From Acidimicrobiales bacterium (GTDB taxonomy: Bacteria > Actinomycetota > Acidimicrobiia > Acidimicrobiales > RAAP-2), in NCBI GenBank assembly GCA_025351385.1, contig JANXWA010000017.1:1-42683 (forward strand): a stretch of DNA of 42,683 bases, written 5' to 3'. Shown here one piece after another: positions 1 to 42,683 of this stretch. The notes under the pieces were generated by a model, which was not told the origin of the DNA, made no database searches, and saw only the letters and a program-made list of their open reading frames with translations. The position numbers and the translations under genes are program-made. The stretch's first letter is position 1. Every line of letters starts with the position of its first letter.

Positions 1-276
1 TAAGTGCGTGTGGATCGTGTCCGCGCCCGCGTCGGTGCCGATGTCGTGAAGCTCCTTGCGCAGTTCGATGATCCGGTCTTCGACCTCGGGTGGCGTGGCG
101 CGGGGATTGGCGTTCGGTCGCTTGGAGCGTGGCTCGAAGGCCGACGGACCCTCAGTCCGGTAGCGCTTGACGAGTTCACTGACCCAGGCTGGCGAGACAC
201 CGTATTTCTTGGCCGTCGCGCGCACGCCCAAGCCCTGGGACACCACCGACGACACGATTATCTGATTCTTGACCAC
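1..276 (-). CDS. IS481-type transposase, N-terminal part (runs off the window)
   Basis: The minus strand reads open from a GTG at 276 to base 1 (92 codons) with no stop. The product starts VVKNQIIVSSVV and continues with a helix-turn-helix (residues about 14-40, including ATAKKYGVSPAWVSELVKRY), then an EPRSKRPNANP linker. This is the usual N-terminus of IS481/IS3-class DDE transposases, where the helix-turn-helix binds the element's ends. The catalytic rve domain lies outside the window, so completeness cannot be judged. The frame was recognised by its protein pattern; the plus-strand open frame at 4-369 is only its shadow. Confidence 0.8.
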   Translation of the reverse strand, partial: MVKNQIIVSSVVSQGLGVRATAKKYGVSPAWVSELVKRYRTEGPSAFEPRSKRPNANPRATPPEVEDRIIELRKELHDIGTDAGADTIHTHL

Positions 277-313
277 GACACACCCCCACCGAAGTGTTCA
301 CTATGTCGCGACA
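1..313 (-). mobile_element. IS481-family insertion sequence, one end
   Basis: The transposase start lies 37 bases inside a sequence that, read on the minus strand from 313, begins TGTCGCGACATAGTGAACAC. IS481-family ends normally begin with TGT, so 313 is the likely outer boundary. The other end and any target duplication lie beyond base 1, so the boundary rests on family knowledge and spacing only. Confidence 0.55.
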
Positions 314-496
314 GATGCGTTCAGTATGTATTGAAGGTAGATACTGCCGGGGGCACAAGTGGAGATTGACAAGGGATAGAAGCTAAGGCCCTCAGAATGT
401 CACAGCGGTGCTCGACCTCGAAAATCTCCTGCACCGGATCGCTGGTTCAACGGGACCCAGTATCCCTAAGCGGGACTGGACACTGGCGATCAGGGA

Positions 497-772
497 TCAC
501 TTATCGTCAGGTCGGTCAACGTAGAGCAAATGGTTGTCTTCGAGCCTGAACTTACGGAGCCCGGGGATAGCCCTTAGACCGCCGACCGCAGAGAGGTCAA
601 GGCCGCGGCTGTGAAGCACTTCATTTAGTGCGACGAGGTAACGCCCGCGAGACGATACCCAACCTGGGTTTCCGACTTCACGGTTGAGCGCCACGACGAG
701 CTCCACAATTGACATCACCGAAAGTAACTCTCGGTAGTCGTCGAGCGTGGGAGAGGCATTGGTATCAGACAT
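497..772 (-). CDS. Small hypothetical protein, 91 aa
   Basis: I do not recognise the family. The ATG at 772 is preceded by a strong ribosome-binding site (AGGAGG, four bases before ATG), which argues for a real gene. The product is soluble and has no signal peptide or membrane segment. It has an acidic N-terminus (residues 1-15), a helical, leucine/valine-rich stretch (about 15-32, ELLSVMSIVELVVALN), then a GNPGWVSSRGRY segment, and a charged tail ending RPDDK. It stands alone between the insertion sequence and a degraded VOC gene, in a region that looks accessory. Confidence 0.6.
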   Translation of the reverse strand: MSDTNASPTLDDYRELLSVMSIVELVVALNREVGNPGWVSSRGRYLVALNEVLHSRGLDLSAVGGLRAIPGLRKFRLEDNHLLYVDRPDDK

Positions 773-1020
773 GTTTCCTCCTCATCGTTCCCGGCGTTGC
801 CACCGTGCCTCGCGGTCGGTTGGCGGAGTGTCATCGGGCCAGGTCCCTCGACTCCTCTTGATGTGTCAACAGTGAATCTACCTGCGGGGAGGAGAACACA
901 CTCTAGTTTGGGGACTGATATAGGTGACGCACCCGAATGTAAATGGGGTGCGCTGAGTCGTCGGACAATACATGGAGGGTCCTGGGGCTACGGCTCGCCG
1001 GACGGTGGTGTTCCGAACAC
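773..1020. other. Non-coding stretch upstream of the VOC remnant
   Basis: No open frame here has a credible start, ribosome-binding site or recognisable product. It probably contains promoter sequence for the minus-strand gene at 497-772 and decayed 5' sequence of the VOC remnant. Confidence 0.4.
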
Positions 1021-1128
1021 CTCATGCGCAGCGTCAAGCACTTCCTTCTTACCGACCGGCCGGGCTATTCGTTCGTCGTCTTTCGCGACCCAGATAATGT
1101 TCAGTTGCAGTTCGCCGGCCTGACTTGA
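1021..1128 (+). pseudogene. VOC/glyoxalase-family C-terminal remnant
   Basis: The plus-strand frame ending at the TGA at 1126-1128 encodes the last strand pair of a vicinal-oxygen-chelate (glyoxalase/dioxygenase) domain: DRPGYSFVVFRDPDNVQLQF. In this family the FRDPDxxxxE/Q motif carries the last metal-ligand position, here Q rather than the usual E. The upstream frame (from 943) contains no other VOC motifs and no ribosome-binding site, so this appears to be the broken end of a roughly 120-residue gene. It lies in the accessory edge near the insertion sequence, consistent with a deletion scar. Confidence 0.6.
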
Positions 1129-1137
1129 AGCACTTAG

Positions 1138-1737
1138 TCAGTTTCTGAAGCCGGGAATCCTGGACACTGCCGGGTGACTATCGAGGAAGTACCGGGACAG
1201 ACGGTCCTGGCCCTTCGAGACACCGATACGTGGCGTCTGGCTGATCCGACTCTGAACGTCGCTGGCGGTCCCCTCGCAAAACGCAATCCGAGATTCCAGT
1301 TCCTGACAGCAGTCCATTCCATTGTCGTCGCCGGTCACGCCGAGGCCGCGAGTGAGGTTCCCCGGCCCCCGGAGCAGCACGCTCTCGACTTCCGACCGTG
1401 CATTACAAGGTAACTCGTACAGTTCGGCCGCTCGAAAAAGAACGGCGCTCGCGGTATCGACGGATTCGGTGACCACGTTCATGCACCAGTGAAGACCGTA
1501 GATTCGATAGACGTAGAGCACACCGGGTCGGCCGAACATCACCAAGCTTCGCTTCGTGGGGCCTCGAAATGCGTGGGACGCCGGATCGTCGACTCCTCCA
1601 TAGGCTTCGGTCTCCACGACCAGCGCGTGCGCCTCTCGGTCACGGTCGCGCACAACCAGCACTGTTCCCACGAGGTCATGCGCCACCTTGTCAGGTGGGC
1701 GGTCGAAGAAACTCCGCATCAACCGCTCACCCGTCAT
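1138..1737 (-). CDS. mpg: DNA-3-methyladenine glycosylase (Mpg/AAG family)
   Basis: Removes alkylated purines (3-methyladenine, hypoxanthine and similar) from DNA as the first step of base excision repair. The 199-residue product has the family's usual size and blocks: FFDRPPDKVAHDLVG near the N-terminus, VETEAYGGVDDPASHA at residues 41-56 with catalytic Glu44 and the intercalating Tyr46, then MFGRPGVLYVYRIYGLHWC and the GPGNLTRGLGV segment. The ATG at 1737 is preferred because GGAG lies just upstream; an in-frame GTG at 1749 would add four residues. The gene is monocistronic and intact although its surroundings look decayed. Confidence 0.93.
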   Translation of the reverse strand: MTGERLMRSFFDRPPDKVAHDLVGTVLVVRDRDREAHALVVETEAYGGVDDPASHAFRGPTKRSLVMFGRPGVLYVYRIYGLHWCMNVVTESVDTASAVLFRAAELYELPCNARSEVESVLLRGPGNLTRGLGVTGDDNGMDCCQELESRIAFCEGTASDVQSRISQTPRIGVSKGQDRLSRYFLDSHPAVSRIPGFRN

Positions 1738-1749
1738 AGAGATCTCCAC

Positions 1750-2055
1750 AACTCGGTCGAGCGGTTACGACCCGATCACGGGCCGCTACGTCGAACGTCC
1801 GGCGGCCGTCCTCAGCAATCACGCCTCCCATTGTGGTCGATGCGATCTGGGGCACGCACGCCATAGGTGCCGTATCGATGATTGGGCCAGGCGGTCCATC
1901 AGCTACCGCTCGTAGTCCTCTCTCGAAAGCAACGCCCACATCACGGCGTCAGAGTGCTCGAAGGACGCGCGGAGACCGAGAACTAGGGTTCGTGCTACCC
2001 ATTCCGACGAAGTAGTCCAAGATTATGCCGAAGCCAGCAAGGGAGCCATTCCAAC
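1750..2055. other. 306-base gap with no supported gene
   Basis: Contains the upstream region of mpg (minus strand) and the leader of the glycosyltransferase at 2056. A short open minus frame (1727-1939) has no ribosome-binding site and no recognisable product. A purine-rich AAGGGAG at 2038-2044 is the likely ribosome-binding site for the gene at 2056. Confidence 0.4.
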
Positions 2056-3513
2056 GTGCACGCCGATAGGGTCGTCGGGCGACTCAACAGCTGGCCCGAT
2101 CGAATCTGGGGCTACGTGGTCCTCGGTACCGTCGGCTCGCTCGGCGCCGTGCTCGCGGGCGCGACCATCGGCTCCAATCCACGTCCTCACGACTATCGGT
2201 GGTGGCTTCGAGTTCCTGAAGGGAACTACGCCCTCGCACACGTACTTTTCTACTCGTCAGTCGCGCTGTTGACGATTGGATGGGTCGGCGTAGGCACTAT
2301 CGCGATGAGGGGGAGACTCACGCGGGCCCGTGCGTGGAGCGTGCTGGCCCTCTGGGGATCACCCCTGATCGTCGGCACGCCCGTCTTCGGGCGCGACGTC
2401 TACAGCTACATCGCGCAAGGCGAACTCGTGCGGCGCGGACTGAATCCCTACCTCATCGCGCCAAAGGCGCTTGGCGGCGGACCACTCCTGTCGTCGATTG
2501 CTGACGTCTGGCACAACACGACCTCGCCCTACGGACCACTTTTCGTCGAATTGACCCGAGTGACGGCGGCGATGTCGGGTGGCTCGCTCATGGTCCAGGT
2601 CATCGCGTTTCGGATCCTCGAGCTGGCTGGCGTGGTATTGCTGATGGTCTTCCTACCCGCTGTCGCTCGTCACTTTGGTGCCGACGGCGGCGTCGCCGTC
2701 TGGCTCGGGGTCCTCAGCCCGCTGGCTCTCTTCAGCGCGGTCGGTTCAGCGCACAATGACACATTGATGCTGGGGCTCATGGTGACCGCACTGGCGGTGG
2801 GCCTGCGCGGCGCACGTCGTTGGGCCGTCGTGCTCTTTGCCGTCGCGGCGACGATCAAACTCCCCGCGTTGGCCGGCATCGTATTCCTCTACGCCGGACC
2901 GTGGCGCGAGGGATCGATTCGCGACCGCGTCCGCTTGACGCTCGAAGCGTCCATCGTCACGACAGGAGTCATTGTCGCGATAACGCAAGCGGCCGGATTC
3001 GGCTGGATGTGGCTCAGCTCCCACGCCTTAAGCATCCCGACCGAACTTCGCGTCCTCACCTCGCCCACGGTCTCGGTCGGGCTGCTCCTCGGCTCCGTGG
3101 GGCACGCGGTCGGGCTGCACGCGTCATCGAGGGGATTCGTCACCCTCACCCAACACCTTGGTGAGGTCGCGGCCGTGATCGGGGTGGCCGTGCTGCTGCA
3201 TCGAGTGGGGTCCGACCGATTTGTCCGCTATCTCGGCGTTGCCCTGCTGATCGTCGTCATCGCCAGCCCCACGGTCTGGCCGTGGTACTTGCTGTGGGGC
3301 ATCACCATTCTCGCGTGCACCAGTGCACAGCGGTCGAAGTTCCTCGCTGGCGTGGCCGGCCTGGCGATGCTACTGGTCGGTCCCGGCGGCACTCCGATGA
3401 TCGGCGGCAACGGGTTCTACGTGTCCGGCACCGTCGTCGTCGCCGGTCTCGTGTGGTTCTTCGCCTCCGGCCAATGGCGATCGATCACCAGGGGCGTGGA
3501 CCATGTCGTCTGA
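2056..3513 (+). CDS. Polyprenol-phosphate-mannose-dependent mannosyltransferase, MptB/MptA-like
   Basis: A GT-C fold integral membrane glycosyltransferase of 485 residues, expected to add alpha-1,6-mannose to a lipid-linked acceptor from polyprenyl-phospho-mannose on the outer face of the membrane. The first periplasmic loop carries the family's acidic motif FGRDVYSYIAQG (Asp114), followed by GLNPY (129-132) and, further on, the SPYGPLF block seen in MptB proteins. About a dozen hydrophobic segments follow. The GTG start at 2056 has AAGGGAG upstream. The gene overlaps the next glycosyltransferase by 11 bases, so the two are probably co-translated. MptA and MptB cannot be separated from motifs alone. 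Confidence 0.82.
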   Translation: MHADRVVGRLNSWPDRIWGYVVLGTVGSLGAVLAGATIGSNPRPHDYRWWLRVPEGNYALAHVLFYSSVALLTIGWVGVGTIAMRGRLTRARAWSVLALWGSPLIVGTPVFGRDVYSYIAQGELVRRGLNPYLIAPKALGGGPLLSSIADVWHNTTSPYGPLFVELTRVTAAMSGGSLMVQVIAFRILELAGVVLLMVFLPAVARHFGADGGVAVWLGVLSPLALFSAVGSAHNDTLMLGLMVTALAVGLRGARRWAVVLFAVAATIKLPALAGIVFLYAGPWREGSIRDRVRLTLEASIVTTGVIVAITQAAGFGWMWLSSHALSIPTELRVLTSPTVSVGLLLGSVGHAVGLHASSRGFVTLTQHLGEVAAVIGVAVLLHRVGSDRFVRYLGVALLIVVIASPTVWPWYLLWGITILACTSAQRSKFLAGVAGLAMLLVGPGGTPMIGGNGFYVSGTVVVAGLVWFFASGQWRSITRGVDHVV

Positions 3514-4639
3514 GATCGTCACGGCGCCACTCCCTGAGAGACGCTGGTGGCACCGCGTGCCCTTCGTCCGGGCCATCGTCATCTACGTCGCGCTGCGTCT
3601 CGTCACGTTGGCGACGGTGGTCGTCGCCGACCTCTTCTCCCACAACGGATTGGTCAACAACCTCTCAATCTGGGACGGTGCGTGGTTCTTGAAGGCCATC
3701 TACCACGGCTACCCCAGCCATCTGCCAATGGCGGGTGGCCACGTCCTGGCCAACCCGGTCGCACTCTTTCCCCTCTTCCCTCTCCTCATCCGCGCGCTCT
3801 CAGCGGTGACGGGGGTCTCCGCAGCAGTGGTCGGGCTCGTGCTGAGCGCCCTCGCGGGAATGGCGGCGGTCGTCGCGGTCGGACGCCTCACCCTGGAGTA
3901 CACCGACCGGCCTCGCGCCGAACGGGCGGCGCTGCTCTTCGCGCTCGCCCCAGGAAGCTTCGTCTTCAGCCTCATCTACAACGAGGGTCTGGTGATCACG
4001 TTCGCGTGCCTGGGTCTCATTGCGTTGATGCGCCGAAGGTGGCTGGGCGCCGGTCTCATCGGGGCCGTGGCCACGTTTACGTCGCCCGTGGGACTGGTGT
4101 TCGCCCTTTGCTGCGCCGGGTCCGCGATCGTCGCGATCCGTCGTGACCGCGACTGGCGGTCACTGTGGGCGCCCCTCCTCGCGCCGACCGGCGTCGTGGT
4201 CTGGATGGCCTACCTCTGGGCGCACACCGGGAACATCCGCGCGTGGCAGCTCACCGAGCGCGATGGCTGGAACAGCTTCCCCTCATTGGTCTACCCCTTT
4301 CGCATCATCGGAAAGTTCCTCTCCAATCCGATATCGCCCACCATGACCGGTCAGATCCTGTTCGCCGGCACGGTCATCTCCGTCGTCGGACTGGTCATCG
4401 CCTATCGCGAACGGATGCCGTTCGAACTGCTGACCTACGCCACGGGCGCGGTGTTCCTCTTCGCCATCTCCTCGCCGGTCGGGCTGCGACCGCGCTTCGT
4501 GATGCTGGCCTTCCCCCTCACGATCGCGGCCGCCACCCACTGGAGCGGCAAGCGCTTCCGGACGCTGATGGCGGTGTCGGGCGTGATCCTGCTGTTGATG
4601 ACGGTCGAGACGCTGAGCTCGTTCGCCGTCTTCCCCTAG
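3503..4639 (+). CDS. PIG-V-like mannosyltransferase, integral membrane
   Basis: A GT-C membrane glycosyltransferase of 378 residues. The motif SIWDGAWFLKAIYHGYP (residues about 55-71, Asp58 as the likely acidic active-site residue) and the following NPVALFPLFPLL are characteristic of the PIG-V/GPI-mannosyltransferase-2 family and its bacterial relatives. It probably uses polyprenyl-phospho-mannose like its neighbours. Nine or ten hydrophobic segments span the rest, with a basic loop (MRRRW) near residue 175. The ATG lies inside the end of the preceding gene (11-base overlap), indicating one operon. The acceptor is unknown; a lipomannan-type lipoglycan is an inference from the neighbours. Confidence 0.8.
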   Translation: MSSEIVTAPLPERRWWHRVPFVRAIVIYVALRLVTLATVVVADLFSHNGLVNNLSIWDGAWFLKAIYHGYPSHLPMAGGHVLANPVALFPLFPLLIRALSAVTGVSAAVVGLVLSALAGMAAVVAVGRLTLEYTDRPRAERAALLFALAPGSFVFSLIYNEGLVITFACLGLIALMRRRWLGAGLIGAVATFTSPVGLVFALCCAGSAIVAIRRDRDWRSLWAPLLAPTGVVVWMAYLWAHTGNIRAWQLTERDGWNSFPSLVYPFRIIGKFLSNPISPTMTGQILFAGTVISVVGLVIAYRERMPFELLTYATGAVFLFAISSPVGLRPRFVMLAFPLTIAAATHWSGKRFRTLMAVSGVILLLMTVETLSSFAVFP

Positions 4640-4754
4640 CCGCGAGGACGAACCGTCGGGGTCGACCACGCCATCAGGGTGGGCCGTAGGCCATCACTTA
4701 TGGTGGTACGGGAAGTCGAGGCAAAACTGGTTCGAGGCGTACCGGAGGAGAACC

Positions 4755-6413
4755 GTGGAGCAGGAACGCGCATCGGTGCTGACCCGTTCGGTATGGACGT
4801 TGGTCTGGTTCGCCATCATCTCGGTGGGCACCAATGCCTGGTGGTCGTGGGCCAGCTGGTCGGGGTTCGCTGTCGTCGGCCCGTTCATCACGCTCATGGG
4901 GCTGGTGGGCATGGTCGCGGTGTGGACCGTACCGATGTCCCGTCAACGAGTCTTCGAGCACGTCTCCTTCACCGCCTCGCTGCTGACCGTCGCACTGACT
5001 AACATTCCGTCGATTGCGACCAGCCGTTTCTTCTACACCGACTCGGCCGCATTCAACCAACTCGCGACGCAACTCCTCGTGAAGGGCCACAACCCCTACG
5101 CGGCGACGTTCAAGCCCGCGATGCTGCAGCTGAACCACGCAGCCGACTTCTGGACTTACACCATGAACGGGGGGCACGTCGACCGGGTCTCGTACCCGGC
5201 CGGGTCGTTCGTGATCCAAGCACCCTTTCAGCTGCTGGGACTCCACCACCTCGGAGCCGAATGGCTCGACTTGCTGGCGTGGCTGGTCGCTGCCGTCATC
5301 TTGTACGTGGTCTCGCCCTGGCACGCCAAGTGGCTCTCGCCACTGCTCTTGCTGACCTCGGTGTTCACGTTCACGTTGGTCCACGGTGGCACGGACGCTC
5401 TCTTCGTGCCCTTCGTGATGCTCGCGGCCCTGCGGTGGGACGACTTCGTGACGCGGCTGGGGCCGCGGTGGACGAGGTGGCTCGGACCAGTGGCGCTCGG
5501 CGTCGCCTGCTCGATCAAGCAGACGCCGTGGTTCGTCGTCCCGTTCTTCATGGTCGGCATCGCACTCGAGGCGAACCACCACGGCGTGCCGGTCATCAAG
5601 ACGGTGCTGCGCTACGCCGGCCTCGCGGCCTTGCCCTTCGCCGCGATCAACCTCCCCTTCTTCATCTGGTCGCCGAGCCAATGGCTGCACGGCACGTTCC
5701 TACCGCTCACCCAGCCGCTCGTGCCCGACGGTCAGGGGCTCGTGTCGCTCGCCACTCACGGACTGGTGCGCGTCGTGCACCCGACCTACCTTCAGGCCAC
5801 GGGCGCCCTCTTGATGGTCGCCCTGCTCGCCGCCTTCGTCGAGTGGTACCCCGAGTTGAAGCGGACGTGGCTCTTCGCCTTGCCCATCGTGCTCTTCGTA
5901 CCGAGCCGAAGCTTCTCGAGCTACCTGGTCGACTTCATCCCGGCGGCGTTCGTCGCGGTCCTCACCACATCGCGACCGCCCGACGCTCGGGTCCCGCACG
6001 CCCGACCGCTCCTGCGCCGTGGCGCCGTAGTGGTCCCCGCATGCTTGGCGGTCGTGACGACGGTGCTCGCGTTCACCGGCCCCCCGCTGACGATTAAAAT
6101 CGACCACTACGGGGCCACCAACCACAGCCAGTTCATGGCACCGATGGTCCTGACGCTCACCAACAACACCTCGTCGCCGATCGAGCCTCACATCATGGTC
6201 GTCGTCGGCTCGGGTCATCCCGTCGGCTTCTGGACGACGGCCTCGTCGCCGTTCGTGGTGCCCGCGCGCTCGTCGGTGACGACCACCTTTACGCCACCGA
6301 GGTTCCTCCTCGCGCCCGAGCACTACGAGAATTGGCTGGTCGAGGCGCTCACCTCGACGCCGGAGGCCCTCACGACCACCCCGGCCTACTCGTGGCCGTT
6401 CAAGTTGCGGTGA
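4755..6413 (+). CDS. GT87/DUF2029-like membrane glycosyltransferase
   Basis: A third GT-C protein of 552 residues, from a GTG at 4755 with GGAGGAG four bases upstream. The first loop carries FFYTDSAAFNQLATQ (Asp96) and GHNPYAA, the same acidic-loop plus NPY arrangement as in GT87 arabino/mannosyltransferases. A VSYPAGSFVIQAPFQ block resembles the YPPL segment of this family. The body has about ten hydrophobic spans. After the last span (about residue 445) there is a roughly 110-residue exposed C-terminal domain rich in Thr, Ser and Pro with beta-sandwich-like alternation, unusual for a minimal GT87 and possibly a carbohydrate-binding module. It lies 115 bases after the preceding glycosyltransferase and may have its own promoter. 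Confidence 0.75.
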   Translation: MEQERASVLTRSVWTLVWFAIISVGTNAWWSWASWSGFAVVGPFITLMGLVGMVAVWTVPMSRQRVFEHVSFTASLLTVALTNIPSIATSRFFYTDSAAFNQLATQLLVKGHNPYAATFKPAMLQLNHAADFWTYTMNGGHVDRVSYPAGSFVIQAPFQLLGLHHLGAEWLDLLAWLVAAVILYVVSPWHAKWLSPLLLLTSVFTFTLVHGGTDALFVPFVMLAALRWDDFVTRLGPRWTRWLGPVALGVACSIKQTPWFVVPFFMVGIALEANHHGVPVIKTVLRYAGLAALPFAAINLPFFIWSPSQWLHGTFLPLTQPLVPDGQGLVSLATHGLVRVVHPTYLQATGALLMVALLAAFVEWYPELKRTWLFALPIVLFVPSRSFSSYLVDFIPAAFVAVLTTSRPPDARVPHARPLLRRGAVVVPACLAVVTTVLAFTGPPLTIKIDHYGATNHSQFMAPMVLTLTNNTSSPIEPHIMVVVGSGHPVGFWTTASSPFVVPARSSVTTTFTPPRFLLAPEHYENWLVEALTSTPEALTTTPAYSWPFKLR

Positions 6414-6432
6414 TGGCGCCTCGCGGCACCGG

Positions 6433-6846
6433 TCAGAGGAACCGGTGGAAGCGAGTTCGGCGCATCGCGTACAGGACCAAGGCGAACAGCACGACCGACA
6501 CCGGTGCCCAGATCTCGCGTTCCACCGCCGACCTGGTGACGAGGTTGAGTACGACCGCGAGTCCCGCGTAGATCGTCGTGAACCAGTAGAGGAGACGCAG
6601 CCGGCGCCGCGGGAACCGCTTGAAGGGCCCCTGTCCGACACGGGCGAAAAGCGAGAGGGCCATCACAAAGAGGAGAAGTGCCGACAGGCCGGCGAGGAAC
6701 CTCCCGGGCGTCGTGAGGACTCCGTGACGCTGGCCGCCCTGGGTGTAGGCGCCCCACGGTGCGCCCACGACGACGGCGATCTGGAACGCAATGATCCCCA
6801 TCAGAATGACGCTCGCCACCTTGACCGCGTTCTTCACCGACAGCAC
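6433..6846 (-). CDS. Small four-span membrane protein, unknown function
   Basis: The 137-residue product has four predicted membrane segments: about residues 8-30 (VASVILMGIIAFQIAVVVG), 50-70 (FLAGLSALLLFVMALSLFA), 85-105 (LYWFTTIYAGLAVVLNLV) and 112-130. A basic loop GPFKRFPRRRLR separates segments 2 and 3, and the tail is basic (MRRTRFHRF). The GTG at 6846 is chosen because AGGAGG lies four bases upstream; a longer open frame back to 7053 has a low-complexity Arg-rich extension and no ribosome-binding site. It converges on the GT87-like gene (stops 19 bases apart). No family recognised. Confidence 0.65.
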   Translation of the reverse strand: MLSVKNAVKVASVILMGIIAFQIAVVVGAPWGAYTQGGQRHGVLTTPGRFLAGLSALLLFVMALSLFARVGQGPFKRFPRRRLRLLYWFTTIYAGLAVVLNLVTRSAVEREIWAPVSVVLFALVLYAMRRTRFHRFL

Positions 6847-7110
6847 TCTGCCTCCTGACGCCCGCGCGAGAAGGCGTAGGGGTCTTCTGTCAACGTACCG
6901 CCGATTCAACCACGCCGTCTGGGCCGTCGTTCGCCGGCCGATCGGTTCGTGACGGCCGCGTGATCGACGGTTCGCCGAGGCCACGAACCGGCCCACGAGT
7001 GCACCGTGCCCTCCTGTACCCTCGCCGACGCGGGGCAGGTGAAACGGCGTCATTGCTGGCTGGCCGGCGCGAACACTACGCAGTCGAAACGGACCGGGGC
7101 CCCAGCCGAC
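6847..7110. other. Intergenic region between two minus-strand genes
   Basis: 264 bases carrying the promoter and ribosome-binding site of the membrane protein at 6433-6846. No clear terminator hairpin and no recognisable coding sequence were seen. Confidence 0.4.
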
Positions 7111-8802
7111 CTACTCCGCTACTGAGACCCGGTCACGCCCGCCGTCCTTCGCCGCGTAGAGCGCCTCGTCCGCGCGTTGCGTGAGGTCCGCGTGGCCCTC
7201 GCCGTGACGGCGCAACGCGACCCCGACGCTGGCGGTCACGCGAGGCAGGTACTCGAGTGACCTCGCCACTCGTTCACGAATACGCTCGGCCGCCATCACG
7301 GCAGTCGCGGTCACCACGTCGTCGAGCAGCACGAGGAACTCCTCGCCGCCGTAGCGAAAGGCGAGGTCGGTCGGTCGAATGCTCGCGGTGATCGACGTCG
7401 CCACGTTCTGGAGGACTTGGTCGCCCACAGGGTGACCAAAGGTGTCATTGACCATCTTGAAATGGTCGATGTCGATCATGAGCGCAGCCATCTGCGGCGA
7501 ACCCTTGCGGTCGTCGTACGCCAGCAACTGCGAGAACGCATCGGTCAGCGAGACCCGATTGAAGAGGCCCGTCAGCGGGTCGTGGATCGCCTGGGCGTGC
7601 CACGCCGCTCGCTCCAGGTCAGTCGAGCGAGTGAGGACCTCACGCTCCAGTCCGACCTCAACCAGACCGATGATCTGTGACACGACCGCCAGTGTCGGCT
7701 GGTCGAGCAACGCCGGCTCCGAGAAGCCCAGGACGACCACGCCATTGACCCGGTCCGAGGCCAGCGAGATGATGGGCAGCAAGAGCCGACGACCAGGTTC
7801 CACCACGACGCCGGCCAGGATCCGCTGGACGTCGTCGGGGGGATCGTCCAGGTATCCGGCGTATCCGTCGCTCTGATCGAAGTGGAGCAGGATCGATCCG
7901 GCGCCGGCCCACAACTCGAGATACTCGGTGTCGAGCAACTGCGCCGAGAGTTCCGCCAGATGCTCCGCGACGGCGCTGAACTGCTGCTCTCGGACCAGGG
8001 TGTCGACCACGTCATGGATCGTCCGATTGGCGTCGAGCAGGAAGGCCAGACCGGGGTCGTTTCGCGCAAGCAGGTAGATCCCGCATTCGAGCCGCTCCAG
8101 CTTCTCCATTATCGGAGCGATCAGATTCAGCGGCACGACCTGCCCGTGCTGGGGGGCAATCTGCTTCATCGGCAAGTTGCGAAGCTCCTGCATGGCGTGG
8201 GCGAGAATCTCCCGGCTGGGCATGTAGTGCTCGTGGAAGGCGCGAATCGCCTCGAAGTAGGCCATGGAGGAGGCGAAGAGAGAGTGGTCGTCGGTGAACC
8301 CGCCAAAGAGGTCCGAGGAGAAGAGCGTGCCGGAGGTTTCATCGAACGTGCAAAAGGCGCCGGCGAAGTGCAGGTACGGGGTGAAGATGAACTGCAAGGT
8401 CCGATCCTCGAGCGCCAGGCGCCAGTCATGGTCCTCGATGAGCCAGAAGGGAAGCTGGGTCCCACTATGGACGATCAGCGCCGCGTCGCGCCAGTAGGTC
8501 ACGATGGCCGCCTCCGGATGAAGACCCTTCGCCACCAGGGCCGGCAGGGCTCCGATGATGTCCGGATCGGCGTGAGAGCACACCAACCATCGAACATTGG
8601 CCAGACCGACGATCGAGTCGACCTTCCGGATCACCTCGTCGGTGATGAGGGCCGATCCGGGATCAATGAGCACCGACTGATCGCCCTGTTCGACGAGGTA
8701 CACGTGGCACTGGAAGCGGTCGTGGGGCAACATCGAGCCGACCCACCAGACACGTGGAGCGAGCTCGACGGCCTCGGACGTGTCGACCGCGACGTCGCTC
8801 AC
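7111..8802 (-). CDS. Oxygen-sensing diguanylate cyclase: ODP-type MBL domain + GAF-like + GGDEF
   Basis: Predicted to make cyclic di-GMP under control of a diiron sensor domain. Residues 1-245 form a metallo-beta-lactamase fold of the flavodiiron/ODP type, with the ligand set at H77, D79, D81 (CSHADPDIIG), H145 (YLHFAG), D164 (FSSDLFGG) and H219 (APQHG). This spacing matches the diiron site of flavodiiron proteins. Residues about 245-300 are helical, 300-405 GAF-like, and 410-560 the GGDEF domain. The active site is YGGEEF (GGEEF at 485-489), and an RxxD inhibitory I-site (R476-P-T-D) lies five residues before it, so product inhibition is expected. No membrane segment is present, so it is cytoplasmic. 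The GTG at 8802 is the likely start; the ribosome-binding site is weak. Confidence 0.88.
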   Translation of the reverse strand: MSDVAVDTSEAVELAPRVWWVGSMLPHDRFQCHVYLVEQGDQSVLIDPGSALITDEVIRKVDSIVGLANVRWLVCSHADPDIIGALPALVAKGLHPEAAIVTYWRDAALIVHSGTQLPFWLIEDHDWRLALEDRTLQFIFTPYLHFAGAFCTFDETSGTLFSSDLFGGFTDDHSLFASSMAYFEAIRAFHEHYMPSREILAHAMQELRNLPMKQIAPQHGQVVPLNLIAPIMEKLERLECGIYLLARNDPGLAFLLDANRTIHDVVDTLVREQQFSAVAEHLAELSAQLLDTEYLELWAGAGSILLHFDQSDGYAGYLDDPPDDVQRILAGVVVEPGRRLLLPIISLASDRVNGVVVLGFSEPALLDQPTLAVVSQIIGLVEVGLEREVLTRSTDLERAAWHAQAIHDPLTGLFNRVSLTDAFSQLLAYDDRKGSPQMAALMIDIDHFKMVNDTFGHPVGDQVLQNVATSITASIRPTDLAFRYGGEEFLVLLDDVVTATAVMAAERIRERVARSLEYLPRVTASVGVALRRHGEGHADLTQRADEALYAAKDGGRDRVSVAE

Positions 8803-8936
8803 GCCTGACGTCCCCGTCGCCCCACCACGACTACGAACCTTCCAGCCTCAAGAGTCCTCACGAGACTTTTCTTACACCCGCGAGGAGCGCCCAATCTCGA
8901 CTCCCACAGACCTGTGACGAATACCGCCGGCACGAA

Positions 8937-9247
8937 CTAGTTCCCGGTCTCCATCACCATCACCACGTCGAGGTTGTGAAACGTCGGGGGGCCGTCCAAG
9001 AACTCGCCCATCTGCGCGGCGTACTTGGCCGTCTGCGGGTCATTCGAGTTCCTCATCGCCACCTCGTAGGACTCGAACTCGACGACGATGTAGTAGTGGC
9101 CCGGTCGGTCCCGGTCGGCCCGATCGTCGCCCGGGAGGCGAGAAGTGCGTCACCGCGCTCCTCTTGCATCTTCTTCGAGAAGGCTTCCAACTCCTCGATC
9201 CGTGACGTGTCGAACTCCATGATCTGCACGAAACCTGCCATTGACAT
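8937..9247 (-). pseudogene. Frameshifted ABM/stress-responsive barrel-like protein
   Basis: A small gene of about 103 codons is split by a one-base frameshift. The first part (ATG at 9247) reads MSMAGFVQIMEFDTSRIEEL and continues to a point near 9112-9125. The second part reads DRPGHYYIVVEFESYEVAMR and ends METGN at the TAG at 8937-8939. Together they match a ferredoxin-like alpha/beta-barrel dimer protein of the antibiotic-biosynthesis-monooxygenase/stress-responsive type. The break lies in a repetitive run of GACCGGG units, where one missing G restores the frame. A sequencing or assembly error is therefore as likely as a true mutation. It follows the CoA-transferase on the same strand, 112 bases downstream. 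Confidence 0.7.
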
Positions 9248-9358
9248 CGTTCCCATCGATCGGCCAGGGGGCCGCCCCGAGGAATTACCCGGTTCGTGCG
9301 TCATTATGTCAGCGGAATGATCCAGTTGCAACGGGTGAGGCCGACCGCGCCCTTCGGC

Positions 9359-10549
9359 TCAACTCGCCTGCGTCTGATCCTCAGCGCCGAACGCGCGGCG
9401 AATCTCGTCGGAATGCTCGCCCAGCGTCGGAGGCGCCCGCCTCAACGAGACCTCGCTGCGGCCGAAGCGAAGCGGACTTCCGGGCAACTCGATCGTCCCG
9501 AGAGCGGAGTGCTCGGCCGTCCAGATCAGTTGCTGCTGGCGGACCTGCTCGGTGGCGTAGACGTGGTCGAACGTCTTCACCTCGCCGGCGGGGACGCCCG
9601 CCTCCTCGAAGAGGGGTAACCACTCGGCGACGGTGTGCCCCGCGAGACCGGCCGTCATCTGTCGCTCCAACTCCTCGACGTTGCGCAATCGGACGTCGTT
9701 GGTGGCGAAGCGCTCGTCGAGGGGATCGATGCCGATCAGCGGCGCGAACCGTCTCCAGATCGCGTCGTTGCCGACGGCGAGGACCAGCGGTCCGTCACTC
9801 GCGTCGAACGAGCCGTAGGGGGTGATGGTCGGATGCTGATTGCCCGACAGTGGTGGCACCTCGCCGGCCACGAGGTACTTGGTCCCCTGAAAGGCGTGCA
9901 GGGCGATCTGGCCCCCCAGCAATGACGTCGACACCCTTTGGCCGCGGCCGCTCGACGCTCGCTCCACCAGTCCCGCCAGGACCCCGATGGTCGCGAAGAG
10001 GCCGGCCGCGAGATCGGCGATCGGCACTCCGACCTTCACCATTGGTCCTTCGCGGGGGCCGGTGATGGACATCAGCCCGCCTTCGGCCTGGAGGATGAGG
10101 TCGTAGCCGACCCGCCGGCTGTCGGGACCGTCGTCGCCGAACCCGCTGATCGAGAGGCGTACCAGTTCCGGGTTCAGCGCCTCGAGTCGTGCGTCCCCGA
10201 GGTCGAGACGGTCCATGACGCCCGGGCGGAAGTTTTCGACGATGACGTCGGCCCAACGGACCATCTGTTCGATGAACGGACGCTCGTCGGGATCCTTCAG
10301 GTCGACCGTGATGCTGCGCTTGTTGCGGTTGGTCGAGAGGAAGTAGGTGCTCTCGCGCCCGGTCGCGGTGGGCATGAAGGGCGGTCCCCACATCCTCGTA
10401 TCGTCACCGCCGATCGGCTGCTCGACCTTGATGACGTCGGCGCCGAGGTCGCCCAGCATCATGGTGGCGAAGGGTCCCGCCAGAACCCGGGAGAGGTCCA
10501 GCACGTGGATGCCGTGCAGGGGGCCGGAGTTGGTCTGGTCGTCGTGCAC
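9359..10549 (-). CDS. Class III (CaiB/BaiF-type) CoA-transferase
   Basis: A 396-residue family III acyl-CoA transferase, which moves CoA between carboxylic acids through an aspartyl-CoA thioester and works as an interlocked dimer. It opens with the conserved VLDLSRVLAGPFATMMLGDL, followed by ADVIKVEQP. The catalytic Asp is D150 in RVGYDLILQAEGGLMSITG. Substrate cannot be told from sequence (formyl-, carnitinyl-, succinyl- and racemase-type members share these motifs). A candidate leaderless promoter (TAGCGT, then six bases, then the GTG) suggests it can be transcribed independently of the peptide transporter that ends 58 bases upstream. Confidence 0.88.
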   Translation of the reverse strand: MHDDQTNSGPLHGIHVLDLSRVLAGPFATMMLGDLGADVIKVEQPIGGDDTRMWGPPFMPTATGRESTYFLSTNRNKRSITVDLKDPDERPFIEQMVRWADVIVENFRPGVMDRLDLGDARLEALNPELVRLSISGFGDDGPDSRRVGYDLILQAEGGLMSITGPREGPMVKVGVPIADLAAGLFATIGVLAGLVERASSGRGQRVSTSLLGGQIALHAFQGTKYLVAGEVPPLSGNQHPTITPYGSFDASDGPLVLAVGNDAIWRRFAPLIGIDPLDERFATNDVRLRNVEELERQMTAGLAGHTVAEWLPLFEEAGVPAGEVKTFDHVYATEQVRQQQLIWTAEHSALGTIELPGSPLRFGRSEVSLRRAPPTLGEHSDEIRRAFGAEDQTQAS

Positions 10550-10555
10550 GTATCG

Positions 10556-10561
10556 ACGCTA
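10556..10561 (-). promoter_or_regulatory. Candidate -10 element of a leaderless CoA-transferase gene
   Basis: TAGCGT lies exactly six bases before the GTG at 10549, the same geometry seen at seven other starts in this window. Confidence 0.5.
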
Positions 10562-10607
10562 GTCATGTTCGCGTCGGTCCCCCGATGGTGCCGGACCGGC
10601 GGATGCT

Positions 10608-11591
10608 CTAGTCGATGTTGCGCGGGTGATGGCAGGCGACGAATCGCCCGGGACGCAGCTCGATAAGGGGGGGCTTCAGCGTGCGGCACTCGTCGGTCGC
10701 CACCGGGCAGCGCGGATGGAACGAGCATCCGTCGGGGCGCGCCGACGGGTCGGGCACGTCGCCGGTGATGAGGATCCGCTCGCGACGCGGAGCGTCGGTG
10801 TCATTCAGCTCGGGCACCACTGACAGCAGCGCCTCCGTGTAGGGATGCAGCGGCGATCCGTAGATCCCCTCGGCGTCGCCCAGCTCGACGATCTCGCCGA
10901 GGTACATGACACCGACCCGGTCCGAGACGTGGCGCACGACGCCGAGGTCGTGGGCGATGAACAGGTACGTCAACTGGAGCGACTCCTGGAGGTCGGCCAT
11001 CAGGTTCAAGACCTGAGCCTGCACCGAGACGTCCAGGGCCGAGACGGGCTCGTCGGCCACGACCAGTGAGGGGTTGAGCGAGAGGGACCGGGCGATCCCG
11101 ATGCGCTGGCGCTGGCCCCCGGAGAACTCGTGCGGGTAGCGGCGGATCGACGCGGGATCGAGTCCCACAGTGACGAACAGATCTCGGACGCGGTCGCCGA
11201 TCTCTTGGTCGGAGCCGATCTTGTTGATGCGCATCGGGTCGGCCACGATGTCACCCACTGTGCGCCGAGGATTGAGTGAGGCGTAAGGGTCTTGGAACAC
11301 CAGTTGCATCTCGCGCCGGTGCGGGCGGAGTTGTCGACGCGACAGCCCCGTGAGCTCGACGCCTCTGAATTCGACCGAGCCCGAGGTGACGGGGAGCAGC
11401 TGCACCAGGCAGCGCGCGAGGGTCGACTTCCCGCAGCCGGACTCGCCCACGATACCGAGGGTCTCGCCCCGTCGAACCTCGAGTGACACGCCGTTCACCG
11501 CAGTGGCGACGTTTCTCGCGCCGAGCTTCTTGCCGCGCGACGTGAAGGTCTTCACGACGTCGGTCGCGCGCAACAGCACCTCGCCGCTCAC
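10608..11591 (-). CDS. dppF: Peptide ABC transporter ATPase, OppF/DppF-type
   Basis: Second ATPase of a family 5 peptide importer, 327 residues. Walker A is GESGCGKST, the Q-loop lies in LVFQDPYASLNPR, the signature is FSGGQRQRIG, Walker B is VVADEPVSALD and the switch His is in FIAHDLGVV. The C-terminal oligopeptide-transporter domain carries four Cys (CSFHPRC, DEC, ACHH), the pattern that binds an iron-sulfur cluster in characterised DppD/DppF proteins. The GTG start overlaps the stop of the upstream ATPase in a GTGA, so translation is coupled. Substrate is inferred to be peptides from the adjacent proline iminopeptidase. Confidence 0.92.
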   Translation of the reverse strand: MSGEVLLRATDVVKTFTSRGKKLGARNVATAVNGVSLEVRRGETLGIVGESGCGKSTLARCLVQLLPVTSGSVEFRGVELTGLSRRQLRPHRREMQLVFQDPYASLNPRRTVGDIVADPMRINKIGSDQEIGDRVRDLFVTVGLDPASIRRYPHEFSGGQRQRIGIARSLSLNPSLVVADEPVSALDVSVQAQVLNLMADLQESLQLTYLFIAHDLGVVRHVSDRVGVMYLGEIVELGDAEGIYGSPLHPYTEALLSVVPELNDTDAPRRERILITGDVPDPSARPDGCSFHPRCPVATDECRTLKPPLIELRPGRFVACHHPRNID

Positions 11592-12616
11592 GGCCGACCT
11601 CCCGACGTCTTCGAACCAGAGCGGATTGCCACGCGCTGAGCGTCACTCAGCCAACAGGCGTCGACGTGCTCGCCGTCCCCGAGCAGGGCCGGCCGCTCAT
11701 CGCAGATCGCCATCCGGTGCTCGCAGCGCGGTGCGAAGGCGCAGCCGTCGGGCACGTCGAGCGGCGACACCGACACGCCAGGGATAGTCACCAGTCGCGT
11801 ATTCTTCGAATCCACTCGGGGCACCGCGCCCAGCAGGCCCCAGGTGTAGGGGTGGCGGGGGAAGCGCACCACCTCGAGCTCGGGCCCGATCTCGGCCGGT
11901 CGGCCGGCGTACATGACGACGACCCGGTCGGCCATCTCGGCGATCACCCCCATGTCGTGGGTGATGATCACGATCGACGAGCCGTAGGACTGCTGGAGCT
12001 TCTCCATGAGGTCGAGGATCTGAGCCTGGGTGGTGACGTCGAGCGCGGTCGTCGGCTCGTCGGCGATCAGCAGCCTCGGATTGCACGAGAGCGCCATCGC
12101 GATGACGACGCGCTGGCGCATGCCGCCGGAGAACTCGTGGGGGAACTGGCCGGCTCGGCGCTGAGGGTTGGGGATGCCAACCTCGCCGAGCAGTTCGACC
12201 GCGCGGGCCTTCGCCTGCGCCTTCGTCAAGTCGGTGTGCGCGCGGATCTGCTCGACGATCTGCCAGCCCACGGTGTACACCGGCGTGAGGGCGGTCATCG
12301 GGTCCTGGAAGATCATGCCGACATCGCCGCCACGCACGCTCTGCATCTCCTTGTCGCCGAGCCCAAGGATCTCGCGGCCCTCGAACTTGACGCTGCCCGA
12401 GATGGTGACGTTCGAGTCACGCACGAGGCCGAGCATCGAGTACATCGCCACGCTCTTGCCTGAGCCCGATTCGCCCACGATGCCGAGGACCTCCTTCGAA
12501 CCGACGTCGAAGGAGAGTCCGTCGACGGCGCGCAGCTCCCCCTGACGGGTCGCGAAGGAGACCTTCAGGTCCCGCACGCTCAGTACGGCCTCGGTGGACG
12601 TCGGGTCGTCAGGCAA
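11588..12616 (-). CDS. dppD: Peptide ABC transporter ATPase, OppD/DppD-type
   Basis: First ATPase of the importer, about 342 residues. Walker A is GESGSGKS, the Q-loop is [12 protein letters not shown], the signature is FSGGMRQRV, Walker B is [12 protein letters not shown] and the H-loop is IITHDMGVI. The C-terminus carries the four-Cys set (CAFAPRC, AIC, DACW). The start is taken as the TTG at 12616, overlapping the end of the permease gene by eight bases; an open frame reaching 12700 is a low-complexity extension inside the permease gene. A GTG a few codons later (before RDLKVSF) is possible. It is translationally coupled at both ends. Confidence 0.9.
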
Positions 12617-13577
12617 CTCGCACTCTCGGATCGAGGAGCGCGTAGAGCACGTCGACGACGGCGTTGGCGAAGACGACGAAGAAGGCGGCGTACATGACAC
12701 AGCCCATGATCACCGGCAGGTCGAGACTCTGGAGAGCGTTGTAGGTCAGCTGGCCAATGCCGGGCAGGCCCATGACGACCTCGGTCAAGAGCGCGGCCCC
12801 GCCGATCAGCGCTCCGAAGTCGAGGCCGAAGAGCGAGACGAGCGCGACGAGCGAGCATCGTAGGGCGTGGCGCACGAGGATGCGTCGTTCGGAGAGCCCC
12901 TTGGCTCGAGCGGTCCTCACGTAGTCCTCGTTGAGCGCGTTCACCAGCTCGGCCCGTAGCACTCTCGCGTAGATCCCGGCATAGAGGGCGGCGAGGGTGA
13001 GCCACGGAAATACGAGGTGCAGCGCCCACTGCACCGGGCTCGTCGTGATCGAGACGTAGCCCGACGAAGGTACCCAGGAGAACACCGACGAGTGGAACCG
13101 GCTCTGCGTGAAGTAGTTGACCACTTCCCCGAGCCAGTAAGCGGGCACGGAGACTGCGGCGATGCCCACGAACATGATCAGGGGGTCGATGAACTTCCCT
13201 CGGTTGGCCGCGGCGACGACCCCGCCGAGGACGCCTATGAGCAGCCAGATCAGGGCCGCACCCAGCACCAACGACAGCGTGACCGGAGCCGCGCGCAGTA
13301 TCTGGGGGATCACCGGGGTGTTGGGGTTCACGTACGAGGTGAGGTCGCGCTTGATGAAGAGGTGCTCCATCATGAGTAGGTACCTGATCGGCAGGGGCCG
13401 GTTGAGCCCGAAGGAAGCGCGTACAGCCGCAACGACCGCCGGCGACGCGCTTCGCCCGGCGATGCGCGCGGCCGGGTCGACGCCGGGGGTGGCGAAGAAG
13501 ATCAGAAAGACCATGACGCTGATGGCGAAGAGCACGAGCACGGCGGAGATCAAGCGGCGAATGATGAACGAGACCAT
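12609..13577 (-). CDS. dppB: Peptide ABC transporter permease, OppB/DppB-type
   Basis: A six-span inner permease of 322 residues, beginning VSFIIRRLISAVLVLFAISV as usual for DppB/OppB. The periplasmic loop contains DPAARIAGRSASPAVVAAVR and GLNRPLPIRYL, typical of the family. The EAA loop, which contacts the ATPase, is near ALNEDYVRTARAKGLSERRI. The ATG immediately follows the TAG of the upstream permease (TAGATG, zero spacing), so the two are made together and form the heterodimeric channel. Confidence 0.92.
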   Translation of the reverse strand: MVSFIIRRLISAVLVLFAISVMVFLIFFATPGVDPAARIAGRSASPAVVAAVRASFGLNRPLPIRYLLMMEHLFIKRDLTSYVNPNTPVIPQILRAAPVTLSLVLGAALIWLLIGVLGGVVAAANRGKFIDPLIMFVGIAAVSVPAYWLGEVVNYFTQSRFHSSVFSWVPSSGYVSITTSPVQWALHLVFPWLTLAALYAGIYARVLRAELVNALNEDYVRTARAKGLSERRILVRHALRCSLVALVSLFGLDFGALIGGAALLTEVVMGLPGIGQLTYNALQSLDLPVIMGCVMYAAFFVVFANAVVDVLYALLDPRVRVA

Positions 13578-14639
13578 CTAGATCGAGCCCCGCAGTCGGG
13601 CCTTGGGGTCGAAAGCGTCGCGAACGCCGTCGCCGAGGACGTTGAGGGCCCCTGCCGTCAGGACGATCCCGATCCCCGGCGCAATCGCGACCCACGGGCG
13701 GGTGTAGAGCAGACCGAGCCCGTCGTTGATGATGGTCCCCCAGCTCGCGTTGGGCGGCTGCACCCCGATGGAGAGGAATGAGAGGGCCGACTCCGTCAGC
13801 ATGTTGAAGGCGACCATGAGAGGGAGGAACACGATGATCGTCGGGGCCACGTTGGGCAGGATCTCCTTGGTGATGATGTGCCAGTCCGACGCCCCCGAGC
13901 CGATCGCCGCCTGGACGAACTCACGCTCCTTCAGCGACAGCACGATTCCGCGAAGGGGTCGGCCGACGTAGGGTACGAAGACCATCGCGATGATGAGTAT
14001 CGGCAGAAGCAGTGACCCCGCGCCGATGTGGAGCGGTCCGATGTTGAGTCCGCTGGTGAGCAGGATCACCGAGAGAGAGATTGCCAGCAGGTAGATCGGG
14101 AAGGCCCAGACGATGTCGAACACCCGCGAGACGACCCAGTCGATGACCCCGCCGAAGTAGCCGGCGGCGAGGCCGAGCACCGTCGCCACGAGACAACAGA
14201 TAATGGCTGAGGTCGACCCGATGAGCAGGGTCGCGCGCCCCCCATAGAGGAGGCGGGCGAAGACGTCACGGCCCTGGTTGTCGGCCCCCAGGAAGTAGTT
14301 CGTGAAGTGCCACGTCGGGCCGATCGGCGTCACGCCGAAGCCGAGTCCTTGGGTATTGGCTTGCAGCACGCTCACGGTCCGGCCGTTCAGGCGGATCGTG
14401 CCGTTCAAGTTGGACGTGAAGGCGTCGACGTGGGCGAGATCGTGCGCGTAGACGGGGGCCAAAAGACAGGCCGTGACCACGAAGAGCACGACACCGAGCG
14501 CGGCCATCGCCACTCGATTTCGTCGAAGCTGTCGCAGTGACGACCGCCAGGGGCTTTCGGAGCCCCTGGCGGTCGTTGGTCTGCTGGTCAGGACCGCCGC
14601 GGGCGGGTCTGACTCGCTCGGCTGTCCTACTTCACCCAA
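13578..14639 (-). CDS. dppC: Peptide ABC transporter permease, OppC/DppC-type
   Basis: Second permease, about 353 residues if it starts at the TTG at 14639, which overlaps the binding-protein stop. The family-conserved SPWRSSLRQLRRNRVAMAAL just before the first membrane span argues that translation begins upstream of it. The first periplasmic loop is long, with NYFLGADNQGRDVFARLLYG, a DppC hallmark. The EAA loop is near QAAIGSGASDWHIITKEILP. The first codons overlap a perfect 15-bp hairpin (14541-14575), so the start region may be regulated. A downstream GTG/ATG pair around 14508-14513 is the alternative start but would lose the conserved block. Confidence 0.85.
   Translation of the reverse strand: MGEVGQPSESDPPAAVLTSRPTTARGSESPWRSSLRQLRRNRVAMAALGVVLFVVTACLLAPVYAHDLAHVDAFTSNLNGTIRLNGRTVSVLQANTQGLGFGVTPIGPTWHFTNYFLGADNQGRDVFARLLYGGRATLLIGSTSAIICCLVATVLGLAAGYFGGVIDWVVSRVFDIVWAFPIYLLAISLSVILLTSGLNIGPLHIGAGSLLLPILIIAMVFVPYVGRPLRGIVLSLKEREFVQAAIGSGASDWHIITKEILPNVAPTIIVFLPLMVAFNMLTESALSFLSIGVQPPNASWGTIINDGLGLLYTRPWVAIAPGIGIVLTAGALNVLGDGVRDAFDPKARLRGSI
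14541..14575 (-). promoter_or_regulatory. Perfect 15-bp stem-loop between binding protein and permease
   Basis: An inverted repeat (arms CGACCGCCAGGGGCT and its exact complement, 5-base loop) sits 52 bases after the binding-protein stop and at the start of dppC. There is no T-tract on either side, so it is more likely an mRNA-stabilising or attenuating structure than a classical terminator. It would let the binding protein be made in excess over the permeases. Confidence 0.65.
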
Positions 14640-16330
14640 AGTTGGTCCACGTACATGTAGAACTGACGTGAGAACTGGTAGTTGCCGACTCGCTTCGAGA
14701 CGAAGTCGAGCTGCTTGGGGTTGAATAACGGCACCCACGGCGCGTACTTCGACATCATCTGCTGGTCAATCTGACCCCAGAGGGCATTGGCGGCCGTGGG
14801 GTTGGTCAGCTCCAGCGTCTCGGCCGTGTTCATCTTCGCGTCGAGCGACTTGTTGCAGAACCCCGACATGTTGATGCTGTTGTCACTGGCGGGGTGGAAC
14901 TCCGAGCAGCTGAGCAGCACCTTCACGAAGTCCGACGCCGCCGGGTAGTCCTGGTACCACTGCGACAGGCTGATCTGCACCTTGTTCTTCGTGTTCTGGA
15001 TGTAGGTGAACTGGATGTTGGAGGACAACGGCTTCACAGTCGCCTTGTAGCCAATCGAGTTGAGGACGCTCTGGACGTACTGGCCGACGGCGGAATTGAC
15101 GGAGTCGTTGATCACGACGATCGCGACCGCGTCACCCTTGGTCCCCGACGCTGCCACGAGGGCCTTGGCCTTGGCGAGGTCCGGACCGTTGTACGTCGAG
15201 CCACTCCCCTTGTTGTAGGCGCAGTACGGCACGTGACCGGGAAAGCCCGGCGGCAGGATCGTACAGGTGGGATCGGCGAGCAGCTTGCCCCCGAAGAGCT
15301 TGATCGCCGCATTCTTGTCGATGGCGTAGTTCAGGGCCTGGCGGGCCTTCAAGTTGTTGAAGGGTGCGATGTTCACGTTCATTGGCAGGTACCAGTTGGC
15401 AGTCAACGAGTGGACGTGAAGCTGTTTGGCGTAGGTCGTCGAGAGCGCCTGGAGACGGTCCGATGGCAGCGGGTCGTAGACCCAGTCGCCCTGGCCGTTC
15501 TGGACCGCGGTGACCTCAGACTCGACGGTCGCCCCGAAGTTCATGTCGATCTCGTTGGGGTAGCCCTGGGGCTGGGCGGCCGCGGACCAGACCTTGAAGT
15601 ACGGATTGCGTACCATCACGATCCCCGTGCTGGAGTTGTACGACTTGAACTTGTAGGCGCCCGTCCCGGGGATCGGTACCGAACCGGCGTCCTTCGTGGG
15701 CGCCGTCGACGGGAGGATCGAGCCGAACGGCACGGCCAGTTGGTCGAGGAATTCGGCGTCCGGAGTGATCAGGTTGATTGTCACGGTGTTCGTCGCGGCG
15801 TTCACCACGACGCCTCCATTGAGGGTGCACGTCGCCGGGGTCGTTACGCACGCCGGACCACCGACGATCACGTTGTACCAACTGCCCGAATTGGGGTTCG
15901 AGACCTTGAAGATCCGCTGAAGCGACGATCGAACGTCATTGACGGTCACCGGCGCGCCGTTGGAGAACTTGATCCCCTTGCGCAGGACGAAGGTGTAGGT
16001 CTTGCCGCCGTTGGTCACCTTGGGCATCGCCACGGCGAGGTCGGGCACGACCTGGAATGACGCGGCGTCACTGACCTTCTGGAAACTGACGAGGCCGTCG
16101 TAGGTGGCTTGATACAGCTGCCAGTACTGAAGCGTGTAGTTCACCTGCGGGTCCAACGTGCCACTGCCCTGGGTCGCCAGTAGCTTGAGCGTTCCCCCGG
16201 CGTGAGCGGACTGATACGAGGTGCTCGCACCGGCCGGCGATCCCGGCGCGACGGCGACGACACCGAGGATGCTCATCGCGAGGGCGGCCAATGGCACGCC
16301 AATCCGCCTGGTCAATTGATTACGCAACAT
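14627..16330 (-). CDS. dppA: ABC transporter substrate-binding protein, family 5 (peptide)
   Basis: Extracytoplasmic solute-binding protein of 567 residues, the normal size for family 5. An N-terminal signal peptide (residues 1 to about 35: basic MLRNQLTRR, hydrophobic core, APGSPAGA) appears to end in an AxA-type site. No lipobox Cys is present, which is unusual because most Gram-positive family 5 binding proteins are lipoproteins. Family blocks include GTLKLLATQGSGTLDPQ, YTFVLRKGIKFSNGAPVTVNDVRSS (split here between adjacent motifs) and ARQALNYAIDKNAAIK. A GGGGAG precedes the ATG. It lies 53 bases after the proline iminopeptidase in one operon. Confidence 0.92.
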   Translation of the reverse strand: MLRNQLTRRIGVPLAALAMSILGVVAVAPGSPAGASTSYQSAHAGGTLKLLATQGSGTLDPQVNYTLQYWQLYQATYDGLVSFQKVSDAASFQVVPDLAVAMPKVTNGGKTYTFVLRKGIKFSNGAPVTVNDVRSSLQRIFKVSNPNSGSWYNVIVGGPACVTTPATCTLNGGVVVNAATNTVTINLITPDAEFLDQLAVPFGSILPSTAPTKDAGSVPIPGTGAYKFKSYNSSTGIVMVRNPYFKVWSAAAQPQGYPNEIDMNFGATVESEVTAVQNGQGDWVYDPLPSDRLQALSTTYAKQLHVHSLTANWYLPMNVNIAPFNNLKARQALNYAIDKNAAIKLFGGKLLADPTCTILPPGFPGHVPYCAYNKGSGSTYNGPDLAKAKALVAASGTKGDAVAIVVINDSVNSAVGQYVQSVLNSIGYKATVKPLSSNIQFTYIQNTKNKVQISLSQWYQDYPAASDFVKVLLSCSEFHPASDNSINMSGFCNKSLDAKMNTAETLELTNPTAANALWGQIDQQMMSKYAPWVPLFNPKQLDFVSKRVGNYQFSRQFYMYVDQLWVK

Positions 16331-16383
16331 CTAGCTCTCCCCTATTAGTCACTTCCGGAAATGTCTTCCTTGCTACTACAAAC

Positions 16384-17286
16384 TCAAGCGTCATGTTCAG
16401 CCAGGAACCCTTCGACCACCCGGAAGTAGTGTTCGGGCTCTTCGACGAACGGCATATGGCTGGAGTTCTCGAAGATCTCCCAGCGGACGTCGGGAATCGC
16501 GTCGAAGAATGGCTGGACCGTCGCCGGGGTCGCCTCGTCGAACCGTCCCGAGCAGAGCAACGTGGGCGCGGTGATCAGGTGCACCCGGTCGACCACGGTC
16601 CAGTCGCGCAGTGTTCCGATGCAGAAGAACTCGTTGGGACCGTTCATCACGTTGTAGACGTGAGCGTCCCGGTCCATGTAGTGCTCGGTCGCGAGCACCT
16701 CGGGGGGATTCGGCACGACCCGGCAGACGTGTTCGTCGTAGTAGACCTTCTGGGCGGCCAAGTACTCCGGGTCCTGGTACGTGCCGTCGGCTTCGTGACG
16801 GCGTAGGGCGTCGTCGACCTCCCGGGGCAATTGTGAACGTAGGATCTCGGCCTCACTGGCCCACAACGCCATTGAGGCGGGAGAGTTGCTGAGTACCAGT
16901 GCCTTCAGTCCAGCGGGGCGTCGGATTCCGTGCTCCGCCCCGAGCATCCCGCCCCACGACTGGCCGAGCAAAAAGTAGCGATCCTTTATGTCGAGCGTCG
17001 CCAAGAGGTGGTCCAGCTCGGCGAGGAAGAGATCGACCGTCCAGAAGTCCTCACCTTGGTCGGGCAGCCGTGTCGACCGACCGTTGCCGAGCTGGTCGTA
17101 GTGGATGACGGGGCGCCCGGTCTCGGCGATCTTCACCATCGAGAGAACGTAGTCGTGAGTGCAACCCGGTCCACCGTGGGCCACGACCAACGGGGTCTTC
17201 GGCGACGAAAGGTCGCCCGTGACCCGGTACCACGTCTCCCACTCGCCAAAGGGCGCGATCCCTTCGACCACGTTCGCTGGATTCAT
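16384..17286 (-). CDS. pip: Proline iminopeptidase (alpha/beta hydrolase, S33)
   Basis: A 300-residue cytoplasmic aminopeptidase predicted to release N-terminal proline from peptides. It has the family's HGGPG oxyanion motif (37-41), DQLGNGRS (64-71), the nucleophile elbow GQSWGG with Ser110, the acid in SGRFDEATP and the His in SSHMPFVEEP. There is no signal peptide. As the first gene of the run leading into dppA-C-B-D-F it links uptake of peptides to their hydrolysis. TACTGT lies exactly six bases before the ATG, a candidate leaderless promoter for the whole operon. Other S33 proline-specific peptidases or amidases share these motifs. Confidence 0.87.
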   Translation of the reverse strand: MNPANVVEGIAPFGEWETWYRVTGDLSSPKTPLVVAHGGPGCTHDYVLSMVKIAETGRPVIHYDQLGNGRSTRLPDQGEDFWTVDLFLAELDHLLATLDIKDRYFLLGQSWGGMLGAEHGIRRPAGLKALVLSNSPASMALWASEAEILRSQLPREVDDALRRHEADGTYQDPEYLAAQKVYYDEHVCRVVPNPPEVLATEHYMDRDAHVYNVMNGPNEFFCIGTLRDWTVVDRVHLITAPTLLCSGRFDEATPATVQPFFDAIPDVRWEIFENSSHMPFVEEPEHYFRVVEGFLAEHDA

Positions 17287-17292
17287 GGCTCG

Positions 17293-17298
17293 ACAGTA
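17293..17298 (-). promoter_or_regulatory. Candidate -10 element of the leaderless pip-dpp operon
   Basis: TACTGT, then CGAGCC, then the ATG at 17286. No ribosome-binding site is visible. Confidence 0.55.
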
Positions 17299-17480
17299 GA
17301 TGAACCCTTTGACCGGCGCAAACAGTTAATGCAATCTCAACGCGTCCAGCGACTGGAATTCGCACGATGTCGACCGTCGATCGACGCGGTGCCGTGACGC
17401 CGAATCCGGTCCCAGCACCCTCGATATGACGTCACGAAGAGGTCAATCCGTTGAGCGGGCGACTGCGGGTCCGTAGAACA

Positions 17481-17516
17481 ACGAGTCCCCGGTGACCATG
17501 GTCACCGGGGACTCGT
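17481..17516. terminator. 36-bp perfect palindrome, transcription terminator
   Basis: Sixteen-base arms (ACGAGTCCCCGGTGAC and its complement) around a CATG centre, with no mismatch. It lies 14 bases past the stop of the minus-strand small exported protein gene (17530-17814) and 183 bases before the ATG of pip, so it probably ends the former and insulates the peptide operon. There is no T-tract. Confidence 0.75.
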
Positions 17517-17529
17517 CGAGCCGGGAGGA

Positions 17530-17814
17530 TCAGTTGTCGTAGTGGGTGGTACTTCCCGACGACGAGTACGAGTCGTCGACGTAACTCGGCGACGGGAGCA
17601 TGTGCAGGACGATCGGCGTGGACGAGGACGTCGCCGTCGTCGTGGCCGCCGTCGTCGGCACCGTCGCGGCGACCGTTGTCGTGGTCTTGGCCGTGGTCGA
17701 CGCCGCCGTGATCGCGGTGGGAGCCGCGGTCATCAGTACGGCGCCGGTGCCCAGTCCTATGGTCAACGCTCCCGTCACCGCCCATGAGAGCAGTCCGCAA
17801 GTCTTGCGCCTCAT
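17530..17814 (-). CDS. Small exported Thr/Ala-rich protein, 94 aa
   Basis: Unknown family. The N-terminus (MRRKTCG plus a hydrophobic core to about residue 35) is a signal peptide or anchor. Residues 38-70 are a low-complexity Thr/Ala/Ser stretch that could be extended or O-mannosylated, an idea supported only by the mannosyltransferases elsewhere in the window. The tail is Ser/Tyr/Asp-rich (SPSYVDDSYSSSGSTTHYDN). The AAGGAGG four bases before the ATG and the strong terminator after the stop make it a convincing single-gene unit. Confidence 0.75.
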   Translation of the reverse strand: MRRKTCGLLSWAVTGALTIGLGTGAVLMTAAPTAITAASTTAKTTTTVAATVPTTAATTTATSSSTPIVLHMLPSPSYVDDSYSSSGSTTHYDN

Positions 17815-17937
17815 AATGCCTCCTTGTTCGTTTGGTTCTAGAACGATTGTCTCAGGCGCTCCTAATAGGCCTTTAAGACTGAAATGAATCTTGCCTAGTA
17901 ATTGATTCCAGACCCTTGGGGTAGCCTCGAGTGCTCT

Positions 17938-19020
17938 ATGGGTCTCTCAATCGGTATCGTCGGGCTGCCCAACGTCGGCAAGTCAACGGTGTTCAACGCT
18001 CTGACGAACAACAACGTCCTGGCGGCCAACTACCCGTTCGCCACTATCGAGCCCAACGTCGGCGTGGTCGCGGTCCCCGACGATCGCCTCGCCCAGCTCG
18101 CCCAGGTCTTCGGCTCCGAGAGGATCCTGCCGGCGACCGTGACCTTCGTCGACATCGCCGGCATCGTGAAGGGCGCCTCGGAGGGTGAAGGGCTGGGCAA
18201 CCAGTTCCTGGCAGCGATCCGCGAGTGCGACGCCATATGCGAGGTCGTGCGCGTCTTCGAGGACGACGACGTGATCCACGTCGATGGCCGCATCGACCCT
18301 TCGAGCGACGTGGCGACGATCGAGACCGAACTGATCCTCGCCGACCTCCAGACGGTGGAGAAGGTACTGACCCGCCTCGAGCGCGAGGCCAAGCGCGGGG
18401 GCGGCGACGCGACGACGCGGCTGGCCGAGATGAAGAAGGTCCAGGCCGCCCTCGATAGCGGGATCGTGATCTCCAAGTTCGGCAAGGAGCTCGACCGTGC
18501 CGTGCTCGTCGAACTGCACCTGCTGACCGACAAGCCGTTCATCTACGTCTTCAACGTCGACGAGGCAACCCTCGCGGATCACGGCCGTCAAGAGGAACTG
18601 ACCGCGTCGGTCGCCCCCTCGCCGAGCGTGATCCTCTGCGCGAAGGTCGAGGCCGAGCTAGCCGGGCTCGAGGAGCACGAGGCCCTCGAACTCCTGCAGT
18701 CCTACGGCCAGGAGCAGTCCGGACTCGCTCTGCTCTCACGGGTCGGTTTCGCGACCCTCGGGCTGCAGACCTTCCTGACGGCCGGGCCCAAGGAGACGCG
18801 GGCCTGGACGATCCACCGTGGCGCCACGGCGCCCGAGGCCGCGGGCGAGATCCACACCGACTTCCAGAAGCACTTCATCAAGGCCGAGGTGGTCGCCTTC
18901 GAGGACCTGATGGCGGCCGGCACCATGGTCGGAGTGCGCGCGGCGGGCAAGGCCCGCATCGAGGGCAAGGAGTACGTGATGCGCGACGGTGACGTGGTGG
19001 AGTTCCGAGTCAACGCTTAG
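17938..19020 (+). CDS. ychF: Redox-regulated ATPase YchF (Obg/HflX GTPase superfamily)
   Basis: A 360-residue P-loop protein that, unlike most Obg relatives, prefers ATP and associates with ribosomes. G1 is GLPNVGKST (9-17), G3 is in [19 protein letters not shown], and the G4 position reads NVDE, the YchF variant of NKxD that explains ATP use. A coiled-coil insertion ([20 protein letters not shown]) and a C-terminal TGS domain ([14 protein letters not shown] onward) complete the usual order. The ATG at 17938 matches the conserved [12 protein letters not shown]; no ribosome-binding site is visible, and TAGCCT ends ten bases upstream, so leaderless or near-leaderless translation is possible. 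Confidence 0.96.
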
Positions 19021-19024
19021 GCGG

Positions 19025-19030
19025 TATCAT
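19025..19030 (+). promoter_or_regulatory. Candidate -10 element of ahcY
   Basis: TATCAT in the ychF-ahcY gap would give a leader of about 50 bases. The -35 is poor (TTCCGA at 16-base spacing), so this is tentative. Confidence 0.3.
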
Positions 19031-19088
19031 CGGGTTGGGCGTGAGCGGCAGAGGTCGGCGCCTGGAAATCACTATCTCTAGGAGAACC

Positions 19089-20534
19089 ATGACCTCTGAC
19101 ACCTTCGATTACAAGGTTGCTGACCTTTCCCTCGCCGACTTCGGTCGCGCCGAGATCACCCTCGCCGAGCACGAGATGCCCGGCCTCATGGCAATGCGCG
19201 CCGAGTTCGGCGGGTCCAAGCCTCTCACGGGCGCGCGCATCTCGGGCTCGTTGCACATGACCATCCAGACCGCTGTCCTGATCGAGACCCTCGTCGCTCT
19301 CGGGGCCGACGTCCGTTGGGTCAGTTGCAACATCTTCTCGACTCAGGACCACGCCGCCGCGGCCATTGTCGTAGGTCCGAACGGGACGACCGAGCATCCG
19401 CAGGGGGTCCCGGTCTTCGCGTGGAAGGGTGAGTCACTCGAGGAGTACTGGTGGTGCACCGAACAGCTGCTGCGCTGGCCGGGGCAGGCCGGGCCCACGA
19501 TGATCCTCGACGACGGCGGCGACGCGACGCTGTTCGTCCACAAGGGGCTTGAGTTCGAGCGGGCCGGCTTCGTGCCGGCGCCCGAGTCGGCCGACACCGA
19601 GGAGTACCGCGTCATCCTCGGGGTGCTCGACCGGATCGTCAAGAGCGGCGAGAGGATCTTCGATCCGATGGCGAAGGGGATCGTCGGCGTGTCCGAGGAG
19701 ACCACCACCGGCGTCCATCGCCTCTACGAGATGGCCCGCGACGAGACGCTGCTCTTCCCCGCCATCAACGTGAACGACGCGGTCACGAAGTCCAAGTTCG
19801 ACAACAAGTACGGCTGTCGCCACTCGCTCATCGACGGCATCAACCGCGCCACCGACACCCTGATCGGCGGCAAGGTCGTCGTGGTGTGCGGCTACGGCGA
19901 CGTCGGCAAGGGATCGGCCGAGTCACTGCGCGGCCAGGGTGCCCGTGTGATCATCACCGAGATCGACCCGATCTGTGCGCTGCAGGCGGCGATGGACGGC
20001 TTCCAGGTGACAACCCTCGAAGAGGCCATCCCCTACGCCGACATCGTCATCACGGCGACCGGCAACCGGGACATCGTCACCGTGGCGCACATGCAGATGA
20101 TGAAGCACCAGGCGATCCTCGGCAACATCGGGCACTTCGATAACGAGATCGACATCGCGGGCCTCGCGGGGCTGCCCGGGGTGCGACGCGAGAACATCAA
20201 GCCCCAGGTCGACAAGTGGATCCTGCCCAGTGGGCGCACCATCATCCTGCTCTCCGAGGGCCGCCTGTTGAATCTCGGCAACGCCACCGGCCACCCGAGC
20301 TTCGTCATGAGCAACTCGTTCACCAACCAGACCATGGCCCAGATCGAGCTCTACGAGAACAACGCCCACTACGAGAAGAAGGTCTACGTGCTGCCCAAGC
20401 ACCTCGACGAGAAGGTGGCTCGCCTGCACCTCGACGCGCTCGGGGTGAAGCTCACCGAACTCTCGAAGCAACAGGCCGACTACATCGGCGTGTCGGTCGA
20501 GGGACCGTTCAAGCCCGACTCCTACCGCTACTAG
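19089..20534 (+). CDS. ahcY: Adenosylhomocysteinase (S-adenosylhomocysteine hydrolase)
   Basis: Cleaves S-adenosylhomocysteine to adenosine and homocysteine, clearing the product inhibitor of methyltransferases. The 481-residue product carries the NAD-binding [21 protein letters not shown], the substrate-domain [19 protein letters not shown] (an overlapping pair of motifs) and the conserved C-terminal KPDSYRY that reaches the neighbouring subunit's cofactor. The start at 19089 follows AGGAG. It is 68 bases after ychF and is followed by a strong terminator. No SAH riboswitch was recognised upstream. Confidence 0.97.
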
Positions 20535-20539
20535 TTACT

Positions 20540-20587
20540 CCACACGCACGAGACCCGGGACAGTCGTCCCGGTTCTCGTGCGTGTGG
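20540..20587. terminator. Bidirectional terminator between ahcY and the PIG-L gene
   Basis: A stem of 21 bases per arm with one mismatch (CCACACGCACGAGACC pairing with its near-complement) around a six-base loop. It sits five bases after the ahcY stop and 19 before the end of the convergent PIG-L gene, so it can serve both strands. Confidence 0.85.
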
Positions 20588-20606
20588 CCGGGTAGTCGCC
20601 CCGGGC

Positions 20607-21467
20607 CTAGCGGTAGCCAGAGAAGATGTCCTCGACGCAACCGGCGATGTCCATGGGATTGGTGACGCGCACGAACCACTCGGTGCGCATGGTCTCGATG
20701 AACTGCTCGCGACCCATCTTCATCCAGAACGAGTCGGCGATCTGAGACTCGTGGGCCTCGAGGGCGTCAAACTTGGCCCCGTTGACCTCGCTGATGTCAA
20801 TGACGGCGTCGATCTGATCATCGGGGGTGCCCAACTCGATCTGTTCCTCGTCGGGGTCGCGTACCTCGGGAGCGCGCACGATGCCCCTGGCGGCGTCGGC
20901 CTCGGCCTTCTCACGATCCTCCTGCTCCCAGCGCAGGCGCCAGATTGCCATGATCGAGTTGGGGATCGCGTTGAAGTACAGCGTCGGCTCGTAGTCGATC
21001 AACTCGAGGGCGGCCAGGGTGACGCGGTGGGCCTGGATGTGGTCGGGATGGCCGTAGAAGCCGTAGGCGTTGTAAGTCATGATGACCTGCGGGCGCTCCT
21101 CCATCAGTACTGCGGCGAGCTTGCCGGCAGCGACCGCGACCGACGTCGACCAGAACGACTCGGGGTCGTCGTTCTGGGGCCAGCCCTTCATCCCCGAGTC
21201 GCGGTAGCCCAGACGGACCAGCCGGCTGATACCGAGGATCTTCACGGCGTTGTCCAGCTCGACGGCACGGATCTTGGCCACCTCGTCGCCGTCGTGGTGG
21301 TCGGCGTCGGGCTTCGCACCATCGGCCGCGTCGCCGCACTCGCCGTTGGTGCAGCACACGAGCACCGTGCGCACGCCCTGGTCGGCGAGGAGCCGGTAGA
21401 GGCCCCCCGACGAGCTCGCTTCGTCGTCGGGGTGCGCGTGTACCGCCAGGAAGGTCAGTTGCTCCAT
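20607..21467 (-). CDS. PIG-L/LmbE-family deacetylase, second copy
   Basis: A zinc-dependent N-acyl deacetylase of the MshB/Mca/PIG-L superfamily, 286 residues. The metal site is made by AHPDDE near residue 12 and GHPDH near residue 145 (YGFYGHPDHIQAHR). A CTNGECGD loop and DSGMKGWPQNDDPESFW follow the family pattern. The N-terminal ATG at 21467 overlaps the TGA of the upstream paralogue (TGATG), with GGAGG ahead, so both are co-translated. In actinobacteria such enzymes act on mycothiol precursors or conjugates, but related members serve other pathways, so the substrate is left open. Confidence 0.85.
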   Translation of the reverse strand: MEQLTFLAVHAHPDDEASSSGGLYRLLADQGVRTVLVCCTNGECGDAADGAKPDADHHDGDEVAKIRAVELDNAVKILGISRLVRLGYRDSGMKGWPQNDDPESFWSTSVAVAAGKLAAVLMEERPQVIMTYNAYGFYGHPDHIQAHRVTLAALELIDYEPTLYFNAIPNSIMAIWRLRWEQEDREKAEADAARGIVRAPEVRDPDEEQIELGTPDDQIDAVIDISEVNGAKFDALEAHESQIADSFWMKMGREQFIETMRTEWFVRVTNPMDIAGCVEDIFSGYR

Positions 21468-22276
21468 CAGATACCTCCAAAGAGATCGGTCTCGTCGCCG
21501 GAGGCCGGCGACCGACTCCACGCGCGCTGGTAGTACTCAGTGCCGAACAGCAGTTCGAACAGCTCCTCGTTCATCCGCACGAGGTCGCCGTTGTCGACCT
21601 GGGAGGCGTGGGTCGCCATTGCGGCTTGCTTCCGCTTGGCGTAGGCGCGCACGTCAATGGTCGCCGCGACGAGGTCGTCGGGCACGTTCAGCCCGGCGTC
21701 GAGCACCCAGGCCGGCAGGAAGACGCCCATTGCCTTGGCGCCGTCGACGAACTCCGTGAGAACCCGCGTCGGCACGACCGGGTAGTAGAGCCGCTCGGGC
21801 GTCGCCGCGAGGTCGATCGCGCGGCGCGTGACCCGGTTGGCCATGATGTGGTCGGGGTGGCCGTAGAAGCCGGTCTCGTCGTAGGTCACCACGACCGTCG
21901 CGTGCAGCTCGTCCAAGAGGGCCGCCAGCGTCCGGGCCGTGGCGTCGACGTCGATGTTCATGAAGGCGTTGGGGTTGGCGTTCTGAGGCCAGCCCACCAT
22001 GCCCGAGTCGTCGAAGCCCAAGGTGACGACCCGGCTGAAGCCGATCATCGCCGCAGCGCGCTGCAGTTCGCCGGCCCGCACGCTCCTGGTCACCTCGACG
22101 TCGTGGTGCGGGTCTGAACCGGCACGGGCCTCGTCGTCGAGGCCCAGCTGGCCGTTGGTGCAGGTAACGAGGACGACGCGGTAGCCGAGTTCGGCGTAGC
22201 GAGTCGAGATGCCGGCGGTGAAGAGCGATTCGTCGTCGGGGTGCGCGTGGACGCAGACGAGGGTCGGGAAAGCCAT
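21467..22276 (-). CDS. PIG-L/LmbE-family deacetylase, first copy
   Basis: A 269-residue paralogue of the next gene, sharing AHPDDES, CTNGQLG, the DSGMVGWPQNANP loop and GFYGHPDHIMANR. The zinc ligands (His and Asp of HPDD, His of HPDH) are all present. A tandem pair implies either a heteromer or division of labour between two N-acylated substrates. TAGTCT lies six bases before the ATG and overlaps the stop codon of the upstream transporter gene; there is no ribosome-binding site, so this gene looks leaderless with a promoter embedded in its neighbour's end. Confidence 0.85.
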   Translation of the reverse strand: MAFPTLVCVHAHPDDESLFTAGISTRYAELGYRVVLVTCTNGQLGLDDEARAGSDPHHDVEVTRSVRAGELQRAAAMIGFSRVVTLGFDDSGMVGWPQNANPNAFMNIDVDATARTLAALLDELHATVVVTYDETGFYGHPDHIMANRVTRRAIDLAATPERLYYPVVPTRVLTEFVDGAKAMGVFLPAWVLDAGLNVPDDLVAATIDVRAYAKRKQAAMATHASQVDNGDLVRMNEELFELLFGTEYYQRAWSRSPASGDETDLFGGI

Positions 22277-22282
22277 TTAGAG

Positions 22283-22288
22283 AGACTA
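22283..22288 (-). promoter_or_regulatory. Candidate -10 element of the PIG-L pair
   Basis: TAGTCT followed by CTCTAA and the ATG at 22276. Its first bases are the TAG stop of the NRAMP-like gene. Confidence 0.55.
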
Positions 22289-23902
22289 GGAGGTCGACAG
22301 TTGGACGATGCGCACGATCAGCAATGTACCGGCGACCAGCAGGTACGAGCCGACGGCGCGCAGCAGGACCCGACGCGCGAGCGACGTCGGCAGTGGCGCG
22401 AGCAGCGTGAGGCGCGGGGTCCGCCAGTCGCGCTTATCGATGTCGTACTCGACGCGCACGGCGGCCCGGCGCAGCCCGATCGGCAGACCGACGACCAGGC
22501 CGGCGATCGCCGCGACCGCGAGGACGCTCAGTAGGGCGACGACGTTCACCGAGGTGAAGAGGGTCGAGACCATCATGGTGATCGACAGCACCACCAGTAT
22601 CGTCACGATGATCGTGGCGACGACGTTCAGCCAGCGGCCGTTGACCCACGGCCCGAGGACCTCGCGGTCGTTGCAGAGCAGCAACACGAAGATCGTCGTG
22701 CTCGGCAGCATGAGCCCGCACATCGCCTGGACGGCCAAGGTGATCAGACCCAGGGGGGCGCCGGGCAGCAGCGTGACCGTGCCGGCGACGACGAGCAAGC
22801 CGGCAAAGGCTCCGTAAAAGCCCTTCGCGTCGCGCAACCGGGCGTTCAGCGTGTGGCGAGACCCGGCGAGGTCTCCCAGCGCGTACGTGCTCGCCAGTGT
22901 GACCGCGGCGGCGCCGATGACCGACGCGTTGAGCAGGAGGATCGCGAAGACCGTTCCCGAGCCGTGGCCCACGTAGTGCCCGAGGCCCTTCGCGACGCCG
23001 AGCGCGTTGGTGTACGCGTTCGTGCCACCGTGGCCGGCGAACCCCGCGGCGCAGGCGGCCATGAGCGCCGAGGCCCCCACGACGACGATGAACGAGCCCA
23101 GGATCGTGTCGATCCGTTCGTAGTTCAGCCAGCGCGGCGTGATCTTCTTGTCGACGATGTTGGACTGCTGAAAGTAGAGCTGCCAGGGCGCAACGGTCGT
23201 GCCGATGATCGAGATGATGAGCAGCACCGCGCTCGATGACGCCCCGCCACGAATGCCGGGCACGGTCGCGTGGACCAGGGCCGTCGTGTAGTGGGGCTTC
23301 GTGGCGAGCAGCAGGGGGACGATGAAGAGGTTGACGGCGACGAAGAGCATCATGAATCGCTCCCAGCGCTGGAACGACCCCGAGGCGGTCACCGCGAACA
23401 GCACGACCACCGCGATTGGCACCGAGATGTACGGACTGACGCCGAAGTACTCCATCGAGAGCGAGATGCCGATGAACTCGGTGATGATGATGAGGAAGTT
23501 CAGCAGCAGGATCGATCCGATCGACACGTTGCCCCAGTAGCGTCCGAAGCGCTCGCGGATGAGCCGTCCGTGCCCGACGCCCGTGACCGCGCCGAGCCGC
23601 GCCACCATCTCCTGGTTGATGATCAGCACCGGGATCAACAAGGGCAGGGTCCACAGGAGCGAGTAGCCGAAGTTCTGGCCGGCCTGGGCGTAGGTGGAGA
23701 CCCCACCGGCGTCGTTGTCGCCGACCATCACGATGAGGCCCGGTCCGATGATGGCGATGAGCGTCAAGAAACGGGCCCGTAGACCGCGGCGCCGACCGAC
23801 GTCGTGGGCCTTGATGGTGCCGAAGGCCCCGCTGATCTGCTGGTCCCTCAACGGGTCCTTGACTTGACTCTTAACTTGGTCCTTACGCTGCTCGCTCTGC
23901 AC
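22286..23902 (-). CDS. NRAMP-related divalent metal transporter with altered metal site
   Basis: An eleven- or twelve-span transporter of 538 residues with the NRAMP fold: GPGLIVMVGDNDAGGVSTYA in span 1 and GTTVAPWQLYFQQSNIVDKK in span 6. The canonical DPGN of span 1 reads D64-A-G-G67, keeping the Asp but losing the Asn ligand. The canonical MPH(N) of span 6 reads A238-P-W-Q, losing the Met that gives selectivity for Mn/Fe over Mg/Ca. These changes resemble NRAMP-related Mg2+ transporters, so Mg2+ is the favoured substrate by inference. The basic, soluble N-terminal 40 residues are longer than usual. The GTG start has a full AAAGGAGGT site. The neighbouring MgtE-like regulator supports the Mg2+ idea. 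Confidence 0.88.
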   Translation of the reverse strand: MQSEQRKDQVKSQVKDPLRDQQISGAFGTIKAHDVGRRRGLRARFLTLIAIIGPGLIVMVGDNDAGGVSTYAQAGQNFGYSLLWTLPLLIPVLIINQEMVARLGAVTGVGHGRLIRERFGRYWGNVSIGSILLLNFLIIITEFIGISLSMEYFGVSPYISVPIAVVVLFAVTASGSFQRWERFMMLFVAVNLFIVPLLLATKPHYTTALVHATVPGIRGGASSSAVLLIISIIGTTVAPWQLYFQQSNIVDKKITPRWLNYERIDTILGSFIVVVGASALMAACAAGFAGHGGTNAYTNALGVAKGLGHYVGHGSGTVFAILLLNASVIGAAAVTLASTYALGDLAGSRHTLNARLRDAKGFYGAFAGLLVVAGTVTLLPGAPLGLITLAVQAMCGLMLPSTTIFVLLLCNDREVLGPWVNGRWLNVVATIIVTILVVLSITMMVSTLFTSVNVVALLSVLAVAAIAGLVVGLPIGLRRAAVRVEYDIDKRDWRTPRLTLLAPLPTSLARRVLLRAVGSYLLVAGTLLIVRIVQLSTS

Positions 23903-23964
23903 GCTCCACCTCCTTTCGTCTCGTCGTGGTCGTTGGGCGAAACAACCACGGCGACACCGGAGGT

Positions 23965-23979
23965 CGGGCTAGCAGCCCG
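23965..23979 (-). promoter_or_regulatory. Small hairpin in the leader of the NRAMP-like gene
   Basis: A six-bp stem (CGGGCT/AGCCCG, three-base loop) about 63 bases before the GTG. A TTGACA at 24007-24002 could be a -35, but no TANNNT lies at proper spacing. No known Mg2+ or Mn2+ riboswitch core was recognised. Confidence 0.3.
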
Positions 23980-24034
23980 CCATTGGAGTCGTGCGAAGTT
24001 GTGTCAATGCGTGATTCGCCGTGAGGCTGGTACT

Positions 24035-24057
24035 AGGGGGTTTCAGAGAGACCCCCT
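24035..24057. terminator. Terminator downstream of the MgtE-like gene
   Basis: A seven-bp stem (AGGGGGT/ACCCCCT) with a nine-base loop, 26 bases past the stop at 24084. It separates the MgtE_N/CBS gene from the NRAMP-like gene, so the two are likely expressed from different promoters or by partial read-through. Confidence 0.55.
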
Positions 24058-24083
24058 TTGAACGTGACCGAGGGCGCGGGGCA

Positions 24084-25343
24084 CTACTCCTCCACCCCGC
24101 TCATCCCGAACTCGCGGCGCCAGCCCTGGGGCAGGAGCTCCTCGAGCAGGTCGTCGACCGTGATGACGCCGATCATCTTGCCGTGCTCGTCATCGAGCAC
24201 GGGCAGGACCGTCAGGTTGAAGTCGCTCATCTTGCGCGACACCCGGTGGAGATCCCACTGAGGGTGCACGTGGGCCAGTTGGGTCCGCGAGACGCTGAGG
24301 GCCAGTTCGCTCGGACGGGCCCGGACCAGGGGTGCGATGGACGCGGCCCCGATCGGCTGACCGCCCTCGTCCATGACGAAGACTGCGTGGACCGACTCGG
24401 CCGGCACGCTCGAGTGGCGGATCGCCTCGAGGGCGTCGTCGACCGTCGCACTCGACGGCACCGACACATAGTCGGTGTTCATCAGCCCACCGGCGGTGTC
24501 GGCGTTGTACGAGAGGAGCTGGCGCACCTTGGCCTGCTGATCGACGGCCAGCTGCTCGAGGATCGTGAGTCGCCGATCCTGGTCGATCTCACTGATGAGG
24601 TCGGCGGCGTTGTCAGGCTCCATGCGCGATAGCAGACGTGCCGCCTCGGCGTCGGAGCGCGACTCGAGGAACTCCAGCTGGTGGGTGACGTCGAGCTCTT
24701 CGAAGACGTCGGCCTCGAGCTCGCGGTCGAGGCCCACCGCCTCGATGATCTCCTCGCCCTCCTCGTGACTGGCCTGTTCGACCAGGTCGGCGATCTGGGC
24801 GGGGTGGAGCTTCGCGAGCTTGCGGTACGGGATGCGCAGGCGGGCCGAGGGCACGTGCGACACAAAGGGCTCGATGGAGGCGAAGTCGACGATCGCCTCG
24901 GCCTTCAGCTGCTGACCGAACTTCTGACCCAGGATCCGGCGCAAGAACGGACGTCGACCAGGGTCGACGCCGACGACCTCCCAACGGCCGTCGATCTCGG
25001 CGATCTCGATTTCGTTGGCGATAATGAGCCGCCCGCGCACCAGGTTGATCAGGTGTCGCGCCAGCAGGTCCTCGGCGAGGAGCAGCTCGCCCGGACGACG
25101 CTCGAATCGACGCAGATCCACGCGGCGGCCCTGGAAGGTCATCCGGCCCTCGGCCAATCCGCCGATCTTTCGGATCGGCACGAAGAGGTTGCGGCCCTCG
25201 ATCCGGATCACCACGCCGACGATGGGCGGGTGCGCGTCGTCGCCGAGCCGCGCGACCAGGTCCTGGACGCGGCCAATCCGGTCGCCGTCGGAATCGAAGA
25301 TCGGACGGTGCAGGAACGTGGAAAGGTGGAGAATCTCAGTCAT
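24084..25343 (-). CDS. PRC-barrel + MgtE_N + tandem CBS protein lacking the MgtE membrane domain
   Basis: A soluble 419-residue protein. Residues about 1-75 and 75-170 look like two PRC-barrel units (FDSDGDRIGRVQDLV; GVVIRIEGRNLFVPIRKI). Residues 175-280 form the right-handed MgtE_N superhelix (LHPAQIADLVEQ, MEPDNAADLISEI). Then comes the MgtE signature YNADTAGGLMNTDYVSV and two CBS domains (about 285-345 and 350-410; the second reads LTVLPVLDDEHGKMIGVITVDD). In MgtE channels these parts sense cytosolic Mg2+ and close the pore, but here the five-span pore domain is absent. The gene precedes the NRAMP-like transporter on the same strand, 181 bases away, suggesting it gates or regulates that protein. 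Confidence 0.85.
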   Translation of the reverse strand: MTEILHLSTFLHRPIFDSDGDRIGRVQDLVARLGDDAHPPIVGVVIRIEGRNLFVPIRKIGGLAEGRMTFQGRRVDLRRFERRPGELLLAEDLLARHLINLVRGRLIIANEIEIAEIDGRWEVVGVDPGRRPFLRRILGQKFGQQLKAEAIVDFASIEPFVSHVPSARLRIPYRKLAKLHPAQIADLVEQASHEEGEEIIEAVGLDRELEADVFEELDVTHQLEFLESRSDAEAARLLSRMEPDNAADLISEIDQDRRLTILEQLAVDQQAKVRQLLSYNADTAGGLMNTDYVSVPSSATVDDALEAIRHSSVPAESVHAVFVMDEGGQPIGAASIAPLVRARPSELALSVSRTQLAHVHPQWDLHRVSRKMSDFNLTVLPVLDDEHGKMIGVITVDDLLEELLPQGWRREFGMSGVEE

Positions 25344-25446
25344 ACGAAGCCTTATCGGTCATCCAAGGCTACCCCCTCGACCCCACGTCCACCAACGCCG
25401 CCGATGACGTCTCAGCAAGCGACGCGTAACGCCAAGGGGTCGACGA

Positions 25447-26475
25447 TCAGTGGACGGATGGTTTGAAGCGGGCCAGCACGCCAGCGACAAAGGCGAGGTC
25501 GTCGTCGTCGATGTCGGCGTGGGTGACGAACCGGGCGCGACGTGGTCCAATGGTGTCGCCCCAGACGCCCAGGGCCCCGAGCTCGGCCACGATCTGGCGC
25601 GCTTGTGGGTGGTTGAACGCCACGATGTTCGTGCGACACGTGGTGGGGTCGTACTCGGCCTCGGGAAAAGTGTCGGCGAAGAGGACGGCCAACTGGCGAG
25701 CACGTATGTGGTCTTCGGACAGTCGGTCGATCATCGTATCGAGGGCGACGAGCCCCGCTGCGGCGAGGAAGCCTCCCTGACGCATCCCTCCGCCGAGGCG
25801 CTTGCGTTCGACGCGGGCCCGCTCCATGATGTCGGCGGGGCCCGCCAGCAGCGAGCCGACCGGCGCGCAGAGTCCCTTGGAGAGACAGCACATCACGGTC
25901 GTCGCGGGCGCGGCGAACTGCGCGGCGCTCGTGCCCGAGGCGACCACAGCGTTGAAGAGCCGCGCGCCGTCGAGGTGCATCGGCCGGCCTCCGATGGCGC
26001 CCGCCAGAGCCACCAAGTCGACGACATCGATCGGCGTGCCGCCCGACGCCATGTGCGTGTTCTCGACCGCCACCATCGCGACGTGCGGATGGTGATCTTC
26101 CTCAGCGTCGATGATGTCGAGCACCTCACGCAACGCCAGCGTCCCCGTGGAGTCGTCGACGACGGCGAACTGGACGGACGAGTTGCGCGCGGCCGCGCCC
26201 ATCTCGAAGCCCACGACGTGCGTCTCGCGCCCGGCGACGACCATGTCGCCCGGTCCCGTCAGCACCCGAATCGCGATCTGGTTGCCCATGACGCCCGTCG
26301 GAACGAAGACGGCCGCCTCCTTGCCGACGAGCCGGGCGAACCTCGTCTCCAGCTCGTTGATCGTGGGGTCCTCGCCGAAGCCGTCGTCACCGACCACCGC
26401 GGCGGCAATCGCTTCACGCATTGCCGGCGTGGGCTGGGTCACCGTGTCGCTTCGCAGATTCACTCGTCGGGTCAT
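25447..26475 (-). CDS. ltaE: Low-specificity L-threonine aldolase
   Basis: A PLP enzyme (342 residues) cleaving threonine or allo-threonine to glycine and acetaldehyde. It begins with the family's NLRSDTVTQPTPAMREAI, then GDDGFGEDPTINELE. The PLP Lys is in CCLSKGLCAPVGS, and GGGMRQGGFLAAAG follows as in characterised aldolases. VENTHMASGG and HLDGARLFNA supply cofactor contacts. TAGCCT lies six bases before the ATG, with no ribosome-binding site, so it is probably leaderless. It is divergent from the thioesterase at 26512 with only 36 bases between start codons. Confidence 0.94.
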   Translation of the reverse strand: MTRRVNLRSDTVTQPTPAMREAIAAAVVGDDGFGEDPTINELETRFARLVGKEAAVFVPTGVMGNQIAIRVLTGPGDMVVAGRETHVVGFEMGAAARNSSVQFAVVDDSTGTLALREVLDIIDAEEDHHPHVAMVAVENTHMASGGTPIDVVDLVALAGAIGGRPMHLDGARLFNAVVASGTSAAQFAAPATTVMCCLSKGLCAPVGSLLAGPADIMERARVERKRLGGGMRQGGFLAAAGLVALDTMIDRLSEDHIRARQLAVLFADTFPEAEYDPTTCRTNIVAFNHPQARQIVAELGALGVWGDTIGPRRARFVTHADIDDDDLAFVAGVLARFKPSVH

Positions 26476-26481
26476 GGAGAG

Positions 26482-26487
26482 AGGCTA
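26482..26487 (-). promoter_or_regulatory. Candidate -10 element of leaderless ltaE
   Basis: TAGCCT, six bases, then the ATG at 26475. It lies only 12 bases from the oppositely directed -10 of the thioesterase gene, so the two polymerases cannot bind at once. Confidence 0.6.
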
Positions 26488-26499
26488 CCGGCCGACTTC

Positions 26500-26505
26500 T
26501 ACACT
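26500..26505 (+). promoter_or_regulatory. Candidate -10 element of the leaderless thioesterase gene
   Basis: TACACT, six bases (GGCCCC), then the ATG at 26512. Confidence 0.6.
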
Positions 26506-26511
26506 GGCCCC

Positions 26512-26931
26512 ATGAGCGACGAACGACTTTCCCGATTCTCTGAGTACGAGGACGTCAATAAGCACCTGGGTGTGGAGGTGGTAGAGGTGACCCCGGATCG
26601 GGTGGTCCTCCAGGTCGAGGTCGGCCCGAAGGTCCACCAGCCCTACGGGATCCTCCACGGCGGCGTCTCAGCGCTGCTCGCCGAGAGCGCCGCTTCGATT
26701 GGCGGTGCGGTGAGTGTCGCGCCCGACCACATCGTGGTCGGCACCGAGCTCAACTGCTCGCACCTGCGCTCCATGAGCAGTGGCGTGCTCACCGCGACGG
26801 CCACGCCATTGCGCAAGGGTCGTACCGTCCACGTGTGGGGCATCAATCTGACCGACGACAAGGAACGCCTTATCTGCGTCGCCCGTTGCACACTGCAGGT
26901 TCTGAAGGCACCCGCGCCCGACAACGGGTAG
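26512..26931 (+). CDS. Hotdog-fold thioesterase, PaaI/EntH type
   Basis: A 139-residue acyl-CoA or acyl-carrier-protein thioesterase. The core motif is QPYGILHGGVSALLAESAAS (His-Gly-Gly and the catalytic acid Glu on the central helix), followed by GTELNCSHLRSM and a last strand ending ARCTLQVL. The start at 26512 matches the family's length; an open frame reaching upstream runs through the ltaE gene and is not coding. It lies 43 bases before the FabH-type gene on the same strand, so the two may act on related acyl thioesters. The exact acyl group cannot be told. Confidence 0.88.
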   Translation: MSDERLSRFSEYEDVNKHLGVEVVEVTPDRVVLQVEVGPKVHQPYGILHGGVSALLAESAASIGGAVSVAPDHIVVGTELNCSHLRSMSSGVLTATATPLRKGRTVHVWGINLTDDKERLICVARCTLQVLKAPAPDNG

Positions 26932-26974
26932 CACCTAGACTCGTCGCGTAGTCGATTCCGCGGAGGAGTGGCCA

Positions 26975-27898
26975 ATGGGCGTTCGTTTCAGGGGTTGGGG
27001 CATTGCCGTTCCCGACCGAATCGTCACCAACGACGAGTTGTCCTTGACGCTCGACACCTCCGATCAGTGGATCACGGAGCGCACCGGCATCCGCGAGCGC
27101 CGGGTCGGGGGCAGCGCCATGAGCCTGGGCGTCATCGCCGGGCGCGACGCGATCGCGGACTCGGGGATGGAGTTGTCCGACATCGATTTCCTGGTCCTCG
27201 CAACGACCACCCCGGACCGACTGTGCCCCGCGACGGCCCCGATGATCGCCAACGAGCTGGGACTGACCTGTCCCGCGATGGACGTCAACGCCGCGTGCAG
27301 CGGCTTCATGTATGCCGTGCGCACCGCCTACGGCCTGCTGGAGACCGGCAACAAGCGGGTCCTCGTGATCGGCGCCGAGCACCTCTCGCGCTGGGTGGAC
27401 TGGAGCGACCGCAACATGGCGGTCCTGCTCGGCGACGGCGCGGGCGCCGCGGTGCTCGAGTACGACCCCGACGGCAACGACCTCCTGTCGTTCCACCTCG
27501 GCGCCGACGGCTCGGCCGCCGACCTGCTGACCTGCGAGCACGGCGGCTTCTTCCAGATGGACGGCAAGGAGGTCTTTCGCCGGGCCGTTCGCGTCGTCGT
27601 GGACTCCGCCGAGAAGGCGATGGCGAGCGCCGGCATCACGGCCGACGACCTGAGCCTCGTGATCCCCCATCAGGCCAACATCCGCATCATCCAGGCCGCG
27701 ACCCAACGCCTCGGCATCGAGATGGAGCGCACCGTCATCACCCTCGACCGCTACGGCAACACCTCGAGTGCTTCAATCCCCCTCGCCTTCTACGACGCGC
27801 GTGAGAACGGTCGAGTGAAGTCCGGCGACTACGCCCTCCTCACCGGTTTCGGGGCCGGGATGACCTGGGCCTCGGCGATCGTGAAGTGGTCGCGTTGA
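26975..27898 (+). CDS. fabH: 3-oxoacyl-ACP synthase III (FabH-type)
   Basis: A 307-residue condensing enzyme with the FabH triad Cys108 (DVNAACSGF), His232 (IPHQANIRI) and Asn262 (RYGNTSSAS), plus the SDQWITERTGIRERR entrance block. FabH starts fatty-acid chains by condensing an acyl-CoA primer with malonyl-ACP; homologues also prime polyketides or other acids. GGAGGAG precedes the ATG, and TAGACT at 26936-26941 could be its -10 with a leader of about 30 bases. It overlaps the following nucleotidyltransferase gene. Confidence 0.92.
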   Translation: MGVRFRGWGIAVPDRIVTNDELSLTLDTSDQWITERTGIRERRVGGSAMSLGVIAGRDAIADSGMELSDIDFLVLATTTPDRLCPATAPMIANELGLTCPAMDVNAACSGFMYAVRTAYGLLETGNKRVLVIGAEHLSRWVDWSDRNMAVLLGDGAGAAVLEYDPDGNDLLSFHLGADGSAADLLTCEHGGFFQMDGKEVFRRAVRVVVDSAEKAMASAGITADDLSLVIPHQANIRIIQAATQRLGIEMERTVITLDRYGNTSSASIPLAFYDARENGRVKSGDYALLTGFGAGMTWASAIVKWSR

Positions 27899-28743
27899 GC
27901 GGACCGTCGCTCGTCATCCTCGCCGCCGGACGGGCCCGCCGCTACGGCGGGGTGAAGCAGTTGGCCCCGATTGGTAAGCACGGCGAGGGCGTCATCGACC
28001 TGCTCGCCTCGGACGCCTACGCCTCGGGCTTCGACGACGTCGTGATCGTAGTGAACGCCGACTCCGGCCCGAAGATCGAACAGCACGTCCTCTATCACTG
28101 GCCCAAGAGCCACAAGGTGTCCTTCGCGGTGCAGGACCAGCTGCGCGGCACCGTCTCGGCGGTGCTCGCGGCCGAGAGCAGCCTCGACCTCTCCAAGCCC
28201 TTCGCCGTCTCCAACGCCGACGACCTCTACGGTCGCGCGGCCTTCCTGCTGCTCGGTGCGCACATGGCCACGAGCACCGACAACTGCCTCGTGGGCTTTG
28301 AGCTGGACCGCGCGCTGGTCGGCGACCTGCCGGTCTCGCGCGGCACCTGCATCGTCGACGATGACGGCGTCCTGACGGGGATCGTCGAGCGCAGGAACGT
28401 CCACGCGACGCTCGAGGGCTACGACGCCGACGACGGCCTCGAGCCGGTGTCGCTGTCGCCCCTCGAGACGGTCTCGATGAACCTGTGGGGCTTCCAGCCC
28501 GACATCATCTCGTTGATGCACGAGGCGATCGACCGGCACGACTTCTCCGAGGACCCCGAGATCCAGCTGTCGACGTTCGTGGGCCAGATCCTCGGCACGA
28601 CCGCGATGCGCTTCGACGTCCTGTCGACCCGCTCGCGCTGCATCGGGATCACGCACGCCAAGGACCTGCCCGTGGCCCAGCTCCTCGTGCGCCTCGAGAT
28701 CGAGTCGGGCAACCGTCCCGAGTACGCCTTCATCGAGGAGTAG
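27886..28743 (+). CDS. NTP-transferase-family nucleotidyltransferase
   Basis: A 285-residue Rossmann-type nucleotidyltransferase. The nucleotide-binding signature is LVILAAGRARRYGGVKQL near residues 9-26, followed by DVVIVVNADSG and AVSNADDLYG, where the Asp pair should bind the metal. It may make a nucleotide-sugar or activate another phosphorylated metabolite; the acceptor is not evident. The C-terminal half (GIVERRNVHATLEG, SMNLWGFQPDIISLM) resembles sugar-1-phosphate nucleotidylyltransferases. The start is either GTG 27886 or TTG 27895, the latter in a TTGA overlap with the fabH stop. It converges on dnaE2, with no space between the stops. Confidence 0.8.
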   Translation: MVALSGPSLVILAAGRARRYGGVKQLAPIGKHGEGVIDLLASDAYASGFDDVVIVVNADSGPKIEQHVLYHWPKSHKVSFAVQDQLRGTVSAVLAAESSLDLSKPFAVSNADDLYGRAAFLLLGAHMATSTDNCLVGFELDRALVGDLPVSRGTCIVDDDGVLTGIVERRNVHATLEGYDADDGLEPVSLSPLETVSMNLWGFQPDIISLMHEAIDRHDFSEDPEIQLSTFVGQILGTTAMRFDVLSTRSRCIGITHAKDLPVAQLLVRLEIESGNRPEYAFIEE

Positions 28744-31700
28744 TTAGCGCCAGTCCCTCGACGGCGTGGTCGCCCCCAGGGTCAACGGCTCGACGAACTC
28801 GGCCGACAGGGCGACACTCCCCTGTCCCCGCTGCAGCGATCCCCGGATGAGTAGGGCCGGCGAGCTGCGCGCCACCGACCGCCAGCGCGCCCACGCCCCC
28901 TTGGAGAAGATCACGTTGACGTGGCCGGTCTCGTCCTCGAGGTTGACGAAGACCGCGCCGTTGGCCGTCTCGGGGTGCTGGCGGTGCGTCACCACCCCCG
29001 CCACGAGGACCCGGGGGCTCTCCACCGCGAACAGCGCGTCGGCCCGGGTGACGCCGCGCTCGTTGAGCTCGGCGCGCACCAGCGCCATTGCCGTGGCCTC
29101 GGGGGTGAGGCCCATCGACCACAGGTCGTCGGCGACTCGCTCCATCTCGCTCGTCGCCGGCAGGGTCGGGGCGCGCAGCCCCGTCACCACGCCCGGCAGT
29201 CGATCGGGGGTGCCCTGGGAGGCGGCCCCGGCCGACCACGCCAGCGCCCGGCGGCTGGGGCCGAACGAATCGAGGGCGCCCGCTGCGGCGAGCACCTCGA
29301 GGTGGTGCTGTTGGACCTGCGCGCGGCGCACGAGGTCCTGGGCGTCGCGCCACGGCGCGCCCTCGGCGATGCGCGTCGCGAGCTCGGTGCCGATCGTGCG
29401 CAGCGCCCCGAGCCCGAGACGCACGACCGGGCTCTCACCCGTGCCCTCGAGCGAGGCGCCCGACGCCGAGGCGTTCACGTCGGGACGCCGCACCACCACG
29501 CCGTGGCGCTGCGCGTCGGCCACCAGGCTCTGCGGCGACCAGAAGCCCATCGGCTGAGCGTTCAGCAGCGAAACGAGGAACGCCGCCGGGTAGTGGTGCT
29601 TGATCCATGCCGAGCAGTAGACGAGGTGGGCGAAGGAGACCGAGTGGGACTCGGGGAAGCCGAAGTTCGCAAACGCCGACAGCGCGTCGAAGAGCTGGTC
29701 GGCCGCCGCGCCCGTGACGCCGTTCTCGGCCATGCCGGCGTAGAAGCGGCTCTTCAGCTTCATCATGCGCAACTCCGAGCGCTTGGCGGCCATGGCCTGG
29801 CGCAGCTCGTCGGCCTCGGCCGGCGAGAAGCCCGCGATCGCCACGGCCATCTCCATCAACTGCTCCTGGAAGAGCGGTACGCCGAGCGTTCGGCGCAGTA
29901 TCGGCTCGAGGCGCGGGTGCAGGTACGTGACCGGCTCGTCGCCGCGGCGCCGGCGGATGTAGGGGTTCACCGCGTTGCCCTGGATCGGGCCGGGGCGGAT
30001 CAGCGCCACCTCGATCACGAGGTCGTAGAAGCACCGCGGCCGCACTCGCGGCAGTGTCGCCATCTGCGCGCGCGACTCGACCTGGAAGACGCCCACGGTG
30101 TCGGCCTCGCACAACAGGTCGTACACGGCGTCCTCCTGGGGCAGCGACCCGAGGTCGATCGTCGTGGCGTGGAAGGCCTGCACCTGGTTGACGGCCTTGT
30201 GCAGCGCGTCGAGCATCCCGAGACCCAGGAGGTCGAACTTCACGAGGCCGATCGCCGCGCAGTCGTCCTTGTCCCACTGCAGCACGGTGCGTCCGGGCAT
30301 CCGGCCCCACTCGACCGGGCAGACCTCGATGACCGGCCGGTCGCAGAGCACCATGCCAGCCGAGTGGATGCCGAGGTGGCGGGGCCGGTTCAGCAACTGG
30401 GTGGCCATGGTCGTGACCAGAGCCGGCACGTCGGGCCCGAGCGCGGTCATGGTGCGCCGGTCGACGCCGTCGCGCAGGTCGTTGGCCTCCTCTTCGGAGA
30501 ACCCGAAGGCCCGCGCCACGTCGCGCAGCGCCGAGCGCGGCCGGTAGGTGATGACCGCGGCGACCTGGGCCGCGTGACGACGTCCGTAGCGGCCGTAGAC
30601 GTACTGGATCACCTCCTCGCGCCGACCGGACTCGATGTCGACGTCAATGTCCGGCGGGCCGTCGCGCGCCGGCGACAGGAAGCGCTCGAAGAACAGGTTG
30701 AGCTTCACCGCGTCAGCGTTGGTGATGCCGAGCGAGAAGCAGACCGCCGAGTTCGCCGCCGAGCCCCGTCCCTGGCAGTAGATGTCCTGGCGTCGGCAGA
30801 ACTCGGTGATGTCCCAGACCGTGAGGAAGTAACCGGCGAAACCGAGGGTCGCGATCACGCCCAGCTCGTGGTCGATCTGTCGCCACGCCCCAGGCACGCG
30901 CTCGTTCTCGCGAGTGCCGTAGCGCCCCGTCGCGCCCTCTTCGACCAGCTGCTCGAGATACGACTGCTCGTCCATCCCCGCCGGCGTCGCGAACGGCGGC
31001 AGGTTGGGGGCGACAAGGCGCAGGTCGAAGGCGAGGGAGAGCGCGAGCTCGCCGGCCGCGTCGACGACACCGGGCCAGCGCGCGAAGCGCCGACGCTGCT
31101 CGGCGTCGCTACGCAGGTGCGCGAGCGGCGACGCGTTGAGCCAACCCTCCATCTCCTCGAGGCTCTGACGAGCGCGGATCGCCGAGAGCACGTTGGCCCG
31201 CGCGAACGCGTCGGGCGTGGCGTAGTGCACATTGTTGGTCGCCACCAGCGCGACGTCGTGGCGCACGGCGAGCTCGGCGAGGACGTCGTTGCGCGCCACG
31301 TCGTCGGGGGCCCCGTGGTCCCAGAGCTCGACCGCGACGTTGTCGCGTCCGAAGGCCCGGGTGAGGCGCTCGAGCGCTCGGCGCGCGGCGCTGGGTCCCT
31401 CTTCCATCAGCGCCCGGGTCAGGAGGCCCTTGCGACACCCGCTCAGCACGAGCCACTCATTGGCGCAGGCCGCCACCTCGTCGAGGGTGAAGCGGGGAGC
31501 CCCCTTCTCGCCGCGACGCAGATGGGCCTCGCCGAGCATCGTGGCGAGGTTGCGATAGCCCTGGGGCGAGCGTGCGAGCAGGACGAGGTGCTCGCCGGAG
31601 GGGTCGTGCACGCCGACGCGGTCGTCGGCCGCGTCGAGGGTCACCTCAGCGCCGAAGATCGTGGCGAGCCCGAAGGCCCGGGCGGCCTCGGCGAAGCGCA

Positions 31701-31845
31701 CGACGCCGTAGAGGCCGTGGTGGTCGGTGAGCGCCAGGCCCGACAGGCCGAGGCGGGCCCCCTCGGCGGCCAGCTCCTCGGGGTCGCTCGCACCGTCGAG
31801 GAAGCTGAAGCCCGAATGGGCGTGGAGCTCTCCGTACGCGGCCAT
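28744..31845 (-). CDS. dnaE2: Error-prone DNA polymerase DnaE2
   Basis: A second, SOS-induced C-family replicative polymerase (1033 residues) that performs translesion synthesis with ImuA' and ImuB. The PHP domain opens ELHAHSGFSFLDGASDP, the palm has PPDIDVDIESGRREE with the catalytic Asp residues, and FANFGFPESHSVSFAHLVY and the C-terminal OB fold (VLVAGVVTHRQHPETANG) follow in family order. The ATG at 31845 shares its A with the imuB stop (TGATG). The 37-residue extension to 31956 is low complexity and overlaps imuB, so it is not used. Confidence 0.96.
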   Translation of the reverse strand: MAAYGELHAHSGFSFLDGASDPEELAAEGARLGLSGLALTDHHGLYGVVRFAEAARAFGLATIFGAEVTLDAADDRVGVHDPSGEHLVLLARSPQGYRNLATMLGEAHLRRGEKGAPRFTLDEVAACANEWLVLSGCRKGLLTRALMEEGPSAARRALERLTRAFGRDNVAVELWDHGAPDDVARNDVLAELAVRHDVALVATNNVHYATPDAFARANVLSAIRARQSLEEMEGWLNASPLAHLRSDAEQRRRFARWPGVVDAAGELALSLAFDLRLVAPNLPPFATPAGMDEQSYLEQLVEEGATGRYGTRENERVPGAWRQIDHELGVIATLGFAGYFLTVWDITEFCRRQDIYCQGRGSAANSAVCFSLGITNADAVKLNLFFERFLSPARDGPPDIDVDIESGRREEVIQYVYGRYGRRHAAQVAAVITYRPRSALRDVARAFGFSEEEANDLRDGVDRRTMTALGPDVPALVTTMATQLLNRPRHLGIHSAGMVLCDRPVIEVCPVEWGRMPGRTVLQWDKDDCAAIGLVKFDLLGLGMLDALHKAVNQVQAFHATTIDLGSLPQEDAVYDLLCEADTVGVFQVESRAQMATLPRVRPRCFYDLVIEVALIRPGPIQGNAVNPYIRRRRGDEPVTYLHPRLEPILRRTLGVPLFQEQLMEMAVAIAGFSPAEADELRQAMAAKRSELRMMKLKSRFYAGMAENGVTGAAADQLFDALSAFANFGFPESHSVSFAHLVYCSAWIKHHYPAAFLVSLLNAQPMGFWSPQSLVADAQRHGVVVRRPDVNASASGASLEGTGESPVVRLGLGALRTIGTELATRIAEGAPWRDAQDLVRRAQVQQHHLEVLAAAGALDSFGPSRRALAWSAGAASQGTPDRLPGVVTGLRAPTLPATSEMERVADDLWSMGLTPEATAMALVRAELNERGVTRADALFAVESPRVLVAGVVTHRQHPETANGAVFVNLEDETGHVNVIFSKGAWARWRSVARSSPALLIRGSLQRGQGSVALSAEFVEPLTLGATTPSRDWR

Positions 31846-32927
31846 CAGTCGTAGATGCCCACGAGCCACCAACGGCTCGCCTCGGCCGTCAAGAGCAGCG
31901 CCTCGCCCGTCGCGAGCAGGACCTGCAGGTGGGCCCGGCGGCGACTGAGCGACCACCAGCGCTCGACGAGCGGCCAGGGGCCCGCGTGCCAGACCACGTC
32001 ACGGCGCAGCTGGCTCGAGAAGAGCAGCACGCCCGGTGGCTCGCTCAGGAAGCCCCGCGACTCCATGACGATCTGATGGTCGTCACCGTCACGCAGCTGC
32101 ACCGCCACCGGATGGGCCAGGGTCGTGGCCGGCGAGGGAGCTCGCATCTGGCCGGGCCACGGCGCGCCGTCACGGACCTTCGACGGCGGCGACCCCCACG
32201 GCACGAGCGTGGCGCGGTCCTCGGGGACCCGGCCTCCGCGAAGCGCCGCCACCACCACGGCGTCGACCCCGAGGCGTCGGCGCACCCGGTGCGCGGCCAC
32301 CTCGGCACGAAGGTCGCCCGCACCGCGCTGACCGAAGAAGCCCAGCTGCTCGTCGCCCACCCCGTCCTCACCGCGCAACTGGCGAAGACGCCTCGCGAGC
32401 TTGAGGTCGCGCTGGCCATCGAGCTCGGCCGACTCGCCGCGCGCCACCCGGTGCAAGGTCAGCGCGTGTCCATTGAAGCGCTCCGCCACGCGCGCGGCAT
32501 CGAGGTCGGCGAACGAGCCGACCGTGTGCAGGCCGAGGCGCTGGCACGTCGTGGCGACGTCCTTTCGACCGAGCACCGAGAGCGACAGCGACCGGCGGAA
32601 CGAGTCGGTCGCGCCCGACGCGAGCACGAGGCCCCGACGGGCCGCCACCTCGGCGCAGAAGAGCCCGTCGGCGACGCCGAGCAGCGGCTCGTGACCGGTG
32701 ACGGCGCGCACGCTCTGGCGAACGGCGTCGAGCACCGCTCCCTCGCCGCCGAAGAAACGACTCGGCCCCCGCAGCGGCAGCGCGAACAGGCCGAGGCGGA
32801 TCGATTCGGTGAAGGGGCACAGAATCGTCAGCGCGTCGAGCAGCGTCGAGTGGTCGCGCAGGGTCGAACCGTCCGGCGACTCCTCGCAGAGCGCCTCGAC
32901 CCAGACGGCGAGGAGGCGTTCCGTCAT
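31845..32927 (-). CDS. imuB: ImuB, catalytically inactive Y-family polymerase-like mutasome protein
   Basis: A 360-residue Y-family-like protein that links DnaE2 to the beta clamp. It starts MTERLLAVWVEALCEE and carries recognisable helix-hairpin-helix-like TCQRLGLHTVGSFADLDAARVAERF and the LPLRGPSRFFGG segment, but the catalytic acidic residues of true Y-family polymerases are not where expected, as in characterised ImuB. The start overlaps the imuA' stop in an ATGA. The open frame to 33098 is an Arg-rich shadow. A clamp-binding motif could not be placed with confidence. Confidence 0.88.
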   Translation of the reverse strand: MTERLLAVWVEALCEESPDGSTLRDHSTLLDALTILCPFTESIRLGLFALPLRGPSRFFGGEGAVLDAVRQSVRAVTGHEPLLGVADGLFCAEVAARRGLVLASGATDSFRRSLSLSVLGRKDVATTCQRLGLHTVGSFADLDAARVAERFNGHALTLHRVARGESAELDGQRDLKLARRLRQLRGEDGVGDEQLGFFGQRGAGDLRAEVAAHRVRRRLGVDAVVVAALRGGRVPEDRATLVPWGSPPSKVRDGAPWPGQMRAPSPATTLAHPVAVQLRDGDDHQIVMESRGFLSEPPGVLLFSSQLRRDVVWHAGPWPLVERWWSLSRRRAHLQVLLATGEALLLTAEASRWWLVGIYD

Positions 32928-33583
32928 CCGGCCTCGCAGCGCCCTCTCCGATTCGGCAGCACCACCACGTGCTCCCCACCGCGCACCGCCGCGCCGCGGC
33001 CGCCGACGCGCACCGTGAGGTAGCGCGCGTCGAGCCGTGACGACGTCGCCCACTGCGCCTGAGTGACGTCGAAGGAGAGGTCCGCGGGCAACGGCCACGG
33101 GGCACCCGACTCGGCGAGCGCGATCAAGACCGTGCCGCGCTCACGCACCCGGTCCATGAGACGACGCGCCGCGCCGTGGGAAGCGCGCGACGGCGGTCGC
33201 ACGATGAGCAGGTCCACGCCGTCGAGCAGGTCGGCCGCCGACTCGGCCCACGCGCCCCTCGGACGCGGCACGAACAACACGCGACGAAGGTCGACGCCGA
33301 GGTCGGCGATCGCGACGACGCCGGGGTCGTCGACGCCCACGACGCCGGCCCAGTGGCCGCGCGCACTCGACTCAGTGAGCAGGCTGAGCGCCAGACTGAG
33401 TCCCCCCAGTCCGGGCGGGGCTTGCACGACGACGGTCGAGCCACGTCGCAGTCCGCCGCCGGGTACCAAGGCGCGCCACGGTTCGCCGAGGGGCAGCATC
33501 CGGCTCTTCGCGAGAGCGACGGGGCGCAGCGTGGCCACGACGTCAGTGGGCAGGGTGGGCCGTTTAACGGAAAAAGCGAACAT
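32924..33583 (-). CDS. imuA': ImuA', RecA/SulA-like mutasome protein
   Basis: A 219-residue protein of the RecA-like fold that partners ImuB and DnaE2. GGGLRRGSTVVVQAPPGLGG sits where the Walker A would be but has no GK[ST], consistent with an inactive ATPase site. DLLDGVDLLIVRPP replaces Walker B. The start is the ATG at 33583, inside the LexA palindrome, giving MFAFSVKRPTLPTDVVATLR; the upstream extension to 33676 lies across the promoter. It is the first gene of the imuA'-imuB-dnaE2 operon, so LexA controls all three. Confidence 0.85.
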   Translation of the reverse strand: MFAFSVKRPTLPTDVVATLRPVALAKSRMLPLGEPWRALVPGGGLRRGSTVVVQAPPGLGGLSLALSLLTESSARGHWAGVVGVDDPGVVAIADLGVDLRRVLFVPRPRGAWAESAADLLDGVDLLIVRPPSRASHGAARRLMDRVRERGTVLIALAESGAPWPLPADLSFDVTQAQWATSSRLDARYLTVRVGGRGAAVRGGEHVVVLPNRRGRCEAG

Positions 33584-33590
33584 ATGTTCG
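33577..33590. promoter_or_regulatory. LexA (SOS) box over the imuA' start codon
   Basis: CGAACATATGTTCG is a 14-base perfect palindrome matching the actinobacterial SOS box core GAAC-N4-GTTC. The ATG of imuA' is at 33583-33581, inside it, and TACTGT lies nine bases before the ATG as a likely -10. Binding of LexA should block initiation directly. Confidence 0.92.
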
Positions 33591-33638
33591 TAACAGTAGC
33601 GAGTCCGAGTGACGCCCGCCAGGGGCCGGGAATGCAGG

Positions 33639-33644
33639 CAGAAT
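33639..33644 (+). promoter_or_regulatory. Candidate -10 element of the SRAP gene
   Basis: CAGAAT, six bases, then the ATG at 33651: the leaderless geometry with C in place of the first T. Confidence 0.35.
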
Positions 33645-33650
33645 GGGGCC

Positions 33651-34358
33651 ATGTGCGGTCGCGTCGCCCTCTTCACCCCGCCGGCCCGGCTGGCCCGGCT
33701 GCTCGACGCCGCGCTCGCCGCCGGTCTCGAGCCCGAGGGTCATCCCAGCTGGAACGTCGGGCCGCAACGCCGCCTCTTCGCCGTCACCGAGGGTGACGCC
33801 GGCCGCGTGCTCGACCGCTACCGGTGGGGCCTCGTGCCCAGCTGGTCGAAGGACCCCCTGATCGGCAATCGACTCTTCAACGCGCGCGGCGAGACCGTCG
33901 CGCAAAAGCCCTCGTTCCGCAGCGCCTTCGCCAAGCGGCCCTGCGTGATCCCCGTCGACGGCTTCTACGAGTGGGACCACCGACCGGGACACCCCAAGCA
34001 GCCGAACTACTTCAGCCGCGCCGACGGTCAGCCGATGCTCTTCGCGGGACTCTACGAGCACTGGCGCAGTCACGACGATCCGAGCGACGGGGGAACCATC
34101 GCGACGTGCACGGTCATCACCACGACGCCGAGCGTCGACCTCGACGAGATCCACGACCGCATGCCGGTGGTGCTGAGCATCGACGACGTTGAGACCTGGC
34201 TCGACGTCCGCGAGCACGGCCCCGAAGAGCGGCTCTCGCTACTGCGTCCGGCACCGAGCGGCACGTTGGCGCACCACGCGGTCGACAGTGCGGTCGGCTC
34301 AGTGAGGAACGACGGGCCAGAGATGATCGCGCCGGTCGAACCGACCTCGCTGTTTTGA
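33651..34358 (+). CDS. SOS-response-associated peptidase-like abasic-site protein (SRAP, YedK/HMCES)
   Basis: A 235-residue protein that forms a covalent thiazolidine link with abasic sites in single-stranded DNA through the N-terminal Cys left after Met removal. The required residues are all there: Cys2 (MCGRVALF), Asn35 (WNVGP), Glu107 (GFYEW) and His168 (IHDRMP). The ATG must be 33651 so that Cys becomes residue 1. It is transcribed divergently from the mutasome, 67 bases away with the LexA box between, so it may share SOS control, which fits the family name. A terminator follows. Confidence 0.94.
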   Translation: MCGRVALFTPPARLARLLDAALAAGLEPEGHPSWNVGPQRRLFAVTEGDAGRVLDRYRWGLVPSWSKDPLIGNRLFNARGETVAQKPSFRSAFAKRPCVIPVDGFYEWDHRPGHPKQPNYFSRADGQPMLFAGLYEHWRSHDDPSDGGTIATCTVITTTPSVDLDEIHDRMPVVLSIDDVETWLDVREHGPEERLSLLRPAPSGTLAHHAVDSAVGSVRNDGPEMIAPVEPTSLF

Positions 34359-34373
34359 GCCCGAACGGCCGAA

Positions 34374-34419
34374 AACCCCGAGTGACCAGTGAGTCGAAAC
34401 TCACCCGCCCCTCGGGGTT
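34374..34419 (+). terminator. Terminator of the SRAP gene
   Basis: A nine-bp outer stem (AACCCCGAG/CTCGGGGTT) enclosing a second six-bp hairpin (GTGAGT-CGAA-ACTCAC), starting 16 bases after the stop. Confidence 0.75.
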
Positions 34420-35016
34420 CCCGAAGGCACATCTCCCGATTACCCGTGTCGGACAGGCAACCGTTTGACGGCTGGCACTTCACATCATTCGCCGTACCGA
34501 ACCGCGGACCGAACTCCGCTGTCCGTTGGTGGGAATCCGTTCCTCTTGCGAGGCCCCTCTTCCCTCCCGATCCGAATCCCCTTTCGGTTCTCCGTCTCGT
34601 CGACAGGTGCTACGTGAACTACGAGTGATACTGTGCCAGAGCCTGGGGTGCGGGTGTAGGCCAAAAGGTGATATCAGGAACTTTTGCCCAGTTATCGAGT
34701 ACCTTTTCCACCGATTTGTTGTCCGAGGCCCAAGATACCAACCACTTAGTGGCATGTTTTCCACAGCGAATCCATCGTCAGCTACCTCGCCGGCCACGAA
34801 ATGTCCTCGGAGACGGCCGTTTCGCGACACTCGGCGTGGCCGATTTCGAGCACGAGTTCACCACTGGACACCTGACGACCTGGCCTAGCGTTCGTTCATG
34901 AGCAGATCGGTCGTCGGGGACCCTTTCGTCACCATCGTCATTCGATCCGCAACGCCGACGTCGACGGTACCTGCGACGCTCCCGCGCGATGCGCTTCGAT
35001 GTGACGACCGACGCCG
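34420..35016. other. About 600-base non-coding region
   Basis: Composition is less GC-rich than its neighbours, and no open frame on either strand shows a ribosome-binding site, a recognisable product or the codon pattern of neighbouring genes. It may be a decayed gene or a large control region upstream of the transporter at 35017. No repeat, hairpin or tRNA was recognised. Confidence 0.45.
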
Positions 35017-35880
35017 ATGATCGCGATCCTCTTTGGACTGATCACCGCGCTGACGAATGCGCTGGCCGTCGCGTTGCAGCACATCGCGAGCACGAGTGAC
35101 ACGAACAAGTCAGCCGGTTGGCGTTTCGTCCTGTACCTCTTCCGCCATCCGCTGTGGCTACTCGGCTGGTTGGCGATGTTCGGATCGCTCGTCTTCCAGG
35201 CATTGGCGCTTCACTTCGGTCCCCTCTCGGTGGTGCAGCCACTGCTCGTCACCGAGTTGATACTCGCGCTGGCGTTGCGCCGCGTCTGGATGCGTCAATC
35301 GATCCGCGCCGTCACGTGGCTCGCCGCGGCGGCGACCGGAGCGGGACTCGTCATCTTTCTGGTCGCGACGTCGCCCAGCGCGAGCACGTTCGTGCCCGCG
35401 ACCTCGCGCTGGCTCGCTCCCTCCGTCATCACCGTCGGCGCGGTCGCGGTCCTTGTCGTGGCGGCCCAGCGCGGCTCACCCGGTCGGCGCGCTGCCCTCT
35501 TCGCGTCGGCGACCGCGATCTTGTGGGCGCTCGAGGCGACCTTCATCAAGGCGACCACCGAGACGATCAGCTCCTTCGGGATCGGTGGGACGCTCACCCG
35601 ATGGCCCGTCTACGCCCTGATGGTCGGTGGGGCTGTCGGACTCATCTGCGAGCAGGCTGCCCTGCACGTCGGGCCGCTCAGCGTGTCCCAGCCCTTCATT
35701 GTGATCGTCGACCCCATCGCGAGCGTCCTCTTCGGCGTCTGGTTGTACCGCGAGCATCTGCACACCGGCGCGTGGCACCTGACGATCGGGTCGCTCGCCT
35801 TCGCGTTGATGTGCGTTGGGATCGTGGCGCTGACGCGGACTGCTCCGCCGACGATGAGTGCCGACGTCCACCGCCTCTGA
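35017..35880 (+). CDS. DMT-superfamily membrane transporter (EamA/NIPA-like)
   Basis: A nine- or ten-span membrane protein of 287 residues with two related halves: HFGPLSVVQPLLVTELI in the first and HVGPLSVSQPFIVIVDP in the second, the duplication expected of drug/metabolite transporters. There is no signal sequence beyond the first span. Substrate is unknown: NIPA-like (Mg2+) and EamA-like (metabolite) families share this plan. No ribosome-binding site was clear before the ATG at 35017, so the start is uncertain by a few codons. It converges on the GNAT gene with four bases between. Confidence 0.75.
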   Translation: MIAILFGLITALTNALAVALQHIASTSDTNKSAGWRFVLYLFRHPLWLLGWLAMFGSLVFQALALHFGPLSVVQPLLVTELILALALRRVWMRQSIRAVTWLAAAATGAGLVIFLVATSPSASTFVPATSRWLAPSVITVGAVAVLVVAAQRGSPGRRAALFASATAILWALEATFIKATTETISSFGIGGTLTRWPVYALMVGGAVGLICEQAALHVGPLSVSQPFIVIVDPIASVLFGVWLYREHLHTGAWHLTIGSLAFALMCVGIVALTRTAPPTMSADVHRL

Positions 35881-35884
35881 GAGT

Positions 35885-36496
35885 TCAGTCCCGTCGTCCC
35901 AGTAGTCGAGCGCGGATCTCCGGCCACTCCGAGGGCAGGACCGAGTACATCGCCGAATCGCGCGTGACACTCTCCTCGCCGCGCGCTACCGACGGCTGCC
36001 AGTGGCGCAGGACCCCATCGAAGTGCGCACCCAAGCGTTCGATGGCACGGAGTGACTGGACGTTTCGCGCGTCGGTCTTCAGGTCCAGGCGCTGCACGCC
36101 CCACACGTCGAAGGCGTGGCCCAGCATCAGCAGTTTCGTGTCGGTGTTGATGTGCGTGCGCTGGGACGACGCCGCGAGGAACGTCCCGCCGATCTCGGCG
36201 CCGTCGGGGTACTCACGGTCGAACCACCACCGCAGGCTGAGAAACCTCGTCATCCCGACGATGAGACCGGTCTCGCTCTGGCGGGTGACGAAGGGCACGC
36301 CGAGTCGTCTCTCTTGCTCGTCGAGCAGCTTCGAGACGGCGACCTCCATGTCGCGCGTCGTCTCGGGCACGGCCGTCCAGGCGTAGGTGGCGCGGTCCTC
36401 GGTCGCGGCGGCGACCAGTCCGGGCACGTCGCCCAAGGTCAACGGGCTGAGCGTGGCGTGGCGCCCGACGAGCGTGACGGCGAGCGACGGGGGCAT
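35885..36496 (-). CDS. GNAT-family N-acetyltransferase (RimJ/RimL-like)
   Basis: A 203-residue acyl-CoA-dependent transferase. Residues about 75-105 hold strands beta 4 and 5 (GLIVGMTRFLSL, GAEIGGTFL), the loop SSQRTHINTDTKLLML is where the pyrophosphate of CoA binds, and the RLDLKTDARNVQSLRAIERLG block is typical of RimJ/RimL enzymes. The target (protein N-terminus or small molecule) is unknown. TAGTGT lies six bases before the ATG, so the gene looks leaderless; it is divergent from the SDR gene. Confidence 0.88.
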   Translation of the reverse strand: MPPSLAVTLVGRHATLSPLTLGDVPGLVAAATEDRATYAWTAVPETTRDMEVAVSKLLDEQERRLGVPFVTRQSETGLIVGMTRFLSLRWWFDREYPDGAEIGGTFLAASSQRTHINTDTKLLMLGHAFDVWGVQRLDLKTDARNVQSLRAIERLGAHFDGVLRHWQPSVARGEESVTRDSAMYSVLPSEWPEIRARLLGRRD

Positions 36497-36502
36497 GGGC
36501 CA

Positions 36503-36508
36503 ACACTA
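36503..36508 (-). promoter_or_regulatory. Candidate -10 element of the leaderless GNAT gene
   Basis: TAGTGT, then TGGCCC, then the ATG at 36496. Confidence 0.6.
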
Positions 36509-36544
36509 AGGGGCGGTCCGGCGACTGAAGTGGCGCAGCGTTCG

Positions 36545-36550
36545 TAGGAT
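36545..36550 (+). promoter_or_regulatory. Candidate -10 element of the leaderless SDR gene
   Basis: TAGGAT, then TGGCTG, then the ATG at 36557. It forms a divergent pair with the GNAT promoter. Confidence 0.6.
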
Positions 36551-36556
36551 TGGCTG

Positions 36557-37324
36557 ATGGACCTGGAACTGAACGATCGCGCCTTCCTCATCACCGGTGG
36601 CACCGACGGGCTCGGCCTGGCGCTCGCACGCAAGCTCATCGACGAAGGGGGCCGCGTCGCCGTCTGCGGACGCAGTCGCGATCGACTGAGCAAAGCGCAG
36701 GCGCTGCTCGGTCCCGACGCCCTGTGTTTCGAGGCTGACGTCACCGATGCGGCCCAGTTGGACGACTTCATCGACACCACGCTGGGGCGATTCGGGCGCC
36801 TCGACGGGGCGGTGAACAACGCCGGCCGCTCGGCTGGCTTCCCGGTTGCGACCTCGCTCGACGAGCAGTGGCGAGAGGACTACGAACTGAAGGTCGTCGC
36901 GGCCCTGCACGTGGCGCGACGGACGCTGCCGGCCCTCGAGGCCACTCGGGGCAGTGTGCTGAACGTACTCGCGGTCCTGGCGCGCACACCGCCCGCCAAC
37001 TCCACGCCGACCTCGGCCTCGCGCGCCGCGGGACTGGCGTTCACCAAAGCGCTCGCCAACGAGGTGGGCTCCCGGGGTATCCGCGCCAACGCGATCCTCA
37101 TCGGACTGATCGAGTCGGGCCAGTGGGTCCGGCGCGCGAACGACCTTGGCATGTCGACCGAGGAGTTCTACGTCTCGATGACCGAGCGGTCGAGCATCCC
37201 GATGGGCCGTTTCGGGCGGGCCGAGGAGTTCGCCGACCTGGCCACGTTCCTGCTCTCGCCGCGCGCCGCGTATGTGACGGGCGTCGGCGTCAGCCTCGAC
37301 GGTGGGATGTCTTCCGTCATCTGA
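36557..37324 (+). CDS. SDR-family protein with the catalytic Ser-Tyr-Lys replaced
   Basis: A 255-residue Rossmann protein of the short-chain dehydrogenase family. The nucleotide motif TGGTDGLG (13-20) and NNAG (87-90) are intact, so NAD(P) binding is expected. The usual catalytic Ser is absent (GSVLNVLAVLA, Leu138/Ala139 at its place), and the YxxxK position reads TSASR, with Thr152 for Tyr and Arg156 for Lys. C-terminal features (GIRANAILIGLIESG and GVGVSLDGGMSSVI) are normal for a full-length SDR, so this is not a truncated gene. It may be a non-catalytic or mechanistically distinct member. It lies 67 bases before the phosphotriesterase-like gene. Confidence 0.85.
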   Translation: MDLELNDRAFLITGGTDGLGLALARKLIDEGGRVAVCGRSRDRLSKAQALLGPDALCFEADVTDAAQLDDFIDTTLGRFGRLDGAVNNAGRSAGFPVATSLDEQWREDYELKVVAALHVARRTLPALEATRGSVLNVLAVLARTPPANSTPTSASRAAGLAFTKALANEVGSRGIRANAILIGLIESGQWVRRANDLGMSTEEFYVSMTERSSIPMGRFGRAEEFADLATFLLSPRAAYVTGVGVSLDGGMSSVI

Positions 37325-37391
37325 TCCGACCTTCGGATGAATTAGCCTCCTTGCGTCGCTCGCCAATGGGTGACCGTAGCGAGGGAGCGCC

Positions 37392-38372
37392 ATGGCCACG
37401 ATCCAGACCGTCCGCGGACCGGTCGACTCGTCGGAGTTGGGCCGGACCTACGTCCACGAGCACATCTTCGTGCTTGACCCCGAGATCCAGGAGAACTACC
37501 CCGAGGAGTGGGGAAGTGAACTGGACCGAGTGGCTGACGCCGTGGCCCAGCTGACGGCCCTCTGCGCGTCCGGAGTTCGCACGATCGTCGACCCGACCGT
37601 CGTTGGCCTCGGCCGCTACATCCCCCGCATCCAGCAGGTCGCGTCACAGCTACCCGACTTCAACATCATCGTGGCGACTGGTTGCTACACCTACAAGGAC
37701 GTGCCGTTCTTCTTCCACCACCGAGGACCTGCCCTCAGTGAGGCGCTCGGCTACGAGGTGCCTGACCCCATGGTCGACTTCTTCGTGCGCGATATCGAGC
37801 GAGACATCGCCGACACCGGCGTGCGCGCGGGGCTGTTGAAGTGTGCGATCGACCAACCGGGGCTGACTTCGGGCGTCGAGCGGGTCATGCGCGCCGTGGC
37901 CAAAGCCCACCTCGCGACCGGCGCGCCGATCACGGTACACACCCATCCCGGCACCCAACAGGGACTGGCCGTCGGACGCGTGATGGCCGAGGAGGGCGTC
38001 GAGCCCCATCGAGTGGTGCTCGGCCACAGCGGCGACACGAGTGACGCCGACCATCTCTCACGCCTCGCCGACGCGGGCTTCTGGCTCGGCATGGACCGAT
38101 TCGGGATCAACATCGAATTCCCGTTCGAAGCGCGTTGCGACGTCGTGGTCGAGATGTGCCGGCGCGGATACGCGGACCGCATGATGCTCTCGCACGACAA
38201 CGCGTGCTACATCGACTGGATCGACCCGAACGTGAGAGCGTTCATGACCGAGTGGAACTACCTGCACATCGGCAACGACGTGTTGCCCTACCTGAGAGAG
38301 CACGGGGTCAGCGAGGCGGAGGTCACGACGATGCTGGTCGACAACCCCCGTCGGTACTTCGAGGGGGACTAG
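37392..38372 (+). CDS. Phosphotriesterase-family metallohydrolase (PTE/PLL-like)
   Basis: A 326-residue TIM-barrel amidohydrolase with a binuclear metal site: H22 and H24 (TYVHEHIF), the carboxylated Lys150 (AGLLKCAID), H183 (TVHTHPG), H212 (LGHSGD) and D269 (LSHDN). Family members hydrolyse phosphotriesters or lactones such as homoserine lactones; others have unknown substrates. GAGGGAG precedes the ATG. TAGCCT at 37344-37349 could be a -10. It follows the SDR gene and may share a metabolic route with it, which is a guess. Confidence 0.9.
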   Translation: MATIQTVRGPVDSSELGRTYVHEHIFVLDPEIQENYPEEWGSELDRVADAVAQLTALCASGVRTIVDPTVVGLGRYIPRIQQVASQLPDFNIIVATGCYTYKDVPFFFHHRGPALSEALGYEVPDPMVDFFVRDIERDIADTGVRAGLLKCAIDQPGLTSGVERVMRAVAKAHLATGAPITVHTHPGTQQGLAVGRVMAEEGVEPHRVVLGHSGDTSDADHLSRLADAGFWLGMDRFGINIEFPFEARCDVVVEMCRRGYADRMMLSHDNACYIDWIDPNVRAFMTEWNYLHIGNDVLPYLREHGVSEAEVTTMLVDNPRRYFEGD

Positions 38373-38426
38373 CGCGGCCAGCTCGGCTCGGACGACAGTC
38401 CGCTCGAGCCCCTCGGACCGGCCGGG

Positions 38427-39245
38427 CTACTTCACGACCCGAACGAACTGCGCGCTGATCCGACCTTCGAGGTCACTCCGGCCGAAACGTTGTGCAACCG
38501 CCTCGGTGACGACGCCCACGACGTCGGCGAGGCCACCGGGACGACGCTGTTCGATCTCGGACCGAAGCGGAGTCCCGGTGCAGAATGCCGCCGCCACGTC
38601 CTGGGCCGTGGCGGCGCGACAGGTGTAGGAGTGACGTTCGAACGTGGGCGGTGAGGCGAATCCGGCGACGGTGACATCGTCGGCAATCCTTCGGTGCTCG
38701 TGGTAGCCGTACGGAGTGCGATCGAAGAACCTTGGCGGGTCATCGGGGAACACGCTGGCGACCGAACGCGCCACGACGTCGGCGAACTCATTGTCCTCGA
38801 GGCCATCCCACACGCTGAACAGGTACTGGCCCCCGGGGCGCAGCACTCGTCGCACTTCGGCGAAGGCGTCCGACTTCGGCTCGAAGAACATCACGCCAAA
38901 TTGGCACACCGTCACGTCGAAGGAGTCGTCCTCGAACGGCAGGGCCATCACGTCGGCCTGTCGCCACCCGACCGGGCGGGCCGTGCCGACGAGTATGGCC
39001 CGGTCGATCATCGCTTGGTTCAAGTCGGTCGCCGCAATCGACACCCCTCGGGGCAGCGACGCCGCCAGCGCACGGGTGACCACGCCGCTACCGGCCGCGA
39101 TCTCTAGCACCGAACCCGACTGGACCTGGCCGCACATCCGCGACATCTCCTCGGCGCACTGGTCGAAGATCATGGGCACGAGGACCTCGTCATAGACCTC
39201 GGAGATCGAGGCCGAGAACACGTGGTCGGACCCTGGGCTGGCCAT
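38427..39245 (-). CDS. Class I SAM-dependent methyltransferase
   Basis: A 272-residue methyltransferase of the Methyltransf_11/25 type. Motif I is VLEIAAGSG (47-54), motif II lies at IAATDLNQAMIDRA, then QADVMALPFEDDSFDVTVCQFGVMFF and RVLRPGGQYLFSVWDG, the standard order. Acceptor unknown. The start is the ATG at 39245; an open frame to 39668 has no supporting signal and crosses the promoter. TACGAT lies six bases before the ATG, so the gene is probably leaderless. It converges on the phosphotriesterase-like gene. Confidence 0.9.
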   Translation of the reverse strand: MASPGSDHVFSASISEVYDEVLVPMIFDQCAEEMSRMCGQVQSGSVLEIAAGSGVVTRALAASLPRGVSIAATDLNQAMIDRAILVGTARPVGWRQADVMALPFEDDSFDVTVCQFGVMFFEPKSDAFAEVRRVLRPGGQYLFSVWDGLEDNEFADVVARSVASVFPDDPPRFFDRTPYGYHEHRRIADDVTVAGFASPPTFERHSYTCRAATAQDVAAAFCTGTPLRSEIEQRRPGGLADVVGVVTEAVAQRFGRSDLEGRISAQFVRVVK

Positions 39246-39251
39246 CGCGAG

Positions 39252-39257
39252 ATCGTA
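39252..39257 (-). promoter_or_regulatory. Candidate -10 element of the leaderless methyltransferase gene
   Basis: TACGAT, then CTCGCG, then the ATG at 39245. Confidence 0.6.
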
Positions 39258-39573
39258 ACCTTCAGGCGACGACGCGACCGGCCCGACCGGCCAGCGGGTG
39301 GGCACAACTGGACTACTCGCGAACCCTCTGTAAGGGGTCACCGTGTTCGAGTGATGCCTCCGACGATTCGCTGTCGGAGAATGAGAGGAATCGGATCGCC
39401 GCTCCACGAGGCTCGCTCGCCGGGGACAGCCGTCTGGAGGACGTTCAGCGAGGACCAGGCGGAGGCCGCGACCACGTCGCGGGCCGACCAAATTTTGCGC
39501 CGACCGGTAAAGCCTGGCACGCCGAATCCTTGATGGTAGGGTGCGCGTGACTACGGCCAGAAGGGTGAACGAA
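39258..39573. other. Divergent intergenic region, about 316 bases
   Basis: No credible gene. It holds a seven-bp hairpin (CTCCGAC at 39358-39364 with GTCGGAG at 39373-39379) of unknown role and the leader of the membrane protein at 39574. Confidence 0.4.
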
Positions 39574-40239
39574 ATGTCAATATTCGGTTCAACGGGGGCA
39601 ATAGTGGGAACGTACGTGTCGGTACTCTTGCTGCTGATCGTGCTCGCCAGTGTCGGGAGCATCGTCACCTACATCATCATCGTGGTGGCCAACCGCGCAG
39701 AACCCGATCCCACTGGCAAGCGCACGAGCGCCGTCTACCACGTGGGTACAGCATTTCTGACGCTGTGGCTGGAGATTGCGGGCGTCATCACGATCTTTGC
39801 CACGCTGTTCGCACTGATCGGGGCCGGGAAGAACACGTACTTGGGGCCAGAGGTCCACCCTTTGAGCGACGCAACCGTGAGGGGAATCACGATTGGCCTC
39901 CTTCTCACTACAGTGGGCGGATTGTTGACGCTCACGCACCGCCGCAAGGCGGTCGAATTGGCGCTGAGCGACGCCAACGAGGCGAGTCCTTCCAAGCGCG
40001 TCGTGCGCAGCTACGCGGCGGTCGTGAGCTTCATCAGCGTGATCGTCATGGTGGTCGCGGTCTTGGCCGCCGTGTGGGCCGTATTGGGTCTTGTCGCTCC
40101 GGGCGTCTATCAAACCGGGTCGCGCACCGGCGACGTGCGCGCGCTCCTGGATGAGGCGACCGTGTTGGCGGTCTTTGCTTGGGTATTTTCGACGCACCGG
40201 CGTCTTGTGGGCGTTGAGCGCACCCCCGAACTGCCGTAG
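39574..40239 (+). CDS. Four-span membrane protein, unknown function
   Basis: A 221-residue protein with four hydrophobic segments, arranged as two pairs: about 10-38 and 58-82, then 98-120 and 150-180, with a basic Arg/Lys loop between the pairs (THRRKAVEL). No family was recognised. The ATG at 39574 (MSIFGSTGAIVGTYVS) is chosen because GAAGGG lies nine bases upstream; the GTG at 39541 would add 11 residues with no signal. It stands alone, divergent from the methyltransferase. Confidence 0.65.
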   Translation: MSIFGSTGAIVGTYVSVLLLLIVLASVGSIVTYIIIVVANRAEPDPTGKRTSAVYHVGTAFLTLWLEIAGVITIFATLFALIGAGKNTYLGPEVHPLSDATVRGITIGLLLTTVGGLLTLTHRRKAVELALSDANEASPSKRVVRSYAAVVSFISVIVMVVAVLAAVWAVLGLVAPGVYQTGSRTGDVRALLDEATVLAVFAWVFSTHRRLVGVERTPELP

Positions 40240-40450
40240 CCGACCACACACTCCCTTCCCCCAGGCGCCGCTAGCCACTGTTGTCACGGGCGCGTAGATC
40301 GCTGAGCAGTCTTCGTCCGCGCCAAGGAGTGATTGACCTGCTCGCTGGACTTAGGTGGACCTGTCTATCGCCGTGACGCATCACGCGGACGTAACTCGAT
40401 GGTGCGTCTCGGACTGCGTGCGAGCAAAGTGCCGGTGAAAGCAAGATCCC

Positions 40451-41098
40451 CTAGACGCGGCGCCAGAAAAAGTGATGCACGACCCCACTCGGACTGGGAA
40501 TCTTCTCCAAATGAAAACGCTCGACGAGTTCGTCGGGACTGTCCCAAAATCTCTCACCGCGACCCAGTGCGACGGGCGAAACGGCGAAATGCATCTGGTC
40601 AATGAGATCGGCGTCGAGGAACTCACGGACCGTGGCGACACCACCGCCGATTCGCACGTCCTTGCCGTCGGCGGCGTCAAATGCCTGCGCCAGCGCATTT
40701 TCTGGCGTCGTGTCGAGGAAATGGAACGTCGTGTCTCCCAGCGTGATCGATGGTCGAACGTGATGAGTGAGAACGAACACCGGCGTGTGAAAAGGAGTGT
40801 CATCGCCCCACCAACCTTGCCAGTCGTAGTTCTCCCATGGTCCGCGCTGGGGACCAAATTTGTTGCGCCCCATGATCTCGGCCCCGATGTTGTTGGCAAA
40901 GTCACGAGTGCAGTAGTCATCGAGACCGTACGTTCCACCGGGATCGGTTCGGTTGGGCCAATGCGCCGTAGCGCCCGCCCATGCGAAGAGCTCGGCCGGA
41001 TTGGCGTGTCCAAACGGGTGTTCAAGACTCTGTCCTACACCGGTGCCGTAGCCATCGCTCGACACCATGAAGTTTTGCACACGTACTGACTGTGTCAT
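40451..41098 (-). CDS. Dihydrofolate-reductase-like / RibD C-terminal domain reductase
   Basis: A 215-residue NADPH-dependent reductase fold. It begins VRVQNFMVSSDGYGTG, the first strand of this family, followed by NNIGAEIMGRNKFGP (Met-Gly-Arg nucleotide contact), VFVLTHHVRPS, GKDVRIGGGVATVREFL (the GGG turn) and a C-terminal HFFWRR strand. Such stand-alone proteins are often annotated as dihydrofolate reductase family but seldom act on folate. The ATG at 41098 follows GAAAGGGG; the frame to 41152 is not needed. Confidence 0.87.
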   Translation of the reverse strand: MTQSVRVQNFMVSSDGYGTGVGQSLEHPFGHANPAELFAWAGATAHWPNRTDPGGTYGLDDYCTRDFANNIGAEIMGRNKFGPQRGPWENYDWQGWWGDDTPFHTPVFVLTHHVRPSITLGDTTFHFLDTTPENALAQAFDAADGKDVRIGGGVATVREFLDADLIDQMHFAVSPVALGRGERFWDSPDELVERFHLEKIPSPSGVVHHFFWRRV

Positions 41099-41154
41099 CA
41101 GCCCCTTTCTAGATGCGACGAGGTGACCTACCACTGTAGGAGCCCGGTACATCG

Positions 41155-41190
41155 AGCGGGGACTACAAGCGGGGACTACAAGCGGGGACT
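41155..41190. repeat. 13-bp tandem repeat, 2.8 copies
   Basis: AGCGGGGACTACA occurs twice in full (41155-41167, 41168-41180), then AGCGGGGACT (41181-41190). It lies upstream of the reductase gene on one side and of the toxin-antitoxin pair on the other. Confidence 0.8.
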
Positions 41191-41311
41191 GCCCCTCGTT
41201 GTGGAGGTAACGAGACTATGTTCGAACCCCTCGGTCTGGCCAATACTCGCTGATTTGCTCGCTCTAACGACCGTGGCACCCGAGGTAATAAGCGGAAGCG
41301 ACAACCCATTG

Positions 41312-41329
41312 CATATGTGTTACCATATG
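41312..41329. promoter_or_regulatory. Candidate operator/promoter of the toxin-antitoxin pair
   Basis: Two CATATG hexamers six bases apart (41312-41317, 41324-41329) form an inverted repeat right before the antitoxin ATG at 41334. TACCAT (41321-41326) within it sits seven bases before the ATG as a -10. This is where the ribbon-helix-helix antitoxin would be expected to bind its own promoter. Confidence 0.55.
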
Positions 41330-41333
41330 GTTC

Positions 41334-41579
41334 ATGGGACGACGCGAGGTGCTGGTGCAATTGGACGACGATCTTGTCGCGCGACTTGACCGACTTGCCG
41401 CTGAACGTGGAACTAACCGTTCGGAGCTTCTGCGCAGGGGCGCAGTCGCGGTGCTCGATGCCGAGGAGCTCCGCCGGGCTGACGTCGAACTGCAAGCGTC
41501 ATATCGCTTCACTCCACAAGACCCGTTCGTCGTCGAGGTTGCCGCTCGACTTGCTACCGAGACAATTCCGAATTGGTAG
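41334..41579 (+). CDS. Ribbon-helix-helix antitoxin of a MazEF-type pair
   Basis: An 81-residue protein whose N-terminal half is a ribbon-helix-helix: a strand (EVLVQLDDDLVARLDRLA) then the NRSELLRRGA helix. The C-terminal half (residues 50-81, ending ATETIPNW) is the flexible part that should wrap the toxin. It overlaps the toxin gene by seven bases, which favours tight coupling with antitoxin made first. Confidence 0.82.
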   Translation: MGRREVLVQLDDDLVARLDRLAAERGTNRSELLRRGAVAVLDAEELRRADVELQASYRFTPQDPFVVEVAARLATETIPNW

Positions 41580-41896
41580 CCAGGGGCGACATTATCTGGG
41601 CCGATCTGGGAAGCCCCGCTGGCCGGCGTCCCGTGTGCGTGTTGACTCGAGACGCTGCCATTCAAGTTCTCTCGGCCGTGACCTGCGCTCCGATTACGCG
41701 AACAGTTCGCCGGATTCGCTCGGAGGTCGAAGTTGGCCCTGAAGAAGGACTCCCCGAAGTAAGTGTGATCACTTGCGACAACATCGTGACACTGCCGATA
41801 GGCATGCTCGCCAGCAGCCAGGTCGGCCATCTCAGCCTTGGAAAACGTGCCGAGTTGGACCACGCGCTGCGCTACGCGCTCGATATTCAGTACTGA
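41573..41896 (+). CDS. MazF/PemK-type toxin endoribonuclease
   Basis: A 107-residue toxin of the MazF/PemK/Kid type that cuts mRNA. It has the opening strand VARGDIIWADLG, followed by GRRPVCVLTRDAA, where the RP motif after the first strand is the family's active-site Arg region. TCAPITRTVRR, the CDNIVTLP strand and LGKRAELDHALRYAL complete it. The TTG at 41573, in a TTGGTAG overlap with the antitoxin stop, is the only suitable start. The sequence is intact, so the toxin is likely active and its antitoxin needed. Confidence 0.87.
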   Translation: MVARGDIIWADLGSPAGRRPVCVLTRDAAIQVLSAVTCAPITRTVRRIRSEVEVGPEEGLPEVSVITCDNIVTLPIGMLASSQVGHLSLGKRAELDHALRYALDIQY

Positions 41897-41974
41897 ATCA
41901 ACAAACGCTAGGAATCGCGCGATACGTTTGTCTTCCGATTTTTGGTAGAAGTGACTCTTCCCTCGTGAAGACGT

Positions 41975-42601
41975 CTATCCCGGAGTGCCGAAGTAGTAGG
42001 ACAGGGGCTTCGCCGGTCTAGTTCCCGACTCTCCAGCCACCACGGGATGAACAGCGATTCCACCACACCAGTAGAAACCACTCGTGCGGAGTGGTGCCAC
42101 AACATCCGATTGCCTGACACCGGGGAGCCACACCAGCATTCGATACGACGTGATGCACCTAACAGGAGGGGAACCCGCTGGTTCGTCCGTTCCATAGATC
42201 CAAAAGGAGGCGGTAGTTCGCGGCGCCAACGTCACTGTAGGAATCGGCCCCGACTTGACACCACCGGCGTCGTTGCCATTGACTCCCCCATTTGGAGAAT
42301 TCCCGACCCTCACCGAGAGCGCGTGCACGTCTTTCAACTTCCCAACCGACAATCCGTAGACGCCGACATAAGCGACGCGTACGTAGCCCCGAATGGAACA
42401 ACTCTGACTCCTGACGTTGCGGATCCAAAACAGATCGTTCACATTGCCGGCACCGACAGAGGTGTTGTACTCAGTCACCCGAACCGAAGCCGCAGCGCAC
42501 GAGGGAGCAGTTGCCCCAGAAGCGGGAGCGCTGCTCTTCACAATTGGACACCCCGCGACGAGGGCAAAAACGGCCACAAGGGAGAGTGAACCACGCCGCA
42601 C
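41975..42601 (-). CDS. DUF4232-like secreted lipoprotein
   Basis: A 208-residue lipoprotein. The signal peptide ends in a lipobox, FALVAGC, with Cys18 as the lipid-attached residue. A Ser/Ala-rich spacer leads to a beta-sandwich domain with several Cys (CAAAS, SQSCSIRGY, RCITSY, WCGG) and LAPRTTASFWIYG, the pattern of actinobacterial DUF4232 proteins. Function is unknown. The GTG at 42601 has CATACT six bases before it, one mismatch from the leaderless -10 seen elsewhere. The gene converges on the toxin gene. Confidence 0.75.
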   Translation of the reverse strand: MRRGSLSLVAVFALVAGCPIVKSSAPASGATAPSCAAASVRVTEYNTSVGAGNVNDLFWIRNVRSQSCSIRGYVRVAYVGVYGLSVGKLKDVHALSVRVGNSPNGGVNGNDAGGVKSGPIPTVTLAPRTTASFWIYGTDEPAGSPPVRCITSYRMLVWLPGVRQSDVVAPLRTSGFYWCGGIAVHPVVAGESGTRPAKPLSYYFGTPG

Positions 42602-42683
42602 GACGTCAGTATGTCACCAAACATGTCTAACTACCCGAGCTGGAACCTATACAAGTTTGTCTGCCGATCCTTCATCGAACTAA

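Follow-up and report, generated by a model that had tools for sequence, protein, structure and literature searches.

Organization of the locus

The window (the whole 42,683-nucleotide stretch of Acidimicrobiales DNA analysed, from an assembly that is 97 percent complete) includes a gene for an NRAMP-related transporter beside a gene for an MgtE-like protein without a pore. This raises the questions of which ion the transporter carries, whether the pore-less protein belongs to it, and what the sequence between the two genes does. A sequence-only reading had proposed a split Mg2+ uptake system in which the MgtE-type sensor controls the transporter and a terminator between the genes could set their ratio. 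Both genes were found to be real and to lie where that reading had placed them (25343..24084 and 23902..22286, minus strand), the ORF coordinates putting the partner gene upstream and the transporter gene downstream on the same strand. The locus has the following features:

24084..25343, minus strand: MgtE-like regulatory protein without a pore; 419 aa, ATG start; weak PRC-barrel, MgtE_N, two CBS domains and a C-terminal LLPxxWRR motif
24052..24059, minus strand: Shine-Dalgarno-like AAAGGGGG of the leader ORF; G run able to pair with two proline codons
23969..24046, minus strand: leader ORF; CTG start, 25 codons and TAG, peptide (M)KPPSTSLTANHALTQLRTTPMAGC
23959..23963, minus strand: CCTCC, predicted anti-Shine-Dalgarno, 5 nt past the leader stop codon
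23926..23949, minus strand: inner hairpin GTGGTTGTT...AACGACCAC, inside the predicted anti-SD:SD pairing
23909..23916, minus strand: transporter Shine-Dalgarno (SD) AAAGGAGG, ahead of the GTG start at 23902
22286..23902, minus strand: NRMT-type transporter; 538 aa, GTG start at 23902; NDAGG / GTTVAPWQ; two extra C-terminal helices in the model

Identity of the transporter

The transporter belongs by sequence to the NRMTs (NRAMP-related Mg2+ transporters). Pfam Nramp matched it at 250.8 bits, and the span 1 Asp (D64), DAGG and APWQ described in the earlier reading were all found, within NDAGG at residue 63 and GTTVAPWQ at residue 234. D64, G66, T235, T236 and P239 were invariant in both alignments of relatives, and the motif is therefore not due to chance. 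The NRMT signature has been defined as DxxG-TxxA, and the transporter shows it as NDAGG (DxxG, helix 1) and GTTVAPW (TxxA/T, helix 6).

EleNRMT (PDB 7qia; Ramanadane et al. 2022), which carries Mg2+ and Mn2+ (PMC8806188), was the best match in the PDB sequence search (E 9e-63; next Nramp 4e-25) and also on top in the Foldseek search with the transporter model (TMt 0.86). With EleNRMT first in both searches, the transporter is closer to NRMT than to the Mn/Fe Nramps in sequence and fold. The two proteins share the fold, the binding-site residues D-G-T-A and the replacement of both TM6 histidines, with approximately 32 percent of residues identical when the structures are aligned. In the window protein, W and Q occupy both histidine positions of the canonical Nramp TM6, and these changes are the residue evidence for putative proton-uncoupled Mg2+ transport. 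The predicted model also includes extra C-terminal helices at 454–480 and 508–537; the extension is missing in EleNRMT, and relative to the short NRMTs compared, the window type carries 88 residues beyond position 450.

In the tree, a fully supported branch separated the transporter from Dra and Bfra, both Mn/Fe Nramps, a placement in line with the earlier proposal of an Mg2+ transporter. The tree gave no clade that unites EleNRMT with the transporter and leaves out the Met-bearing TDxGS clade (supports 87–91, long branches).

The pore-less partner

The partner protein has MgtE_N (residues 179–281) and two CBS domains, all above the Pfam cut-off, and shares this combination with the MgtE cytosolic domain (2yvy). 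The acidic Mg2+-ligand positions that were compared, following the sites described in PMC5882242, are also mostly alike: E59, D91, D95 and D247 of TtMgtE correspond to D212, D244, D248 and D398 of the partner, and Asp is present at the equivalents of these in 79, 80, 81 and 81 of the 82 long-type partner rows, respectively. Unlike the MgtE described there, the partner has neither pore nor plug helix, an extra N-terminal beta-rich, PRC-like part is present, and the Mg5 ligand D226 is replaced by N376 (N in 78/82 long-type rows). Mg2+ sites dependent on the plug helix or pore are impossible in the partner. The MgtE channel domain PF01769 had no match at E ≤ 0.001 anywhere in the 97 percent complete window genome, and the partner is therefore not MgtE but only its sensor half.

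The domain content described earlier thus stood as regards MgtE_N, the two CBS domains and the lack of a pore, but the PRC-barrel (PF05239) match of the window protein remained sub-threshold (E 0.0014, 19.0 bits against a curated cut-off of 21.2). Among partner homologues, a PRC match at E ≤ 0.1 was present in 42 of 51 (best 3.8e-7); no PRC-barrel entry was among the matches listed in a structure comparison, in which absence from the listing does not exclude a family. MgtE-like proteins also occur alone, in genomes without NRMT.

Occurrence of the pair and of the MgtE channel

Across 296 genomes from the class, a partner was located within 5 kb of at least 59 of the 72 genes of the NRMT score range, compared to 0 of the 38 lower-scoring matches, among the partner matches listed. 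This count was based on 65 listed partner rows, leaving out rows on contigs without an NRAMP match; genome G182 has one partner match, yet its NRMT scored as unpaired. The 'short' transporter bin was set by score and includes seven genes that are not NRMT by motif. In 80 named contigs, the genes were adjacent in 53 of the 73 scorable loci and the partner adjacency was lost in 20. The partner was upstream on the same strand in 42 of the 53 paired loci, downstream on the same strand in eight and on the opposite strand in three. No fusion of the two proteins came to notice among the loci retrieved. The conserved adjacency predicted for actinobacterial relatives was thus present in both samples, and the pairing of an NRMT-type transporter with a pore-less MgtE regulatory protein is supported. 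Strict co-segregation of the partner with the Mg-type binding site, hinted by the class sample, was dropped on the basis of the wider set, with 13 unpaired tree rows retaining NDAGG and seven paired NDAGA rows.

The pairing itself is not new, nor is the guess of feedback, as both were published by Shin et al. 2014 (PMC4072509), who reported NrmT beside an MgtE-N-domain gene (C. acetobutylicum Ca_c0685, A. capsulatum) and proposed cytosolic feedback. The pair of the window resembles those described there in transporter family, in the adjoining pore-less MgtE-like gene and in the feedback idea. According to the same paper, the A. capsulatum transporter fully rescued a manganese defect but needed low millimolar Mg2+ to rescue a magnesium defect; co-expression of the partner gave no further rescue, and the role of the MgtE-like fragment is left open in its account of the pair. 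Given these rescue results, both Mg2+ as the main substrate and a controlling role of the partner are here still proposals.

It is improbable that the adjacency reflects mere shared operon inheritance, with the MgtE-like protein acting elsewhere and not touching the transporter. The lone MgtE-like copies, the NRMTs without a partner and the A. capsulatum partner that did not improve rescue (PMC4072509) would suit such an explanation, but the pairing spans long and short transporter clades in four relative gene orders, and most of the NrmT genes examined in 2014 were paired likewise (PMC4072509).

The MgtE channel was found in 5 of the 59 genomes with the pair and in 179 of the 237 others, among the partner matches listed and with counts that ignore kinship; five genomes carry both. 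The channel and the NRMT pair swap inside four families (f2, f4, f28 and f36). Also CorA was not found in the window genome (97 percent complete) by a search that was positive in 14/14 control genomes. In the search for NRMT, CorA and the MgtE channel, all three were missing from 42 of the 296 class genomes, and the missing CorA and MgtE therefore do not prove the role of the NRMT pair.

These observations bear on whether the transporter is instead mainly an Mn2+ importer, its partner answering to Mn2+ or another ligand, e.g. an adenine nucleotide, through the CBS domains. The A. capsulatum pair behaved as an Mn2+ transporter (PMC4072509), EleNRMT takes Mn2+ besides Mg2+ (PMC8806188), and the window genome yielded no second Nramp. 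However, the ligand positions D, G, T and A are the same as in EleNRMT, neither CorA nor the MgtE channel was found in the 97 percent complete genome, and the pair swaps with the MgtE channel in four families, and we regard mainly Mn2+ import as rather unlikely.

The sequence between the genes

The terminator proposed to set the ratio of the two genes was not borne out. The only terminator-like site in a scan of 21900–25700 was within the transporter gene, none being in the intergenic gap, and the GC hairpin of the gap, which has no T-run, was ruled out as an intrinsic terminator. A leader ORF shares its SD, start and proline codons with this hairpin, and what had been taken for a terminator is the beginning of this conserved ORF, AAGGGGG-N5-CUG-Lys-Pro-Pro-Ser-Thr, followed by a predicted SD-sequestering structure. 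A DNA palindrome was also rejected as an operator, its TTTC half not being conserved.

Of 162 distinct leaders, 91 contain this ORF (SD-N5-CUG-AAA-CCN-CCN-AGU-ACC...stop), and these all come from the genus of the window or close to it; the pool of 162 excludes those under 60 nt, nearly all short-type. A motif search with one mismatch gave 13 matches in 13 of the 296 genomes, every one in the gap between these genes. CUG is an unusual start codon. Among the 91 leaders, the start was CTG in 87, ATG in three and TTG in one, both Pro wobble bases vary, the G-run is 4–6 nt upstream of the start in 86, and the stop is TAG in 60, TAA in 17 and TGA in 14. The first in-frame stop has an interquartile range of 18–19 codons after codon 6, and the other two frames scatter. 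Past codon 6, neither purifying selection (143 nonsynonymous and 65 synonymous changes in 57 close pairs) nor enrichment of gaps in multiples of three was found, and codon-position bias did not point to a conserved peptide in this part. For 13 of 93 leaders, 237–411 nt separate the leader start from the beginning of the transporter match, and in some of these a further short frame intervenes.

The leader stop abuts sequence predicted to pair with the transporter SD in 62 of the 72 testable leaders, the structure being missing in ten, as compared to 17.8 (sd 3.4, max 25) of 72 in shuffles. Sequestration was predicted in 51/60 when the start was verified in frame with the transporter (shuffles 13.6, max 22), and in 15/20 once similar leaders were removed. 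With a MAFFT alignment of 47 of the 72 segments as input, RNAalifold yielded 0 pairs, and the structure was therefore tested sequence by sequence against shuffles. A second leader class (M-x-A-D) was discarded, as its structural test, run with the limit set at 26 nt rather than 20, gave 5/11 where shuffles gave 3.65 (sd 1.5), which was not significant.

AAA is kept in 90/91 leaders and AGT in 91/91, which points to constraint at the nucleotide level beyond coding. This invariance despite synonymous codons, together with the unconstrained remainder of the peptide, would also fit an element that acts as non-coding RNA or as a DNA site, such as a riboswitch-like hairpin or an operator, and in which the ORF is incidental. 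So would the pairing of the G run and C run of the leader at 5/5 positions in 78 of the 91 leaders, four leaders showing GGAGG:CCTCC double changes. We consider this unlikely, as variation sits where coding permits (NTG start, Pro wobbles, three stops), the SD lies 4–6 nt upstream and the in-frame stop is tightly placed. Nor was there any Rfam match above threshold in 21900–25700: a search of both strands at E ≤ 1 gave two matches to other families, both under gathering scores. The M-box riboswitch, present in a number of NrmT operons (PMC4072509), was thus not found (RF00380), and the window has the leader ORF between the genes instead. The leader ORF probably controls the amount of importer made.

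The arrangement resembles Salmonella mgtQ-mgtB as described in PMC8092293: in both, a short ORF with a strong SD occupies the gap before a gene for an Mg2+ transporter, nearby sequence sequesters the SD of that gene in a stem-loop (in the window by prediction), and a conserved Pro codon within the RNA stem is common to both. The mgtQ described there differs in sequence, phylum and transporter family; the predicted leader of the window has a CUG start and Lys-Pro-Pro-Ser-Thr rather than Asp2/Glu5 codons.

Discussion

On balance we favour the interpretation of the locus as an Mg2+ uptake module, which Mn2+ may also pass, with two control layers, a protein-level sensor and leader-coupled translation. 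In the first, high free cytosolic Mg2+ would be bound by the MgtE-like protein through its retained acidic sites, and the Mg2+-bound protein would inhibit the transporter, in the way that this domain shuts the pore of MgtE. In the second, transporter translation would be coupled to the leader ORF: a ribosome at the leader stop would cover the anti-SD and free the transporter SD, which would stay shut if the leader were not started or finished. Such failure could result from the leader's own SD being hairpinned to the proline codons, or from slow passage of the ribosome through the rare AAA, Pro-Pro and AGU codons. Mg2+ as the modulator of the leader is a guess, based on the cargo and on the mgtQ-mgtB analogue.

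What is new here are the class-wide counts of pairing and MgtE-channel exclusion, and the conserved leader ORF with its predicted SD pairing. The MgtE-channel swaps within families, together with a genome that has the pair and in which no CorA or MgtE channel was found, suggest the hypothesis that the sensor was kept and the pore exchanged. The leader ORF would be a second control element, and one that is easily tested, as its start codon, few invariant codons and stop can each be mutated. More tentatively, and as a possibility of lower standing than the module itself, the locus may represent an NRAMP-fold importer doubly controlled by cytosolic Mg2+, through a pore-less MgtE sensor and a CUG-started Lys-Pro-Pro-Ser-Thr leader, with the pair replacing the MgtE channel in several lineages and the leader having an origin independent of the enterobacterial ones. 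The leader ORF suggests that leader-ORF control of Mg2+ uptake arose also outside the enterobacteria.

Transporter and its MgtE-like partner

The two adjoining genes are separated by a gap of 181 bp:

25343..24084, minus strand: partner, a 419-aa protein (ORF; MgtE_N and two CBS domains)
23902..22286, minus strand: transporter, a 538-aa membrane protein (ORF; Pfam Nramp)

The transporter gave a Pfam Nramp match of 250.8 bits and touched three NCBIfam Nramp models, all under their cut-offs (100 vs. 430, 50 vs. 272.5 and 37 vs. 50 bits). The nearest solved structures by sequence were EleNRMT, an NRAMP-related Mg2+ transporter (NRMT; E 9e-63), and then BfraNramp (4e-25). Also the AlphaFold2 model (54-row alignment, pLDDT 88.7, pTM 0.88) had EleNRMT as its top PDB match (TMt 0.86). 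The site reads NDAGG and GTTVAPWQ, i.e. DxxG-TxxA, the motif defining NRMTs (PMC8806188); EleNRMT is described there as transporting Mg2+ and Mn2+, not Ca2+, with no proton coupling. The closest named relatives are from Acidimicrobiaceae metagenome assemblies. In the alignment, long-type NRMTs such as this one have 75–132 residues past position 450, short ones at most 6 and EleNRMT none; the extension of the window transporter (residues 451–538, window 22286–22552) was modelled as two further long helices, 454–480 and 508–537. A tandem pair of PIG-L deacetylase-family genes (20607–22276, same strand) lies directly downstream.

The partner aligns with the MgtE cytosolic domain and ends in a short tail with LLPxxWRR in place of the MgtE plug helix. 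Its model (pLDDT 85.7, pTM 0.61) is mainly beta over the first 130 residues, and a PRC match, sub-threshold in the partner itself, was obtained at E ≤ 0.1 for 42 of 51 homologues. The Mg2+-binding positions E59, D91, D95 and D247 of Thermus MgtE (PMC5882242) align with D212, D244, D248 and D398; of 82 long-type partner rows, 79, 80, 81 and 81, respectively, have Asp there, the remainder being gaps and one Glu. The equivalent of D226 is Asn in 78 and that of D250 Glu or Asp in 74 of these rows. MgtE-like proteins of the same architecture were also found at loci L065–L068; the stretches fetched there contain no NRMT, and the genomes gave no NRMT-range matches.

Conservation of the pairing

Transporter-family matches in a class sample of 296 genomes, binned by score alone, comprised 34 long-type genes (31 genomes), 38 short-type genes (38 genomes) and 38 lower-scoring genes. 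Among the partner matches listed, a partner lay within 5 kb of 29, 30 and none of these, respectively. Adjacency in relatives, on which the sequence-only reading had made its split Mg2+ uptake system depend, is thus conserved, in at least 59 of 72 genes in the NRMT score range and in 53 of 80 named contigs (absent in 20, not scorable in 7). In the 53 paired contigs the partner was upstream on the same strand in 42, downstream on the same strand in 8 and on the opposite strand in 3. Paired loci occur, among other hosts, in Acidimicrobiaceae, Streptomyces, Mycobacterium, Nocardia and Solirubrobacterales.

Seven unpaired genes in the short bin have TDxGS...AV[IV]MPW and are not NRMTs by motif, since the NRAMP methionine is retained; the eighth, in genome G182, is unpaired among the partner matches listed and may have a partner. 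The unpaired NRAMP relatives at loci L058–L064 group in one clade and have TD[AIV]GS and AV[IV]MPW (Met kept); their host genomes carry a long NRMT as well. On a tree of 147 sequences, partner presence takes 5 changes (shuffled mean 28.8). The link is strong and not strict, because 13 unpaired rows keep NDAGG. One long-NRMT subclade has NDAGA-F replacing NDAGG (L053, L055–L057, L114, L121, L126, L128, L130, L135, L138, L140, L144, L148 and others); the partner is present in 7 of its rows, and wherever its placement is visible in the tree drawing it lies downstream on the transporter's strand.

The idea that an MgtE-type sensor controls the transporter is not new, as Shin et al. (2014) reported an MgtE N-terminal-domain homologue adjoining most NrmT genes examined and put forward two possible functions, cytosolic feedback or chaperoning, leaving the role open (PMC4072509). 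According to the same report, the paired A. capsulatum transporter rescued an Mn2+ defect fully, whereas its rescue of an Mg2+ defect required low millimolar Mg2+, so that Mg2+ specificity is not assured, and adding the partner gave no extra rescue.

NRMTs and the MgtE channel

NRMT pairs may have replaced the MgtE channel in several lineages. The MgtE channel domain was present in 5 of 59 genomes with NRMT-type genes vs. 179 of 237 others (Fisher 7e-22, kinship ignored), while CorA was unassociated with NRMT (25/59 vs. 99/237). Within four of six families tallied (f2, f4, f28, f36) both NRMT-only and MgtE-channel-only genomes occur, and f21 and f54 each hold a genome with both. Both were found in G036, G052, G146, G197 and G225, in two cases through weak matches (1.4e-5, 5.9e-4). 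Searches of the window genome for CorA and the MgtE channel domain found neither; none of NRMT, CorA and MgtE channel was found in 42 of the 296 genomes, which cautions against over-reading absence.

A conserved element in the gap

The sequence-only reading placed a terminator between the genes. The hairpin exists, has no T-run and belongs to a conserved element, the KPPST element (SD followed by CTG-Lys-Pro-Pro-Ser-Thr), which from its sequence is best read as a putative leader ORF. The pattern CTGAAACCCCCNAGTACC, with at most one mismatch, was found in 13 of 296 genomes, in single copy, always in this gap and on the sense strand; a reversed control pattern gave 3 matches. It overlooked 2 of 13 same-genus genomes (G102 and G233), in whose leaders (L012 and L011, respectively) the element has ATG replacing CTG.

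Scored at ≤3 mismatches in fetched leaders of ≥60 nt, the element was present in 99 of 173 leaders (91 of 162 distinct ones).

Occurrence of the element by leader set
Further same-genus stretches: 46/46
Best family-search loci: 25/25
Long-type class loci: 15/26
Named contigs: 8/42
Same-family stretches outside the genus: 5/33
Short-type: 0/1

The element characterizes the window's genus and some of its close relatives rather than NRMT pairs in general.

Across these 91 distinct leaders, CTG serves as start codon in 87, ATG in 3 and TTG in 1, with a G-rich SD ending 4–6 nt ahead of the start in 86. Codon 2 was AAA (90) or AAG (1), codon 3 CCC (83), CCT (7) or CCG (1), codon 4 CCT (40), CCG (21), CCA (16), CCC (13) or ACT (1), and codon 5 AGT in all. 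In eight window genes AAA encodes 1 of 66 lysines and AGT 9 of 161 serines, so that near-invariant rare codons flank Pro-Pro. The frame has 16–29 codons (24 or 25 in 62 leaders) and ends in TAG (60), TAA (17) or TGA (14). No selection was seen on the remaining peptide, as expected for a leader peptide but likewise for a non-coding RNA. In 78 leaders all five positions of the SD run can pair with the proline codons, with GGAGG:CCTCC double changes seen in 4 leaders and G-U pairs in 3; the other 13 have one or two mismatches.

A second kind of leader ORF, SD-led from CTG or GTG with the peptide M-x-[A/T/S]-D, was seen in 12 of 173 leaders, all without the KPPST element (L015, L017, L025, L078, L080, L087, L093, L094, L106, L239, L267, L268). 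In these the anti-SD test gave 5 of 11, which is not significant.

Proposed coupling to transporter translation

23971-23969, minus strand: leader stop TAG, followed by 5 nt, CCTCC, the hairpin and the transporter SD AAAGGAGG

In the predicted window fold CCTCC is paired with the transporter SD. An SD was reached inside the fetched stretch in 72 of 91 leaders, and sequestration was scored where the minimum-energy fold paired it with a stretch ≤20 nt from the leader stop, enclosing a hairpin of ≥6 pairs. It was predicted in 62 of 72 leaders vs. 17.8 (sd 3.4, max 25) over 40 shuffle rounds, in 51 of the 60 with the SD start in frame with the transporter (shuffles 13.6, max 22; 30 rounds), and in 15 of 20 after removal of similar leaders. 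Mean computed SD pairing was 0.71 vs. 0.55 in shuffles, dropping to 0.21 when the 14 nt beginning at the leader stop were set as occupied. The frame check failed in 12 of the 72, and some long leaders have an extra short frame between the leader ORF and the transporter. In L021, L084, L229, L233, L235 and L237 the start behind the SD after the KPPST ORF is out of frame with the transporter, the match of which starts 250–410 nt past the leader start.

Searches of the open-access literature listed no report of a leader ORF ahead of an NRMT gene. The anatomy, a gap ORF ahead of a transporter gene with a (here predicted) sequestered SD, resembles that of Salmonella mgtQ-mgtB, in which translation of an 8-aa gap ORF is reported to free the sequestered SD of an Mg2+ transporter gene (PMC8092293). 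Details of mgtQ need not transfer, since in Salmonella ribosomes must be lost at Asp and Glu codons, and replacing the Pro codon raised output (PMC8092293). The leaders mgtL and mgtP are enterobacterial (PMC8092293); consecutive Pro codons are ribosome stalls, and EF-P deletion alters mgtA mRNA via the mgtL Pro codons (PMC6460261). In the window, leader translation would open the transporter SD, and the control point may be the hairpinned leader SD or slow decoding of Lys-Pro-Pro-Ser.
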